Origin: Zingiber officinale
Taxonomy: Eukaryota; Streptophyta; Magnoliopsida; Zingiberales; Zingiberaceae
DNA length: 64,000 nucleotides
NCBI RefSeq assembly: GCF_018446385.1
Contig: NC_055986.1
Coordinates: forward strand, 29,013,593-29,077,592
Direction: 5' to 3'
Part shown: positions 1 to 64,000 of the stretch, in pieces
Layout: each line of letters begins with the position of its first letter
How positions within the stretch are numbered: the first letter of the stretch is position 1
Notes under the pieces: model-generated
The model's database searches: none
What the model saw: the letters and a program-made list of their open reading frames with translations, nothing else
What the model was told of the DNA's origin: nothing
Program-made: the position numbers and the translations under genes

Positions 1-65
1 GCTCCTCGCCAAGCCAACCATTCATCAATTTCGACTCCGGCTTTGATCCTCTTCCGAGCCGGCCG

Positions 66-944
66 TTGACGACCATGCCACATCTCTCTTCATCTCCCGA
101 TGAAGAGCTGCCGAGGCCGATCGTCAACCGTGCCCGAGCACACCATCACCAAGGGCCCCTAGCGAAATGTGGTGGTGGCCGCTGCGTGTTGATCCCTTTG
201 GCGATAGCCATACGCAGGAGGCCACGGGTAAGTTGTTTTCTTGATGTTTGGTATGCATTATCTCCGTTCGCCAATAACAACTTCTAATTCTCTCGCCAGA
301 GATGGGTGGAAGAGATAGTTGTCTCACCGTTTGGCGATGGTGGACGAGGAATCGAGACAATGAAGGCGGTTAGCGGCCGTCCGCCAAGGCCCTCAGATGT
401 GGGAGTCAAGAAAGCTCAAGATTTGCTGGCGGCCGAGCAGAAAAAGACGGCCGATCAGGCCCACGCCCTGGCCGAGTCCGAGCGACAAGTCAAGTCGCTC
501 GACACAAAAATAACCTTGGCCACCACTCGGAAAAACACGACCATTTCCGACTTAGAAAAGAAGAACGTGGAGGCTCGGGGCCTGGAGCTGAAGGTAAAGG
601 AGCTGACGGAGCAGCTTGACAGAGAGAAGGCGGGCCGCTCGGCCGACGCGGAGAAACTTCGGAATCTGCAGGATTCCCTTACCGCCTCCCAGGCGGCCCT
701 CAAAGAATATCAAGAGGCCGAGCCGAGTCGGGTCGCTGCCCTAAGACAGAGCTACATCCGCTCGCCTGAATTCTCTGAAAAAATCTGCGATCGGATGTAC
801 ACAGCCTTCGACTTGGCTATGACCGCCACCACCACGTATCTGAAGTCTAAGGGTCTTCTTCCGGAGTCCACTACTATTCCGGCCGGCGATCAAGTGGCAC
901 TCCTGGACAACATCCCCAAGGACCTCTATGATTATATCGAGTAA
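66..944 (+). CDS. antisense accessory ORF of the Tat element, coiled-coil protein with a predicted intron
   Basis: The main exon (300-944) encodes about 215 residues. Its middle is an Ala/Glu/Lys/Leu-rich coiled coil (about residues 35-130), and it ends in a conserved-looking tail with LLPESTTIPAGDQ and DLYDYIE. A GT-AG intron at 228-299 (donor CGG/GTAAGT, acceptor CTCGCCAG/AGA) would join an open frame starting at 66 in phase; that start is uncertain. The stop at 942-944 is followed by an AT-rich stretch with polyadenylation-like sequence. It runs opposite to the gag of the same element. Accessory ORFs of this kind are known in Grande-type retrotransposons; the protein's function is not established here. 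Confidence 0.5.
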
Positions 945-1255
945 CTTTTGTAATGCAGCTACTCAGCTAGATATGATCCTTTTTGTAATTAGGCCTCTCG
1001 GCCTGATGTTTTAACTTTAATGCAATGTTTTCCTTGTATTTGCTGTCTTTTTAACCAAATTGTGTGTTTATCCGCTCGCTCATTATTACTTCTTGCGCTC
1101 CCAAAGGGATTTTCATAGTCATGGTGATCTTCCCGTTCGGCTAGATATACCATCTTCCGCGATAGTAGAGGTCGTTTACAAGACGGTCGAATGATCTCGA
1201 AGGCGCGTACCTTGGGACAGTTGCAGTCCTTTTTATTGCTTTCTTCCGCTCGGCT
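945..1255. other. non-coding stretch between antisense ORF and tandem repeats
   Basis: No supported gene. It holds the probable 3' untranslated region of the antisense ORF (to about 1075) and then element sequence that leads into the 65-bp repeats. Confidence 0.5.
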
Positions 1256-1440
1256 GATTTATAGACGCCGGCTCGTCTCTCGTCGGAGCTCGACGGTCTT
1301 CCGCTCAGAAGGTTTATAGACGCCGGCTCGTCTCTCGATATTTAACGTCGAAGCTCGACGGTCTTCCGCTCGGAAGGTTTATAGACGCCGGCTCGTCTCT
1401 CGATATTTAACGTCGGAGCTCGACGGTCTTCCGCTCGGGA
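1256..1440. repeat. 65-bp tandem repeat, about 2.8 copies
   Basis: The unit starts at 1311 and 1376 (GGTTTATAGACGCCGGCTCG...) with a shorter first copy at 1256 that lacks ATATTTAACG. The copies are almost identical and carry the motif GACGGTCTTCCGCTCGG. They lie between the gag end and the antisense ORF, where Tat/Ogre elements often carry hypervariable tandem repeats. Confidence 0.85.
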
Positions 1441-2498
1441 GTTTGTTGTTGTCGTCTGTCGGCTACCGTCTGCTCGGCTTCACTAGGCTTCTGTCGCCTG
1501 TCGGCTGATGGCGATCGACGACCGCCACCTCTGGGAACGGGGTGGGCGATTAGTGGAAGACTACGGCAATCCCTGGTGTTATGTGTGTCCGTCCGGTGGA
1601 AGGAGCAGAACATCGGGGTCCATCTCTTCTTTGGGGTGCGTACCTCTTGCGTGGGACCTAGCATGGGGAGCGGATTGCTTGGCCCTTGGTCCTCTGGATG
1701 GTGATGAGCCGTGTGCGGCTTCCGCTCGGCCCCGCTCGAGAGTTTCTTTTTCCGGCGCTTGCGCTTCTTCCACGTTAATGTATTCGTTGGCCCGGTGTAG
1801 CATGTGGTCGTAGTCTCGAACGATCGGAAGAAATCCCCATCCACGAGGCCTTGTGTGAAGGCATTCATCACGGTCTCCGAGGTGGCCGTGGAATGTCCAT
1901 GGCCACTCTGTTGAACCGCTGGATGTAAGCTCGGGGCTTCCTGTTTGATGGCAAACAGACTAACGCTGGTTTTTTGATAGCGCCGACTGCTTGCAAAATG
2001 ATGGAGGAAGGCCGTTCGGAAGTCCTTGAAGCTTGTGATGGATCCGTCCGGCAGCCTCCGAAACCATCGTTGAGCCGATCCGAAAAGGGTGGTGAGGAAA
2101 ATTCGACACTTCACCCCACTTGTGTATTGATGCAGAGTTGCAGTGTTATCGAATTTACCTAAATGATCATCCGGGTCGCTGGTTCCATTGTACTCGTCGA
2201 TCGTCGAAGGCACATAGTGCTTGGGCAGAGGGTCTCTTAGAATAGCCTCTGAAAATTGGCGGTTGATCCGCTCGGGCGATGCGTCCGCTCGGGGGGCTTT
2301 TCCTTTTCTGCTATCTCGTCTTGGCATTTCATCCGAAGATGATCCTCGATCTCGATTGGTTGCTGCGGCTTCAGGGGTGCGGATTAGAGCTCGATGGAAT
2401 GGAACCGTGGCAGGTGGTGCTTCCGCTCGGCCACCTGAGGCCGATGTGGCTTGCTGAGCTCGGTTAGCTTTAGTTTTAAAACTCTCTTTCAAAATCAT
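1407..2498 (-). pseudogene. Ty3/gypsy gag polyprotein, frameshifted
   Basis: The minus-strand frame from 2498 encodes a typical plant gypsy gag core, including LPKHYVPSTIDEYNGTSDP, KCRIFLTTLFGSAQRWFRRL and FRTAFLHHFASSRRYQ. After about 1850 the similarity moves to another frame (1803-1640, with LHRANEYINVEEAQ). It then returns to the first frame for a zinc knuckle of pattern C-x2-H-x4-H-x4-C (CSFHRTDTHNTRDC, near 1620). At least two frameshifts therefore break the gene. In life gag forms the virus-like particle around element RNA. Confidence 0.8.
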
Positions 2499-2577
2499 GA
2501 GGATGGTTACAAAAAAAGGAAATTTTTGTCAACATTAAAATCTTCCTTTTACCTACGGATTAGGCACGATATTGATC

Positions 2578-3175
2578 ATGTCCGAAAGCTGAATCAACGA
2601 ACGTTGGGCACGTGGCGCTCTCCGCGTCGCTGACGGTCCTCCGGCGAACCTGCAAGGAAGTCGGGCCGGGAAGGGGTTCCCGGCGACGACCCTCCGACGC
2701 TCAAGTCAGGCAAAGCTCAACCAGAAAGTGGCTTCAAGAATCGTAGAATGCATCCATCCGGTGAAGGATGAGGGCCTTTATATAGAGCAGTGGAGAAGCG
2801 AGTGCACACATACAGATTACCTGACCCCATACTGCTACAGTCCAAGCATGTCTTAGATGGGACAGCGGAACCCCCTGTCGTAAGATTTGGGGTATGGCCT
2901 AAACGTAGAACATGCCCGCTGTAAGAGAAAGAGGTCCCTTGTCCTTTTGCCTTTATTCCCTGCCGGACGTCCGGCCGGCCGGCCTCCACCGACATCCGGC
3001 CGGACATATATGGTGGTTTACTTGGGAAATTCTCAATCATGTGCTTCATGGGGACTGCTAGCAGTAGGCTACCTCATGTTTTCGGCCGAGCATGCCATCC
3101 GCTCGGCTCTGTGATATTATCCGATGAGCGTCGGAACCCTGACTCTCGCCAGGGTGCCTTTAACCATCAACTTGA
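2578..3175 (-). repeat. Tat-element LTR, proximal part (U5, R and part of U3)
   Basis: On the minus strand the LTR ends ...CTTTCGGACA at 2578. It contains a TATA box (TCTATATAAAGG, 2775-2786) and the block CTGACTTGAGCGTCGGAGG (about 2690-2710), which recurs in the other Tat-type LTRs of this window at 46.7 and 47.3 kb. It breaks at 3175, where the Sirevirus-like element begins. The missing U3 tip appears to be 14211-14328. Confidence 0.65.
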
Positions 3176-4911
3176 TGTTGATACAGTCTGACCTGGATGT
3201 TGTTTTGCTGTTGACACTGATTTAAGTTTGTATCAGATATTTAACTCAGATTAATTACTAATCTAGGTTGACTAGGTTGACCTGATTGAGAAAGTCCTAA
3301 CTGGGATGTTAGGCAGTTGGAAAGTCCTGGTGAGTGAAGCCAGGTGAAAACCCTAGTGAGTGAAGCTAGGTGAAAGTCCTGGTGAGTGAAGCCAGGCAAG
3401 GGAAATCCAGATGGGTCAAGGTTGACCAGACATCTGGTGAAAGTCAGGGAGCTTGGCGTGGGAAAAGTCAAGTATGGAGACTTGGCACGAGTGGTCGAGA
3501 GGGCTCGGTGGCTCGTTCTCCGGACGAAGTCGGAGAGGGCTCGGTAGCTCGTTCTCGGACCAGGTCGAGGGGCTCGGTAGCTCGTTCTCAAGACCAATCC
3601 TAATATCACATGGCGTTGGATCGGTCGGACCGATCCGTGGGATGATTGCCCGACGCATGCACCGATCGGTGAAACTATGCTGATCGGTGCGGCGATCGAT
3701 CGAAACACTCATCGAGTGTGATCGATCAGAAACACCGAGCTCATCGAGTGTAATCTGATCGATGCAGACCGATCGAGACGATGTCGCGAGAAGGAAAAGG
3801 CGTTGGATCGGTCCGTGGACGATCCATAATCCGATCGGTCTCCGGACCGATCAGGTCATATCTGATCGGTCTTGAGACCGATCGGTGGCGATCTCGAGTG
3901 CGAGGAACCGCTCGTTAAGCCTCGATCGTCCGCACCGATCAGGCATACTGATCGGTCTTCACGGACCGATCGACATCAATCAGACCTCACTGTCTGCACA
4001 CACTGTCAGTTTCTGCTGATTTCTGATTCGTTTCTGATGCGTCTGATCTAACATCTGCTTGTGAGCTTTTTGAGTAACAGGTTGCAGGTACCATGGTGAT
4101 GCTTGAATTCAAATCAATGACTATCAAAGGAATAAAACAAAATGGTTTTTCCACTGGTTATCGCTGCAAATTGTGCAAAAGAAGCGTCAACGTTCACTGG
4201 CTGCAATCAGCTTGACTCTTCCTTATTGGTTCGAGCTCAGAGACACCAGTGAAGACCAAGGATGGTATTGGTGTGAGCTCAGATAATCAGATGAGGAAGA
4301 AGCGTGATTGGCGACGCCTGGTTCGGCGACAGTGATACGCTACTGGTTGACGTGATTCGATGCAGTGGTTTGGCTCTGGCTGAAGACAGCAAGAGAGTAG
4401 AGAAATAAGAAGGAGGTAGAAGAGAGGTTTGGCAAGAATTCTTTCTTTTGTAGCAAACTCTCTGTCGACGTTCAAGCAAGGGTGTTCTGTGAAGCTTTTG
4501 GCTGTGAATCTACTTCTTCTTCACTCTCTGCATTCATTGTGGCTGTAAGTTGATTGTGCATTCATTGTAGCCACAAAATTCTGTAAGTCTAAGTCTTGTG
4601 CTTCATTCTAAATCTGTTTTGAGACTTTGTGGGAGGTTTCTCCACCGAGAAGGAGAAATACTTAGCCGGAATCTGTCCGAGGGTTGATCTACCGAAAGAT
4701 CAAGGGATCGTCCACCTTACGGACACGCCGAGGATTAGGGGCAAGTTATCCCCGAACCTCGTACATCATTGTGTTAGTGGTGGTGTGTTTTCTTCTTTGC
4801 ATAAGTGTTTGTTTTGATTATTTCCGCTGCGCTAACAAATCTCTGTGTAGAAATTTTGTTTTTGTTTTTAAGAGGCTATTCACCCCCCTTTAGCCATCTA
4901 AGATCCCAACA
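3176..4911 (+). repeat. 5' LTR of the Sirevirus-like element (1736 bp)
   Basis: Starts TGTTGATACAG and ends CCCAACA just before the primer-binding site. It contains repeats of GTGAGTGAAGCCAGG (about 3325-3400), repeats of GCTCGGTAGCTCGTTCTC (about 3500-3590) and many GATCGGTC/GACCGATC palindromes (about 3610-3970). The 3' LTR is the same over its length but has a deletion of roughly 55 bp matching about 4205-4260, and scattered small indels, so the copy is not recent. Confidence 0.92.
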
Positions 4912-4913
4912 AG

Positions 4914-4925
4914 TGGTATCAGAGC
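4914..4925 (+). other. primer-binding site, initiator-Met tRNA type
   Basis: TGGTATCAGAGC lies two bases after the end of the 5' LTR. This is the classical complement of the 3' end of plant initiator methionine tRNA used to prime copia minus-strand synthesis. Confidence 0.93.
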
Positions 4926-4968
4926 CTGGTGCTCTTCATTTCGGCTTAACAACCCAAAGAGCTAAACA

Positions 4969-6600
4969 ATGGCCATGAAGGAGGGATTCAACACCAACCG
5001 TCCACCCTATTTCGAGGGAGCAGATTTCCAATACTGGAAAAGCCGCATGGAGTATTACCTCAAAATCGATATCTCCATGTGGTTTTCCGTCAAGGAGGGT
5101 TTTACACCACCAAAAGATGAAGAAGGTAAGGAACTTGATTCGTCAAGGTAGTCTACCGAACAACTCCGCAAAGCACAAGCCGATGCCAAGGCTATGGTCA
5201 CCTTGCAATGTGGAATCGCCAAGGACCAACTCGTCAAGGTAGGTCTGTTCTCGAGTGCAAGAGACCTATGGAATAAACTCATCGAGCTCCAAGAGGGAAC
5301 TCGAGATTCTCGGATTGCCAAGAGGGACCTATTCTTGAATCAGCTTCAAAATCTAACCATGAAGGACAGTGAAACGGTAAGTGAACTTCATGGGAGATTC
5401 AAGGAGATCATCAACGGTCTACACTCTGTGGACGAACGAGTGGAGAATCGCGATCTAGTAAGGTATGCTCTAAAAGCTTTTCCTAGGAATGCCTTGTGGT
5501 CATCTATGGTAGATGCCTACAAGGTATCCAAGGATCTTTCCATTGTTAAATTAGATGAATTTCTCTGTGAGATGGAACTTCATGAGCTTGCTAACAAAGG
5601 TCAAAAAGAGAAGGGTATTGCTTTGTTTGCAGGACCAAAGAGCAAGGATGGAAGAAGGAAGAAGGAAAAGAAGAAAGAAAAGGAGATTTCCTCATCCACC
5701 TCTTCCTCAGAATCCGATGATGAAAGTGGATCATCATCAAGTGAGATGGCGAATTTCGTAAGAAGAATCATGAGAAGGAGCAGGAGATACAAAGGAAAAG
5801 GTAAACCTAGTGAACAAAATATTGACAAAACTAATGTTACATGTTATGAGTGTAGCAAAAAGGGACACTATCGAAGTGAGTGTCCAAAACTTAAGAAGAA
5901 GGAGGAACGAGCCAAAAAGAAGGAGGAAAGAGCCAAGAAGAAGAAGGCTCTCAAGGCCACTTGGGATGAGTCCTCATCAAGCTCATCGGAGGAAGAAGAG
6001 AAGATGGAAAAGAGCACACGACAATTAGCACTCATGGCAAGGGAGGTTTCGGACTCCGGAAGTGAGGGAGATTCGAGCGACGCCTCAACCGCGGCTTCAT
6101 CATCGTCGGATGATGAAGAGGTAACCTCTTCTCATATAGAAAAGTGTTATAAGACTATCACTCATTTATCTACATTGCTTAAAAAGTCAAAAACAGAAAA
6201 TAAATTGTTAAAAGAAGAAGTAAAAACCTTAAGGACCCTTAGGGAAGATGAGGTCGATGACCTACATCTAGAAGTCCTTGAGGATGAGAACAAGGCTTTA
6301 AAGGGTGAGGTTGAGAAACTCAAGAAAATGCTTGAGAAGTTCTCAACTAGCTCTAAGACTCTAGACATGATTCTAAATGCCCAAAGGGCAGTCTACAACA
6401 AGGCCGGGCTAGGGTATCAACCCAAGGAGTCGAGTTTCATTTCTCTAATGTCTAGAACTCAAGATAGTAGATTACATGTTTCTAGGGCTCATGGAACTAG
6501 GAAAGGTATGACCAAGGCATGGGTTCCTAGGTCTTTCGTTGTAGAAGCATTAGGTCCCAAGATTTGGGTACCTAAAACCTCTATCTTCCGTGTCTTGTAG
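4969..6600 (+). pseudogene. Sirevirus-like gag with in-frame stop
   Basis: The ATG at 4969 opens a gag of the DUF4219/UBN2 type (PPYFEGADFQYWKSRMEYYL near the N-terminus). An in-frame TAG at 5149-5151 interrupts it and the same frame resumes to another TAG at 6598. Visible parts are the UBN2 core (about 5190-5600), a Lys/Ser-rich linker, a C-x2-C-x4-H-x4-C zinc knuckle (CYECSKKGHYRSEC, about 5840-5885) and a long coiled coil (about 6130-6350). The protease region continues in the same frame after 6600, so gag-pol was probably one reading frame. Confidence 0.88.
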
Positions 6601-9600
6601 GCATTGGTCGAGGGGGAGCATCTATCAACTTGGTTTGTTGATAGTGGATGCTCCAAGCACATGATCACTGTTTACAACCATTCAAAACAAAAGTAGAGGT
6701 AATGTGTCTTTTGGTAATAATGGTAGCCTTAAGGTTGTAGGAGTTGGAGACATTCATATATCCGAATGTCTCCATATCAAGAATGTCCTTCTAGTCAAGG
6801 GGATGACTTTTAATCTCCTAAGTGTCAGTCAATTGTGTGATACGGGTTACACAATTGAATTTCATTCAAGTCAATGTTTGGTTAAACACATTGACACACT
6901 TGACACGGTACTAGTAGGCACAAGGGTTGATAATATTTATCAAGTATCGTTTAAAAGTGCTACTAATGCTTTGATTAAGTGTTTCATGTCAAAAGAAGAA
7001 GAGTCTTGGCTATGGCATAGAAGGTTGGCACATATAGAACATTCGGAAGTTGGCCAACAAAGGACTAGTACGAGGCTTACCAAGCATCAAGTACCAAAAG
7101 AACAAACTATGTGATGCATGTCAAATGGGTAAGCAAACAAAAGCACCTCATAAAGGTAAAAGCACTGTGAGTACATCTACTGCCTTAGACTTATTACATA
7201 TGGACTTGTTTGATTGTAACAATGTTATTTCATTGAATGGTAGTAGATATTGTTTAGTAATTATTGATGATTTTACTAGATACACATGGACTTTCTTTTT
7301 GAAAACTAAGGATCAAACCATAGATATTTTTATTTCTTTTTGTAGAAGAACTGAAAATGAAAAATCAACAACAATTAAAACCATTAGAAGTGATCATGGT
7401 GGTGAATTTCAAAACCATAGGTTCTTAGAATTTTGTCAAGCAAAAGGGTATAGACATGAGTTCTCAACTCCAAGGACCCCACAGCAAAATGGGGTTGTGG
7501 AGAGAAAGAACCGAGTCTTGCAAGAGGCTGCACGAAGCATGCTTAATGAGTACTCACTACCGAGTTACTTGTGGGCTGAAGCTGTAAATACAGCGTGCTA
7601 TGTGCAAAACCGAATATTGATACATAGGTTTTTAGGAAAGACCCCCCATGAACTTTGGTTTGGGAGACCCCCTACAATTAAACATCTTAGGGTGTTTGGT
7701 TGTAAGGTGTTTATCTTGAACACAAAGGATCATCTTGGGAAGTTCACGGCTAAGGCTGATGAAGGGATACTGGTCGGGTACTCTCTCACCAGCAAAGCCT
7801 ATCGAGTCTACAACAATAGGACTAAATTGATTGAAGAGTCCTCAGATGTAGCGTTTGAAGAAATCCCCAACTCAAATGATCAATCAAGGGATGTAGGAGA
7901 AATTCAATTTGAACTTAGAAATCTAAGTTTGAATGATCAAAATGAAGAAAGAGTCGAGGTTGACTCTGATGACGATGAGCAAAGGCAACAAAGGGCTCCG
8001 GTTGATCCCTTGCCCGATATTGAGTCCTTGCCTGTGCCTAGTGAGACCATTCATGAGGCACCACCAACACCAAGACAATCTAGGATAACCACTAGTCATC
8101 CCCAAGACCAAATTGTGGGAGATATCCAACAAGGGGTTAGGACTAGGTCATTCTTTAGAAATGAGTCTAATGAAGTCGCATTGATTTCAGAGATTGAACC
8201 AAGACTAGTTGATGAAGCATTGCACGATCCTGATTGGATCATAGCTATGCAAGACGAATTAGGTCAATTTGAAAGGAGCCAAGTGTGGGACTTGGTTCCT
8301 AGACCGAAAAAGACCACCATTATTGGAACTAAATGGGTCTTCAAAAATAAGTTAAATCAAAAGGGAGAAGTTGTAAGAAACAAGGCAAGACTTGTAGCCA
8401 AGGGCTATAGTCAAGTCGAAGGTCTCGATTATGATGAGACTTATGCTCCCGTGGCACGATTAGAGTCCATTCGTTTGATGCTAGCTTTTGCTGCACATAG
8501 AGGTTTCAAACTCTATCAAATGGATGTTAAATCTGCCTTCTTAAATGGTTTTATTAAAGAAGAAGTCTATGTTGAACAACCACCGGGGTTTGTGAATACC
8601 GAAGCTCCAAACCACGTGTACAAGCTCAAGAAAGCACTTTATGGGCTTAAACAAGCACCACGAGCTTGGTACGAAAGGTTGTCAACATATTTACTAGAAA
8701 AGGGTTTTGTGAGAGGCCAAATAGACCCAACACTATTTCTGCGTAGAGATGGTGAAAGTATATGTCGATGACATAATTTGTGGCTCAAATAACAAGGGCT
8801 ATTTGAATGAATTTATTTCTCACATGGAGAGTGAGTTTGAGATGAGTCTAGTAGGAGAATTGACATTCTTCCTTGGGCTTGAAATCAAACAAACTCGAGA
8901 TGACATTTATGTCCATCAGACGAAATACACTCAAGAGATGCTCAAGAAATTCAACATGAGTGACTCTAAGGAAGTGTCCACTCCAATGGCGACAAACACT
9001 CGCCTTGACAATGATGAGAGTGGAAAACCAATTGATCTAACGCAATATAGAAGCATGATTGGTAGTCTTATATCTCATAGTCGTGGACATACTCTTTCTT
9101 TGTGGGCGTATGCGCTAAATGTCAAGTCCGTGCGGAATCTCATTTAATCGCAGCTAAGAGAATATAGATACCTTAAGGGATTCGAGTAGTCTATGGTACC
9201 CTCGTGCGAGTCTTTTGACTTGATAGGCTATCCGATTTCGATTATAGTGCAATTGGATCGGAAAAGCACTAGTGGGGTTGCGATTCTTAGGTTCATCATT
9301 AGTTAGTTGGTCAGTCGGAGCAACATTGTGTTACTCTCTCCACGACCGAGGCCGAATATATTGCCGTGTGTATCACAGTTGTTATGGATGATACACACCC
9401 TAGAGGATTATGGACTATCTTATAAGGGTGTACAAGTGCAATGTGACAACATTAGCACGATCAACCTAACTAAAAATCCAGTCCATCATTCGAGGACCAA
9501 ACACATTGAAGTGCGTCATCACTTCATAAGAGATCACGTAGCTAGGGGAGACATTGCACTCACATATGTTGAGTCAAAGTCAAACCTAGCTGATATTTTC

Positions 9601-9669
9601 ACCAAACCCCTTCCGGAGAATGAATTTAGTCATTTAAGGAGGGAGTTGGGAATGTGTTTGGCTCCTTAG
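6601..9669 (+). pseudogene. Sirevirus-like pol (protease, integrase, RT, RNase H), frameshifted
   Basis: Pieces in three frames give a complete copia pol order. Protease has WFVDSGCSKHM (about 6640). The integrase zinc region has LWHRRLAHI and CDACQMGK (7010-7130). The integrase core shows DLFD, SDHGGEF and GVVERKNR (7200-7510). RT shows [22 protein letters not shown] and [13 protein letters not shown], then YVDD (8758-8770). RNase H ends with TKHIEVRHHFIRDHV and SNLADIFTKPL (9500-9610). Breaks are a stop near 6695, a frame change near 7050, another at 8749-8771 just before YVDD, and loss of frame after about 9075. The element cannot make a full polyprotein. Confidence 0.92.
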
Positions 9670-10737
9670 GTCATTAGAACTTCACCATGATCAATAAGGA
9701 CTAGTAAAATGACAAGAGTAATTGGGACAATAATTTGGGCAACTTGGGAACATCTCACACAAACTATAAGGTTTAACAAAATATTTTTGTTTGCTAGAAA
9801 TGGGGTGAGATGCTAGGAACAACCAAATTATTCAAAATGTATCATGCATCTCTTGAATAATTAGGTTGAAGAGACATTAATTGAGTATGGGAAACACCAT
9901 TACATAATTCATGTGTAATTGGTTCCTAGATCTTACTCATATATTCCAACCAAGGAAACTTGGTTGGGCCTTTGCCTAGATTTGATCTGATTTTGATTAA
10001 TGGGTTGTTTGATATGGTTGTTCATGATTTTGAATGAAAAATAAGACAGGCTATTGAAGTAATTCTAGCATTTTGAATATATTTTGACAAACTTGAAACT
10101 GTACATAACAAAGTGAAAAATTTCAATTTTCAGGCCTTAAGTTGTTTGTTTTCTAATGTCTGCAACCTTAAGGCTATAAACAAGTTCAGACCATAACTTT
10201 TAGGTAAGAGTTATGCTTGTAGATCCTCCATGTTCTAGGCTCTGAACTTGGAAGTTTTCCTAGAGAAACTTCCACGAATTATCGAACACGAGTTACTGAA
10301 ATTACTATTTTCAGTTACTGAAATTACGGGCGATACTAGTATCAGACACTGATCGGTCTACGGACCGATCAGGTCAGCCTGGAACGCTCGAGCCCGCTAC
10401 TGATCCCTTTCTGATCGGTCTACAGACCGATCAGAGAGTTCCCTGATCGGTCCGGAGACCGATCAGATCAATTCGGCATATAAGCCACTGATCGTCTCCT
10501 GATCGGTCCGTGATGTTCCTGGATCGGTCCAGGGACCGATCAGGAGGCTTCGATACCTTCTGATCGGACAACCGTCCGATCATTTCTTCACTGTACACCC
10601 ATCTAAACCCTTAAAACCTCCCGATCCCTTCTTTTCCTCATTCACGCGAAACCCTAGCCGACTCTTCCCACCAGTTCACCCTTTCTCTTCTCTTTGCACG
10701 CCGGTTCTAGCCCTCCGAAGCTCTAGCCAAGAGTTCA
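9670..10737 (+). other. non-coding spacer between pol and envelope-like ORF
   Basis: No gene seen. The last part (10345-10590) is packed with short palindromes of the form GATCGGTC-n-GACCGATC, followed by a pyrimidine-rich run into the envelope-like start codon that could serve as its leader. Confidence 0.6.
10345..10590. repeat. array of GATCGGTC / GACCGATC palindromic hairpins
   Basis: At least five units of the form TGATCGGTC-n4-8-GACCGATCA occur in about 245 bp (for example around 10350, 10410, 10445 and 10515). The same octamers recur many times in both LTRs (about 3610-3970 and 12950-13310). Each unit can form a short stem. Confidence 0.8.
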
Positions 10738-11656
10738 ATGGCACCAAGGTAACTCCTATTTCTCTAGAACTTTGGCATTTCGATTTCATTTCTCACATAT
10801 CTGTGGCTTTGTGTTTCGGGTGGCTCCTGTGCTCTTCTTTTTCCCATTGTGTCCCATTAGAAAGAAACCAGTAGGTGAGGGTACTTCCAAGTCCAAAGAT
10901 AAATCCAAAGCTCCTGCTCCCTCTCGACCTCAACCGTCCAGTTCGGGGAGATTCCCCAACCAACAGTTTGAAAAATCCTTTAAGGAAAGGACCTTCAAGT
11001 TGCTCCCATGTAGATCAGTCGATAAAAACTACATGAATGAGTTTTGTCCAGCGATTACGGAGACCTATAAACTTGATTCCTTGGTATATTTAGAGAGGGA
11101 AATCAACCTTGACTTAGTTTCTGAATTCTATAACAACCTTCATCAGACTATTGATGGTAGTTATAGATCAAGAGTGGCTAAGCAAAACGTTGATTTCAGC
11201 TTAATTGCCTTCTTTAGTTATTTAGGCTGTCGTATGTGTTCGGGGACGGTGTTCTCATTCTATCCTTCTTTGCCTGAACCCGTGCCTCATCCTCTTGATG
11301 TCTCATCTGACTCGATTTATGAGTACTTCTTTGGACATCCGAGACCGGATGGATTAGATGAGTTAGATGTCGATTTTCCTACATTTGCAGCTCTTGGCCT
11401 TTCTGCTCCTGATTACATTCTTTTCAAAATTGTCACAAACTGTCTTCTACCTATTACCTCTAAACCATTGGCAGAGATTCGACCGTATCATTGTCTGATG
11501 CTTTATGGGTTGCGTAGGCGTCTTGACTTTGATGTCATGTCGAGTGTCTATACTTCTATCATATCCCATAGCGAGCCAAGCGGTTACACCATCTATATGC
11601 CTTATGGGCATATAATTCTTGAGACCCCGGGTATTGATGTCTCTAAGGGAGGATAG
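10738..11656 (+). CDS. envelope-like ORF of the Sirevirus-like element, predicted spliced
   Basis: The ORF follows pol, where Sireviruses carry their envelope-like gene. The ATG at 10738 reads four codons (MAPR) and would stop at GTAA. Removing a GT-AG intron (10749-10860, donor AAG/GTAACT, acceptor CCATTAG/AAA) joins it in phase to KKPVGEGTSKSKDKSKAP and a further open frame to 11656, about 268 residues. The body (TYKLDSLVYLEREINLDLVSEFYNNL) resembles the plant-transposon domain common in such ORFs. Downstream sequence (11662-11900) keeps proline-rich coding character in other frames, so the C-terminus is probably truncated. Whether it has any envelope role is unknown. Confidence 0.65.
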
Positions 11657-12513
11657 TAAAGATGGTTAGGCAGATTGTCGACTTGGGAAGCGTCGTTTTC
11701 CAAGTCTGGAATCTTAGGACAGGCTGGGCGGTTAGGTGGAAGGATGGGAGGGCACTAGGTGAGTTACCTCGACGACAGGTTGCTCCTCCTCCTGCTGGCG
11801 GCGATGGAGAGGCGATCGATCTGCTGGATCGCCGAAGCCGCTTTGGCGATGAGATGATATCTGGATGACTGCGTATGGATAGACCCGGTACGATGACTGA
11901 TTGACCGATGATATCTTGCGATCATCGGTGGTGACACGGCGGTTGCTACTCGGATGGATGGCACGCTACCCGCCTCCGCAGTCTTATCCAGCGTGCCGCC
12001 TCAGGATTTCACTCCTCCTGCCGATGATGGTGATGTTCCTCGGTGTGAGGATATTGATTGATCTGTTTGTTTGTTTATACGTATTTTGGATAGTTATTGT
12101 GTCTGACCGGATGTTTGCTGTTTTCATATATTTATGCTACTCGATTTTATATTTGCTTGCTCTTTATTATGCTTCATTTTCTATGTTTTATACCATGATT
12201 TGATTGTATCTTATGTCTTTCTTATTGTCGTATTGTGACCTTAGAGGGAACTCTAGGTCGATTAAGAGAAAGCGATGGGTTAAGGGGAGCCCTTTGAGTT
12301 TTGTCACCTCATTTGCACCTTTTGGTGTTTGTGAAGGGAGAGGATACTAAGTTTAGAAATGTATGAAAGCTTGATTTTGGGGAGAGGATAACGGAAGGAT
12401 CTTGATTCCCGTCGTTGACTTGGTGGTGTATCCGTCTTGGGGAGGATCCCGATTTCCCTAAAATTATGGGTATATGAGCATTTCGATCTAAACTTAAATC
12501 GTGTTGTCAAACA
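11657..12513 (+). other. 3' internal region of the Sirevirus-like element
   Basis: It holds a decayed C-terminal continuation of the envelope-like ORF (to about 12050) and then non-coding sequence up to the polypurine tract. No further gene is supported. Confidence 0.5.
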
Positions 12514-12527
12514 ACAAAAGGGGAGAT
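12514..12527 (+). other. polypurine tract
   Basis: CAAAAGGGGAGAT lies directly before the 3' LTR start (TGTTGATACC). This is the expected primer for plus-strand synthesis. Confidence 0.88.
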
Positions 12528-14210
12528 TGTTGATACCGACTGTTGTTTTGCTGTTGACACTGATTTAAGTTTGTATCGGATATTTAACTCAGATTAATTA
12601 CTAATTTAGGTTGACTAGGTTGACCTGATTGAGAAAGTCCTAACTGGATGTTAGGCGGTTGGAAAGTCCTGGTGAGAAGCGGTGAAAACCTAGTGAGTGA
12701 AGCTAGGTGAAAGTCACAGTGAGTGAAGTCGAGGCGAGGAAAGGATGGGTCGAGGTTGACGGCATCAGTGAAAAGTCAGCAGGGAGCTCGTGGGAAAAGT
12801 CAAGTATGGAGACTTGGCACGGAGTGGTCGAGAGGGCTCGGCTCGTTCTCTGGACCGGACGAAGTCGGAGAGGGCTCGGTAGCTCGTTCTCGGGACTAGG
12901 TCGAGAGGGCTCGGTGGCTCGTTCTCAAGACCATAATACCTTAGGCGTTGGGATCGGAATGCATCGATCCTGATTGCACGATCGGTGCGGGCCGATCTGG
13001 TGAAACTATGTTCTTGATCGGTGCGGCGCCGATCGGCTGATAACTGCACCTGGGTGTGTCGATCGATGCGAGCCGATCGAAACTCGATAGCCTCTGATCT
13101 GATCGATGCAGACCGATCGAGGAGATGTCGCGAGAAGGAAAAGCGGTGGATCGGTCCGTGGACGATCCGATAAACTCTGATCGGTCTCCGGACCGATCAG
13201 ATTAGGTCTTGATCCAGGTGACGATCTCGGAGTGCGAGGAACCGCACTCATTAAGCCCTGATCGATGCGGGCCGATCAAGCCGCTGATCGGTCTTCACCG
13301 TCGATCGGACATCAATCGAGGTGTGGATCGGTCCACCACACTGTCTGCACACACTGTCGGGTTCTGCTGATTTCTGATTCGTTTCTGATGCGTCTGATCT
13401 AACATCTGCTTGTGAGCTTTTTGAGTAACAGGTTGCAGGTACCATGGTGATGCTTGAATTCAAATCAATGACTATCAAAGGAATAAAACAAAATGGTTTT
13501 TCCACTGGTTATCGCTGCAAATTGTGTAAAAGAAGCGTCAACGTTTACTGGCTGCCAAGGATGGTATTAGTGTGAGCTCAGATAATCAGATGAGGAAGAA
13601 GCGTGATTGGCGACGCCTGGTTCGGCGACAGTGATACGCTACTGGTTGACGTGATTCGATGCAGTGGTTTGGCTCTGGCTGAAGACAGCAAGAGAGTAGA
13701 GAAATAAGAAGGAGGTAGAAGAGAGGTTTGGCAAGAATTCTTTCTTTTGTAGCAAACTCTCTGTCGACGTTCAAGCAAGGGTGTTCTGTGAAGCTTTTGG
13801 CTGTGAATCTACTTCTTCTTCACTCTTTGCATTCATTGTGGCTGTAAGTTGATTGTGCATTCATTGTAGTCACAAAATTCTGTAAGTCTAAGTCTTGTGC
13901 TTCATTCTAAATCTGTTTTGAGACTTTGTGGGAGGTTTCTCCACCGAGAAGGAGAAATACTTAGCCGGAATCTGTCCGAGGGTTGATCTACCGAAAGATC
14001 AAGGGATCGTCCACCTTACGGACACGCCGAGGAGTAGGGGCAAGTTATCCCCGAACCTCGTACATCATTGTGTTAGTGGTGGTGTGTTTTCTTCTTTGCA
14101 TAAGTGTTTGTTTTGATTATTTCCGCTGCGCTAACAAATCTCTGTGTAGAAATTTTGTTTTTGTTTTTAAGAGGCTATTCACCCCCCTCTAGCCATCTAA
14201 GATCCCAACA
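12528..14210 (+). repeat. 3' LTR of the Sirevirus-like element (1683 bp)
   Basis: Same start (TGTTGATAC), same end (CCCAACA) and same internal order as the LTR at 3176-4911, including the GATCGGTC palindromes. It differs by several small indels and one deletion of roughly 55 bp near 13557. Confidence 0.92.
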
Positions 14211-14328
14211 CTAGACACCGGCCGGTCGGGCTGTTGACCCATCTCTCTCCGGCCGGCCGCCTGTCCTTTTGACTCTCACGTGGCGTTGATTCCACAGAAC
14301 GGGGTCCCCTGCTCTTACCGCCGGATCA
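14211..14328 (-). repeat. outer tip of the Tat LTR, separated by the Sirevirus-like insertion
   Basis: GC-rich sequence with CCGGCCGG motifs like those at 2960-3005. On the minus strand it begins TGATCCGGCGG at 14328, a plausible LTR start. Joined to 2578-3175 it would give an LTR of about 715 bp. It abuts LINE sequence on the other side. Assignment is by position and composition, because no second LTR is in view for comparison. Confidence 0.5.
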
Positions 14329-16812
14329 GCTAAACTTAAATTCTATATATTTTGTCTTTAATCTATTAAGCTTAAAACTTTTCCTTGTTTTCCGCCAAGA
14401 TTCTAGTTTAGTATTTACTCCTTCACGTGTTTCATCTACCAAAATAATATTATCTGCAAACAGCATGTACCACGATACTGTGTCTTGAATGTGCGCAGTG
14501 AGTTCGTTCATAATTAGTGTAAAAAGATAGGGATTTAGAGCTGATCTTGATATAACCCGAAATGCTTCAATTACTCCGCCTGAAGTCTTTACTCTGGTCG
14601 TTACATCCTCGTACATATCCTTAATTAGTTCAATATATGTTACGCTAACACCTCTCTTTTCTAGAATTCTCTATATAATTTCTCTTGAGATTCTATCATA
14701 AGCTTTTTCTAAGTCAATGAATATCATGTATAGATCTTGTTTTTGCTCCCGATATTTTTCAATTAATTGTTTAAGAAGATGTATAACTTTTATTGTCGAC
14801 CTTCCAGGCATGAACCCAAATTGATTTTCGGTCGGTCTCTTTCCTTAATCTTTTTTCTATTACATTTTCCAAAAGTTTCATAGATGACTCATTAGTTTAA
14901 TACCCTTATAGTTTGCACAATTTTGTACAACTTCCTTGTTCTTATATAAGGGAACTAGAGTACTTATCCTCTATTGATCAAACTTTTTTTCGTTTTCAAT
15001 ATCATGTTAAATAATTTTGTAAGCTATTCAATACCGTGTTTCCCTAGGCACTTCCATACCTCTATCGGAATATCATCTGGTCCAACGTTTTTTCCATTGT
15101 GCATCTCATTTAAAGTTTGTTTTACTTCTGAAGTTTGAGTTCTACGATAAAAATTAAAATTTCTATGCTCATTTGACCTACTTAAATTACCCAAGTTAAT
15201 TATTTAAACCTTCATTAAAAAGTTGATGAAAATACCTCTTCTATCGCTCTTTTATTTCTCCATCGTTTACTAATACCCTATTACATTCATCTTTAATACA
15301 TTTTATTTGACTAAAATCTTTTGTTTTCCTTTCTCTCACTTTAGCTATTCTATAAATATCTCTTTCCCCTTCTTTTGTATCCAATTTTTTATATAATCAT
15401 TCAAAAGTTTCATTTTTTATTTTACTCACTACTTTCTTAACTTCTTTCTTGGCTATTGTATATTTTTTTAAGTTTTCCTCGTTCTTACAAATATATAATT
15501 CCTTATAAACTATTCGTTTTTCCTTCACTTTCTCTTGTACTTTCTCATTCCACCAGCAGTGCATGTCCCTTTGACTTATCGAGTACATTCTTGTTACTAT
15601 TTTCAACTTTAATATTATCTTATCTCATGTCATATTCGAGTTGCCAAGTATTTCTCTTAATACTTGTACTTCTACCCTCTCCTTAAATATACTTTGTTTT
15701 CGATCCTTTAACTTTCTCCATTCAATTTTTGGAGTCGTGCACATTTTTCTTCTATTGATACTATGCTTGAGACGCATAACCAACACTATTAACCTATATT
15801 GGATAGTATTTACAAATCTTTTTATCTTTCTTCCTAACATTCAAAAAGTCAATTTACAACTTATTATTCTCACTTTTGAATGTGACTTCTTCTCTTTTCT
15901 TGAAAAATATATTAGTTAGTATAAGATTATATGTTATCATAAAATCTAATATAATCTTATCTTCTTCATGTTTTTGTTCCAAACTCATAACCCTCATTTA
16001 CCCTATCATATTCCTCAATTTTCACTCCTACATGTCCCATTTAAATCTCCTATTAAAATCATATCGGTTGGCAGAATGTTTTGTAATAGTTCATCTAAGT
16101 CGTTCAAAAACCTAAATTTAGAGTATTTATCTAATCCTACTTGAGGTACATATATGTTAATTACATTAATAGTTTCTTTCGCCACAATTATCATAAGAGT
16201 TATAATTCTATCCCCTTTTTATCGACAACAATACCTTCTCTATTTCTTGTTTTACTTCTTTCCAAGTACCATAACTTAAAACCCGAGTTCTCTATCATCT
16301 TTGCCTTCTCGCCTACCTATTTTGTCTCTTGTACACACAAAATACTAATTCTTCTTCTAATCATCATATCTACTATCTCCATTGATTTACCAGTGAGTTC
16401 CTATATTCCATGTTCCAAATCTTAGATTATTAGTTTTCCTATCATATTTGTTCTTATTCAACCTATGGTGTGAGAACTCTTGCCTATTTAACACTACACT
16501 CAAGTTCTCATGAAGATGTACTAGTCCTTGCTGAGACGTTACAGTCAGACCCTGTAACGTGAATTCTTGTATATTTAGCACTACACCCGAGTTCTGGAGA
16601 TATAGCGATCCTTGCCGAGACGTTACAGTCGGATCCGGTAACACGTTCCTTCCAGGGAACAACCTAACATTAGCACAATAGTTTAATGGATCCATTCATT
16701 GAATATTTGTCATAGTTTTAACGTTGGCTGATAACCTAACGCAACCCTCCTCCTTTATCTGGGTTTGGGACCAGTCATGGCTGGTTGTCATTGGCGGAGT
16801 TGCAAGCATGAT
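14329..16812 (-). mobile_element. decayed LINE (L1-like non-LTR retrotransposon), truncated in RT
   Basis: On the minus strand the 5' end (about 16812-16440) reads through an untranslated-like leader into LRFGTWNIGT, the start of an endonuclease/exonuclease/phosphatase domain. Next comes a region with WWNEKVQEKVKEKRIVYKEL (about 15550), then RT (14616-14330) with NPYLFTLIMNELTAHIQ and LFADNIILVDETREGVNTKL. The RT catalytic FADD is FADN here. Many stops and frameshifts separate the pieces. The RT stops at the Tat LTR edge (14328), so the Tat element probably inserted into this LINE and its 3' end lies beyond the window start. Confidence 0.85.
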
Positions 16813-17610
16813 TTATCATCTACCATTTAATTTTTCTAATAATATTTTTATTTTTTAGTAATAATTCCACACATCTAACTTATCATTTTCTTCACTGCTA
16901 CATTAACTTCTGGTAAATATTTCCTAACCGTTCAATGCTCACTTTCTATCTCATAAAGTATTGTCAATTTCAGTAGTTTCATGAAGTTTTATATCTGCAT
17001 AATAGAAACACAATAATGCAAGATTCCAAAAATTCCTTTCAAAATATTTAACTACTCTTGCATAGACTTCCTATCTATCAAATATTAACTATTCCTTCAC
17101 TTGTTTTCAATACTAAACCTACATATATTCAATATTAGTTCTACATAATCTAAAAACTATATTATTTTAAAAAAATTCTCTCCACATTGAATATGGTTAT
17201 TTTATTTGCAATCATTAATTATCATTTATATTCACATTAATATTTGGGTTGAAGAGAAATATATTTTGCAAAACTAGGCATGCTTTATTGTGTGGTGAAT
17301 TCTACTAATGAAATCTTGACTGATATTTGTTAATCAAGATGTTTTTTTAATATTTTTTTGCAATTAGTTTCTCTAAATTTAAATTTAATTAATATCTCAA
17401 CGGTGCAGTTTGATTTTTAAAAGTAAACAACATAAATGGAAGGATCTTAAAGAGTAAAACTCATGTGAACTTTGAACCTCAGTCCTACTAAAAAGTTCAT
17501 TAGTAGTAATGTAAAATAAATAAATAAATAAGAGCTTCACAACAGCACTAAACTATCATGCATGTCCTTGTTTTCCAATTCACACAAGTAACAAATCAGT
17601 ATCGAAGAAA
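16813..17610. other. AT-rich intergenic sequence
   Basis: No coding or RNA gene seen. It is downstream of the O-fucosyltransferase gene and probably includes its 3' untranslated region just below 17611. Confidence 0.5.
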
Positions 17611-20600
17611 TTACCTATTAGGACGATAGGTTACTCCGGATGCTGTTTGGTATACTCGGTGACCCATCACTAAACTTGAAAAATCAGGCCAACCACTACC
17701 ATCATTGTTAAACCCAGGAAAAAATGCATCGGCTTCAACAGAAACATAATAATCAAGTGCATCCCAGATTAACCTGTGTGCTTGGTTCCTCAAATCCATA
17801 GGTAAAGGATCTGGCTCTGTATCAGTCTCTGCAACCCAACCATACCAACCCTCCTTTTCATGCTGATAAAAGGGCCTTGCGGGAGGTGGAGGGAGAGGTC
17901 GTGGCCAGGGCCCAACCTTTTTCCACTCCTCAATAAGTTGTTTCTCACTCTTCACAAGAGGAAGCTGAGGAATATTTGAAGGGAGAGGATATTCAGGACC
18001 AATCAAGTTTGACAACTCTTTCTTACTACACAAGAAAGTACGATCTACTAAGTTCATATACATAGCTCGTAAAGGAACTAAAATCCTCTGCCCTCCAAAT
18101 ATCTCAGAACCAGCCAAGTAGATTATAGTATTTGCAGGATAACCCATTGCACGAAGAATAAGTCCAACCTGCAGAAAAGCAACCTAAAATTTAAATGAAG
18201 AAATATAAAAGAAATCATCACTCACAAGTAGACAGAATATTATAGAAATTAAACAAAACAACATCTAGATATAGTAGAGTTATTCATAGTTCAAAGTAAA
18301 ACTTAAAGCATCTTCATTGAAACCAACCGAGAGTAAGAAAATCAATATAAGATATTAGTAGGGGAAATTTTTATTTTTTTATTAAGTGCCCTAACCCTAA
18401 ACATACAACTGACTAATAGATAGTACTTTTTTTTACCTCAGTAAAGGAAATATCCAAAATTGTGTCACTTGGAATAAAGTCTAGGTAATAGCAATTCATG
18501 ATAGTCCAAATAAAACCACCACACGAAATGAAATAAATCAAATGCACTAGGAAGGTTTATTGTGCTGGTCCAAATCTGTGGCATACAAAGTTATATCATT
18601 CAAAGTGAGAAAGTGTACCATCTTATTGCAAATGGAGGATAACAATGCCCATCGAGAATGACAGATCCACAAGAGAGATCAAGCTAAAGATGCGCAATTT
18701 GTGCATGTATTTACATTGTTGCAAAGGTAATTACGCTAACCCCAAGCGCCCCTCACGGCTCGTCCCCAAATTATGTGAAGGGAGGTAAATCATGGGATCG
18801 GCTTATAACCGACCGCCAAGTGACTAGGGGTGGCAGGAGTTTTTCCTATGCATGTATTTACATGGTGGCAAAAGACGAATACGCTCGCCCCCAGCACCCC
18901 CGCCAACCCGTCCCAAGGCCAACATGGAGGAGGTAAATCACGGACGGCTACTAGCCTTTGAAATAGTGACTAGCACATAAAGGAGGTATTTACCTCGGCT
19001 TTGCCGAGATTCAAACCCCAGACCTCATTGTGACAACACCTCATGTGTTAGCTACTAGACCGTCCCGTGGAGACATGTATTTACATGTGTGCATGCATGT
19101 GAGAGATAGAGAGAGGAAACAACTTGTTGTTATTGTACTTTCAGAACCTCTTACATTCTCTAGCTATTGCACTTTGAAATATTCTTAGAAAAAAAACATT
19201 TTAAGGCAATTGAGTGGGAAATTTAAATTTCGTAAGTGAGCAGAAATGCAACCAATATGTGAATAACAAAATATTAAATCTTCTTTTGGAAGCTGGAAGA
19301 CCTTGGTCAGCCATGATTTATTAATGTAGAAACATTAGACTCTTGAACTTTGACATAAAGGCAATGAAACTTAAGTAGGCATGCTAAAGATGACCTTGAA
19401 CTTTTTGTAGGGAGGTAGAGAACCATAAAGTACTTCTCAAAACACTTTCAAAATGAGATATATTTTGGTTTTCTAACCCTTTCAAAATGAGATACACTTC
19501 AAATGATTGAGTACAGTTACCTCTTTGGGCATGAGAGGACATGAACCATTTCGTTTTTGAGCAAATGAATCAGCAACAAGATCATTAGCAATCACTCCTT
19601 GATTTATCAACTGCTTCCTAGTATACTGGATAAGTTCAGTATGAACATCCTGGCCAAAGAGTGTTAAAACGCAGCATGTTAAATAACCGAGAAATTAGGT
19701 AAATGGTGAATGATATTTGAAAACAGAAAAACAAAATTTTACTATATCACTATTCCAAACCTGGAAAAGTTCAGCGCAGCCATGGAATGCTAGAACATCC
19801 CTCATAAGTCCTGGGTGATAAGATAGATAAGGACTGCCAGTTGCTCGTAACCTGCAGTTGAATTCAATTTCATATCAACTGTATTTAAATGCACTCAAAT
19901 ACTAACAGCTGGCATTTCAAACTGTAAAATGTTCAGCAAAAGACAAATCCACTTCAAAAGTTTTGATGAAGAATAGACATTATCTCATAAGCTCAAACAT
20001 ATTGAAGTTCAGTAGATTCTCATGAACATCAACAAAATTTTATTAAGAATAAATGTTCAACTATTTAATGCACGTCAGGATTTTGCTAAAGTGATACCTC
20101 TCTACTATCCTGTTACCAAGTGCCTGAATTTCTGAGCGTAATTGAAGAGCATGGAAAGCAACTCTGCATCTAAGTCTCTGATATTCATCCATGCTTGAGG
20201 GAAGGATTGCCTACAGAAAGGAGAATGGACAAGAGGTGAAAATATTCAGGATTTCACATCAACACCAAAATATTGGACTAAAAAGGCAATATCAGTTTCA
20301 TAGATGACTTAGCTATAAACCTATTAAATTGCATTAGTTGCAAGATATAAGAAGTCTTTTCATCAGAGTAATATGCTACAACTAATAACAGTCTGTGATG
20401 ATCTATGAGAAGCATTCAAAGATTGGAATGGTTGCAAAATCTTCTCAATGAACACTTTAAGACTTCAAAGAAATTACTGTGCATGTGATGTCTTAAGCAC
20501 TGTCACTATTCACTAGAGCACAGGCATTATTCACTAGATCTAACATAACTTTCATATGCTAGTTCTCAGAGAAGACAATGCTCCTATTTAAGAGACTATA

Positions 20601-20628
20601 TCCAAAGGGCATTTCAAATTTATTTCTA

Positions 20629-20680
<52 letters not shown>

Positions 20681-22292
20681 TCAAAAGAAAATGTTTTAAG
20701 TTTAATAGCTTAAATGGACCGTTGTATCATACCTGAAGGCATCCTCCATCAGAAATTAATATCCTAATAACCTTAGATTTTTTAAATTTAGGCAACACAT
20801 CTCTGATATAAAAGTTTGGGGAAGCTGAGGGTTTGGGTGATACTGAAGGAAATTTTGCCTTTTTCCTAGCCTCCTTCAAGTCTGCTGGCAAACTTTTCAC
20901 AATGACAACATCCTCTGAAAGTGCTGATATGAACTGCTCTTCATCGTAAAGATAAGAAAAACTCTTAAATCTTGGACTGGTATGCAAAAACTGATGATCA
21001 GAAGAAGAATGTAAAGCATTAACAATAAGTGTAAACAAAAGCATCTCAGGTAGACCTGATGCCTTTCGATCGGACACTTTGTTGGATCTCTGGAAGGACA
21101 AGTGTTGCATTTAAGAGCTTTGCAATAGCAGCAAGGTCACAGATCTGCAAAAATAATATTTTATGAGTAATGCTAATTGTAAAATACTGGCAAGCTCGAT
21201 TTGTCAACAAGAAACCAAAACAGCGATGAAGTTAGACTGAATATATGCCCACACAATAATGGAAATATAAAAGTCTCGAAGATTACTAAGCAATGTTCCA
21301 TGGAAAAAGAAATACATCTAATTTTGGAAGCGTGTAGACTTTAGGGGAAAGTCTGACATACCGAAGATCTTATCTTCTCGAATCCACCAAAGATCTTTGC
21401 ATATATGAAACCATTCTGCTGATTTGGAACTGTAATATAGTAACAACTTGAAAAGGGAGAAAATTAACCAAAAAAAAAGACTAGTGAAGTAAAAAAGAAC
21501 CCAAAAACTTTGGATTTAAATAAACTCATCCTAGCAAGTTTAGAAGGTAGAAGTTTTTCAGTCATACAAGTACTTTATCCCTGTTCAGAGATGCACAAGT
21601 ACAGCTAGAAGAATGGAGGTCAATGAATCTTCTTAGCAATAAAATAGTTACCCCAAGATATATCAATTAAAATTGATGTTTTCCTAACTATTACACTGAT
21701 GCTTGCTTTGCCTATTTTACCAGCATTATAAAACACACACAAAAACATCTGCAAAACCTACTGTTTCTGACTTGTGCCTATCAATTAAGTGAAATACTGA
21801 TCATCCAATGACAATTTGATATAAAGACACATGAGAAATATGTTGTTATCAAATGAAAACCAAAAGAACATGAATACCATGGGGGTATGAACTTCTCGGC
21901 TTGGCATATGAATGCAAGACCTCCAAAGAGGCCACGGGACCCCATAACCTTCGAGGCCGAGGTTTCTGTAAGAATAACAGTACAATTAAATTACTATAAT
22001 TGAAAACGCATTGGCAGATCTTAAGGTGGAGAATGAGTTTAAAATTTGGCTACCCAAGAAAAGTCCTCAATTTACATCATTATTAGAAACAACAGCATAA
22101 GAAAAGCATGCAGATAAGTACAGATATACAATGACATACATGTCCCAATGGATATGGATAGTCATCTTGTAACTTGTACTGTCTAAATCCCCCCACCGTG
22201 TAATTTGCAACAAAGAGATGCACAAGCAAAGAAAATACAGAAAATGTGATCCCCACTAGTGCAGCTAACTTGATCTTGCTCTTGTGTAACAT
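17611..22292 (-). CDS. plant O-fucosyltransferase family protein (GDP-fucose protein O-FucT domain), 9 coding exons
   Basis: Joining 22140-22292, 21878-21965, 21362-21429, 21056-21144, 20733-20976, 20098-20210, 19761-19851, 19521-19649 and 17611-18168 gives a 510-residue frame with GT-AG at every junction and matching phases. The N-terminus is a type II signal anchor (KLAALVGITFSVFSLLVHLF, about residues 8-28), as expected for a Golgi enzyme. Family blocks are NGFIYAKIFGGFEKIRSSIC, LLNATLVLPEIQ, FKSFSYLYDEEQFISAL, YLSYHPGLMRDVLAFHGCAELF and LAGSEIFGGQRILVPLRAMY. The C-terminus includes GWYGWVAETDTEPDP and DALDYYVSVEADAFFPG. Such proteins are thought to transfer fucose in the secretory pathway, but the substrate of this clade is not evident from the sequence. 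It looks intact. A non-coding first exon lies near 24225-24430. Confidence 0.88.
18704..19086 (-). mobile_element. two tRNA-derived SINE copies in tandem, in the last intron of the O-fucosyltransferase gene
   Basis: The second copy (18864-19073, minus strand) has an A-box-like CGGTCTAGTAGCTAACACATG at its 5' end and a B-box-like GGTTTGAATCTC (19006-19017). The first copy (18717-18850) is a partial relative sharing the GGGAGGTAAATCA segment. The 13-mer CATGTATTTACAT occurs exactly at 18704, 18851 and 19074, bracketing both copies. Confidence 0.75.
20632..20678. repeat. (TA)n microsatellite
   Basis: About 23 TA units in an intron of the O-fucosyltransferase gene. Confidence 0.95.
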
Positions 22293-24224
22293 CTTAAATC
22301 ATGGCTTGCATCATACTGTCAAATGACAACATATTGTCAGAACAAGCGCCAAGGATGATTGAATAGAAGTACTAAATATTTGATGAAAATAGCAAACATA
22401 ACACAATAACTCTACGCTTATCAAATAAATGTGTTACAATCCTACATGGAATAAGTCTCCATGAGATCGAGATAAGGTCAATGAGATAGGCATGGAACAA
22501 TCCTTCAAGGGATTACTCTTGGGAGAATAAATCAAATGGCAAGTCATTGAATGAAGAGTCTACAAAAGGAGAATCCTTGCACATTATTATGACATCAGAG
22601 TAATAATGCAATTCTCTTGCCCTCCTGTGCCTTTCTCTCTCTAGAATGCTTTATTTCTCTCCGACATTGTTCCACCATCTCACCATTGTCCACCATCTCT
22701 GTGATGCTTTATTTCTCTCTGACGTTCCAATATCTCACCATTGTCTTCCCTTCACTCTTGGTTCAACAGGTCCAGCTTGTAGAAGAGCACTCGGAGAGAC
22801 ACAATCTCATAAGTTATTCCTTCTTGGAGCTCCTCTCAATGGTGCAAATGATAGAGTGGGGGACCATTGCGAGCTTTGAAGAGATCCATGTTGATTTTCA
22901 CCAATTCATTAGAAACCATTCAAGCAACTCTCAAGATGATAAAAGATGGTAGGACACCTAGCCGTAATCCCCATACAACTGAAGCAATTGGAGAGACAAG
23001 ATCTCATAAGTTATCCCTTCTTGGAGCTCTTCTCTATGGTGCAAACGATGCAGAGGATTACCTTTGAAGAGATCCATGTTGATTTTTGCCAATTCATTAG
23101 TAATCTACTTAAATGCATCAAGCAAGTGTTGCAGGGCGTTGTCGCCCATAGTCAGCTATGATACAAATTTGTTATAGGTATGTGCGAGAGATCGAGTTCA
23201 TGATGAGACATATTCAGGTCTAGCTTGGAGTTGGTAGCAAGACCCTCTTTTTACCTCTAAGAGACACCATTTACAGGGGAAAAGCAATTTAACCAAGAGA
23301 AAAGGGAAGAGTCAAGAATAGGCAATGGTACAATAGTGGAGCAATGTCGGAGAGAACAACAGCATCAGAGAGAGATAGAGCCCAACACATGAGATGGGAA
23401 GAAAGTTTATTACTACTTTGATGCCATTATAGTGTGCAATTGCTCTTCTTTTATGAACTCCTAATTTGACCTGCTCTAATGACTTAATTTGTTTATTAAC
23501 ATCTGGTTTGATTTATACCTTGAAGATTGATCCCTTAAGGCTTGCTTCACATCTATCTTATTAAGTCTATCTATATTCCATGGAGACTTATTCCATGTGA
23601 GATCGTAACAAATGGCAGTGACAAAATACCTTCCCCAAACCTATGAATATTAGATTATTAAAATGTAGTAGATAAAAAGATTGCGAACTTAGAAAACAAA
23701 TCAAAGGTTACTCAAACAATCACAAAGAAACACGAAAAGTTCAGGAAGTTCAATGCATTGATGAGCCTCAGGCTAACTCTAAATAAACACTAAACTCACT
23801 TCCCGTGGTAACCATCATACAATGTGAGATCTACATGGACGGAAGCTTCAACAAACAGAAGAAGCAATAGTGATTTCAGCACAGTCAGGTGTTAAAATTC
23901 TTCCTTTCTAAAGCATAGTTTAATGCGTTGATGAGCCTCAGGTTAACTCTAAATTAGCACTAAACTCGCTTCCCATGATCGCCATCATACAATGTGAGAT
24001 CTACACGAACCAGAAACTTCACCGAACAGAAAAATCCATAGTGCTTTCCGCACAGCGTGGCGTTAAGATTCTTCCTTTCATAAAGCATAGTGCGTCCAGA
24101 TTCTTTATTCTCAACCGATCCGTCTAAGTTCTAATACTGATACACGAAAAGGGCGGGCGAAACAAGGGAAAGGAAAAAAAACCAAAAAAAATGACTGGAA
24201 ACTAGAAATCAGTCAAAAGATAAC
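22293..24224 (-). other. 5' intron of the O-fucosyltransferase gene with internal duplications
   Basis: It lies between the start-codon exon and the probable non-coding first exon. Near 22785-22870 and 22980-23055 a segment is repeated (CTCATAAGTTATYCCTTCTT, GGAGCTC and ATGGTGCAAA in both). At 23752-23921 and 23922-24092 a unit of about 170 bp is tandemly duplicated (both copies contain CATCATACAATGTGAGATCT). No coding gene is supported. Confidence 0.7.
23752..24092. repeat. tandem duplication, period about 170 bp
   Basis: GATGAGCCTCAGG starts at 23760 and 23930. Both copies continue with AACTCTAAAT, a TAAACTC block, CATCATACAATGTGAGATCT and TTCTTCCTTTC, with many point differences. Confidence 0.8.
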
Positions 24225-24430
24225 CTCGGTGAAGCCTTTATTGTCTCCCAGGAGCTGAAATCTCCGAACAGAACCGGAATCGGCGTCGCCACCGTCCGGG
24301 AACAAGAATTGAATCGTCACCGCAGAATTTGCTCCGATCTCCGTCAAATACCGAAGCGGACAACGGAGAACGCTAGTCTAGTGAGTAGTGACGCCGGGAA
24401 GATGATGGAGTGAGTGGCTCGAAGAGAAGA
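24225..24430 (-). promoter_or_regulatory. probable non-coding first exon / 5' UTR of the O-fucosyltransferase gene
   Basis: On the minus strand a GC-richer stretch ends in TTCACCGAG/GTTATC, a good splice donor at 24225/24224. It lies upstream of a start-codon exon that has an acceptor-like CATTTGACAG at about 22316. If that acceptor is used, a short upstream frame (ATGATGCAAGCC...TAA, six codons) ends one base before the main ATG. The transcription start is not determinable. Confidence 0.5.
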
Positions 24431-24708
24431 TCAAACACGAAGGGGAAGAGAAATCGTCAATGGAGTGCTTTTCTTAATTAGGGAATTTTCAAATCACCCT
24501 CGACTTTTTCAAGATTTTCTAAAACACACTGAATTCAGTTGATGAGATCATCAAAATACTCCGGATCAAACTATCTATTTTACCTTTTAAAATCATCCCA
24601 AAATATAAATATTTCAACAATAAAATAATTTTTTTAAAGGATTTTTACTGTTAATTAATTTTAAAGAACGTTCAAATATTCAATAGATATTACTATAGAG
24701 CAATAATA

Positions 24709-24846
24709 TACACAAGGAAAAAAATTCAATAAAAATTTAAGGATAGACATATAAAGTCATGGCCCACCATTTTACTTTTTGTGGGCCCCATCATTTTATA
24801 TGTCTATCCTTAAATTTTCATTGAATTTTTTTTTTTGTGCATATCA
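24709..24846. mobile_element. MITE-like hairpin with long terminal inverted arms
   Basis: The left arm (24725-24756, with AATTTAAGGATAGACATATAA) is the reverse complement of the right arm (24796-24828, with TTATATGTCTATCCTTAAATT). Both are extended by A-run/T-run and ACACAAGG/TTGTGCAT outer sequence, with a loop of about 40 bp. No coding content. Family not identified. Confidence 0.6.
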
Positions 24847-24984
24847 TTTTTCATTACTATATTAGAGGCCACTGTTCATAATCAACTTTCTTTATTAGTA
24901 CTTTAGTCTTTATTTGAGATTTATTTCTCCCACCACCTTAACACTTTTTCTCCTTGGTCCCACCTTAAAATTTACTCTTATATT

Positions 24985-25200
24985 CTTTTATCAGTTTTAT
25001 TTTTTTATCCGATAGCATTAAAAAAAAAAGTAAAAAACAAAAGATTATTTTTTATCAGTTTTATTTTTTAAATATTTTTTATTATATATTTGTATATATA
25101 TATATATATGTGTGAAATTAATAAAAATAATATAAAATTTAAAATTAAATCAAAATAAAAACAAAATTGATTAAATCTAAAATAAAAAAAAATTATATAT
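24985..25200. repeat. AT-rich direct repeat, copy 1 (copy 2 at 31665-31925)
   Basis: Both copies share TTTTATCAGTTTTATTTTTTTAT, AAAGATTATTTTTTATCAG, ATATTTTTTATTATATATTTGTA and AATTAATAAAAATAATATAAAATTTAAAATT blocks in the same order and strand. Copy 2 carries a long (AT)n run. They flank the whole nested-element region of 25.3-31.1 kb. Confidence 0.65.
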
Positions 25201-25309
25201 ATAAAAATTTGATGAAAAAACTCATAAATAAAATTATTTAAAAAGTTAAATTAAAAAAAAGTATAAAGGACATTTGAAAGGTGAGGTACTATCAAATAGG
25301 GAGAGAAGC

Positions 25310-25690
25310 AATTAGTATCGGATCCTCTGTTCTTAATTTTTTCTATCCTCGTGTTCCACTCGTTACCACCAACCCGCCACCAGCGGCCTCCAGCCCACGC
25401 CCCAATCATAACTATATCCTAGGGGGAAGGTGAACCCAAGGGGTTGTCACCCGCACGATCGGCGCTAGAATCTGGCCGAATCTAAACAGGGACTCAGATC
25501 GATGGCGGAGGAAAATCTGCTCGGATTCGGTCGAATTTCGACGCCGATCATACTGGTAGTGACCCCCTGCGTTCACCTTCCCCCAATGGCGTAGCTAGGA
25601 TTTTCACTCAGGAGGGGCAAAGTGATGAAGTCGGCGAACGATGACGGTAATGCTGGTAGCAAACAACGGTGTCGGCTAAGCGAAAGAAAT
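25310..25690. mobile_element. left arm of an older inverted-repeat element interrupted by the copia insertion
   Basis: 25347-25431 (GTGTTCCACTCG ... CCAATCATAACTATATCCTAGGG) is roughly the reverse complement of 30944-31027 (CCCTAGGATATAG ... CGAGTGGAACACA). Both sides also carry a GGCGTAGCTA motif just inside the arms (25588 and, reversed, near 30932). This suggests a TIR-type element that the copia element later entered. No transposase is seen. Confidence 0.5.
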
Positions 25691-26025
25691 TCAGTAAATA
25701 AATTTCACCTCAATTAAAAGGAGTTTTTTTATGGAGCATCGGTGAAGCGACAACGTTAGCCAAATGAAGACAACGACCATGCAACAAATAACAGTGACGA
25801 TGGTAGCAATCGGTGTCCGGCGATAGCGACTTGGGCTATAATGGCAGCGACATGTCGCAAAAAAATTTGTGGGTAAAATTACAGTTAAAAAAAATATGAA
25901 AGAAATTATAGGAAGAAAAAAAATGAAAAGAGGAAAATAAAAGTTCAGGATTAGAAGAGGAAGAAGAAAAACACAAAGAAAAAAAAATTGACTTGGGAAA
26001 AGAGGAAAATAGATTAAGTTGAAAG
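25691..26025. other. residual host-element or intergenic sequence left of the copia LTR
   Basis: It has short repeats with GACGATGGTAGCAA / GCGACA motifs and becomes A-rich before the LTR. No gene supported. Confidence 0.4.
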
Positions 26026-26233
26026 TATTGATGATAGAATTCACATATATTATTAATGATAGCATATGGTATATATAAATACCATTACAAGTGAAAATAG
26101 GAAAATATATAAATTAAGAAAACAATAAGTATTTTCTAATAACTAGGAAACAAATAACTATTTTTTAATAATAATTATTCCCTAATAACTAGGAAATAAA
26201 TAACTATTTACTTATAGTAATTATTTTCTAATA
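26026..26233 (-). repeat. 3' LTR of the Ale-type element
   Basis: Matches 30566-30793 through ATAGAATTCACA, TATTATTAATGATAGCATATG, ACCATTACAAGTGAAAATAGG and the repeated AACTAGGAAAYAAATAACTATT. It is about 20 bp shorter because one internal repeat unit is missing. Confidence 0.88.
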
Positions 26234-26244
26234 TGTCCTCTCAA

Positions 26245-29200
26245 GATGGTGTCCCAGAAATGACATTAATCTTGCTGCAAATAACAAACAATCGAGGTCG
26301 AGAAAGCGACTTTGTAAGTGCATTAGCCAATTGATCTTCAGCAGAAATATCAGTAACTCGTAGTTCGGAGGCTTGCACCAGATCATGAATAAAGTGATAG
26401 TCAATAGCCAAAATGTTTCATCCGAGAGTGAAAAACAGGATTAGCTGAAAGATACGTGACACCTAAATTATCAATAAAAAACACAACAGACGTGGTAACC
26501 GGAAGAAGCAGAACTGTCAAAAATAACTTAATCCATTGGATCTCAGTTGCTATAGAGGCAATGTCACGATATTCGGCCTCAATCGAAGAGCATGCAACCG
26601 TGCACTGTTTGGTAGATTTTCAGGAAACCAAATTAGCACCTAGAAAAATAATAAATGCACCCGTATAACACCGATCATCTGGATCTCCTACCCAGTCTGC
26701 ATCGGAGAAACCATGAAGAGTAAAAGGTGTATCCGCACGAAGACGAATGTGCCAAGATCCCTAGTATCATTGAGATACCGAAGTAGACGCTTCACAGCAC
26801 CCCAATGCGTCTCTAAAGGAGCATGCATAAATTATGAAAGCTTGTTGACCGCAAAGGAAATATCAGGACGAGTCATACGAAGATGTTGTAATCCTCCAAC
26901 CACTTGTCGGAACTTAGTCGTATCAAAAGATAAAGACTTATCATGCAAAGTAAGACGAGAGCTAACAACAATAGGAGTGAAGACCAGCTTGGAATCAAGC
27001 ATGTTGTGTTTGGAGAGAAGATTAGTGACATACTTTTGCTAAGACAAGAGAAGATCATTTGAAGTTGGACGAACTTCAATACCGCAGAAGAGGGAAAGAG
27101 CCCAAAGATCCTTAATCGCAAATTTTGCATGAAGTTTACATACTATGATGTCAACAGAAGAAGCATCACTCCCTGTAATGATTAGATCATCAACATATAC
27201 AAGGAAATAGATAACAGTATCATCCCGAAAATAAACAAATAAGGAGGTGTTAGCTCGGGATGCGATAAAGCTAAGAGAGACCAAGAAAGCGCAAAGCTCC
27301 AAATACTAGGCGCAGAGCCTGCTTCAGGCCATAAAGCCCCTTATGCAAACGACACACATGTTCCGGAAACTCAGCACTGCGCATACTCGAAGATTGCTCC
27401 ATATAAACCTCCTCTGCAAGATGGTCATTAAGAAACACATTGTTTACATCAAGTTGGCGAAGATACCACCTCCGATTCACAGCTAAACTAAGAACAATGC
27501 GCATTGTTACTGAATTAATAACAAAGCTGAATGTATCATGAAAGTCAACACCAGGGCACTGATGAAAATCCTTGGCAATAAGGCGAGCCTTATACCGATC
27601 AATTGAGCCATCAGAATTACGCTTAATGCGAAACACCACTTATTACCCACAAGATTTTGATCTGATGAAGGTGGGACAAGAGTCCAAGTCTGATTACGGA
27701 GAAGAGCATCATAGTCTTCATGCATGGCGTGTACCCAATTTGGATCTTTGAGTGTCTGTGTGAGAGAGGAGGGTTCACAAGGTTGTGGAAGACTAGTATG
27801 AAGAAGATACTTTGGATTGGGTTTGTAGATGACATTTTTGGAGTAAGTTTACATGGGATGTTGATTTAGAGAAGCGAGAGAGGGAGAAAGAGTCAATGGG
27901 CTAGAGGGTCGGTTGCCACCAGGCAACGTGGACGACCCAACAACAAGAGGTGATGATGGGGGAGATGATGGCGGCGATGATGATAGCAGTGAAGAAGTGC
28001 GGACGGCTACAGTTAGTGGCAGGTTGCCGCATTGGTGCTGGAGAGTCCCACGAGAGAACTGGTGCAGTAGAGAGCTCAGAGTCAGTGTCTATTATTGTGG
28101 AATCCAAGGAGGAGGTGATGGCAAATGGAAAAACATGCTCCACAAACTTAACATGACGAGATACAAAGACTCTTTTGAGAGATACATCATAGCACAGGAA
28201 GACACTCTGGGTGAGAGAATAGTCAAAGAAGACACAAGATGTTGACTTGGGATCAAGCTTGTGGTGAGAGTAGGGGTGCAACCACGGAAAGCTTAGACAC
28301 CCGAAAACTCAAAGCTTAGAAAGATTAGGAATGGCGGTGAACAATTTTTCAAAAGAGGAAATATGGGAGAGACCGACCTTAGACATGTGGTTAATCAAAT
28401 AGACTGCTGCAGCAAAGGCATAAGGCCAGAAAGTGAGTGTAATATATGCTTTGTGCAAGAAAGTGAGACCAATTTTGACTATATGGTGATGATGACGTTC
28501 GAAGTATCCATTGTGTTCAGGAGTGTGTGGAGGAGTGGTAAGATAACTAATACCATGAGTAGTAAGAAAAGAGCAAAGGGCTAAGAATTCACCTCCATTA
28601 TCAGTGAATACTGTTTTAATAGTCATCAAAAACCGATTTTCAACAAGAGTTTTAAATGCAATAAAGGTAGAGTATGCATCTGATTTATTGCGTAAAGGAT
28701 AAAGCCATATATATACTTTGTAAAATGATCAACAAAGATAACATAATATTTGAGTCTATCAAATGATGATATAGGAGATGTCCAAACATCAGAAAAGATA
28801 ATATCCAAAGGAGCACAAGACGAAATACTAGATTTATGAAAGGACAATTTATGACTATTATTAATATTGCGCGAAGTGCATGAACAATTAGACAAAATAT
28901 TCACAGGAAACGAAAGACCCAAGGATAAAAAAAACGTTACAAAACATCTAATGACGGATGACCTAAATGACTACGCGATAAGGAAATAGATGACGAGATA
29001 GACAGAAAAGGCGGAAGGCAATGATAGCATAAACATAAATTTTGGCCAGTAATAAACATCATCTCTATGGATCCCAACGACCAGTGTCGCTCCCGTACAA
29101 TGATCCAATACCTGAAAATAGGAATCAAAGAAAAAGAAATGTAACATGATTAGTAGCACAAAGTACTACGATAGAAATCAAATTTTTTGACATAGATGAC

Positions 29201-30474
29201 ACAAATAAAACATTGGAGAAAACTAAAGGGAAATATGGAGTAGAAAAAAGAGAAAGAACCAGTGTGTGTAATAGGTAGTCTAGAATCATCACCAATGACG
29301 ACGCTATCATTCCCAGAGTAAGGCTCATGCAACGATAGAGTAGCAAGATCAGTGGTGACATGATGAGAGGAGCCAGAGTCAACAACCCATTCTCGATAAT
29401 CAAACGAAGGTGTATAATGAACGACAGTGTGTGTAAACGACGCACTATAAGTGGGATGCAGAGCACGTAGAGGAGCCGGCAGAAGCAGAACAAGCATCGA
29501 GGCAGTCATATGACCGCACTAGCGAGCAGAGTGACCTTTGACACCACAAATCTGACAATTCCCAAGATAACAATTGGAATTGGACACAGCTGGATGTGCA
29601 GGAGGATGCGTAGATAGCCCAGGAGTAGACATGCGTGGCTGATGGGATATAGGCGGAACCTGCTGGCAACCACCACGATAGTTTGAATACCGATTATGAG
29701 AATTCCCTGTTGGAGCCACAAGAGCAGTCATTGACATCGAAGATGGAGATGGTGTTGAGACTTTTAACTGGGCTTCGTAGCTGAGGAGCTGCTCGAATAG
29801 CTCATCAAAGATAATAGGGACGTCATGAACTTGCAGAGCATGTGAGATATTGTAGTAATATTGGCTAAGACCATTCAGGACACGAATAGAGAGCTCATCA
29901 AAGTTAACTTTGACATTCATAAACGCAAGAGCGTCAATATTTCTTTTGATGTCCTACATATAATCAGTGATAGACATGTTACCCTGTTGAGGGTTGACAA
30001 GATTTTGACGATGAGTCATAATCCTGCCACGTGAGGGAGCGACGTAGGTTATCTCTAACATCTACCATGCGTCTCTAGATGAAGTTGATGAAGAAATAAA
30101 TTGCACAAGAGTAGGAGACATCGAACCTATAATAGCGTTGAGGAAAATTTTTTCCTGGCAGAGCCAGAGAATATGATCAGGATTCGTCTGAGGGAGTGTG
30201 GCATCTGTAAGCGTTATCTGCGCAGGGGGGGACGTGAACCATCAACATAATCCAGTAAGTCATATCCAAATAGAAGAGACGTGAACTGCAAGCACCAGGT
30301 AGAATAATTGGAGGTGGTGAGTTTCAACGATGCCTGAGCATCGACGTTGAGAACCACAAGAGAGGCAGGAGAATCAGGAGTATTTGTGAGAGATAGCCGG
30401 CGGGTGATGTCGTCGGCGGCAGCCATTATAGAAGGCGGTTGGAGCCGACTGTTGATGTCGTCGGTGGCAGCCAT
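26245..30474 (-). pseudogene. Ale-type copia gag-pol, multiply broken
   Basis: On the minus strand the gag starts near 30474 (twofold MAA-DDI repeat, then SLKLTTSNYSTWCLQF). The zinc knuckle CQICGVKGHSAR is cut by a TAG at the next codon (about 29519). Protease follows with WVVDSGSSHHVTTDLA (29400), then pre-integrase VVGIHRDDVYYW and HLGHPS (29070-28950). The integrase core has DVWTSP, FTDNGGEF and PEHNGYFERHH (28780-28480). RT shows KARLIAKDFHQCPGVDF and RQLDVNNVFLNDH (27590-27420) and YVDD (27186-27198). An RNase H relic lies near 26600. Many frameshifts and stops. Confidence 0.88.
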
Positions 30475-30565
30475 TGTAGAAGGCAGCTGATAGGTATTGT
30501 GGAGAAAAGAAAGAAAGAAAATGACGAAAAAAAAGATTGTTGTTAAGCTTAGAGCTTTGATACCA

Positions 30566-30793
30566 TATTAACGATAGAATTCACACATATTATTAATGAT
30601 AGCATATGATATATATGTATAAATACCATTACAAGTGAAAATAGGAAAATACATAAATTAGGAAAATAATAAATATTTCCTAATAATAATTATTTTCTAA
30701 TAACTAGGAAATAAATAACTATTTTCTAATAATAATTATTTTTAATAACTAGGAAATAAATAACTATTTACTTATAATAATTATTTCCTAATA
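30566..30793 (-). repeat. 5' LTR of the Ale-type element, with TA...TA termini
   Basis: On the minus strand it begins TATTAGGAAATAA and ends GTTAATA right before the primer-binding site, so the termini are TATTA...TAATA rather than TG...CA. It contains two to three copies of AATAACTAGGAAATAAATAAC (read on the plus strand). Confidence 0.85.
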
Positions 30794-30889
30794 GAAAAGG
30801 TTTTAATTGAAATTTTTTGCTAAAAAGACAAGAAAGTTTCAAAATTTATGACTATACTTTTTTTTCCCACCGTATTAATATTTATCTTG

Positions 30890-31060
30890 AATTTCAAGGG
30901 GTGCGACCGCACCCTCTAGCCTTATATAGCTACGCCCCTGCCTTCCCCTAGGATATAGTTTTTGATTGGGACGACGGTCAGAGACTGCTGGAGATGGGCT
31001 GGAGCGACGAGTGGAACACAAAAATAGGTGATATTGGGGACAAAGGATTCAATCTCTTGT
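30890..31060. mobile_element. right arm of the inverted-repeat element that hosts the copia insertion
   Basis: Reverse complement of the left arm at 25310-25431. Just inside, near 30925-30940, it carries TAGCTACGCCCCTGCC, the counterpart of GGCGTAGCTA on the left. Confidence 0.5.
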
Positions 31061-31803
31061 AATTTTTTGTTTTTCTTTAATAGTAGATTTTAGGAATTAT
31101 TTTTTAAAATTTTAAAAGTCTAAAAATAAAAATATTATAAAAGATAAAAAAATGATGAAAAATTTAAAAAAATTGATTAAAACAAATAAACTAAAGAAAA
31201 AAGTAAATAAAATTAAAACTTGTTATTTAAAAAAAAGATAAAAACATCATTTAAAAGGGGAGAGAGAGAGAGGAGGAGGTGGGAAAAGCAATTTAAGACA
31301 TGCTTTTCCCATCTCTTTTACACTTTTTCCTCTAGATCTCACTTCCCATTTTTTTCTCCTCAATTTCATCTTAAAATATACTTATTCATATCAATTTTTT
31401 TATCCAAAATATATAATTTAGGATAAAAAAGTTACTTTATTAAATTTGGATATCCACTTTTCAATACATCATATATCAACTTTCCTATTTCTTTTCTTTC
31501 CTCTATAATATTTAGGGAATAGAATCCATTCCCTAAATTTAGAAAAGTACTGTTCATAAATACATAATTTAGGGAATCGATAGGGTAGCTGATGTAAAGA
31601 TTTTTTAACTACCCTATCTAAAATTTAAGGTAAAATGTTTAAATAGAGTATTTGATGTGATACTCTTATATCCTTTTATCAGTTTTATTTTTTTATATCA
31701 GCTAGCATTAAAAAAATATAAAAAAATAAAAGATTATTTTTTTATCAGTTTTATTTTTTAAAATATTTTTTATTATATATTTGTATTTTTTTAAAAATAG
31801 TAG

Positions 31804-31853
<50 letters not shown>

Positions 31854-32518
31854 TAATAAAAATAATATAAAATTTAAAATTTAAAATTAAATAAAAAAAC
31901 AAAATTAATTAAATCTAAAAAAAAATTAGGACCGATGCTAACGAGCAGTATCATTTTTTTTTTCTGCAATAAAACATCCTTCGGCCCTCAAATTAATTTT
32001 GATCCGGGTTTGATCAAAGCTTACTTTTATACTAACTTTTGTTACAATTATTCAAATTATAAAAACTTTAAGTTATTAAAATAGTTTAATCAAAATGATT
32101 TATAATAATTTTAAGTAAATAGTATTAGTTTTTATTAAAGTTGTAGAAAATATTTTTTAAAAGAGTAAAATATTAAAAGTGTGCTTTTATTAAAATTTCT
32201 TTTTGTCAATATATAATTCCATATCATTTTTATTATTCAATTCTTTTATCTCAATGAATCTTATAACAATTTTAGGATGAAAAACCTGGAATATTAATAA
32301 AAATATGGAATCGTCATATGAATTACCCCTAGATCCAGTCCCACAAATATGAAAGGAGATAAAAAAATTTGAAATATTAATAGTTGGATGCACGGTCGCT
32401 TGCATTTTTAGATTTATTTGATAGTCGATTTGTCCAATCCTAAGTACTTAAATTATCAAAATAATAATAATTTTGCATTGAAGTTACTATATGTAGGGAT
32501 TAATGGATTATGATAGTT
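31061..32518. other. AT-rich intergenic sequence with direct repeat copy 2
   Basis: Contains the second copy (31665-31925) of the AT-rich repeat seen at 24985-25200 and an (AT)n run at about 31807-31850. Around 31500-31610 there are several TTTAGGGAAT motifs in both orientations that may be remnants of a small MITE. No gene seen. Confidence 0.5.
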
Positions 32519-32996
32519 AAGGGTGTCAATTCGGATGGATCGGGTTGGGTTAGGTCGGGTTAAGTTTTTCTTTTTTTAAACCCAACCCGAACCCGACCCG
32601 AACCCAAGTTCAACCCAAAACACCTCAACCCGAACCCGACCAACCCGATCAACCCGAACCCAACCCATATAACCCGAAAATCTTATTCAAAACGATTTTT
32701 TTGAACTATTTTCCCTATAATTCTTCACTTTTATCTCAATACTTCATCATTATCATATAAACATGATATTAATATACATAAAAATATCTAAATTTTTAAA
32801 ATAAAACTTGATTTAACCCCAAAAAAACTCACAAAATCCTATATTTAAGTCAACCCGGGTCAACCCGAACCCAATCCGAAACTTTTTTACTCTCCAACCC
32901 TCCAACCCGAACCCGAAAACGCCCAACCCGAACCTGATTTTTTTCAAGTCGACTCGAATTAGGTCGTTGGGTCGGGTCCATTTTTTACACCCCTAA
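32519..32996. mobile_element. non-autonomous hAT-like element, 478 bp
   Basis: Ends are AAGGGTGTCAATTCGG and, reversed, TTAGGGGTGTAAAAAATGG. They are bordered by the 8-mer TGATAGTT at 32511-32518 and 32997-33004 (ATGATAGTTA if the longer shared stretch is counted). Subterminal regions are filled with AACCCGACCC / AACCCGAACCC repeats in both orientations. There is no transposase. An 8-bp target duplication with subterminal motif repeats is typical of hAT derivatives. Confidence 0.75.
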
Positions 32997-33392
32997 TGAT
33001 AGTTAGCTGCTATAAGATATATATATAAAGGTAAATATTTATTTACCTCAAGTCAATATTAATTAATAATATATCATAACAACAATTAAATATTAAATAT
33101 TGCAATATATGATCCGTTCAACTCAAATGAACATCGATGAATATAATATTATAGTAATTATGAATCATAATATATAATAGATACAATATATGTACCATGA
33201 AATCTTATTAAATTCAAGTTAATACTAATTAGTAATTATGATTTATAATTGATAGAATATAGAGGACTGATTTGTTGCACATCTTATGTTACACAACTCA
33301 TGAGGATCATTAGTTTAAATATTATACTCTAAATTCTAAATTCTAAACATTAAACCTTAAACTCTAACAAAAAATTACTCAAAAATGTACCG

Positions 33393-33560
33393 CATATCAA
33401 AATATATACACAAGTGTCAATAAATAACATGTAATAGTAGTTACTATTCTTTGTAGACGCTTATAATATATGACAGCTGATTTAGTTTTTATCGAAATCA
33501 GCTATGCATATATTATAAGCATATCTAGGAAGAATAGCATATCAAAATATAAACACAAGT
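33393..33560. repeat. hairpin of about 94 nt flanked by near-identical 23-bp direct repeats
   Basis: CATATCAAAATATATACACA + AGT at 33393-33415 recurs with one mismatch at 33538-33560. Between them 33444-33537 folds on itself. CTATTCTT pairs with AAGAATAG, GCTTATAATATATG pairs with CATATATTATAAGC, and AGCTGATTT pairs with AAATCAGCT, with small bulges and a loop of about 11 nt. It could be a MITE or a small-RNA precursor. Confidence 0.6.
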
Positions 33561-33639
33561 TTAAACTTGGCATGTAAAGTACTTCGCATAGTAAAGTTAA
33601 AATAACAATCAAAATCAAACTTATCCATTAAGACGATTA

Positions 33640-33800
33640 AACAGATAATTTATTGATAATCTCAAATTGTCAAAGATAATTTGAATTGATAATCTCAAAT
33701 TGTCAAAGAAAGGATGAATTGCCAAGTAATAAGCAGATAATTTGAATTGATAATCTCAAACGGTCAAAGAAGAATGAAGAATTGATAATCTCAAAATCAA
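33640..33800. repeat. short interspersed tandem motif GATAATYTSAA
   Basis: The words TTGATAATCTCAAA and GTCAAAGA alternate four times across about 160 bp with irregular spacing. Confidence 0.6.
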
Positions 33801-34296
33801 ACTGTCTCAAAAGGATGAACTGCCTAGGATGAATACTGAGCAAAAGTGAAAGACTAAGGAAATACTTGAGATCAAGTGATCTCAACGGCTAGCTTGCAAG
33901 AGCTTGGAAATATTATTTAATAATTAAAAAAAAAAAAAGAATACCCTTATAATTTTTGCCCAATATACTTTAATTATGCATTTCTTAAGCTTTAGGGAAT
34001 TTCTCCAAATAGGAACCATAATTTGGTGTTTTTATGTAACGAGTCATATCCTGCATATACATAATTAAGCTAATTCATAATAGAATGAACCAAACAAGTG
34101 AAAATATGAGAAATATTGCCAGAAAAAAGACAGTTAAAACTCTGCCTCAACAGAAAATATTGGTTTGAGTAACTTTATGTAAATCCATCCACTGAGTTGA
34201 CTAAGAGAAGAATAATAACCGTCACAGGAACACTATGCGGTGCAAGAATTAACTGCCCATTATCATTGGGGAAGAATCATAGGAAATCCTTAATCT

Positions 34297-37200
34297 TTAT
34301 GCGGGCACGTTTGATTCTGATTTTGATTGATGATCATAGTTCTCGACCACCGCAGCTACAGTTACGGCAGCTAATGATAACGCCTGAGCGTGCAACCTGC
34401 AAGTTTTAGGAACAAAACGGCAACAAGAAAAGATGACATAGAATTCCATGGTTAACAGTTCGCAAGTTACAGAAACAAATATAGATTCAGCCAAGTTTAG
34501 ACTTGATGTAATCCAACATTTAGGGGTTAGTTAACTTAGACGGATAAATACCAGAATAATGTATGAAGTAAAAAACATAATCATCACCAATTGTTGACCA
34601 ATAAGGGTTAAGAAACTTGAAAGGTTTACTAAACCTTCTTGATACAAACTTCAAGATATATAGCATATGACCTAGAGCATAAGACTTCCAAATGTTTAGC
34701 ACTTTGTCCCAAGCAGACTACTGCTTCTTTCTTGCAAATGGACACCAAATTAAGTATTTGACACACTTATCAGATATTTAGGACAAATTTGCAGTGTGTA
34801 TAAGCAAAATGATGAAGAGTAAGGCAAGATTCTGGATTATCTAGAAACAAAGTTAACAGGGTTGGATGTTGTAGCCATGACCTATTCCAATTACTTAAAG
34901 AAAGTCATGCGTTGAGATGAGTAAGAAAACTGATAAGCCTGAAAGTAGGGAGGCAGAAGTTTGAAGGATAATTCTCTGACAAAATCATGTAGGAATATAT
35001 AGCAAAATTGCCTTTTCCCCTCTGCTTCAATTGGTTGGTAATTTATATAAAACTGTTGGCTTGAATTCTAATAAGTATCAAGTTATAAGTTAAGAGTCCC
35101 ATCCAGAGCTGCAACCTCTATCTATTTTGAACTGGACTATTTCAAGGTAAGTTTTCCATATATTTCATAAATTGTCTCATTATCTTCTTAGATACTTTCC
35201 TCCATGAGGTACTTTTCCATCTTTAGAATAATACATCCTGAGGATGAAATTGTAGATTACATTTTTCTTTGCATGGGAACACAAAGATAGCAGTAGTCGA
35301 CAGTAGTAAATTGAAGCATTTTGACTTTTACAACACTTGAACATGTGACTGATATTTATCACATATTCTGGTGTCTGGACACCTATAATTGGCATCAATG
35401 ACTAAAATTTAGATGAAAAGAACCAAACTCATGATCTAGCTTGGCTTAAGGAAAACAATGCATATAATTTTATTGGCTTCAAAATTAACACTTCAGAATC
35501 CGTTCTACAACCTAAAATACCTTACCGAAACTCTCACAACTATATATACTCAAGGTATTTTCATCACTCCAGAAATATGATTTTACAGAAAACTTTTTAA
35601 GAAAAGCCTCGTAAGCACATTTCTCTTTACACTAATCTTCAACTTATTTTACAAAATTTTGTTATTCAAGAAAGAGAGAAAATGTTTGTTGGTGCAAAAT
35701 CTCCTGAGTCAGCTTGACCAGGTTGACTAAGCTTGAGTTGGCTCAAGCTTGAGTCTTGATGTTTGGCTTTCGATGTTTGAGAATATAGAGAGATTGCAGA
35801 TACGATCGTCCGATTGGGAAGATTGTTGGAGCAATTCCCCTCTAGTCAAGGTTTGACCAATCTGATGTAAAGAAGAGTAGGTCTGTTCAACCGGTCGATT
35901 AATCGGTTTACCAGTTTATCGGTTCCGGTTTATCATGGTTTATTTAAAACCGATTAACCGACCGGTATCTTACCGGTTCCGGTTGAACCGGTTCCGGTCG
36001 GTTAACCGGTTCCAACCGAGAACCGATAAAAACTATTGGACTTGGATAAGTTGACTTAGTGAAGTGGGTTATTGGGTTATTGGGCTTTTTTTTCACAAAC
36101 TAATTAATTAAAGGTCCAACTAAAAATTCTCTAAAGAAATTATATTCTTATCGATCAGCTACAGAACAAATGTTTAGGCCGAGCTGAAAAATATAAATCA
36201 TGCTCTTTAGTATATGTAACATACTCCCACGAAGAAATCTTCCAAATTGTCACTGATAGTAGGCGGCCAGCATCTTCTAGGTGCTAGTTCCCACAAGTCA
36301 GAATTGCATACAGAAGTTGCGGTTGCATACTAAGAATCATATCGTGTTAGCCTTTAATGAGATAAGCCTTTGAAATTTTAGTAGATACTAGTAGTTTATT
36401 CTAGAACCTATTGCACTGCCGCAACGTGCATTTTCCTTCCCAGGTATTAGTTGTTGCTCAAGACTAGGTCCACTTTGGCACCAAATCCAACTCTTATAAA
36501 CATTTCCAATGGGAAGACTAACTCGTCCAGATATCTATAATATCAAGCAAAACAACTAATTGGAAAACTTGGCTTCCTACCTTCTTCTCAATTATGTTTA
36601 AGCTTTGAAATCACTGCCCGACTGTCAACTGATAATATCCATGTGTTATTATCATCAGATTAATCCATGATGAACCTTGCCATCAAATTGATGTACGTTT
36701 CAGTGCAAATATGATTGCCAACCTTTGAATAAGTAAAAGAAATTCACAGGCTACTTGTTAATTGTTCCCAGTTTTACCGATTTACCGGTTAAACCGGTAA
36801 AAAAAATCCAAAACCGGGAATCAACCGGTAAACCGGTTAAAACCGGTTAACTGAAACCGGTAAGCTACCGGTTCCGGTCCGATTTTCGGTTTGCCGATTT
36901 TTTTGCACAGCCTTAAAGAAGAGTCAAGTAGGTCAAAGGGTTGACCGGATACTTGACTGGGAAAGTCGTAACTGGAGGTTAGGCAAAGAGAAATCCTGGT
37001 GAGTCAAGGCAGGTGAAAGACCTAGTGAGTGAAGCTAGGCAGTTGGAAAATCCTAGTGAGTGAAGCCAAGTGAAAAACCTAGTGAGTGAAGCTAGGTGAA
37101 AGTCCTAGTAAGTGAAGCTAGGCATATGAAAAGTCCTAGTGAGTGAAACTAGACAGATAGAAAAACCTGGTGAGTGAAGTCGGGCACGTGGAGATCCAGG

Positions 37201-39005
37201 TGGATCAAGGTTGACCGGACACCTGGTGTTGGAAAGCCCAAGTAGGTCAAAGGATTGACCGGATACTTGGCACGAGGAAATCCAGATAGGTCAAGGATGA
37301 CCGGACATCTAGTGGAAGTCTAAGTGGATCAAAAGATTGACCGGACATCTTCATCAGCAGTCAAAATTGACCGGATGCTAGGCATGAGGAATTCCAACAT
37401 GTCACAGTTGACTGGATGTTGAATTTGGGGATCTTAGACTTGATTTAAGCAAGTAAAAGGGAAGTCAATCGATCAACATTGAGAGTCTGAATCGTGGGCA
37501 CAGAAGCCTTCCTAATCGATCTGTCGATCGATTGGGGAGCTAAAAATCACGCAAGTCGCGATAAAGGCTGAATCGATCAGCTGATCGATTCAGGCCTTCT
37601 CCAACAGAGCGCAGAGGCGCTCTGAATCGATCATCCAATCGATTCAAGTCTCCCCAATCGATTGGGATGTGACCGTTGCGAAGGAAGCATCAAGTTTAAA
37701 GTCATCTTCCTCGCAGCGCCTCAATAACTCTCTACGCTCTCCTCTCTCACGATTCTCACAGGTTCTCGCCAGTTCTTGAAGCTTATTGGAGAAAAGTGTT
37801 GCTGCACTTCCAAGATCAAGAGACGTTCCACACAAGCAAGAAGAAAAGCAAGCTAGGGTTTCTTCATTGTAAATCTTGTAAGATTTGATATTGTATTACC
37901 TTGTATTTCTTTCTTCTTGTATATCTTTGTGTGCGAGTTTGTACGAGGCTTCTCCGCCTCCGGTAGTTACCGAGAAGGAGTTATTTCATAGTGGATGAGA
38001 GTGAGGACCGAATCCTTGGATTAGTCACCTCTTCTTGAGGTGGATACCAAGTAAATCCCCTATGTTAGCATTGTGAGAGTTTATTGAGTGTTTTCCGCTG
38101 TAACATCATCATCAAAGCAAGCAACCGAAGTGCGACGAGCTATTCAAACCGCATTGTACCTTATATGTGTTGTACAAGTCTCATTTGCCACATAGATACC
38201 TCGACATGTGCATTCAAGCATCATGATACAGCGCACTGCTCATATGCAAAGACCATGGTGCCTTCACTAAATCCAACTATTTACCAAGACATAACGTTAT
38301 AGGGCAATCTAAAATTAAATGTTTCAATATGCAGCTTCCCATTAGAATCCCAACAGCTTCAAGACTATCTTTCTATTTTCTTTTCTCTTTCTCCATGTTT
38401 TGAAAACCTTTTTTGAAACGAATTTTATCAAAAAATTCTAATAATATCACTAACATGCCCCTTGCCAGTCTCGCGGAAGGGGAAATATAAGTCATATGTT
38501 CTTTGACAAGAATCAAAACCAAAAAGGTAAACATTATTTCTTTTCAGCAATTAAACCATAGACATTATTTAATGTTTTTCCAACTAAAAAAATCTTAATT
38601 CTCAAAAAATAAACCCTTGAAACAATCGATTACAATCAGAAGCCGCAATTCCTAGATACTACTCTTTGCGAATAAATAAATTTAAGAATATATAAGCCGA
38701 GGGAAGAAGAAGAAGAAGAAGAGATCAGAGATAACAAACCTCGCGTGGATGAGCTTAACGCTGGTTTTCATGTTAGGGCGAGACCAGTTGTAGGCGATGG
38801 AGCCCGCGATCCCGCTGAGCCAAAGGCAACCTTTTCGCCACAAACAAAACACGATATAAAAAATCATGTCAGATCCAAACCAATCAGATCCCCCTCACCT
38901 ACACACAATCGACAGAAAGAAGGGGAGAGAAGTACCGACTGCTCGAAGCTTGTGCTCCACCACCCATTTCCTCAAAGATTCGAACGAGTTCGGACCTTCC
39001 GCCAT
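34297..39005 (-). CDS. HIG1-domain (hypoxia-induced) mitochondrial membrane protein, 3 exons
   Basis: Exons 38936-39005, 38740-38830 and 34297-34396 join with GT-AG sites and correct phases into an 86-residue protein. The sequence MAEGPNSFESLRKWVVEHK, then AVGCLWLSGIAGSIAYNWS, then RPNMKTSVKLIHARLHAQAL closely follows plant HIGD proteins. HIG1-domain proteins are small inner-mitochondrial-membrane proteins with two helices linked to respiratory complex assembly. Here the helices fall at about residues 24-40 and 54-70. The final residues after ENYDH are short compared with about 95 residues in related plants. The gene is unusual for its 4343-bp second intron (34397-38739), which carries an LTR relic and a hAT-like element. 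The frame is intact. Confidence 0.9.
35687..38145 (+). mobile_element. Sirevirus-like LTR relic in intron 2 of the HIG1-domain gene
   Basis: It begins TGTTGGTGCAAAATCTCC and shows the arrangement of the Sirevirus-like LTR at 3176: repeated GTGAGTGAAGCTAGG (at least six copies, 36995-37180), repeated GTCAAGGTTGACCGGA, AATCGATC palindromes (37455-37665), then TTCTCCGCCTCCGG and TTTTCCGCTG near the end. Similarity fades after GACGAGCTATTC (38145), and no internal region or second LTR follows, so it is a solo or truncated LTR. A 1035-bp hAT-like element sits inside it. Confidence 0.7.
35879..36913. mobile_element. non-autonomous hAT-like element, 1035 bp, with CCGGTT subterminal arrays
   Basis: Ends are AGGTCTGTTCAACC and, reversed, AGGCTGTGCAAAAAAA. 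TAAAGAAGAGT occurs exactly on both sides (35868-35878 and 36914-36924), covering an 8-bp or longer target duplication. Both ends carry dense runs of CCGGTT/AACCGG (about 35888-36025 and 36775-36895). The centre has no transposase frame. It interrupts the LTR relic. Confidence 0.78.
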
Positions 39006-41108
39006 CCTCCTTGGACGATCGCTCCTCCGCTCTGTCTTGGTCTCTTTCGCTTTTCGTCGAAGAGAGTTGGAAACGGCACGCAGGGGGGTGGCGGAGAAAA
39101 GTTGGCAATTTAAAGATGGAAAGGGGGGATGTCCCTTGACAACTTCCACCGTAGCTTTTTGTTCAAGCTAGGGTTGGTCCCTCAGTTTTTACGAATGCCC
39201 AAATAAGACGTTTAAAAACATGGGGCGCTTTATTTTTGGAAATACTTTAAAACTTTTTTTTTTAAAAAAATTGAGCTTGAATCAGTACAAAATTCAACAA
39301 ATAAAAAAAATAAAAATGGAAAGCAAATGTGTATTTAATTGCATAAAAAAGTATTTTTTTTTAACGTTTGGGAAATAAATAAATAAAATCTCTTGGGAAT
39401 TAATTTTAGCCATTTAGATAAAATATTTTTTAAAGCAAAGCAACCTTATTTTTTTTTAAAAAAAAACCTCAATTGGATAAGTTGAATATATATATATATA
39501 AATAAGGTATTTGTATTAAGTAAAATATTTTCTATAATTTATCTATTTATATTTTACTATGGGGTGAATGATATTAGAATATTTAAAATGAGTAATATCA
39601 CCTTATTACTTCAATGATAAAATATCATATGCCCTCACGAGTTGATGCAATTGGTATCTACATAGATATTTGATACAATAAATCTTAAAATTATTATTCA
39701 GTGGGTGTAAAAAATAATTCGTTGATTGTTTGACTTCTCTCATATAAAAGGCTGCTATGCTATAATAAATGCCTCCTTTGATTTTCCTTTTTCAAAGTAT
39801 GTGGGTTCATTCTAGAAGGGCCGCTAAGATGACAATTTTATTTTTGATGCAATGATAAAACATCATATGTTCTCAGGGGTTTGGTGTCGCGCTTAGACAC
39901 CTAAGTTTTAAATTTCAACTATGATATATTACAGGATATTTTGCTTTCCATAGGATGACAAACCTAAGGACGTTGGTAGCTTTGGACGGACCATCGTGAA
40001 TACTGACCATCGCGAATACTTCCTGATTTATTTTTTGGCGAAATGTGAAATCAGACCGTCTATTCCAAAATTAATCGAGCTATAAGATCTAAATATCTGG
40101 TATAAAAATGATAAAACATCATATGCCCGAGCGCTTAGTGTGGTGAATAAGAAGTATAGTACTTTTCTCAAACAATCAGAGTTCAATTCTCACGTAGAAT
40201 GCACTTACAACAATTAAACTAATGGTAAAATTGGACATCACGTCAAGAGCTACTATACTTTCTAGATTTACTTTGTGGGTGGAACGTGAGATTAAACTGT
40301 TTTTCTCATAATTATTCAAATTATAAGATATACCTGGTATAAAAAAATGATAAACACTATATATTACCCCAAGACTATGAATTGTGAAAAATATCACTTA
40401 GGGTATATTAAATTTAGGGAGTTTAAACATATTATGATATTAGACCATCAATTATGATCTATTTGTGCTTTTTAATTTAACTGATAGTCGATAAAAAAAT
40501 TTTCCTAGAGCCGAACGGATCACTTTCAAGATTAATCAGAGATATTATTAGCAGTATATCAAACTCATACGGAACGAATTTCTTGACACTCTGACTTTTA
40601 GATTTAAATAAATTATATTTTAAATTTAACCAAACCATGCGAGAAGGCAAAACCCAAAACATTTAAATAATCAAATACATAAACACGCCCACCAGTGTTG
40701 ACGCGTGCACTAATGTGCATCATTCAGCCATGCAGTCAAAATGCGACTAAAAAGAGAAGTAAAGCATCTGCTTTTCGAATGTACAGACGGTCTTCGTTTC
40801 ACTGAAGACTCGGGAAAATAGCTTATAATTTGACGATACATTTTCCCACAAAGAAAATGTGCAGGCTTTTAAACTTATGAGGGTCTTCCCTTCACTAAGA
40901 GTTTAAAAACAGATTGTTTCAATCATGCCATTTCTGGTCATTCATCTTATCCATGAGAATAGACATGTCCGCCATGTTTATAAACGATGGATGCAGTCCA
41001 AACAGAACTACTTCGAAGCCTTGCGACCAAGGGCAGCCAATCATAGTTTATGGAGAGACTTGAGGAAGTCGACTATTTGTATATCCCGAAATGAAATATA
41101 GAACGGCA
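39006..41108. other. intergenic region between the HIG1-domain and RING genes
   Basis: The left end (39006-39180) is the GC-richer promoter/5' leader side of the HIG1-domain gene. The rest is AT-rich and contains a degenerate repeat array (39610-40400). The right end should include the 3' UTR of the RING gene. No other gene seen. Confidence 0.55.
39610..40400. repeat. degenerate tandem array, unit about 240 bp, SINE-like
   Basis: The motif AATGATAAAACATCATATG recurs near 39617, 39851, 40109 and (weaker) 40347. Copies two and three also share ATTTAYTTT, GTGARATYARACYGT, ATAAGAT and CTGGTATAAAA in order. One copy has AGAGTTCAATTCTCACG, like a tRNA B-box region. Confidence 0.6.
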
Positions 41109-44100
41109 TCACATCAGGGACAGCATGCAAGCTGGAGGTATTGTTTGGTTGTATCCAGCTTGCACTGATAACCTCTCGGGGCCATTCGGCAGCAGCAAGT
41201 AGTTCATCGGAGAGTTGGAATCTGATGCACCATTTGGCTGAGGGTAAGGGCCCCCGGCAATGAATTCCCTGCCAACAGGTGAAAACAGATGTGTCGATGC
41301 ACCATCAGGCTCCCATGGATGGCGACCGATATTTTGAATTGCCCCGGCATTGAAAGAAACGGTTGAAGATATCAAGAAAGGCCATGCCTGTTCTCCTGAA
41401 TTGACACCCCTCCAGTTTGCAGGCTGTGGCATGTTTGTTCCGTGCACATTTTGAGAATTTTGACGCTGGTAGACTTCAGAAAAATTGGCAAGGGTTCTAG
41501 GGTGCGGTGGAACCATGGGGGGAACAGAGGAACTGGTAGCTCCAGGTCTCGAGCCATTTCTGCAAGAAAACAGAAACAGAGACGTTAGAATCATCACACA
41601 GTGATTGTACATCAAGCAAAGTTGAACTATGTGGGGGGCATGAATAATAACCGAGTAAAGTTAAACACGCGAACATATTAATCAGGGTTTGTAGATACGA
41701 CAATTGCCAGTCATATTATTTGAATGAATGCACAAGTTGGCATATCATAAATAGATAAATGAACATAACTCACCTGTGGCTGAAAACAAATGGAGGGAAA
41801 ACAGAATCGGCACTAGGAAAACCATCTGTTTCAGACCTTGAAAAGTGAGATGCTAGATCAGCACTGTTAATGTGGGCATTAGGAGGGTAATATGGATGAT
41901 GGTGATGCCCCCAAGCATGATTTCGCAAATTATTTAGTGCCGCAATTCGAGTGTGAATATCTCTTGGTCTCGAGAAATAACTCCATTGTTGGTGATATCC
42001 AAGACCATCAGGCTGTAAATCAAATGAATGATTGGGAGGAGGTTGGAGCCATTGTGTGTGAGCTATGAAAGGGCAGGGATGAGTTGATGACATGGTAGCC
42101 TGGTGCTCAGTCATAATAGCATGATATCCAAAAAGATCACGAACTGCGAAAACAAAATTATCCTTGATTATTCCAATTTAGTTCACATTGCGTCTATTTA
42201 ATATTTCCGAAGCATCAACTTACAAGCAACAGCTGAAGAAGATTCACCTTCCCTAGAAAATAGAAAAGATAAGTTAGGTCACTAATGTACTATAAAGATT
42301 GCGGCTTTTAGCAAGGAATATGGTCGCCACCAACAATAAGGGAGTGCGTTAGAAAAGAATTATGCGAACTGTGCTCCATTTATGAACAAAAGTTCAATAA
42401 TTAACTAACCCAATGCAATTCCCGTGCAACATGAGTTTACAAAAAACACACAAGAGAAAGTCATTCAAACATGCAGTTAGATTTACAGTATTATGTATAT
42501 CTACCTCAAGGTTTACTTCTAGCAGTTTCCGATAAACGTTTGACACCCAAATTCATCAGAAAGGAAACAGACAATAAATGCAACTTTTGTTTCTTACGAG
42601 GGAAAGGAAGAACACAATTTATAAATTTATAAATTGAGATGTTTCATAATTTGAACAAGAAGCTCTGTATCTCACACAAGATTTGATAATCAAATTCTAA
42701 GAACCATGACATGTGAAATAAATGGAATGATCAAAGCTTATAATCTTTGATCAATCATATTTCTGCTTCATTGGTTTTGATTTTCCCTAAAAAGGGGGAT
42801 GGCTATAAAATAAGCAACTTGTAGCTTTGAAAAACAATAAAATTTCTAACGTATAGAGCAAATTTTAACTATAAACATATTGTACGTTATGAATATACTA
42901 TAAGCATTCTATTGGTAGCAATAGATAAAACTATCACCTCGACAGCCCCGTCAGGGTGGCCCCCCACTATTTAGAAGGGAGGTAAATCACGATGGCTTCA
43001 CCCAGCAACAACAGCGCATGCAAAAAGGGATTGAAGCAACGGGCATTTCGCACCCCCGGGAATCGACCCGGGCAGCAACACCCTTGCATGAACCAACTAC
43101 ATTAGCTCATGGGAGTATACTATAAGCATTCTAGCGTGTAAAGCAAATTGTAGGTTTGAAAAATAATTAAAATTTTAATATAAATCATATAGTAATAATT
43201 TTAAAATAAAATAAAAATACTGATAATTTAATCACATATAAAAATAAGAATCAAGACTAAATATACAATTTATAAGTAACTCTTAAATTCAATTAAAAAT
43301 AATTATTTTAAATATATTTTTTATATCATCATTGTTTTACTTAAGCAAGAGTACTTCTAAGTACACTTTTACTGAACGCTATAAGTTGCAAGGGTATTTC
43401 TCCGGTCAAACTGAGTGCATGTCCCAATTCTCCAACTAGGCCGAACGGGTGTTCGGTTCTCTGGTCAGGCCAAAATATGATCCTTAAAAATTATAAATTT
43501 TGGTTGTGATATCATATAGGTCCTTTCCTCCAAAACTTAGTTAACCTCATTACATCTAATGTTGTGGTGGGAATGGGGGGCTGCTTCCAAGCTTACCATA
43601 GTTTTCAATCTCCGACTCTTAATTTTCAACATAAAAAACAAAAAACAATGGCATTTATTTCTGAAAAATAAGGTTGGTTACAAATCTTGTCAAAGCACAA
43701 ATAGTAAAAAGTGGTTGCCATTATACAATAAAGAAAGATCATATAATGTCAAACTTACTCAAACAGTGATTGAATTCTTGCCAAGCCACTGAAAGGGCAC
43801 CAATGACCTCCATCTGACTGTAGAAACAAATAGAAAAGTGTGATGAGAAAAAAAATTCAATTGAAACAAAAGATCTGAAAAATAATAAGAGGAGACCACA
43901 GGAGAAATGGAATCACAGAAACCATTATACTCAAGAAGTCATGCATAGTCAGGTATCAATTTTTTTTTCTTAGTGAAATTTATAAATGTTCAATATCTAA
44001 ATGGGATGGGTTATTGAAAGTTTAAACAAATACAAATGTGCATAATGAGGAGTAATAATTCATCATTATCAACATACAGGTTCAGTGTAACTATGATTGT

Positions 44101-47100
44101 GAAGGTCTTCATTGTGCATCCACTCATCGACAACAAGATCTGGAGTTGGATGGCAGCCATTTGAGTAGAGCCAATTTCCTCCCTCTTCAACTTTTCGACA
44201 ATTCGGGCATTGCATCACTCCTTTAGCATTAAAGGCAGAACCAATGCAATCTGAAACAAATAATTTGGCAATGACAATTAGTAAGTCGGCTAAAGTTCTA
44301 GCTGGAAAAGCCAATTTATCATGGCAGGTAATCATCATATTTAGCATAAGAATAATTGTCTGAAAAAAAAAAATAGATGATTCACCTGTGAGCATAAGTT
44401 AACTTCGTCTTTAGTTTAACTTTAAACAGCATGTAATGATAAAAAATTAAGCACACTAAACAGGTTTACGTTATGAAGAGCTAAGGTAGCTGACCTTTAA
44501 ACTCTGAAACTCAGAAAATATTGTAGTCAAAAAGGTATGTTCCAAAGAGTGTGAACATCAGGAATTCAGAGTTGAATGATCAATGGTGGATGTCAACCAA
44601 AACTTAAGAAATTCCAATCGTAGTTAATAAAACCATAGGGTTGGCAATCTGTATTGTCATGATAGGTGTAGACATCTGAATCAGAACTTAAAGGGATAGT
44701 GACAATTCAATTAAATGTGATTCTACATTTTTATATTATGAGAAAAAAAAAAAGAAGAAAGAAACCTCATTAAAGATCAAATAGCACTCATCAAAATTAA
44801 ATCCAATAAATTAAATAAACCTAACCAAAGGGGAGCCTTGGCGCAACGGTAAAGTTGTTGCTTTGTGACCAAAAGGTCACGAATTCGAATCCTGGAAACA
44901 GCCACTTGCAAAAAAAGAGGGTAAGGCTGCGTACAATGGATTCTTCCCCGGAACTCCGCATAGCGAGAGTTTCGTGCACCGGACTGCCCTTTTTAATTTA
45001 AATAAACTCAATCCATCAAAAAGTAAGCCAGCCTATCACATAAATAAATAAATATGAATGTTATAAAAGGATACAAATGCAGAGGCTAGGAAGGATGAAG
45101 TAGAAAAAAAAATGTTGGCCCAAAGAATCAATGGTGAGTGTTCCATTGCTAAAGATAGTCAATGTGAAATGTACTATTGTCATTTCATTTTTTAATTGAA
45201 AGATAATATTTTGAAATTTTTTTATAAGTGAAATATGAACCATATTTTATCGTTGTGAATCAAGATCAATGATACGGGTTATAAGGAGTGGATCCCGTGT
45301 GATAATGTGAAAGGGAATATAAGGAGAAGAGGGAAGAAATAGGGAGGCTCGGATAAGATGAATGAGCTCAATAAGCAAATCTCGGTCGGAAATATAGGGC
45401 CGACTGGGATAAAACTAACGGAGCGCACAATGTAAGTAGGTATATTCGGCAAACAAAGCTCGGCCAAGCATATAGTGTCGGACGAACCCAAATGGGTGAA
45501 GTATTAGCAAGCACACCGCACACCTACACCCAGCAGGGGAGCTTCGATCGAGCATGAAATACCGACCGAGAATATAAGTCCGATCGAGTATATAAGCCCG
45601 ACTGAACTAAAACAGACAAAGGATTAGCGCGTTCAGATACGCCCGAGAGGTTCGACCAAGCATAAAGTACCGGCCGAGTTAAAATAGCAGAGGGTCAATG
45701 AACCTAGGAACGCTTAGCAAGCAAAGCTCCGCTAAGCTTAAAGGCGTGTATCCCTAAGCAATCTCTGTAATCGGTCAAGCGAAGATCGATTGTATATCAT
45801 AAGGCCCAACATGACTCAATAGGCAAAGCCGGAGCAGGCATCAACACAATGTAGGCACAATACACTCGGTAGTAGAAGCCCGGTCGAACATACACATAAC
45901 TCGTTCGGTAATATAGTCTCGGGCGATCAAGCAGGCATACGAACCAAGGTTGTCAGAAGGGGCTCGGCTCAATACGCTCGATAGTAGAAGCCCGGTCGAG
46001 CATACACATAACTCGTTCGGTAATGTAATCTCGGACGATCGAGCCGACATACAAACCAAGGTTGTTAGAGGGGACTCGGCTTGGAAGTATTCGATCGGGC
46101 ATAGGCACAATACGCTTGATAGTAGAATCCCGGTCGAGCATACACATAATTCGTTCGGTAATGTAATCTCGGGCGATCAAGCCGACATACAAACCAAGGT
46201 TGTAAGGGACTCAGCTTGGAAGTATCCAATCGAACATAGGCACAATACGCTCGGTAATACAATCCTGAGCGGGTATATCAACACGCACCTTTATGAGGCT
46301 ATTAGTATGAGATCGACCTGGCAAAATCTAGCCGGGCATAAAGACACTCACGTTTATTAAACCTCATGAACATAGCCAGTAAGGAGTATTATAATTAAAT
46401 ATGAGTGGGGTATGAGAATAATATATGATCATATGATAGTTTGGTTAATTCAGCGGGAAACAGTTTCTAGAAACTTCTGTAAGTGCGCTAGACGACAAAG
46501 AAGGTACATCTGGGGTACAAAAAAGATTTCTTAAACTATTATTGCAGGTACTTACGTCATCTCATAACAAATTCTAACAAACCGGAGTCCACCTCATGAT
46601 CACGGAGGTTATATAAAAAGGGGAATCCTCTCCGTTAGAAATGTACGCAAAACGCCACCGCTGAAACCCTAGTTCCACTTCGGTTTTTACTGTACTTCTT
46701 CTTCCCACTTGGAACCGAGGGGACTGACTTGAGCGTCAGAGGACCCAGCCAGGGATTCCCACCTCGGTCTTAGGTTATTAACGCTTTGTTGGTTGGTTCC
46801 GTAGTGCGCAGGAGGCGACAGCATCCGCCGGAACATCGAGCTGTGGTTTTCTTCATCACGGTGCTCCAATTCGCAGGAGTCTTCCCTAAATCTGCTTTGG
46901 GTTTCTCAAATCTAGCTTCAACCTGCTATTCCCACAAACGGCGCCAAATTTGATCCTGTCTGAAAGCGTAACGAGATGAAGAGCTAGGGACGACAAGCGA
47001 TAACTTTGGAGGAGAGATAGGCAACGACCCCGGGGAAAGCGAATAATAATGGATTTGAGAAAACCAAAACAGATCCCGAAGAAATCCAGTCAAAAGTACC

Positions 47101-50100
47101 TTTTAGCGATGAGAATAGCAGGTTGAAGCTAGATCTGAGAAACCCAAAGCAAATCTAAGGAAGACTCCGGCAAATTGGATCACCGTGATGAAGAAAACCA
47201 CAGCTCGATGTTCCGGCAGATGCTGTCGCCTCCTGCGTACTACGGAACCAACCAACAAAGCGTTAGTGACCTAAGACCGAGGTGGAAATCGCTAACTAGG
47301 TCCTCCGACGCTCAAGTCAGTCCCCTCTGTTCCAAGTGGGAAGAAGAAGAAGTACAGTAAAAACCGAAGTGGAACTAGGGTTTCAACGGTGGCGTTTTGT
47401 GTACCTTGCCAACGGAGAATATTCCCCTTTTTATACCACCTCATATAACCTCCGTGATCATGAGGTGGACCCCGGTTTGTTAGAATTTGTTATGAGATGA
47501 CGTAAGTACCTGCGATAATAGTTTAAGGAATTTTTTTTACCCCAGATGTACCTTCTTTGTCGTCTAGCGCACTTACAGAAGTTTCTAGAAACTGTTTCCC
47601 GCTGAATTAACCAAACTGTCATATGATCATATATTATTCTCATACCCCACTCATATTTAATTATAATACTCCTTACTGGCTATGTTTATGAGGTTTAATA
47701 AACGTGAGTGTCTTTATGCTCGGCCAAATTTTACCAGGCCGATCTCATACTAATAGCCTCATAAAAGTGTGTGTTGATATAACCTTCCGGGATTGTATTA
47801 ACGAGCGTATTGTGTCTATGTCCGATCGGATACTTCCAAGCTGAGTCCCCAACCTTGGTTTGTATGTCGGCTCGATCGCCCGAGATTACATTACCGAACG
47901 AGTTATGTGTATGATCGACCAGGATTCTACTATCGAGTGTATTGTGCCTATGTCCAACCAGCCGAGTCCCCTCTAACAACCTTGGTTTGTATGTCGGCTT
48001 GATCGCTCGAGATTACATTACCGAACGAATTATGTGTATGCTCAACCGAGTTTCTACTATCGAGCGTATTGAGCCGAGCCCCTTCCGACAACCTTGGTTC
48101 GTATGCCTGCTTGATCGCCCGAGACTATATTACCGAACGAGTTATGTGTATGCTCGACCGGGCTTCTACTACCGAGTGTATTGTGCCTACATTGTGTTGA
48201 TGCCCACTCGGGCTTTGCCTATTGAGTCATGTTGGGCCTTATGATATGCAATCGATCTTCGCTTGACCGATTACAGAGCTTGCTTAGGGATACATGCCTT
48301 TAAGTTTAGCGGAGCTTTGCTTGCTAAGCGTTCCTAGGTTCATTGACCCTCTGTTATTTTAACTCGACCAGTACTTTATACTTGGTCGAACCTCTACTGT
48401 CGGGTGTATTTAAGCGCGCTAATCCTTTGTCTGTTTTAGTTCAGTCGGGCTTATATACTCGAACGGACTTATATTCTCAGTCGGTTCATGCTCGACCGAA
48501 GCTCCCCCGCTGGGCGTAGGTGTGCTTGCTAATACTTCACCCATTTGGGTTCGTCCGACACTATTTGCTTGGTCGAGCTTTGTCTGCCGAATATACCTAC
48601 TTACATTGTGCGCTCCATTAGTTTTATCCCAGCCGACTCTATATTTCCAACCGGGATTTGCTTATTGAGCGCATTCATCTTATCCGAGCCTCCCTATTTC
48701 TTCCCTCTTCTCCTAATATTCCCTTTCACATTATTACACGGGATCCACTCCTTATAACCCGTATCAATCAACATGCCCCATTAATTGTTGGTCCCCGTAG
48801 GTATTTTGATGTGATCAACCAAGTTGGTTAGGTCCTGCTTTGTTTGATCCCTGTGTCTGAGTGTGCAGGAGCTTAGGAGCGCAGGAAGTCGAGCGGAAGA
48901 CGCAGCTAGCGAGAAGGACGGCACGGGAAGGGAGCCGACGGGCTTGGTGCGTCCGAAGGACGAGAGAGCTGCGGAAGAGTACTCCGGTGGAGCGGGAAGA
49001 ACGTGCGCGGCGTTCGAGGGACGAGAAGCAGGACGGAAGCCTGCTCGAGGAGAAGGTCGGGAATTGGGTTCGGGTGAGCCCTATTCCGATTGGCCGCAAT
49101 CACCCAAAAAGATCGAAGCGTCGGAAGCCAAAGCGAAGCAAAGAAACAAGCTGGAATTCAAGCTGCCAGCTTGGAGGCGCCTCCAGCTTGAAGGCGCCTC
49201 CAGCTTGAAGGCGCCTTCAGCCTTGTTGAAGGCGCCTTCAACAGGTCAAAACTGACCGTTTGGGCCACGGATAAAGTTTAATCCGCTCACCCATTGGAGG
49301 CGCCTTGGACCCTCGAGATCAGATTTCCAGAGGCTATTTAAAGGCCCCTGGAGCTAGGAATTCAATACAACTCAAGCAATCAATTGTATAATCTTTCCTA
49401 GCAATAGTTCTAAGCCTCAAAGTGTAAAAGGCTTCTCCGCCTTCAGCAAAAGAAGATCTTCTACTGCGCTTTTGTCACTGCCCTGGATTAACAACCCTCT
49501 TGGTTGTAACCAGGTTAAATTCCTGTCTTCTGCTTAATTTCTATTTCTTTATTTGTTATTATTTTACTATTGCTTTTCTGAGTTGAAATCCGAGGAGGGT
49601 ATAGTTTATTTTTGTTTTCAGCAATTCACCCCCCTCTTGCCGGCCTCCGCTGCACCTACAATTGGTATCAGAAGGACTAATCGCCGACTGAAGCACAACG
49701 ATCAAGACAATGGCCGGAGCAAATATTCATCCTCCAAAGTTCGACGGAGATTTCGCCACATGGAAGCGAAAAATAGAGGTATTTTTTAAAACGGATTTTG
49801 ATATTCTTATTACAATGAAATATGGTTTTGCAGCGCCGAAAGATAAAGAAGAAAATACATGGAGCAAGAAGGAGCAAGCCGATTTCGTCGCCAACGGAAA
49901 GGCTGAGTTCCACCTGCTCAGCATTCTGCCACCTCAGGAGGTAAATCGGATCGGAAGCTACGACTCTGCGAAAGATATCTGGGAAAAATTCCTGGAGCTC
50001 CACGAAGGTACCTCCGAAGCGAAGCTAGCAAGGCGCGACATCCTCCGGAACCAGTTGACGAACCTCCGGATGAACCAAGGCGAGAAGGTAGCGCAGCTCC

Positions 50101-53100
50101 AAGCAAGGATCAAAGAGTTGATCACGCAACTAACCAATCTTGGAGAAGAGGTAACGAACCAGGACTCTATCCGGTACGCGCTCAACGCCTTCCCCAGAAC
50201 TCCAGAGTGGACCTCCTTAGTAGATGCGTACTATATCTCTAAGGACCTCGAGGTAAGTACTTTAGAACAATTGTTTTCCACTTTTGAACTTCACGAAACT
50301 CGAGTTTCAGAGCCCAATGGAGTAGAGAAGATCAGTCAAAACATTGCCTTAAAGGCAAAAATGAACAGTTCTGACTCCGAAGCCTCGGTCGACGAATCAG
50401 AAGCGACACTACTGGTAAGACGCTTCAATAAATTTTTTAAATCTAACAAATTTAGATCGCAGAGGCATGAGAGAAAAAGAACGACTCGTTGCTACAACTG
50501 CAACGAAGAAGGGCACATCAAGGATGACTACCTGAAATTGAAGAGCAAGCAAAAGGAGAAGGCAAAGACCAAGTACAAGAAACCAGAATCCTCCAAACAC
50601 AAGAACCTGAAGGCCACTTGGTCAGACTCATCCTCCGAATCAGACGTCGAAGAATTCTCGGGGATAGCTCTAATAGCTAACCATCAGCTGGAAGAAGAGT
50701 CAAGCTCAGAGATGAGTATCGATGAAGGGGGAGGAACATCAGAAGAGGAAAGCTGCAGTGAAGGGGGAGCCTCACCGAGTCAGGTAAGTCAGGTACGTAA
50801 TCTAACCCCGACTCAGTCTTTTCGCTTTATTAAATCTCTTTCTAAAGACTTATTCGAATTAGAAAAAGAAAATAAAGAATTGAAAATGAAATTAGCAAAA
50901 GCATGTCCACTTGAGATGTACGATAGTATAAAATCAGAAAATGATAAATTAAAATTAGAAATTGAAAAATTGAAATCTGATGCATGTTTAAATACAAATA
51001 AATTTCCAAACTCAAAATTAAAAATTTATGGAAAATTGAATTGGTACATTAGAAACCATCAGGGTCAACCTAAAAGAGTACCCAAGAACTATGTACCCCC
51101 GAAATTTTTGAATAACCCTGTAGGAAGGAACCTCTATTGGGTTCCGAAATCTGTGCTAAATTAATTCATTTAAAGCTTACAGTAAGAAAATTAAACTTTG
51201 AATTTCTTTATGGAAGCTTTGTCTAAGGAAGTGGTTGTTGCTCCAATAACCAAGAAGGCATAGTGCCTCGCCACGACCTGGAAGCCGAAATATCGAAATA
51301 AAAATGTTTAATTAACTTTATGATAAAAGCATTAAAATTGGAATTAATTAATGCTTTGAAAATTTTTTAAACATTTCCTTAGAAATTCATCTTTTTTAGA
51401 AAAACATCTCTTGAAAGCTTTGCTTAGAATTTCTTTTCTAAAAATCAATTTTTTACTTAGAAATTATTTTGAAAAATCCAAACAAATTATTGTGGTTAGA
51501 ATTTTTTTACTTAGAATTTTTTTTCCCAAAAACTTCATTTTACTTAGAAATATCTTTGAAATTTCTGTTTTTCTAATTTCATCTTAAATTAGAAATTTTT
51601 CTAACTTAAAATTTATGCTAAATTTTTTTTCTATTATCCCGTTTTTGCTGTCATCAAAGGGGGAGAGAAAGGTACAAGCTTAGAGAAGTACATATTTAGG
51701 GGGAGAAATTTTTTTTTAAAATTAAAAATATTCTTTTTGTAGTTGCAATTTTATTTATTGCAAACTAATGCTTAATATGTGAGTTTAGTAATTTTTTTTT
51801 TAAAATTACTTTTCTGTCTATTTTTACCCTAACTTGAACTTGGGTTGATGCACATCAAAAAGGGGGAGATTGTTGGTCACCGTGAGTATTTTGATGTGAT
51901 CAACCAAGTTGGTTAGGTCCTGCTTTGTTTGATCCCTATGTCTGAGTGTGCAGGAGCTTAGGAGCACAGGAAGTCGAGCGGAAGACGCAGCTAGCGAGAA
52001 GGACGGCACGGGAAGGGAGCCGACAGGCTCGGTGCATCCGAAGGACGAGAGAGCTGCGGAAGAGTACTCCGGTGGAGCGAAAAGAACGTGCGCGACATTC
52101 GAGGGACGAGAGTTGACGAAGCTGCCGAGGAGAAGGCCGAAGTGGGTTCGGTGAGCCCTATTCCGGTTGGCATGATCACCCAAAAGATCAAACGCGTAAG
52201 TCAAAGCGGCAAAGAAGCAAGCGAATTAAGTCGACTGAGGCGCCCATCAGCTCGGGCGCCTTCACTGTTGAAGGCGCCCAACAGTCAAATCGATCACGTT
52301 TGCGCCGCGGATAAAGTTTTATCCGCTCACCCATTGGAGGCGCCTTGGACCCTCGAGATCAGATTTCCAGAGGCTATTTAAAGACCCCTGGAGCTAGGAA
52401 TTCAATACAACTCAAGCAATCAATTGTATAGTCTTTCCTAGCAATAGTTCTAAGCCTCAAAGTGTAAAAGGCTTCTCCGCCTTCAGCAAAAGGAGATCTT
52501 CTACTGCGCTTTTGTCACTGCCCTGGATTAACAACCCTCTTGGTTGTAACCAGGTTAAATTCCTGTCTTCTGCTTAATTTCTATTTCTTTATTTGTTATT
52601 ATTTTATTGTTGCTTTTCTGAGTTGAAATCCGAGGAGGGTATAGTTTATTTTTGTTTTCAGCAATTCACCCCCCTCTTGCCGGCCTCCGCTGCACCTACA
52701 TTAATCATGTTGCGATACAAAATAGAATTGCCTTATTGTAGATATCATATAGAATATTAGAATGTAAAAATTATTCCAAGGTAGAAAACTTTCTAAATTA
52801 TATTACAATTTGTAATTGAATTTAAGATTTGATAGGATTTGCAATTCCACAATAGGAACCATTATTTGATAACCTTTTATCACACCAGTTTGTGTCTCTT
52901 TACAAACTGTGAAAAAAGAAGGGAGAACAGTCATAAGGTGAAAGATAAAAGAAACCTTGGAGAGAATAAGATTGTAGTTATTGAGCTCTAATTGGGAAAT
53001 GAAAATCTGGAAGTTTGATATGGTGAGCCACGGTTTGGAAATGACCAAAAACAACAAGTTTATGAAGAGAAAATGCAACATTTAATCATCATCATGTTGA

Positions 53101-55936
53101 AGTCATCATAAATAAACAAAGGCCCAACACACTCTCAAGTTTTAGCAGTTGCACCAACACCCATCTGCTCTTTTGGAATAGCTTGACATGATATTTAACA
53201 GAATATATCATCACCAAAGATACTAGGAGATAGGCAAAGTGAAGAGTGAATATAGTGCTGACAAGAACAGTTTTTAGTGCAACAAATATAAAATTATAAT
53301 TGTTTGTATGTATCAGATTGCTAATTTTTGGAAAATAACAAAAATGAGAACTACAATTCTACTATCACAAAGTGAGGATACAGAAGACTCCAGTAAAAAG
53401 AATTATATTATCACAGTCTTATGATTTTTGAAAATTTCTAAAAAACATGGCACTAAAGAATTCTTCAACATAAATAATATATAGTATCAAATATGGTATC
53501 CTTTAATTCCAAACATAAGAAATGGAGTTTCAATTCTCATTTCCTCATGCAAAAACAAATATAAAAGTTGGAACTCAGAAAATTAAGAATTATTTACTAA
53601 CATAGAGTTGGAATTCTTTTGTAGCAGTAAATTATATCAAAGAAAACTCAACATGTGCAACCTAGTCTGCACTTTACAATATGGATGTCCAGCTTATTTG
53701 CTTTTGAAGGACAATAAAACAGAAAAATTGGATATAACTTGGAGGTAAATGCAGTAAAAAAATCCTATTATAATGTCCTTAAAGTGCAAGGGCCCTCCCA
53801 TGAAAAAAAAGGTGCCCGATCATAAATTATGAGAGAGAGGTGGTTGCAAAAAGTAGAATTTATGGTCCCCGGTGAAGCCCTCTCCATAGAGCTGAACCCA
53901 CAATAATGCAAGTACAACCTCTTGTGCTTTCTAACATGACCATCCTCATCCTCCTCTCAGACATTGGACCAGGAGTCGTTCCTCCCCACAAGATTGCTAC
54001 CACACTCCTTTTTCCCAGTTTCGCCCTCAACTCCTCCAATCATCCATTTTGAGCAATCAAGAAACCCAACTCTCACAAGGCTTGGTTTCAGCGAGAGAAC
54101 ACATCCCTTCCAGCAGATGCAGCTAATCTTGCTTTGCCATCTCGACCCTCTCCCTCCTCCTCACCGCTGGCACAGCCTCCTCAAGAAGCATTGATAGTAG
54201 TAGAGCAACCAAATTCCAGGACTTATTGATGAGGTAAACAACCCAGGCACTAGCACAGTAAGTGCAGTTGTTTTTTTCTGATTGTACCTAGTAAGAATAT
54301 TTAGATCATTTTTATTGGATATCCTAGCATCATAATCTCAAAGTCTTTTGACTTTGCTATGATCATCTTACTTCAACTGGCATGTTCAATGCACAGACTC
54401 ACCTTATTGATCATTTCATTGTATATCTTGCTTGGTCAAAGGACGGAGCAGTCTAACCTTGGATACCTTTTTCTTATTTATCTGCCAGAATTATCTCCAA
54501 CATCCATTTGCATTATATTGTACAATCTTCTATAATTAGCACCACATGTCCATCTGAACGCCATTTCAGTAGATATTGAGGGGTTTTGCTTCACATTTCT
54601 TTGATATTTTTGTTCACAGAGTTCATCTGATCTAAACAACTTATTATTATTCCTGCTGTTTAGAATATCATCTAGCATTCAGATGCCGCTATCGCTTATT
54701 TAGCTATCTTTCAATAGATTCAAGATTTACAAATTAACTTTTTTGAATCTCCCCTAGCTCTTTTACTGTTTATGTTGTTTAACTTTGTCCCTTTTATATC
54801 TTGTCTAATAAATCAAAATTCAAAACATGACTCTTACTTCTAAAGAGAATAATCAAAGTTTGTTACTGAATTACCAAAGTGCACGCATTTTTTTTTCTCC
54901 TGATGGAATATAGTTTATATCATTTTTTTTAACTGTTGGTCAAGTTTGATTGAAGCGGTATATTAATTGTAGTAATTTTGAATATACGGTGCAACATGAT
55001 TCTTTTTGGTTAAAATTTTTTTCCCATTGTAACTTGAGAACATGAATCTTAAGAAGTAAAATCTCAATTGCGGCATTAGTTTGTCAAAGAAAGAACAGGG
55101 CAGTGGTAGTGGTCAAGTGAAGCTAAAAACCTGTCTGTTGGAATATGATCTTCTAATAGAAAAATAGCATACCAAACTATGGAGAGAGTTTTCTCTGGAA
55201 CAAATCGCGCCCACTTTCTCAATGAGGTGTTACCGGAAACTAAGGAAGAAGTATATATGTTGCTTTGAAATTTTTTTGTGACTGCCCTTCCCTATCTTTC
55301 CTTCCTTTTCCTCTCCCTTACTCCTAATTCCAGAGAATGAACAAACTTAGTGTAAAGAATCAGCAGGAATTCTCACAAACGCAAGCAGCTCATGTAGGAT
55401 GGAAGTACTTGTACGTGTCTCTAATTCATAATAATTTGCCAGATTTGACAGAATCAAAAAATATACATCATAAGAAAAGAGGGGAAAATACAGAAGTAAT
55501 TACTTCTCTTTAGATATTGTATTGCAAACCAAAAATTAACCTTAAGTAGACCACCTAAAAGGCATCTTTCCATCATAAGAAAAGAGGGGAAAATACAGAA
55601 GTAATTACTTCTCTTTAGAAATTTTGTGTTGCAAACCAGAAATTATCCTAAATAGACCACCAAAAAGGCATCTTTCCATCAAATCTCACTGCCTACCATG
55701 TAGAAACACCAGATACCAACGGGGAAAAAACATATATAAGGAGCAGAAACAAAGAAAAAATGAAAGAAGAAAATCATCCAGAGAAACTAACCTAGATGGA
55801 ATTCGTGCCCGCATTGCAGCCGAGCAGTGGCTCGGCCCCCTCTGCTCTTCACGGCCTCAAGGCAGATCGAGCAGGCAACGTCGTGCACGACCTCCTCGCC
55901 TTCTTTTCCTTCCTTAACCAACTCCTCGAGTTCCAT
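41109..55936 (-). CDS. RING-H2 E3 ubiquitin-protein ligase, RFI2-like, 6 exons with an 11.5-kb first intron
   Basis: Exons 55792-55936, 44078-44250, 43759-43817, 42224-42252, 41774-42143 and 41109-41559 join in phase with GT-AG sites into 408 residues. The RING spans residues 22-66: C22-x2-C25, C42-x-H44-x2-H47-x2-C50 and C63-x2-C66. It is split by intron 1 at the codon for Asp49 (HEFHL/DCIG). After the RING come GNWLYSNGCHPTPDLVVDEW, a GHWCPFSGLARI block and a long Pro/Ser/Asn/His-rich tail, the layout of the plant RFI2 group, members of which act in light signalling and flowering. It should pass ubiquitin from an E2 to substrates; substrates cannot be read from the sequence. Start chosen at 55936 (MELEELVKEG); an in-frame ATG at 56008 is possible. 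Confidence 0.85.
42894..43133 (-). mobile_element. tRNA-derived SINE in an intron of the RING gene
   Basis: The insert 42912-43115 is bracketed by an exact 18-bp direct repeat, TATACTATAAGCATTCTA, at 42894-42911 and 43116-43133. On the minus strand it has an A-box-like TAGTTGGTTCATGCAAGGG and a B-box GGGTCGATTCCC. Its 3' part (GATTTACCTCCC) is shared with the SINEs at 18.7-19.1 kb. Confidence 0.78.
44829..44997 (+). mobile_element. Au-type tRNA-derived SINE in intron 1 of the RING gene
   Basis: Begins GGGGAGCCTTGGCGCAACGG (A-box TGGCGCAACGG) and carries the B-box region AATTCGAATCC. It ends in the family's GTGCACCGGACTGCCC followed by a short T run. This is the recognisable body of the Au SINE family, widespread in flowering plants. 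TTAAATAAAC occurs at 44811-44820 and 44998-45007 and may be the target duplication, although nine bases separate it from the 5' end. Confidence 0.88.
45270..46931 (+). repeat. left arm: plus-strand LTR lacking its last 150 bp or so
   Basis: U3 contains tandem repeats of a GTCGAGCATACACATAACTCG / CAAACCAAGGTTGT unit (about 45850-46260, periods of about 118 and 139 bp). A TATA box TTATATAAAAAG lies at 46609-46620 and the conserved GACTTGAGCGTCAGAGGACC near 46725. It breaks at ACCTGCTATTC, directly against the primer-binding site. Confidence 0.82.
46930..46946 (-). other. primer-binding site at the palindrome centre
   Basis: On the minus strand TGGCGCCGTTTGTGGGA follows the LTR end (CTTTCAGACA, 46957) after a ten-base gap, as in Tat-type elements. 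The base after it is already left-arm LTR sequence, so no internal region exists. Confidence 0.82.
46957..48766 (-). repeat. right arm: complete minus-strand Tat-type LTR (1810 bp)
   Basis: Reads TGATACGGG...CTTTCAGACA on the minus strand. It has a TATA box (GGTATAAAAAGGGG, 47425-47438), GACTTGAGCGTCGGAGGACC (about 47305-47325) and a complete U5 ending at 46957, followed by the primer-binding site. Confidence 0.82.
48786..49660 (+). repeat. 5' LTR of the gag-only element (875 bp)
   Basis: Shares start, end and most sequence with 51871-52700. The two differ strongly in the middle (49025-49260 against 52105-52310). There this LTR has several GGCGCCTCCAGCTTGAAGGC units that the other largely lacks. 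Confidence 0.92.
49663..49672 (+). other. primer-binding site of the gag-only element
   Basis: TGGTATCAGA follows the 5' LTR end (CACCTACA) after two bases. It matches the first ten bases of the initiator-Met tRNA type and then diverges (AGG instead of GC). Confidence 0.75.
49710..51164 (+). CDS. retrotransposon gag, DUF4219/UBN2 type, intact frame but altered zinc knuckle
   Basis: 484 residues without a break. The N-terminus (MAGANIHPPKFDGDFATWKR) and core (SYDSAKDIWEKFLELHEGTS, LARRDILRNQLTNLRM, RYALNAFPRTPEWTSLVDAY) are copia UBN2-type gag. A zinc knuckle near residue 262 reads CYNCNEEGHIKDDY, so the fourth ligand of C-x2-C-x4-H-x4-C is Tyr instead of Cys. A Ser/Glu-rich stretch follows, and a coiled coil lies at about residues 370-430. 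Gag would assemble particles around element RNA. It is the only protein of its element and has no pol downstream. It is related to the broken gag at 4969-6600 but clearly a different subfamily. Confidence 0.93.
   Translation: MAGANIHPPKFDGDFATWKRKIEVFFKTDFDILITMKYGFAAPKDKEENTWSKKEQADFVANGKAEFHLLSILPPQEVNRIGSYDSAKDIWEKFLELHEGTSEAKLARRDILRNQLTNLRMNQGEKVAQLQARIKELITQLTNLGEEVTNQDSIRYALNAFPRTPEWTSLVDAYYISKDLEVSTLEQLFSTFELHETRVSEPNGVEKISQNIALKAKMNSSDSEASVDESEATLLVRRFNKFFKSNKFRSQRHERKRTTRCYNCNEEGHIKDDYLKLKSKQKEKAKTKYKKPESSKHKNLKATWSDSSSESDVEEFSGIALIANHQLEEESSSEMSIDEGGGTSEEESCSEGGASPSQVSQVRNLTPTQSFRFIKSLSKDLFELEKENKELKMKLAKACPLEMYDSIKSENDKLKLEIEKLKSDACLNTNKFPNSKLKIYGKLNWYIRNHQGQPKRVPKNYVPPKFLNNPVGRNLYWVPKSVLN
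51165..51870 (+). other. 3' internal region of the gag-only element, with purine tract
   Basis: T-rich non-coding sequence with repeated TTACTTAGAAAT-like words (51410-51600), a GGGGGAGA tract near 51660 and 51699, and the terminal AAAAAGGGGGAGA (about 51857-51869) right before the 3' LTR. No protease or RT motifs. Confidence 0.75.
51871..52700 (+). repeat. 3' LTR of the gag-only element (830 bp)
   Basis: Pair of 48786-49660. Its last 380 bp are almost identical to the 5' LTR; the middle differs by indels and substitutions. Confidence 0.92.
52701..55791 (-). other. remainder of RING-gene intron 1 upstream of the insertions
   Basis: AT-rich sequence with no coding gene. A tandem duplication of about 105 bp lies at 55468-55680. 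No LTR or transposase motif recognised elsewhere. Confidence 0.6.
55468..55680. repeat. tandem duplication, period 105 bp
   Basis: TCATAAGAAAAGAGGGGAAA starts at 55468 and 55573. Both copies continue with ACAGAAGTAATTACTTCTCT, GCAAACCA and AAAGGCATCTTTCCATC. Confidence 0.88.
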
Positions 55937-56422
55937 CCCTGCATGCCCTAACCCTCGAGCAACGAAGGACGACGAGAGGGGCAGCGTCCGCTGTAATCCA
56001 ATCCACAAACTCCTTCGTTGCGCCTGCGCCCTAGATTTCCACCTCGAAGAAATGCCCGATCTCCTCGCCTACACTCTCCTTTGCTACAAAAGCGATTCAG
56101 AAGGCATCGGTTTATTATCGTGGCCTGAACAGTCCGCATACGGTGCTTCATGCGCTAACATACGACTAAACCGTCCGTTTCTGTCCACGTCATCATTTGT
56201 GCCCAGAAGGACGGCGATCGTTGAGGGATCTTAGGATAGAATAGGCGGATGCGGATCCATAATTCGGGTTTCGGATCCGCTTCTTCTAGCATCCTTGCAA
56301 TCCGTGTTGAATCTAGTTGTGGCTGTACAACGTGAGCAACGTTGGTGTTAAGTTCAACAACTCATTAAAGAAGGTAGAAATTTATATAATTTTTTTTTTG
56401 AAAAAATCAAAATGATAATGTC

Positions 56423-56468
<46 letters not shown>

Positions 56469-56849
56469 CAGAGCATCCATAGCCGTCACTAAAAAATAAA
56501 TAATTAAATAAAACTCTCAACAAATTCTTGGTGGTCTCATATATATATTTTTAATTATATATATATTTCTTATCTCTTCCTCCTATTTTACCTTATATGT
56601 ATTTAAATTTTTATAAAATTTAAATCCATAAATTACTAACCCTCTAAATAACATTAATAATTAAAAAAATACATAAATATTACCATATATCAAATAAAAA
56701 TATAACATTATCATAATCAATAAATTATTTTTTTACTGATTACATCTTAGTGTGTGCAAATATATTGGCTCGAATTGATAATGCATTTGATTATCACGTA
56801 GTTCCTCCGGAAGTATTCTTGGAATTTTTGGGTGGAGCCTTGAAATATT
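55937..56849. other. upstream region of the RING gene and AT-rich spacer
   Basis: GC-richer sequence to about 56240 probably holds the 5' UTR and promoter of the RING gene. Beyond is AT-rich DNA with a (TA)n run at 56426-56464. GAGCATCCATAGCCGTCAC at about 56470 resembles Harbinger-type terminal sequence. No gene. Confidence 0.5.
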
Positions 56850-58010
56850 TGTGATGGAGGATCTCCTTCATCATCCGCCCAATTGACTACTGCATCGTCC
56901 TCATTCTCATTAATAATGTTGTGCAAAATAATACATGATATCCTTCAAATTATCTTGGTACCAAAATCATACTGAACCCTTTATCATTACCCATCGAGAT
57001 CGGAGCACTCCAAATGCTCATTCGACATCCTTTCTCGTGACCTCCTGTCGTTCCTTAAATATTTTTCTCTTGGGATCCTTGGGGCATGGAAAGCTCTTGA
57101 CGAAAGTAGCTAATTCCAGATAGATCTCATCGGTTAGATAGTATCCTTTTGTATATTGTGTATTGTTAATTGTAAAATTAACCTTAGATGCATTTCCTTA
57201 TAAAACGCTGTTGAATAAAGGTGATTCATTAGGCACATTGATATCATTACGCGACCTTGCGATCTCAAAAAGACATGTCATATCCACAAGTCTGTAAATG
57301 TGATTGTTTTAAGCACAATTGTTGGAATGTTATGATCTCTCCGAGTAAACTGGCCTTTCAAAGTGATGGGGCGATTTTTTCCATTGCCAATGCATGCAAT
57401 CAAGACTACCGAACATGTTAGGAAAGTCATGTCTCTGCTCATGCATGTCAATCAAGTGTTGGATATCAACAATATTAGGTCTTCTCAAATATTGAGCCCC
57501 TAACACTTCAATTACATATCGACATAAGTTAAATAAGTATTGGATGACAGTTGTTTCAACAATTCGTAGGTACTCATCATAATTATCAGCAAGGACTCCA
57601 TATGTCAATTGGCGGATAGCTGCTATACATTTCTGAAGTGACGATAAACCTTTTTTTCCTATCGCATCGATCTTTCATTAAAAATATTCTAAATGATTTT
57701 CAAGGCATTTACTATACAAAGGAATAACCCTCTTTGCATTTGGAATCAATGTCGAAATATATAATCAAGATATATTGGCTCATCAGAGAAATAATCGTTA
57801 AAAAGACGAGCATGTCTGACTTCACGATCAAGATTTAAATATCTTCTCATATATGTTTTGTCAAAAGAACTTTGAACTCTTTGATGTACAATTTGTTGTT
57901 ACTCATATAGCCAGAACATTATTTGTTCATATATATCCTCTGCATTTTCTTTAATCATTTATTTAGAGTTCACGGAGCATAAATCGATATAGTTTTTTTA
58001 GACATCAAGT
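56850..58010 (-). pseudogene. PIF/Harbinger-type transposase relic (ALP1-like DDE domain)
   Basis: The clearest part (57608-57330, minus) reads LRIVETTVIQYLFNLCRYVI, YLRRPNIVDIQHLIDMHEQR and DFPNMFGSLDCMHWQWK, matching the plant Harbinger transposase/ALP1 core including the DCMHW block. Upstream (about 57990-57620) fragments read RLFNDYFS-like and F-R-RF-M-like text with stops. Downstream (57330-56880) pieces of the later DDE region appear in several frames. It is a dead transposon gene; its possible terminal sequences near 56470 and 58270 are poorly preserved. Confidence 0.75.
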
Positions 58011-59601
58011 CTTCTAAGATATTTTCATGATTGAAAGAAATAAAGAATTAAGAAAATGATAAAAATAATGAAATATTGAGAGTATATTTATAGACAAATT
58101 TTTAAATAAAAGTAAATTAACTGTTGAATAGCCGTTGTTCAAACATTGAATATTTATTGTTCAACGTGGTGTGTGTAAGTTTTTTTTAATAACAAATATT
58201 GAAAACAAAATTAATTAAAAAAATTCACTGACAACGGAGCAACTCCGTAAACACGGAGACGCTCCATCATTTGAGGGACGGACCTAAGGTGGGAGGTTCG
58301 CCCCCTCTAATTTCTAATTAGTCATTATTGATTAGTTTTTATTCGTTATAGAAATTATATTTATTGCCTACTCACTTGATTATGATTAAATTATATTCAT
58401 TTGAAATACAATAAATATCATAGAGTTTCTATCATTTATTTTAATCCTATTATCACTCAAATAAGTAAAACAAAAATAATATAAAATCATTGTTATAGAA
58501 GCTAGTTGCTAACTTTTATCCTCGAGGTTATGGTGCAGTTGAAGAACGTTAAGTTATCACCTAGACTCTCATGGCTCAATCTCTAGTTATGATATATTTG
58601 TAGGGATTTTTCCTCTAAATGGTATGCGCAACCATGAGATGTTGGGCTTCTGGGCCGCCTACTTATAATTTATCCTAGTTATGGGTGGAAAACTTCTATA
58701 GAGCCGGATCACTCACCTCAGGTTCAATGTCATCTTCTATAGAACCGGATCACTCTCCTCAGGTTCAGTGTCATTTGATTTATTATTTTTTTAATTACTA
58801 GTTTATACACGGTCAAATAATCAGATAATATAAAAATATTTTGGATGGATCGTTTTAAATGGACTGTTTTAAATCAGAAATGCCCATTTTGATTTCTTTT
58901 CCTATTTTTCTAGTTTATTTTAATTTCATTATTTCTATTACATATAATTTCTGAATTTACTTAGTAAATTAGTAAAATCGTCAGTGGGGACGGAATGAAT
59001 CGTCTATTCAAAAATTAGTAAAATCGGGATACTTGTATAAAACAAATTATAGTTATAATTATTTCAAACAAAAACCGCCGTAATCACTAATTAATATTAT
59101 AGTGTAACAATTATAATTTATTTATAGCAAGCAGTCAGTAATAGTAACAATTTATTTATTTTTTCTTTTTTTTGCCCAAACTCTGTTTCGGTTGTTGGAC
59201 ACTAGAGAATTTTTTATGCAAATAGTTGTTGGAATTGTTGCTCCGCTGGTGCATCTACTCCAGATTCCAGACTGCAGAGTTGGTTTATCTAGACTAATAA
59301 TTCCATGTACAGATCAACATCTGATTCAAATATTTCAACTATATCTAACAAACACACACAAATTGAGACATAATGTGAGATGCAAATTCTAAGGTAGCTA
59401 AAACTGCAGACTAACTGAATCTAACAGCTAAAACACTGATAACAGGTAGATGAACTAAAAAAGCTTCAGCTATTTTGTATGCGCCAGGTGGAGACTAAAC
59501 CTGGAGTCATCTTCATGTATGGTACTTCTCCTTCCACCTAAGGAAACTGGAGGAAGCTTCATGTAGAAAATATTGAAAGCAAACCCGTACCCTCCTTCTT
59601 C
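58011..59601. other. spacer between Harbinger relic and CSLD gene
   Basis: It contains a SINE-like stretch (about 58520-58690) and a 40-bp tandem duplication (58693-58732 and 58733-58772, CTTCTATAGARCCGGATCAC). The right end (about 59400-59601) is probably the CSLD 3' UTR. Within it, 59520-59560 loosely repeats the last coding bases (CCTAAGGRAACTGG). No gene. Confidence 0.5.
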
Positions 59602-62600
59602 CTAAGGGAACTGGAAGCTCATGTAATCCCTCCTTCCTCCTGCTGGGGGGCTTATGTAAACCCAAAGCAAGGAGATGATACTCGAGAGTAGACCGGACCA
59701 TATAAATACGATCGTCGGCACCTTCCCTCTCCTTCCCATCAGGCCTTTAGCAAACGGATACAGATGGCAAAGAACCCAGAGGCTGAAGGACACACCTCCC
59801 AGAAGCCTGCTCCACTGTGGGAACTGACTGTACATTGCTCTTGCAGTCCCCACGGCTATGGCTATCATGTTCATCATCATAATTGTAATTGGAGGCACCA
59901 TCAAGAAGCTCCACTTCACGACGTAGAGCTCAGCGAAAGCAGCAGCGTCATCGTCGGTCGCAGGTTTTGATGTTAAAGTGAATGATATGTCCACGCCGGC
60001 AATGACCTTCAGCAATCCTTGCAGGACAGCAGCTGGGTGAGCGCTAGTACCTCCAATTAACCAGAACTGCTCATTCCTCCACCACTCGTGCAATGTGATG
60101 CCGGACCACTTGATCTCCAACAATGCGAGCAAGCAGAGAGTAATGGTGATTGCGAGGAGCAGTATCAAAAATGTAACGCTGAGGGATTGAACAATAAACT
60201 GGCCTGTGAATAGAGAGATTGCTGGAAGAATGCAGTACACCAATAGAAAGATTGAAGTGAAGGGGTAGATGCCACAGTTGAAGTAGGCTACTCTTTGCAA
60301 GAACTTCATCCTCCTGCTCGCAAAGATTGCATTGTTTTGGGAGAAGAATATCTCGACTGAACCGGTCGCCCACCGGAGGACTTGATGCAGCCTATCGGTT
60401 AGATTGATTGGAGCTGTCCCTCTGAATGCATCCCTCTTGGTGACGCAGTAGATCGACCTCCACCCTCTGTTGTGCATCCTGTAACCCGTCACAACATCCT
60501 CAGTGACAGAACCATATATCCAGCCAACTCGTTGGCCCCATTCCGTTTTGTCCTCGTAGAAGCAAGATACAACACTGATTGCTTCCGCTACCGTTGCAGC
60601 ATCGAGTGGTTCTCGAGGGACTGCCAGAGAACCGGCAGGTCTGCCTTGTCGAACTCCAGGCATGTCTTGAAGTAGCCTTCCTTGATATTCAGCTATTGGA
60701 ATGGATGCTGCTAAAGTGGCTGAACTACCAAACCTCTTTGGCAACAATGCTGATTCTATATCTAACTCGTCGTTCTCATCATCTGCGATAGGTGGTAATA
60801 TGATGTCCTTTTCGTCGCGATCATGCTTCTTCCCCATTGTAGGTTTCCTCAGGAAAAGTTTAGTCTTCTTCCTTCCAAACCAACCATGGTGTTCGGTGGC
60901 ACGAGGAGGGCTAAACCCATAAAGAGCAGTCCTTCGAAAAATGCAGCCTGTTCCAACATACATTGGACCTTGCAATCCATCCATGGCCCTCATAGTGACA
61001 TCAAAGAACACCAAATTGTTATTAGCATACCTGTCACTAGGGTCAATTCCATCAAACCTCTGAGGAAATTGGACATAGCATATCCTGTCACCACCTCTGT
61101 CAAGCATGAAGCACATCCCTTCTCTTAGAGCCAAGGAATTGTAGATGTAGTGATCACAATCCAGATTCAGAACGAAGGGGCCATTGGACATTATTGCACT
61201 TGTTCTAACCAAAGCGTTCATCGCACCAGCCTTCTTGTTGTGATCATATCCTGGTCTCTTCTCGCGGGAAACATAGACAAGCATTGGAAGTCGGATGTCG
61301 ACATCAGTGGTGTTTATAAGATTAAAACTTTCTTGTTCCACATTTCCAATTACTGGTTCAGGGTTTGGAGGAACTAGCATCACCTATGAATGATAAGATA
61401 TAATGATATCAAATATCTGAAGTTGTAGACAATTATTGAATCGATACAAAGAACAAGAGTGAGGTAATTAAGTAATATTTTACCTGAATTATACCAGCAT
61501 GATCGCCTCTAGAATGATCAGGTGCAGCTGAAAACCATGTCCCAGGCCAGTGTGATCCATCAGACATCCAGGTTGCTTTGACAAACTCAGTCGGTTCCAA
61601 AATGTCGTCTTTCATCTCCATTTGTTTCTTCTTAGATCGTAGCTCTTCGTGTGCATTGTATGCATCAGATCGCCGCCTGATGGATTCAGGCAAAGAATTT
61701 ATTCTTACTTTAAACTCATCATATTCCCTCTTAACCTTCCTCCTCTCTCGAACAAAATCCTGACGGACTTTGTTCTTTAGAAAGTCGCGCTTCTGGCCAA
61801 AGTAGGACTCCGGGTTCCTTGGCTCTATGGCATGCTTTCTGCAGAAGGGAACCCAAATTCTTGCAAAGCTAGCAGTTTCAGCCAGGGCTTCAAATGTCAG
61901 AAGAGAACCTCCATCATCTGATAAGTAACAAGCAAGTTTCTCAACCGGGTAGTCGACTGCAAGGATGGAGAGGATTGTGTTTGCTGTGACTAAAGGCGGT
62001 TCTTTTTCTGGATCAGCTGTCGACACAAATACATCAACTCCGGGAAGATCAGATCGGCCTTTGGGGTTTCTAATGCTCGGGGACTCGAAGCGTTCGTTGA
62101 GGACGGAGAGATCCGTTGCTCTGTTAACTGGACAAAGCTTCTGAAGCTGGTCTAAGAGCCAAGAAAATGCAAACCACACCTCACAAGCTACAGACATTCC
62201 CCATAGCCATATGGCATCATGATTAGGGTGTCGAATCCTCCAAGTAAGGAAAAGGCCAAGGGCAAGAAGGCGAATCACTATGAGCATCCTGAAGAGCAAT
62301 CAGAAATTGTTGAGCAAATTTCATTCTCAATTGTAGAAGCAAATGCTATCTATAGATTCACCGATCAAACAGAAGTGTTATCTAATCATTCGAAAACAAA
62401 ACTTGTTTTTTTAGCAAATTACTGCGTTAATTACCTGTATGGACTGAGAATTGCTTGGGACACCGCATTCTTTCTTGTCAGTGGCCTTCTGCATTTTCCC
62501 TCGAAGTCCGGTGGCTCCTCGAAACCCTTGTACTCAGCTCCGTTGCCGCCGAATCCATCTGTCGGCCACACTGCATTGCCATACCCGTATGTTCCCTTGG

Positions 62601-63381
62601 TCTCGAAGAGCCAACGGTTGTGATCGAACTCCCCTGGCTGGTGCGGTGCTTTCATCGATCTCACCATCGATAGCCTCTTCCCGGACTTGAGATTGAACTC
62701 CGCTATCGAGGTCAAAGGAAGGGTTCTCCCCTCGTCCTCAGAAGCCGAACCCTCACCCTCCTCGTCGATCACGGTCCCGTAAGGCTCCTTGCACCCAGGA
62801 CACAGCCCTCCTCCGTCCCCGGCGCACTCCGAGTAGCAGTCTTTGCAGATCAGGAACCCGCATTCGCACGGCGGTTTTATCCCTTTGAGGAGCGCCTCGC
62901 CGTCGCATCCATTGATCTTGCAGAAGAGCCCAGCGGATTTCGCCACCTGCACGCTTTCGGCCGAGCACTCGATGACGTGGCCGCGGGTCACGCAATTGAA
63001 CCCGCCGGTGAAGATGGTGCCGGAGATGAAGCTTCGGTGAGGCTGAAGCTCAGGCTCGTCGGTCTCTTCCGGCGGAGGTGCCGGCTGGTGGTCCGGGGTC
63101 GGCGGGATGTGGACGGTGTAACGGACGAAGTCGGAGGAGGTGCGTTCATGGCTCTCATCGTTCTCGGCCACGGAGCAGTACCGCGCCCCGCCGCCTGAGA
63201 GGCCGCAGCTGGAAGGCCTGGCGGCAGGGGAGTCAGGTTTGTTGGAGAAAGAGTGGCGCGGGACCGGACTAGTCAAGCCGATGCTCCGGCGGAGGGGTCC
63301 ATCGCCGCCTTCCTTCCCACCAGAGGAGCAGACAGTGATCGTCACCGGGGAAGCGGGTGACGATGCCCGCCGACTCGCCAT
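59602..63381 (-). CDS. CSLD: cellulose synthase-like protein D (CSLD), 3 exons
   Basis: Exons 62435-63381, 61484-62288 and 59602-61383 join with GT-AG sites into 1177 residues, the normal CSLD length. Residues 154-197 form the Cys-rich RING-like zinc region (CKINGC ... [11 protein letters not shown] ... CPGCKEPY). Two membrane helices lie at about 317-333 and 341-360. The GT2 catalytic motifs are complete: DDG (440-442), DCD (659-661), TED (878-880) and QVLRW (918-922). About six helices fill the C-terminus (from about 935). CSLD enzymes are Golgi/plasma-membrane processive glycosyltransferases that make beta-1,4-linked cell-wall glycan in dividing or tip-growing cells. The N-terminus ([39 protein letters not shown]) points to the CSLD5 / rice CSLD4 group. 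Start [13 protein letters not shown] was chosen; an in-frame upstream ATG at 63417 would add 12 residues. No defects seen. Confidence 0.96.
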
Positions 63382-64000
63382 GGATCTTCTCGGAAAGCAA
63401 ACTCGAGACCGAATCACGCAAATAGAAACAAGAAAACGAAGATTTTGGGGGATCGAACGGAAGGAAACAGAGAAGATTGGGAAAAACTACAGGCCGTTGA
63501 AGGAAGAAATGAGCCTGAAATGGGAAAAAAAAACAAAATAAATAAATAAAAAAAGTCGCGCATCTGTAACGGTCGCCGCGGTAGACATTCGGGGACCTCA
63601 ACGTTCGAGAACGGTCCCTGGAACCGCCAACGGCTACTTGCTTTCAACTTTGACCGTCCGATCGCGTCAATCTAGAGTCTGGAGCGTTTATTGTCACCCT
63701 AGAGAAATCGACGCTCGAGTCGTCTTCGGCGCCGAAAATTATGAAATTCGACGGTCAAGATTGATAGATCATCCAACCTCCTGGACAACGGCTATGAAAT
63801 AGAGGATTGTTTGTCAGCTTCTTGTGTTTGCTAGGGTTAGCAATTACTAAATTAAATTAACTGACAGTAATTAAATCATTTGAGATAGCATATTCAAACA
63901 AAATGTGAAATAGGGCAAAGCTAAGACAGTGTAAACACCAAAATTAAAATGAGGGAAAGTCCTCTTCCTTGAGGTGAGGCAAACATCAATATCATAATTG
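63382..64000 (-). promoter_or_regulatory. upstream region of the CSLD gene
   Basis: It probably holds the 5' UTR and promoter on the minus strand. A T-rich run (63525-63553) and GC-richer blocks are visible, but no TATA box could be placed with confidence. No other gene seen to the window end. Confidence 0.4.

Follow-up and report, generated by a model that had tools for sequence, protein, structure and literature searches.

How does an LTR come to be inserted in a plant chromosome as a palindrome, with a U3 end at each of its borders? The question is raised by positions 45270-48766 of the window (the whole 64,000-nt stretch analysed here, from Zingiber officinale, GCF_018446385.1, NC_055986.1 positions 29,013,593-29,077,592, forward strand), where one Tat-type LTR is present twice, in inverted orientation, over about 3.5 kb. 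A first-pass annotation had read this region as two inverted Tat-type LTRs inserted as one unit, with two outer U3 ends and no gag or pol, an interpretation supported by the results given below. It contained no mechanism; one is suggested by the central junction, which is located where the primer-binding site ends (Table 1).

Table 1. Positions in the window of the palindrome, its parts and its surroundings
Feature	Position	Strand	Remark
Intron of RING-finger gene	44251..55791	-	11.5 kb; GT/AG splice sites; includes palindrome and copia element
Left target-site duplication, ATCAA	45265..45269		Also left of the C2 allele
Left arm	45270..46928	+	LTR from U3 end TGATACGGG through R into U5; about 160 nt of the U5 end absent
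TATA-like box TATAAAAAGGGG, left LTR	46612..46623	+	Points to the centre; putative promoter
Junction overlap, 3 nt (TTC on +, GAA on -)	46929..46931	+	Common to U5 and the primer-binding-site end
Primer-binding site TGGCGCCGTTTGTGGGAA, 18 nt	46929..46946	-	17/18 complementary to the tRNA-Lys(UUU) 3' end
Central 175 nt without mirror partner	46935..47109		Contains the final stretch of U5, the spacer and the greater part of the primer-binding site
AATT spacer	46947..46950	-	From LTR end to primer-binding site
Right arm	46951..48766	-	Complete LTR, 1816 nt, TGATACGGG...ACAGGATCA
TATA-like box, right LTR	47424..47435	-	Points to the centre; putative promoter
Right target-site duplication, ATCAA	48767..48771		C2 allele likewise

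Both outer ends of the structure are formed by TGATACGGG and are U3 ends. Since four relatives (L041, L043, L044 and L045) start at the identical base, and the solo LTR L043, with CCATA on either side, displays both LTR ends, the outer ends are true LTR starts. A perfect, single 5-bp duplication, ATCAA, surrounds the whole structure, a match expected by chance about once in 840 at the local base composition, while separate duplications around each arm, which the first-pass annotation had named as evidence to the contrary, are absent. The homologous chromosome (C2) carries the same palindrome at the same site, with ATCAA at both ends and the same junction; the flanking of the entire palindrome by ATCAA on both haplotypes supports its integration in a single event. 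The structure is not an ordinary LTR retrotransposon insertion, in which direct LTRs surround an interior, for its LTRs are inverted and no interior was found, nor is it a solo LTR, since both ends are U3. With L043 it shares the LTR family, the length of the duplication and the absence of an interior; but where a solo LTR runs from a U3 to a U5 end, the palindrome carries a second LTR, inverted, and ends in U3 on both sides.

Neither gag nor pol was found in the palindrome: the longest stop-to-stop frame overlapping it is of 147 amino acids, and in a Pfam scan of seven frames of the structure none reached the curated cut-off (best YbgU, 24.6 bits versus 27). Assignment of the LTR to the Tat lineage of Ty3/gypsy elements comes from a relative: elements of this lineage have an extra archaeal-type RH between RH and integrase, as given in an excerpt of PMC6317226, and L042, whose LTR end is 86.9% similar and which also carries the primer-binding site, encodes Retrotrans_gag, RVT_1, RT_RNaseH, RVT_3 and Integrase_H2C2 in that order, in broken frames. 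L042 is the one relative examined for domains, and the palindrome itself is devoid of them. The 5-bp duplication, the TG...CA ends and the tRNA primer-binding site placed after the LTR are also those of the lineage. As expected for a plant element, the LTR start had no match in viral contigs and the primer-binding site none in prokaryotic genomes.

The arms meet at a primer-binding site, as had been noted at first, but not symmetrically, because the centre contains a single such site and 175 unpaired nucleotides, and the left LTR is truncated in U5. A complete LTR, its spacer and an 18-nt primer-binding site run, by way of a 3-nt overlap, into an inverted LTR lacking the end of U5. After nucleotide 18 of the site the palindrome continues into inverted U5, whereas ordinary relatives continue into a leader such as CTCTCACCTGAA; the overlap GAA places the switch point anywhere from nucleotide 15 to 18. 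The comparison comprised 20 relative rows reaching the site, with allelic pairs counted and L042 left out as the same locus as L012: an 18-nt site followed by leader was present in 17 of them, and the remaining three all belong to a single C18 locus, at which the LTR tail is duplicated. The tRNA-Lys(UUU) 3' end gave 38 matches in the genome and none with the reversed control; of five matches inspected, three were identified as tRNA-Lys by ARAGORN and two were retroelement copies. Plus-strand strong-stop DNA is expected to halt before the modified A58 of the tRNA primer, and the point at which the sequence turns into inverted U5 coincides with this expected end, an observation that is new here. 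At two loci of a different leader type the primer-binding sites extend beyond the A58 position, which speaks against such a stop.

We propose, with a probability of roughly 0.7, that the palindrome is the relic of a single error in the reverse transcription of a Tat-type element, in which plus-strand strong-stop DNA would have been misprimed at U5. In the model, plus-strand strong-stop DNA, consisting of U3-R-U5 and 18 nt copied from the tRNA primer, would end as usual before A58. Its free 3' end, GGGAA, would fail to pair with the minus-strand binding site, so that no second strand transfer would occur, and would mispair instead with TTCTC in the U5 of a plus strand, either its own, reached in a fold-back whose loop would be some 180 nt long, or one belonging to another molecule. 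From there reverse transcriptase would extend it across U5, R and U3 to the 5' end of that strand. Completion of the complementary strand is the least certain step: fold-back alone would give a hairpin closed at one end, from which a linear duplex with two U3 ends would need a further step, and completion would be easiest with two plus strands, the partner being trimmed and extended. In a single concerted step integrase would link the two U3 ends, identical to each other, to the target DNA, generating ATCAA, and the insertion would later have decayed in the intron, mostly by C-to-T changes and possibly with some copying from arm to arm.

The same junction may be read as the work of host end joining, in which two LTR-containing cDNA ends, one ending at the 18-nt binding site and the other broken in U5, would have been fused at a microhomology and then integrated by their U3 ends. 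The 3-nt overlap suits such joining equally well as mispriming, and a duplex with two U3 ends would arise directly, with no need of a hairpin. However, the break in U5 of one molecule is otherwise unexplained, and two short LTR-only duplexes from near-identical molecules are required, so that we hold this origin to be unlikely, if the best of the alternatives to mispriming.

The comparison of the arms bears on whether they came from one source. Aligned along 45270-46934 (+) and 48766-47110 (-), they are identical at 1541 of 1636 ungapped columns (94.2%; K2P 0.061), with 78 transitions, 17 transversions and 9 gaps. The divergence, which the first-pass annotation put at roughly 6% near the tips, extends uniformly along the entire arm (4.5-9.3% per 200-column block). 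For four other LTRs of the family the distance to the arms is 12.5-16.1% and that to one another 8.7-16.3%, and the four arms of the two haplotypes group as one clade (support 100/100). In 1552 gap-free columns, five left-right differences are common to both haplotypes and five show the crosswise pattern. The AU test rejected holding the orthologous arms together (p 0.0065 and 0.019), and crosswise pairs were rejected too; removal of the tandem-repeat block left no resolution. These data are best explained if the arms were either almost identical at birth or homogenised afterwards; there is moderate evidence that arm-to-arm conversion may have taken place, and near-identity at the time of the haplotype split could stem from gene conversion after the arms had formed rather than from a shared template. 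Since the two arms of one haplotype have not, on average, diverged further than arms compared between haplotypes, arm divergence is an unsafe clock for the insertion.

These values weigh against two ordinary Tat elements inserted next to each other in opposite orientation, with a later deletion fusing the 5' leader of one to the U5 of the other and ATCAA matching by chance. Neighbouring retrotransposons do often rearrange, 220 other recombination events and 20 recombinant complexes having been described in about 7 Mb (PMC1950507). Nevertheless, this course, which we consider very improbable, demands both the 1-in-840 match and a breakpoint no more than 3 nt away from the primer-binding-site end, and it is opposed by the single clade and the lack of an excess of fixed left-right differences in a family whose other LTRs are so far apart, although part of the difference between the arms could have been masked by gene conversion afterwards.

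Autointegration, in which an LTR end attacks its own cDNA and inverts part of it, is credited with inverted two-LTR forms; in the inverted-segment products, as described in an excerpt of PMC4751563 citing Shoemaker et al. 1980, integrase acts within a circle and the junction it makes falls on an LTR terminus. Those products resemble the palindrome, as far as that excerpt goes, in that LTRs are inverted through an error at the cDNA stage, and differ in that the palindrome is integrated and its junction joins the primer-binding-site end with U5. Neither partner being an LTR terminus, the prediction of a terminus at an internal site is contradicted, and such an origin is hardly credible.

Fold-back reads may produce perfect inverted repeats in long-read assemblies, but an artefact of that kind or of assembly, such as the collapsed assembly that the first-pass annotation had named as contrary evidence, is close to negligible here. 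The arms are set apart by 95 substitutions and 9 gaps, and the allele on the other chromosome, with the same ends and junction, has sequence differences of its own as well as some 4.5 kb of additional inserted DNA. Because the same insertion occupies the same site on the homologous chromosome, we infer that it is older than the haplotype split and not an assembly artefact. DIRS-type elements have inverted terminal repeats, a tyrosine recombinase gene and no target duplication; the duplication present here excludes them, and the seven frames gave no Pfam match at the cut-off.

The proposed mispriming event, of which one case was found among the matches listed, is akin to the complex LTR insertions by template switching in Poaceae (PMC1950507, Sabot and Schulman 2007), in which three LTRs and two interiors all point the same way and the switch is between R regions. 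Like them, the palindrome is taken to be an abnormal product of reverse transcription that was inserted in a single piece, bordered by one 5-bp duplication and with outer LTRs that resemble each other; unlike them, it has two inverted LTRs, no interior was found in it and its switch lies at the primer-binding-site end. In the literature searched (titles and abstract openings, with older retroviral-DNA papers outside the scope) no LTR palindrome inserted by way of two U3 ends was found described, and absence from print is not claimed. A search with a 23-nt junction pattern, allowing up to two mismatches, gave 16 places among the matches listed, exact only at C1; the sole place with one mismatch among them, on C13, is an ordinary LTR, and no second locus with the palindrome junction was found among them. 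A multiplying palindromic family was discarded, the second palindrome found being the allele, with colinear flanks.

The locus suggests that an integrase of this group may be capable of inserting DNA that ends in U3 on both sides, and it shows that a 3.5-kb palindrome is able to persist in both haplotypes of a plant. The signature of the junction consists of an LTR end, an 18-nt primer-binding site, inverted U5 directly after it and a single duplication enclosing all of these. Any plant genome can be screened for it, which makes the frequency of this reverse-transcription error measurable. A further scenario, in which integrase would accept the palindrome, the intron would harbour it for long, gene conversion would keep its arms alike and the inward promoters would yield a putative hairpin RNA silencing its own LTR family, is decidedly speculative. 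Mu killer of maize is an inverted-repeat silencing locus; like it, the palindrome is a long inverted repeat of a transposon end and a potential source of hairpin RNA, but it differs in origin and element class.

Between haplotypes the palindrome differs by about 7%. Outside it, divergence is 1.1-3.8% in 14 of the 15 stretches aligned and reaches 5.9% in the fifteenth, a repeat at 36999-38150. Of 178 polarised single-arm changes, 129 run from C to T or from G to A. Given this excess and the 5.9% of the outside repeat, ordinary decay of a methylated repeat suffices, and hypermutation specific to the palindrome was dropped as an explanation. The intron in which the palindrome lies, as proposed initially, belongs to a minus-strand gene, and joining its two exons gives a RING domain above the cut-off. 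The gapped identity of its LTRs (89.5%) had suggested that the copia element in the same intron, at 48786-52700, is older than the palindrome; this reading was rejected, as by substitutions the LTR pair differs at 32 of 819 sites (3.9%), below the divergence of the arms.

The inverted repeat occupies positions 45270-48766 of the window, inside the intron 44251-55791 of a minus-strand gene. Its arms, 45270-46934 and 48766-47110, agree in 1541 of 1636 ungapped columns and are separated by 78 transitions, 17 transversions and 9 gaps (K2P 0.061); the divergence is spread over the full arm length, at 4.5-9.3% per 200-column block. Each outer end reads TGATACGGG, and the target-site duplication ATCAA borders the whole structure on the left and on the right, a 5-bp match expected by chance about once in 840 given the base composition of the intron. 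The palindrome reported in the first-pass annotation is borne out. The second (left) LTR is short of about 160 nt of U5, and a TATA-like box in each of the two LTRs points to the palindrome centre. The longest frame has 147 aa; a Pfam scan of seven of the frames gave no match at the curated cut-off, the nearest below it being YbgU (24.6 bits versus 27).

Components of the palindrome and the neighbouring element (window coordinates)
Feature	Position	Strand
Complete right LTR, 1816 nt, ending ACAGGATCA	48766 to 46951	minus
AATT spacer	directly after the right LTR end, before the binding site	minus
Primer-binding site TGGCGCCGTTTGTGGGAA, after AATT	46946-46929	minus
Inverted U5, R and U3 of the second LTR	immediately after the binding site, out to 45270	
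Centre without mirror partner, 175 nt	46935-47109	
Copia element with gag frame, duplication TTAAT	48786-52700	

The LTRs of four relatives (L041, L043, L044 and L045) start as the palindrome tips do, and both LTR ends are fixed by L043, a solo LTR with CCATA on each side. In a single relative, L042, pieces of gag, RT, RH, RVT_3 and integrase follow one another in Tat order, a criterion taken from PMC6317226. The 18-nt site of the palindrome is complementary to the 3′ end of tRNA-Lys(UUU). A genome search with the tRNA pattern gave 38 exact matches against 0 for the reversed control; among five loci fetched, three are tRNA-Lys(UUU) genes (ARAGORN) and two are retroelement copies. Twenty relative rows have a match that reaches the spacer end (allelic pairs included; L042 left out, being the same locus as L012). 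Seventeen of them match the tRNA-end complement at 13-17 of 18 positions before continuing with a leader like CTCTCACCTGAATCTGAG; the remaining three all come from a single locus on C18 whose LTR tail is duplicated. At L044 (C18:37079500-37089400), positions 428-2339, another member of the family has an odd LTR end: after the LTR comes AATT, and its final 60 nt then appear a second time, with TCGTC and CCGTC as near-matching flanks.

At the junction, the ordinary leader TGTGGGAA/CTCT and the inverted U5 TGAGAA/TAGC are joined as TGTGGGAA/TAGC. Since GAA is common to the end of the binding site and to U5, the switch point falls within nt 15-18 of the site, nt 18 being its final base. In retroviral reverse transcription, nt 18 is the expected end of plus-strand strong-stop DNA, since the tRNA base that follows is a modified A. 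The position of the junction at this expected end links the rearrangement to the strong-stop intermediate and not to a random break. Counter to a strict stop rule, binding sites extend beyond that base at two loci with another leader type. L053 (C3:77839910-77840010) and L056 (C21:82416445-82416540), where no tRNA gene was called, each resemble a retroelement leader, with a binding site reaching more than 18 nt into tRNA-Lys, then CCA and AATT; it looks as if reverse transcription had gone past the usual stop.

According to PMC8342452, ginger landrace Zhangliang is haplotype-resolved into 11 pseudochromosome pairs (3.1 Gb). The LTR search located a second palindrome on the homologous chromosome, C2, of which 33750615-33807656 is colinear, with interruptions, to window 14.3-63.9 kb. 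Its left end, with ATCAA, and its right end, with ATCAACATGCCCCATTAAT, are the same as in the window's contig, C1. At the junction, too, C2 agrees, deviating only by point changes and the loss of 1 nt. The insertion is thus older than the split between the haplotypes, and an artefact could account for it only by arising identically on both chromosomes. The further claim of the first-pass annotation, that the palindrome was inserted as one unit by two U3 ends, is supported by the single duplication and by the same insertion on both chromosomes. About 4.5 kb of inserted DNA (L040 8635 to L009 3291) splits the C2 left arm; near the right end of this insert lies a pair of 187-bp direct repeats (95.7%). 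A repeat common to both haplotypes, 36999-38150, is 5.9% different, versus 1.1-3.8% in the 14 remaining aligned haplotype stretches outside the palindrome.

Among 40 of 510 candidates scored with a 351-base central query in the 3.09 Gb of ginger genome searched, C1 and C2 alone span the junction. The 23-nt junction pattern, with up to two mismatches, occurs at 16 places versus 2 for the reversed control. C1 holds the exact match; a C13 place with one mismatch proved to be an ordinary LTR once fetched; the other 14 have two mismatches, two of them being the U5 of the palindrome's own right arms on C1 and C2 and 12 being candidate places. As far as searched, there appears to be one palindrome locus with this junction; since only 40 of 4047 candidates were scored in the arm search, further palindromes may exist, above all with a different junction.

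The palindrome, with its observed parts, junction, single duplication and allelic sharing, is most likely an integrated dead-end product of a Tat-type element's reverse transcription, in palindromic form. We propose that the strong-stop 3′ end would mis-prime on the U5 of a plus strand, and that copying would then proceed to the 5′ end of that strand. The other strand would be completed, which is the weakest step, and the two U3 ends would be integrated in one concerted reaction. Self fold-back would give a closed hairpin that needs opening; a version with two plus strands would avoid it. Autointegration is contradicted by the junction, as it contains no LTR terminus. Integration of an aberrant cDNA with one duplication is a known kind of event, of which the palindrome would be a variant.

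If no conversion had taken place, the distance between arms of the same haplotype should equal or exceed that between alleles of one arm. The two arms differ by 6.0% on C1 and 7.0% on C2, the left arms of the haplotypes by 7.1% and the right arms by 7.5%, and the crosswise pairs by 6.6% (C1 left, C2 right) and 7.8% (C1 right, C2 left). Informative sites group 15 by haplotype, 5 by arm and 5 crosswise; the latter two classes are all transitions (10/10), and 3 of the 15 by-haplotype sites are transversions. The tree groups the arms by haplotype (87/88 and 95/92). Keeping orthologous arms together is rejected (p 0.0065 and 0.019), as is crosswise pairing (p 0.0063 and 0.019). With the tandem-repeat block removed, however, only 8 sites favour haplotype, 2 favour arm and 4 the crosswise pattern, and resolution of the tree is lost. 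The evidence for some arm-to-arm conversion is moderate; alternatively, the palindrome was inserted not long before the haplotypes split, and noise accounts for the rest. On either reading, arm divergence is no safe clock. Alleles differ by transversions at 42 of 3227 arm sites; the corresponding counts are 163 of 20544 for seven flanking stretches and 12 of 1144 for the shared repeat 37000-38150. Summed over the four arms, 178 single-arm changes were polarised by majority, 129 of them C to T or G to A: 41 on 200 CG sites, 39 on 133 CHG sites and 49 on 455 CHH sites, as expected for methylated repeats.

The copia element begins 14 nt beyond the right-hand duplication of the palindrome and is lacking in the other haplotype, which shows the empty site; the copia LTRs differ at 32 of 819 sites, fewer than between the palindrome arms. 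In the host gene, exon 1 alone gives a partial RING match below the cut-off and exon 2 alone none, while the joined exons give zf-RING_2 above it. Upstream of this RING-finger gene, frames at window 59602-63486 (minus strand) resemble a cellulose-synthase-like gene.
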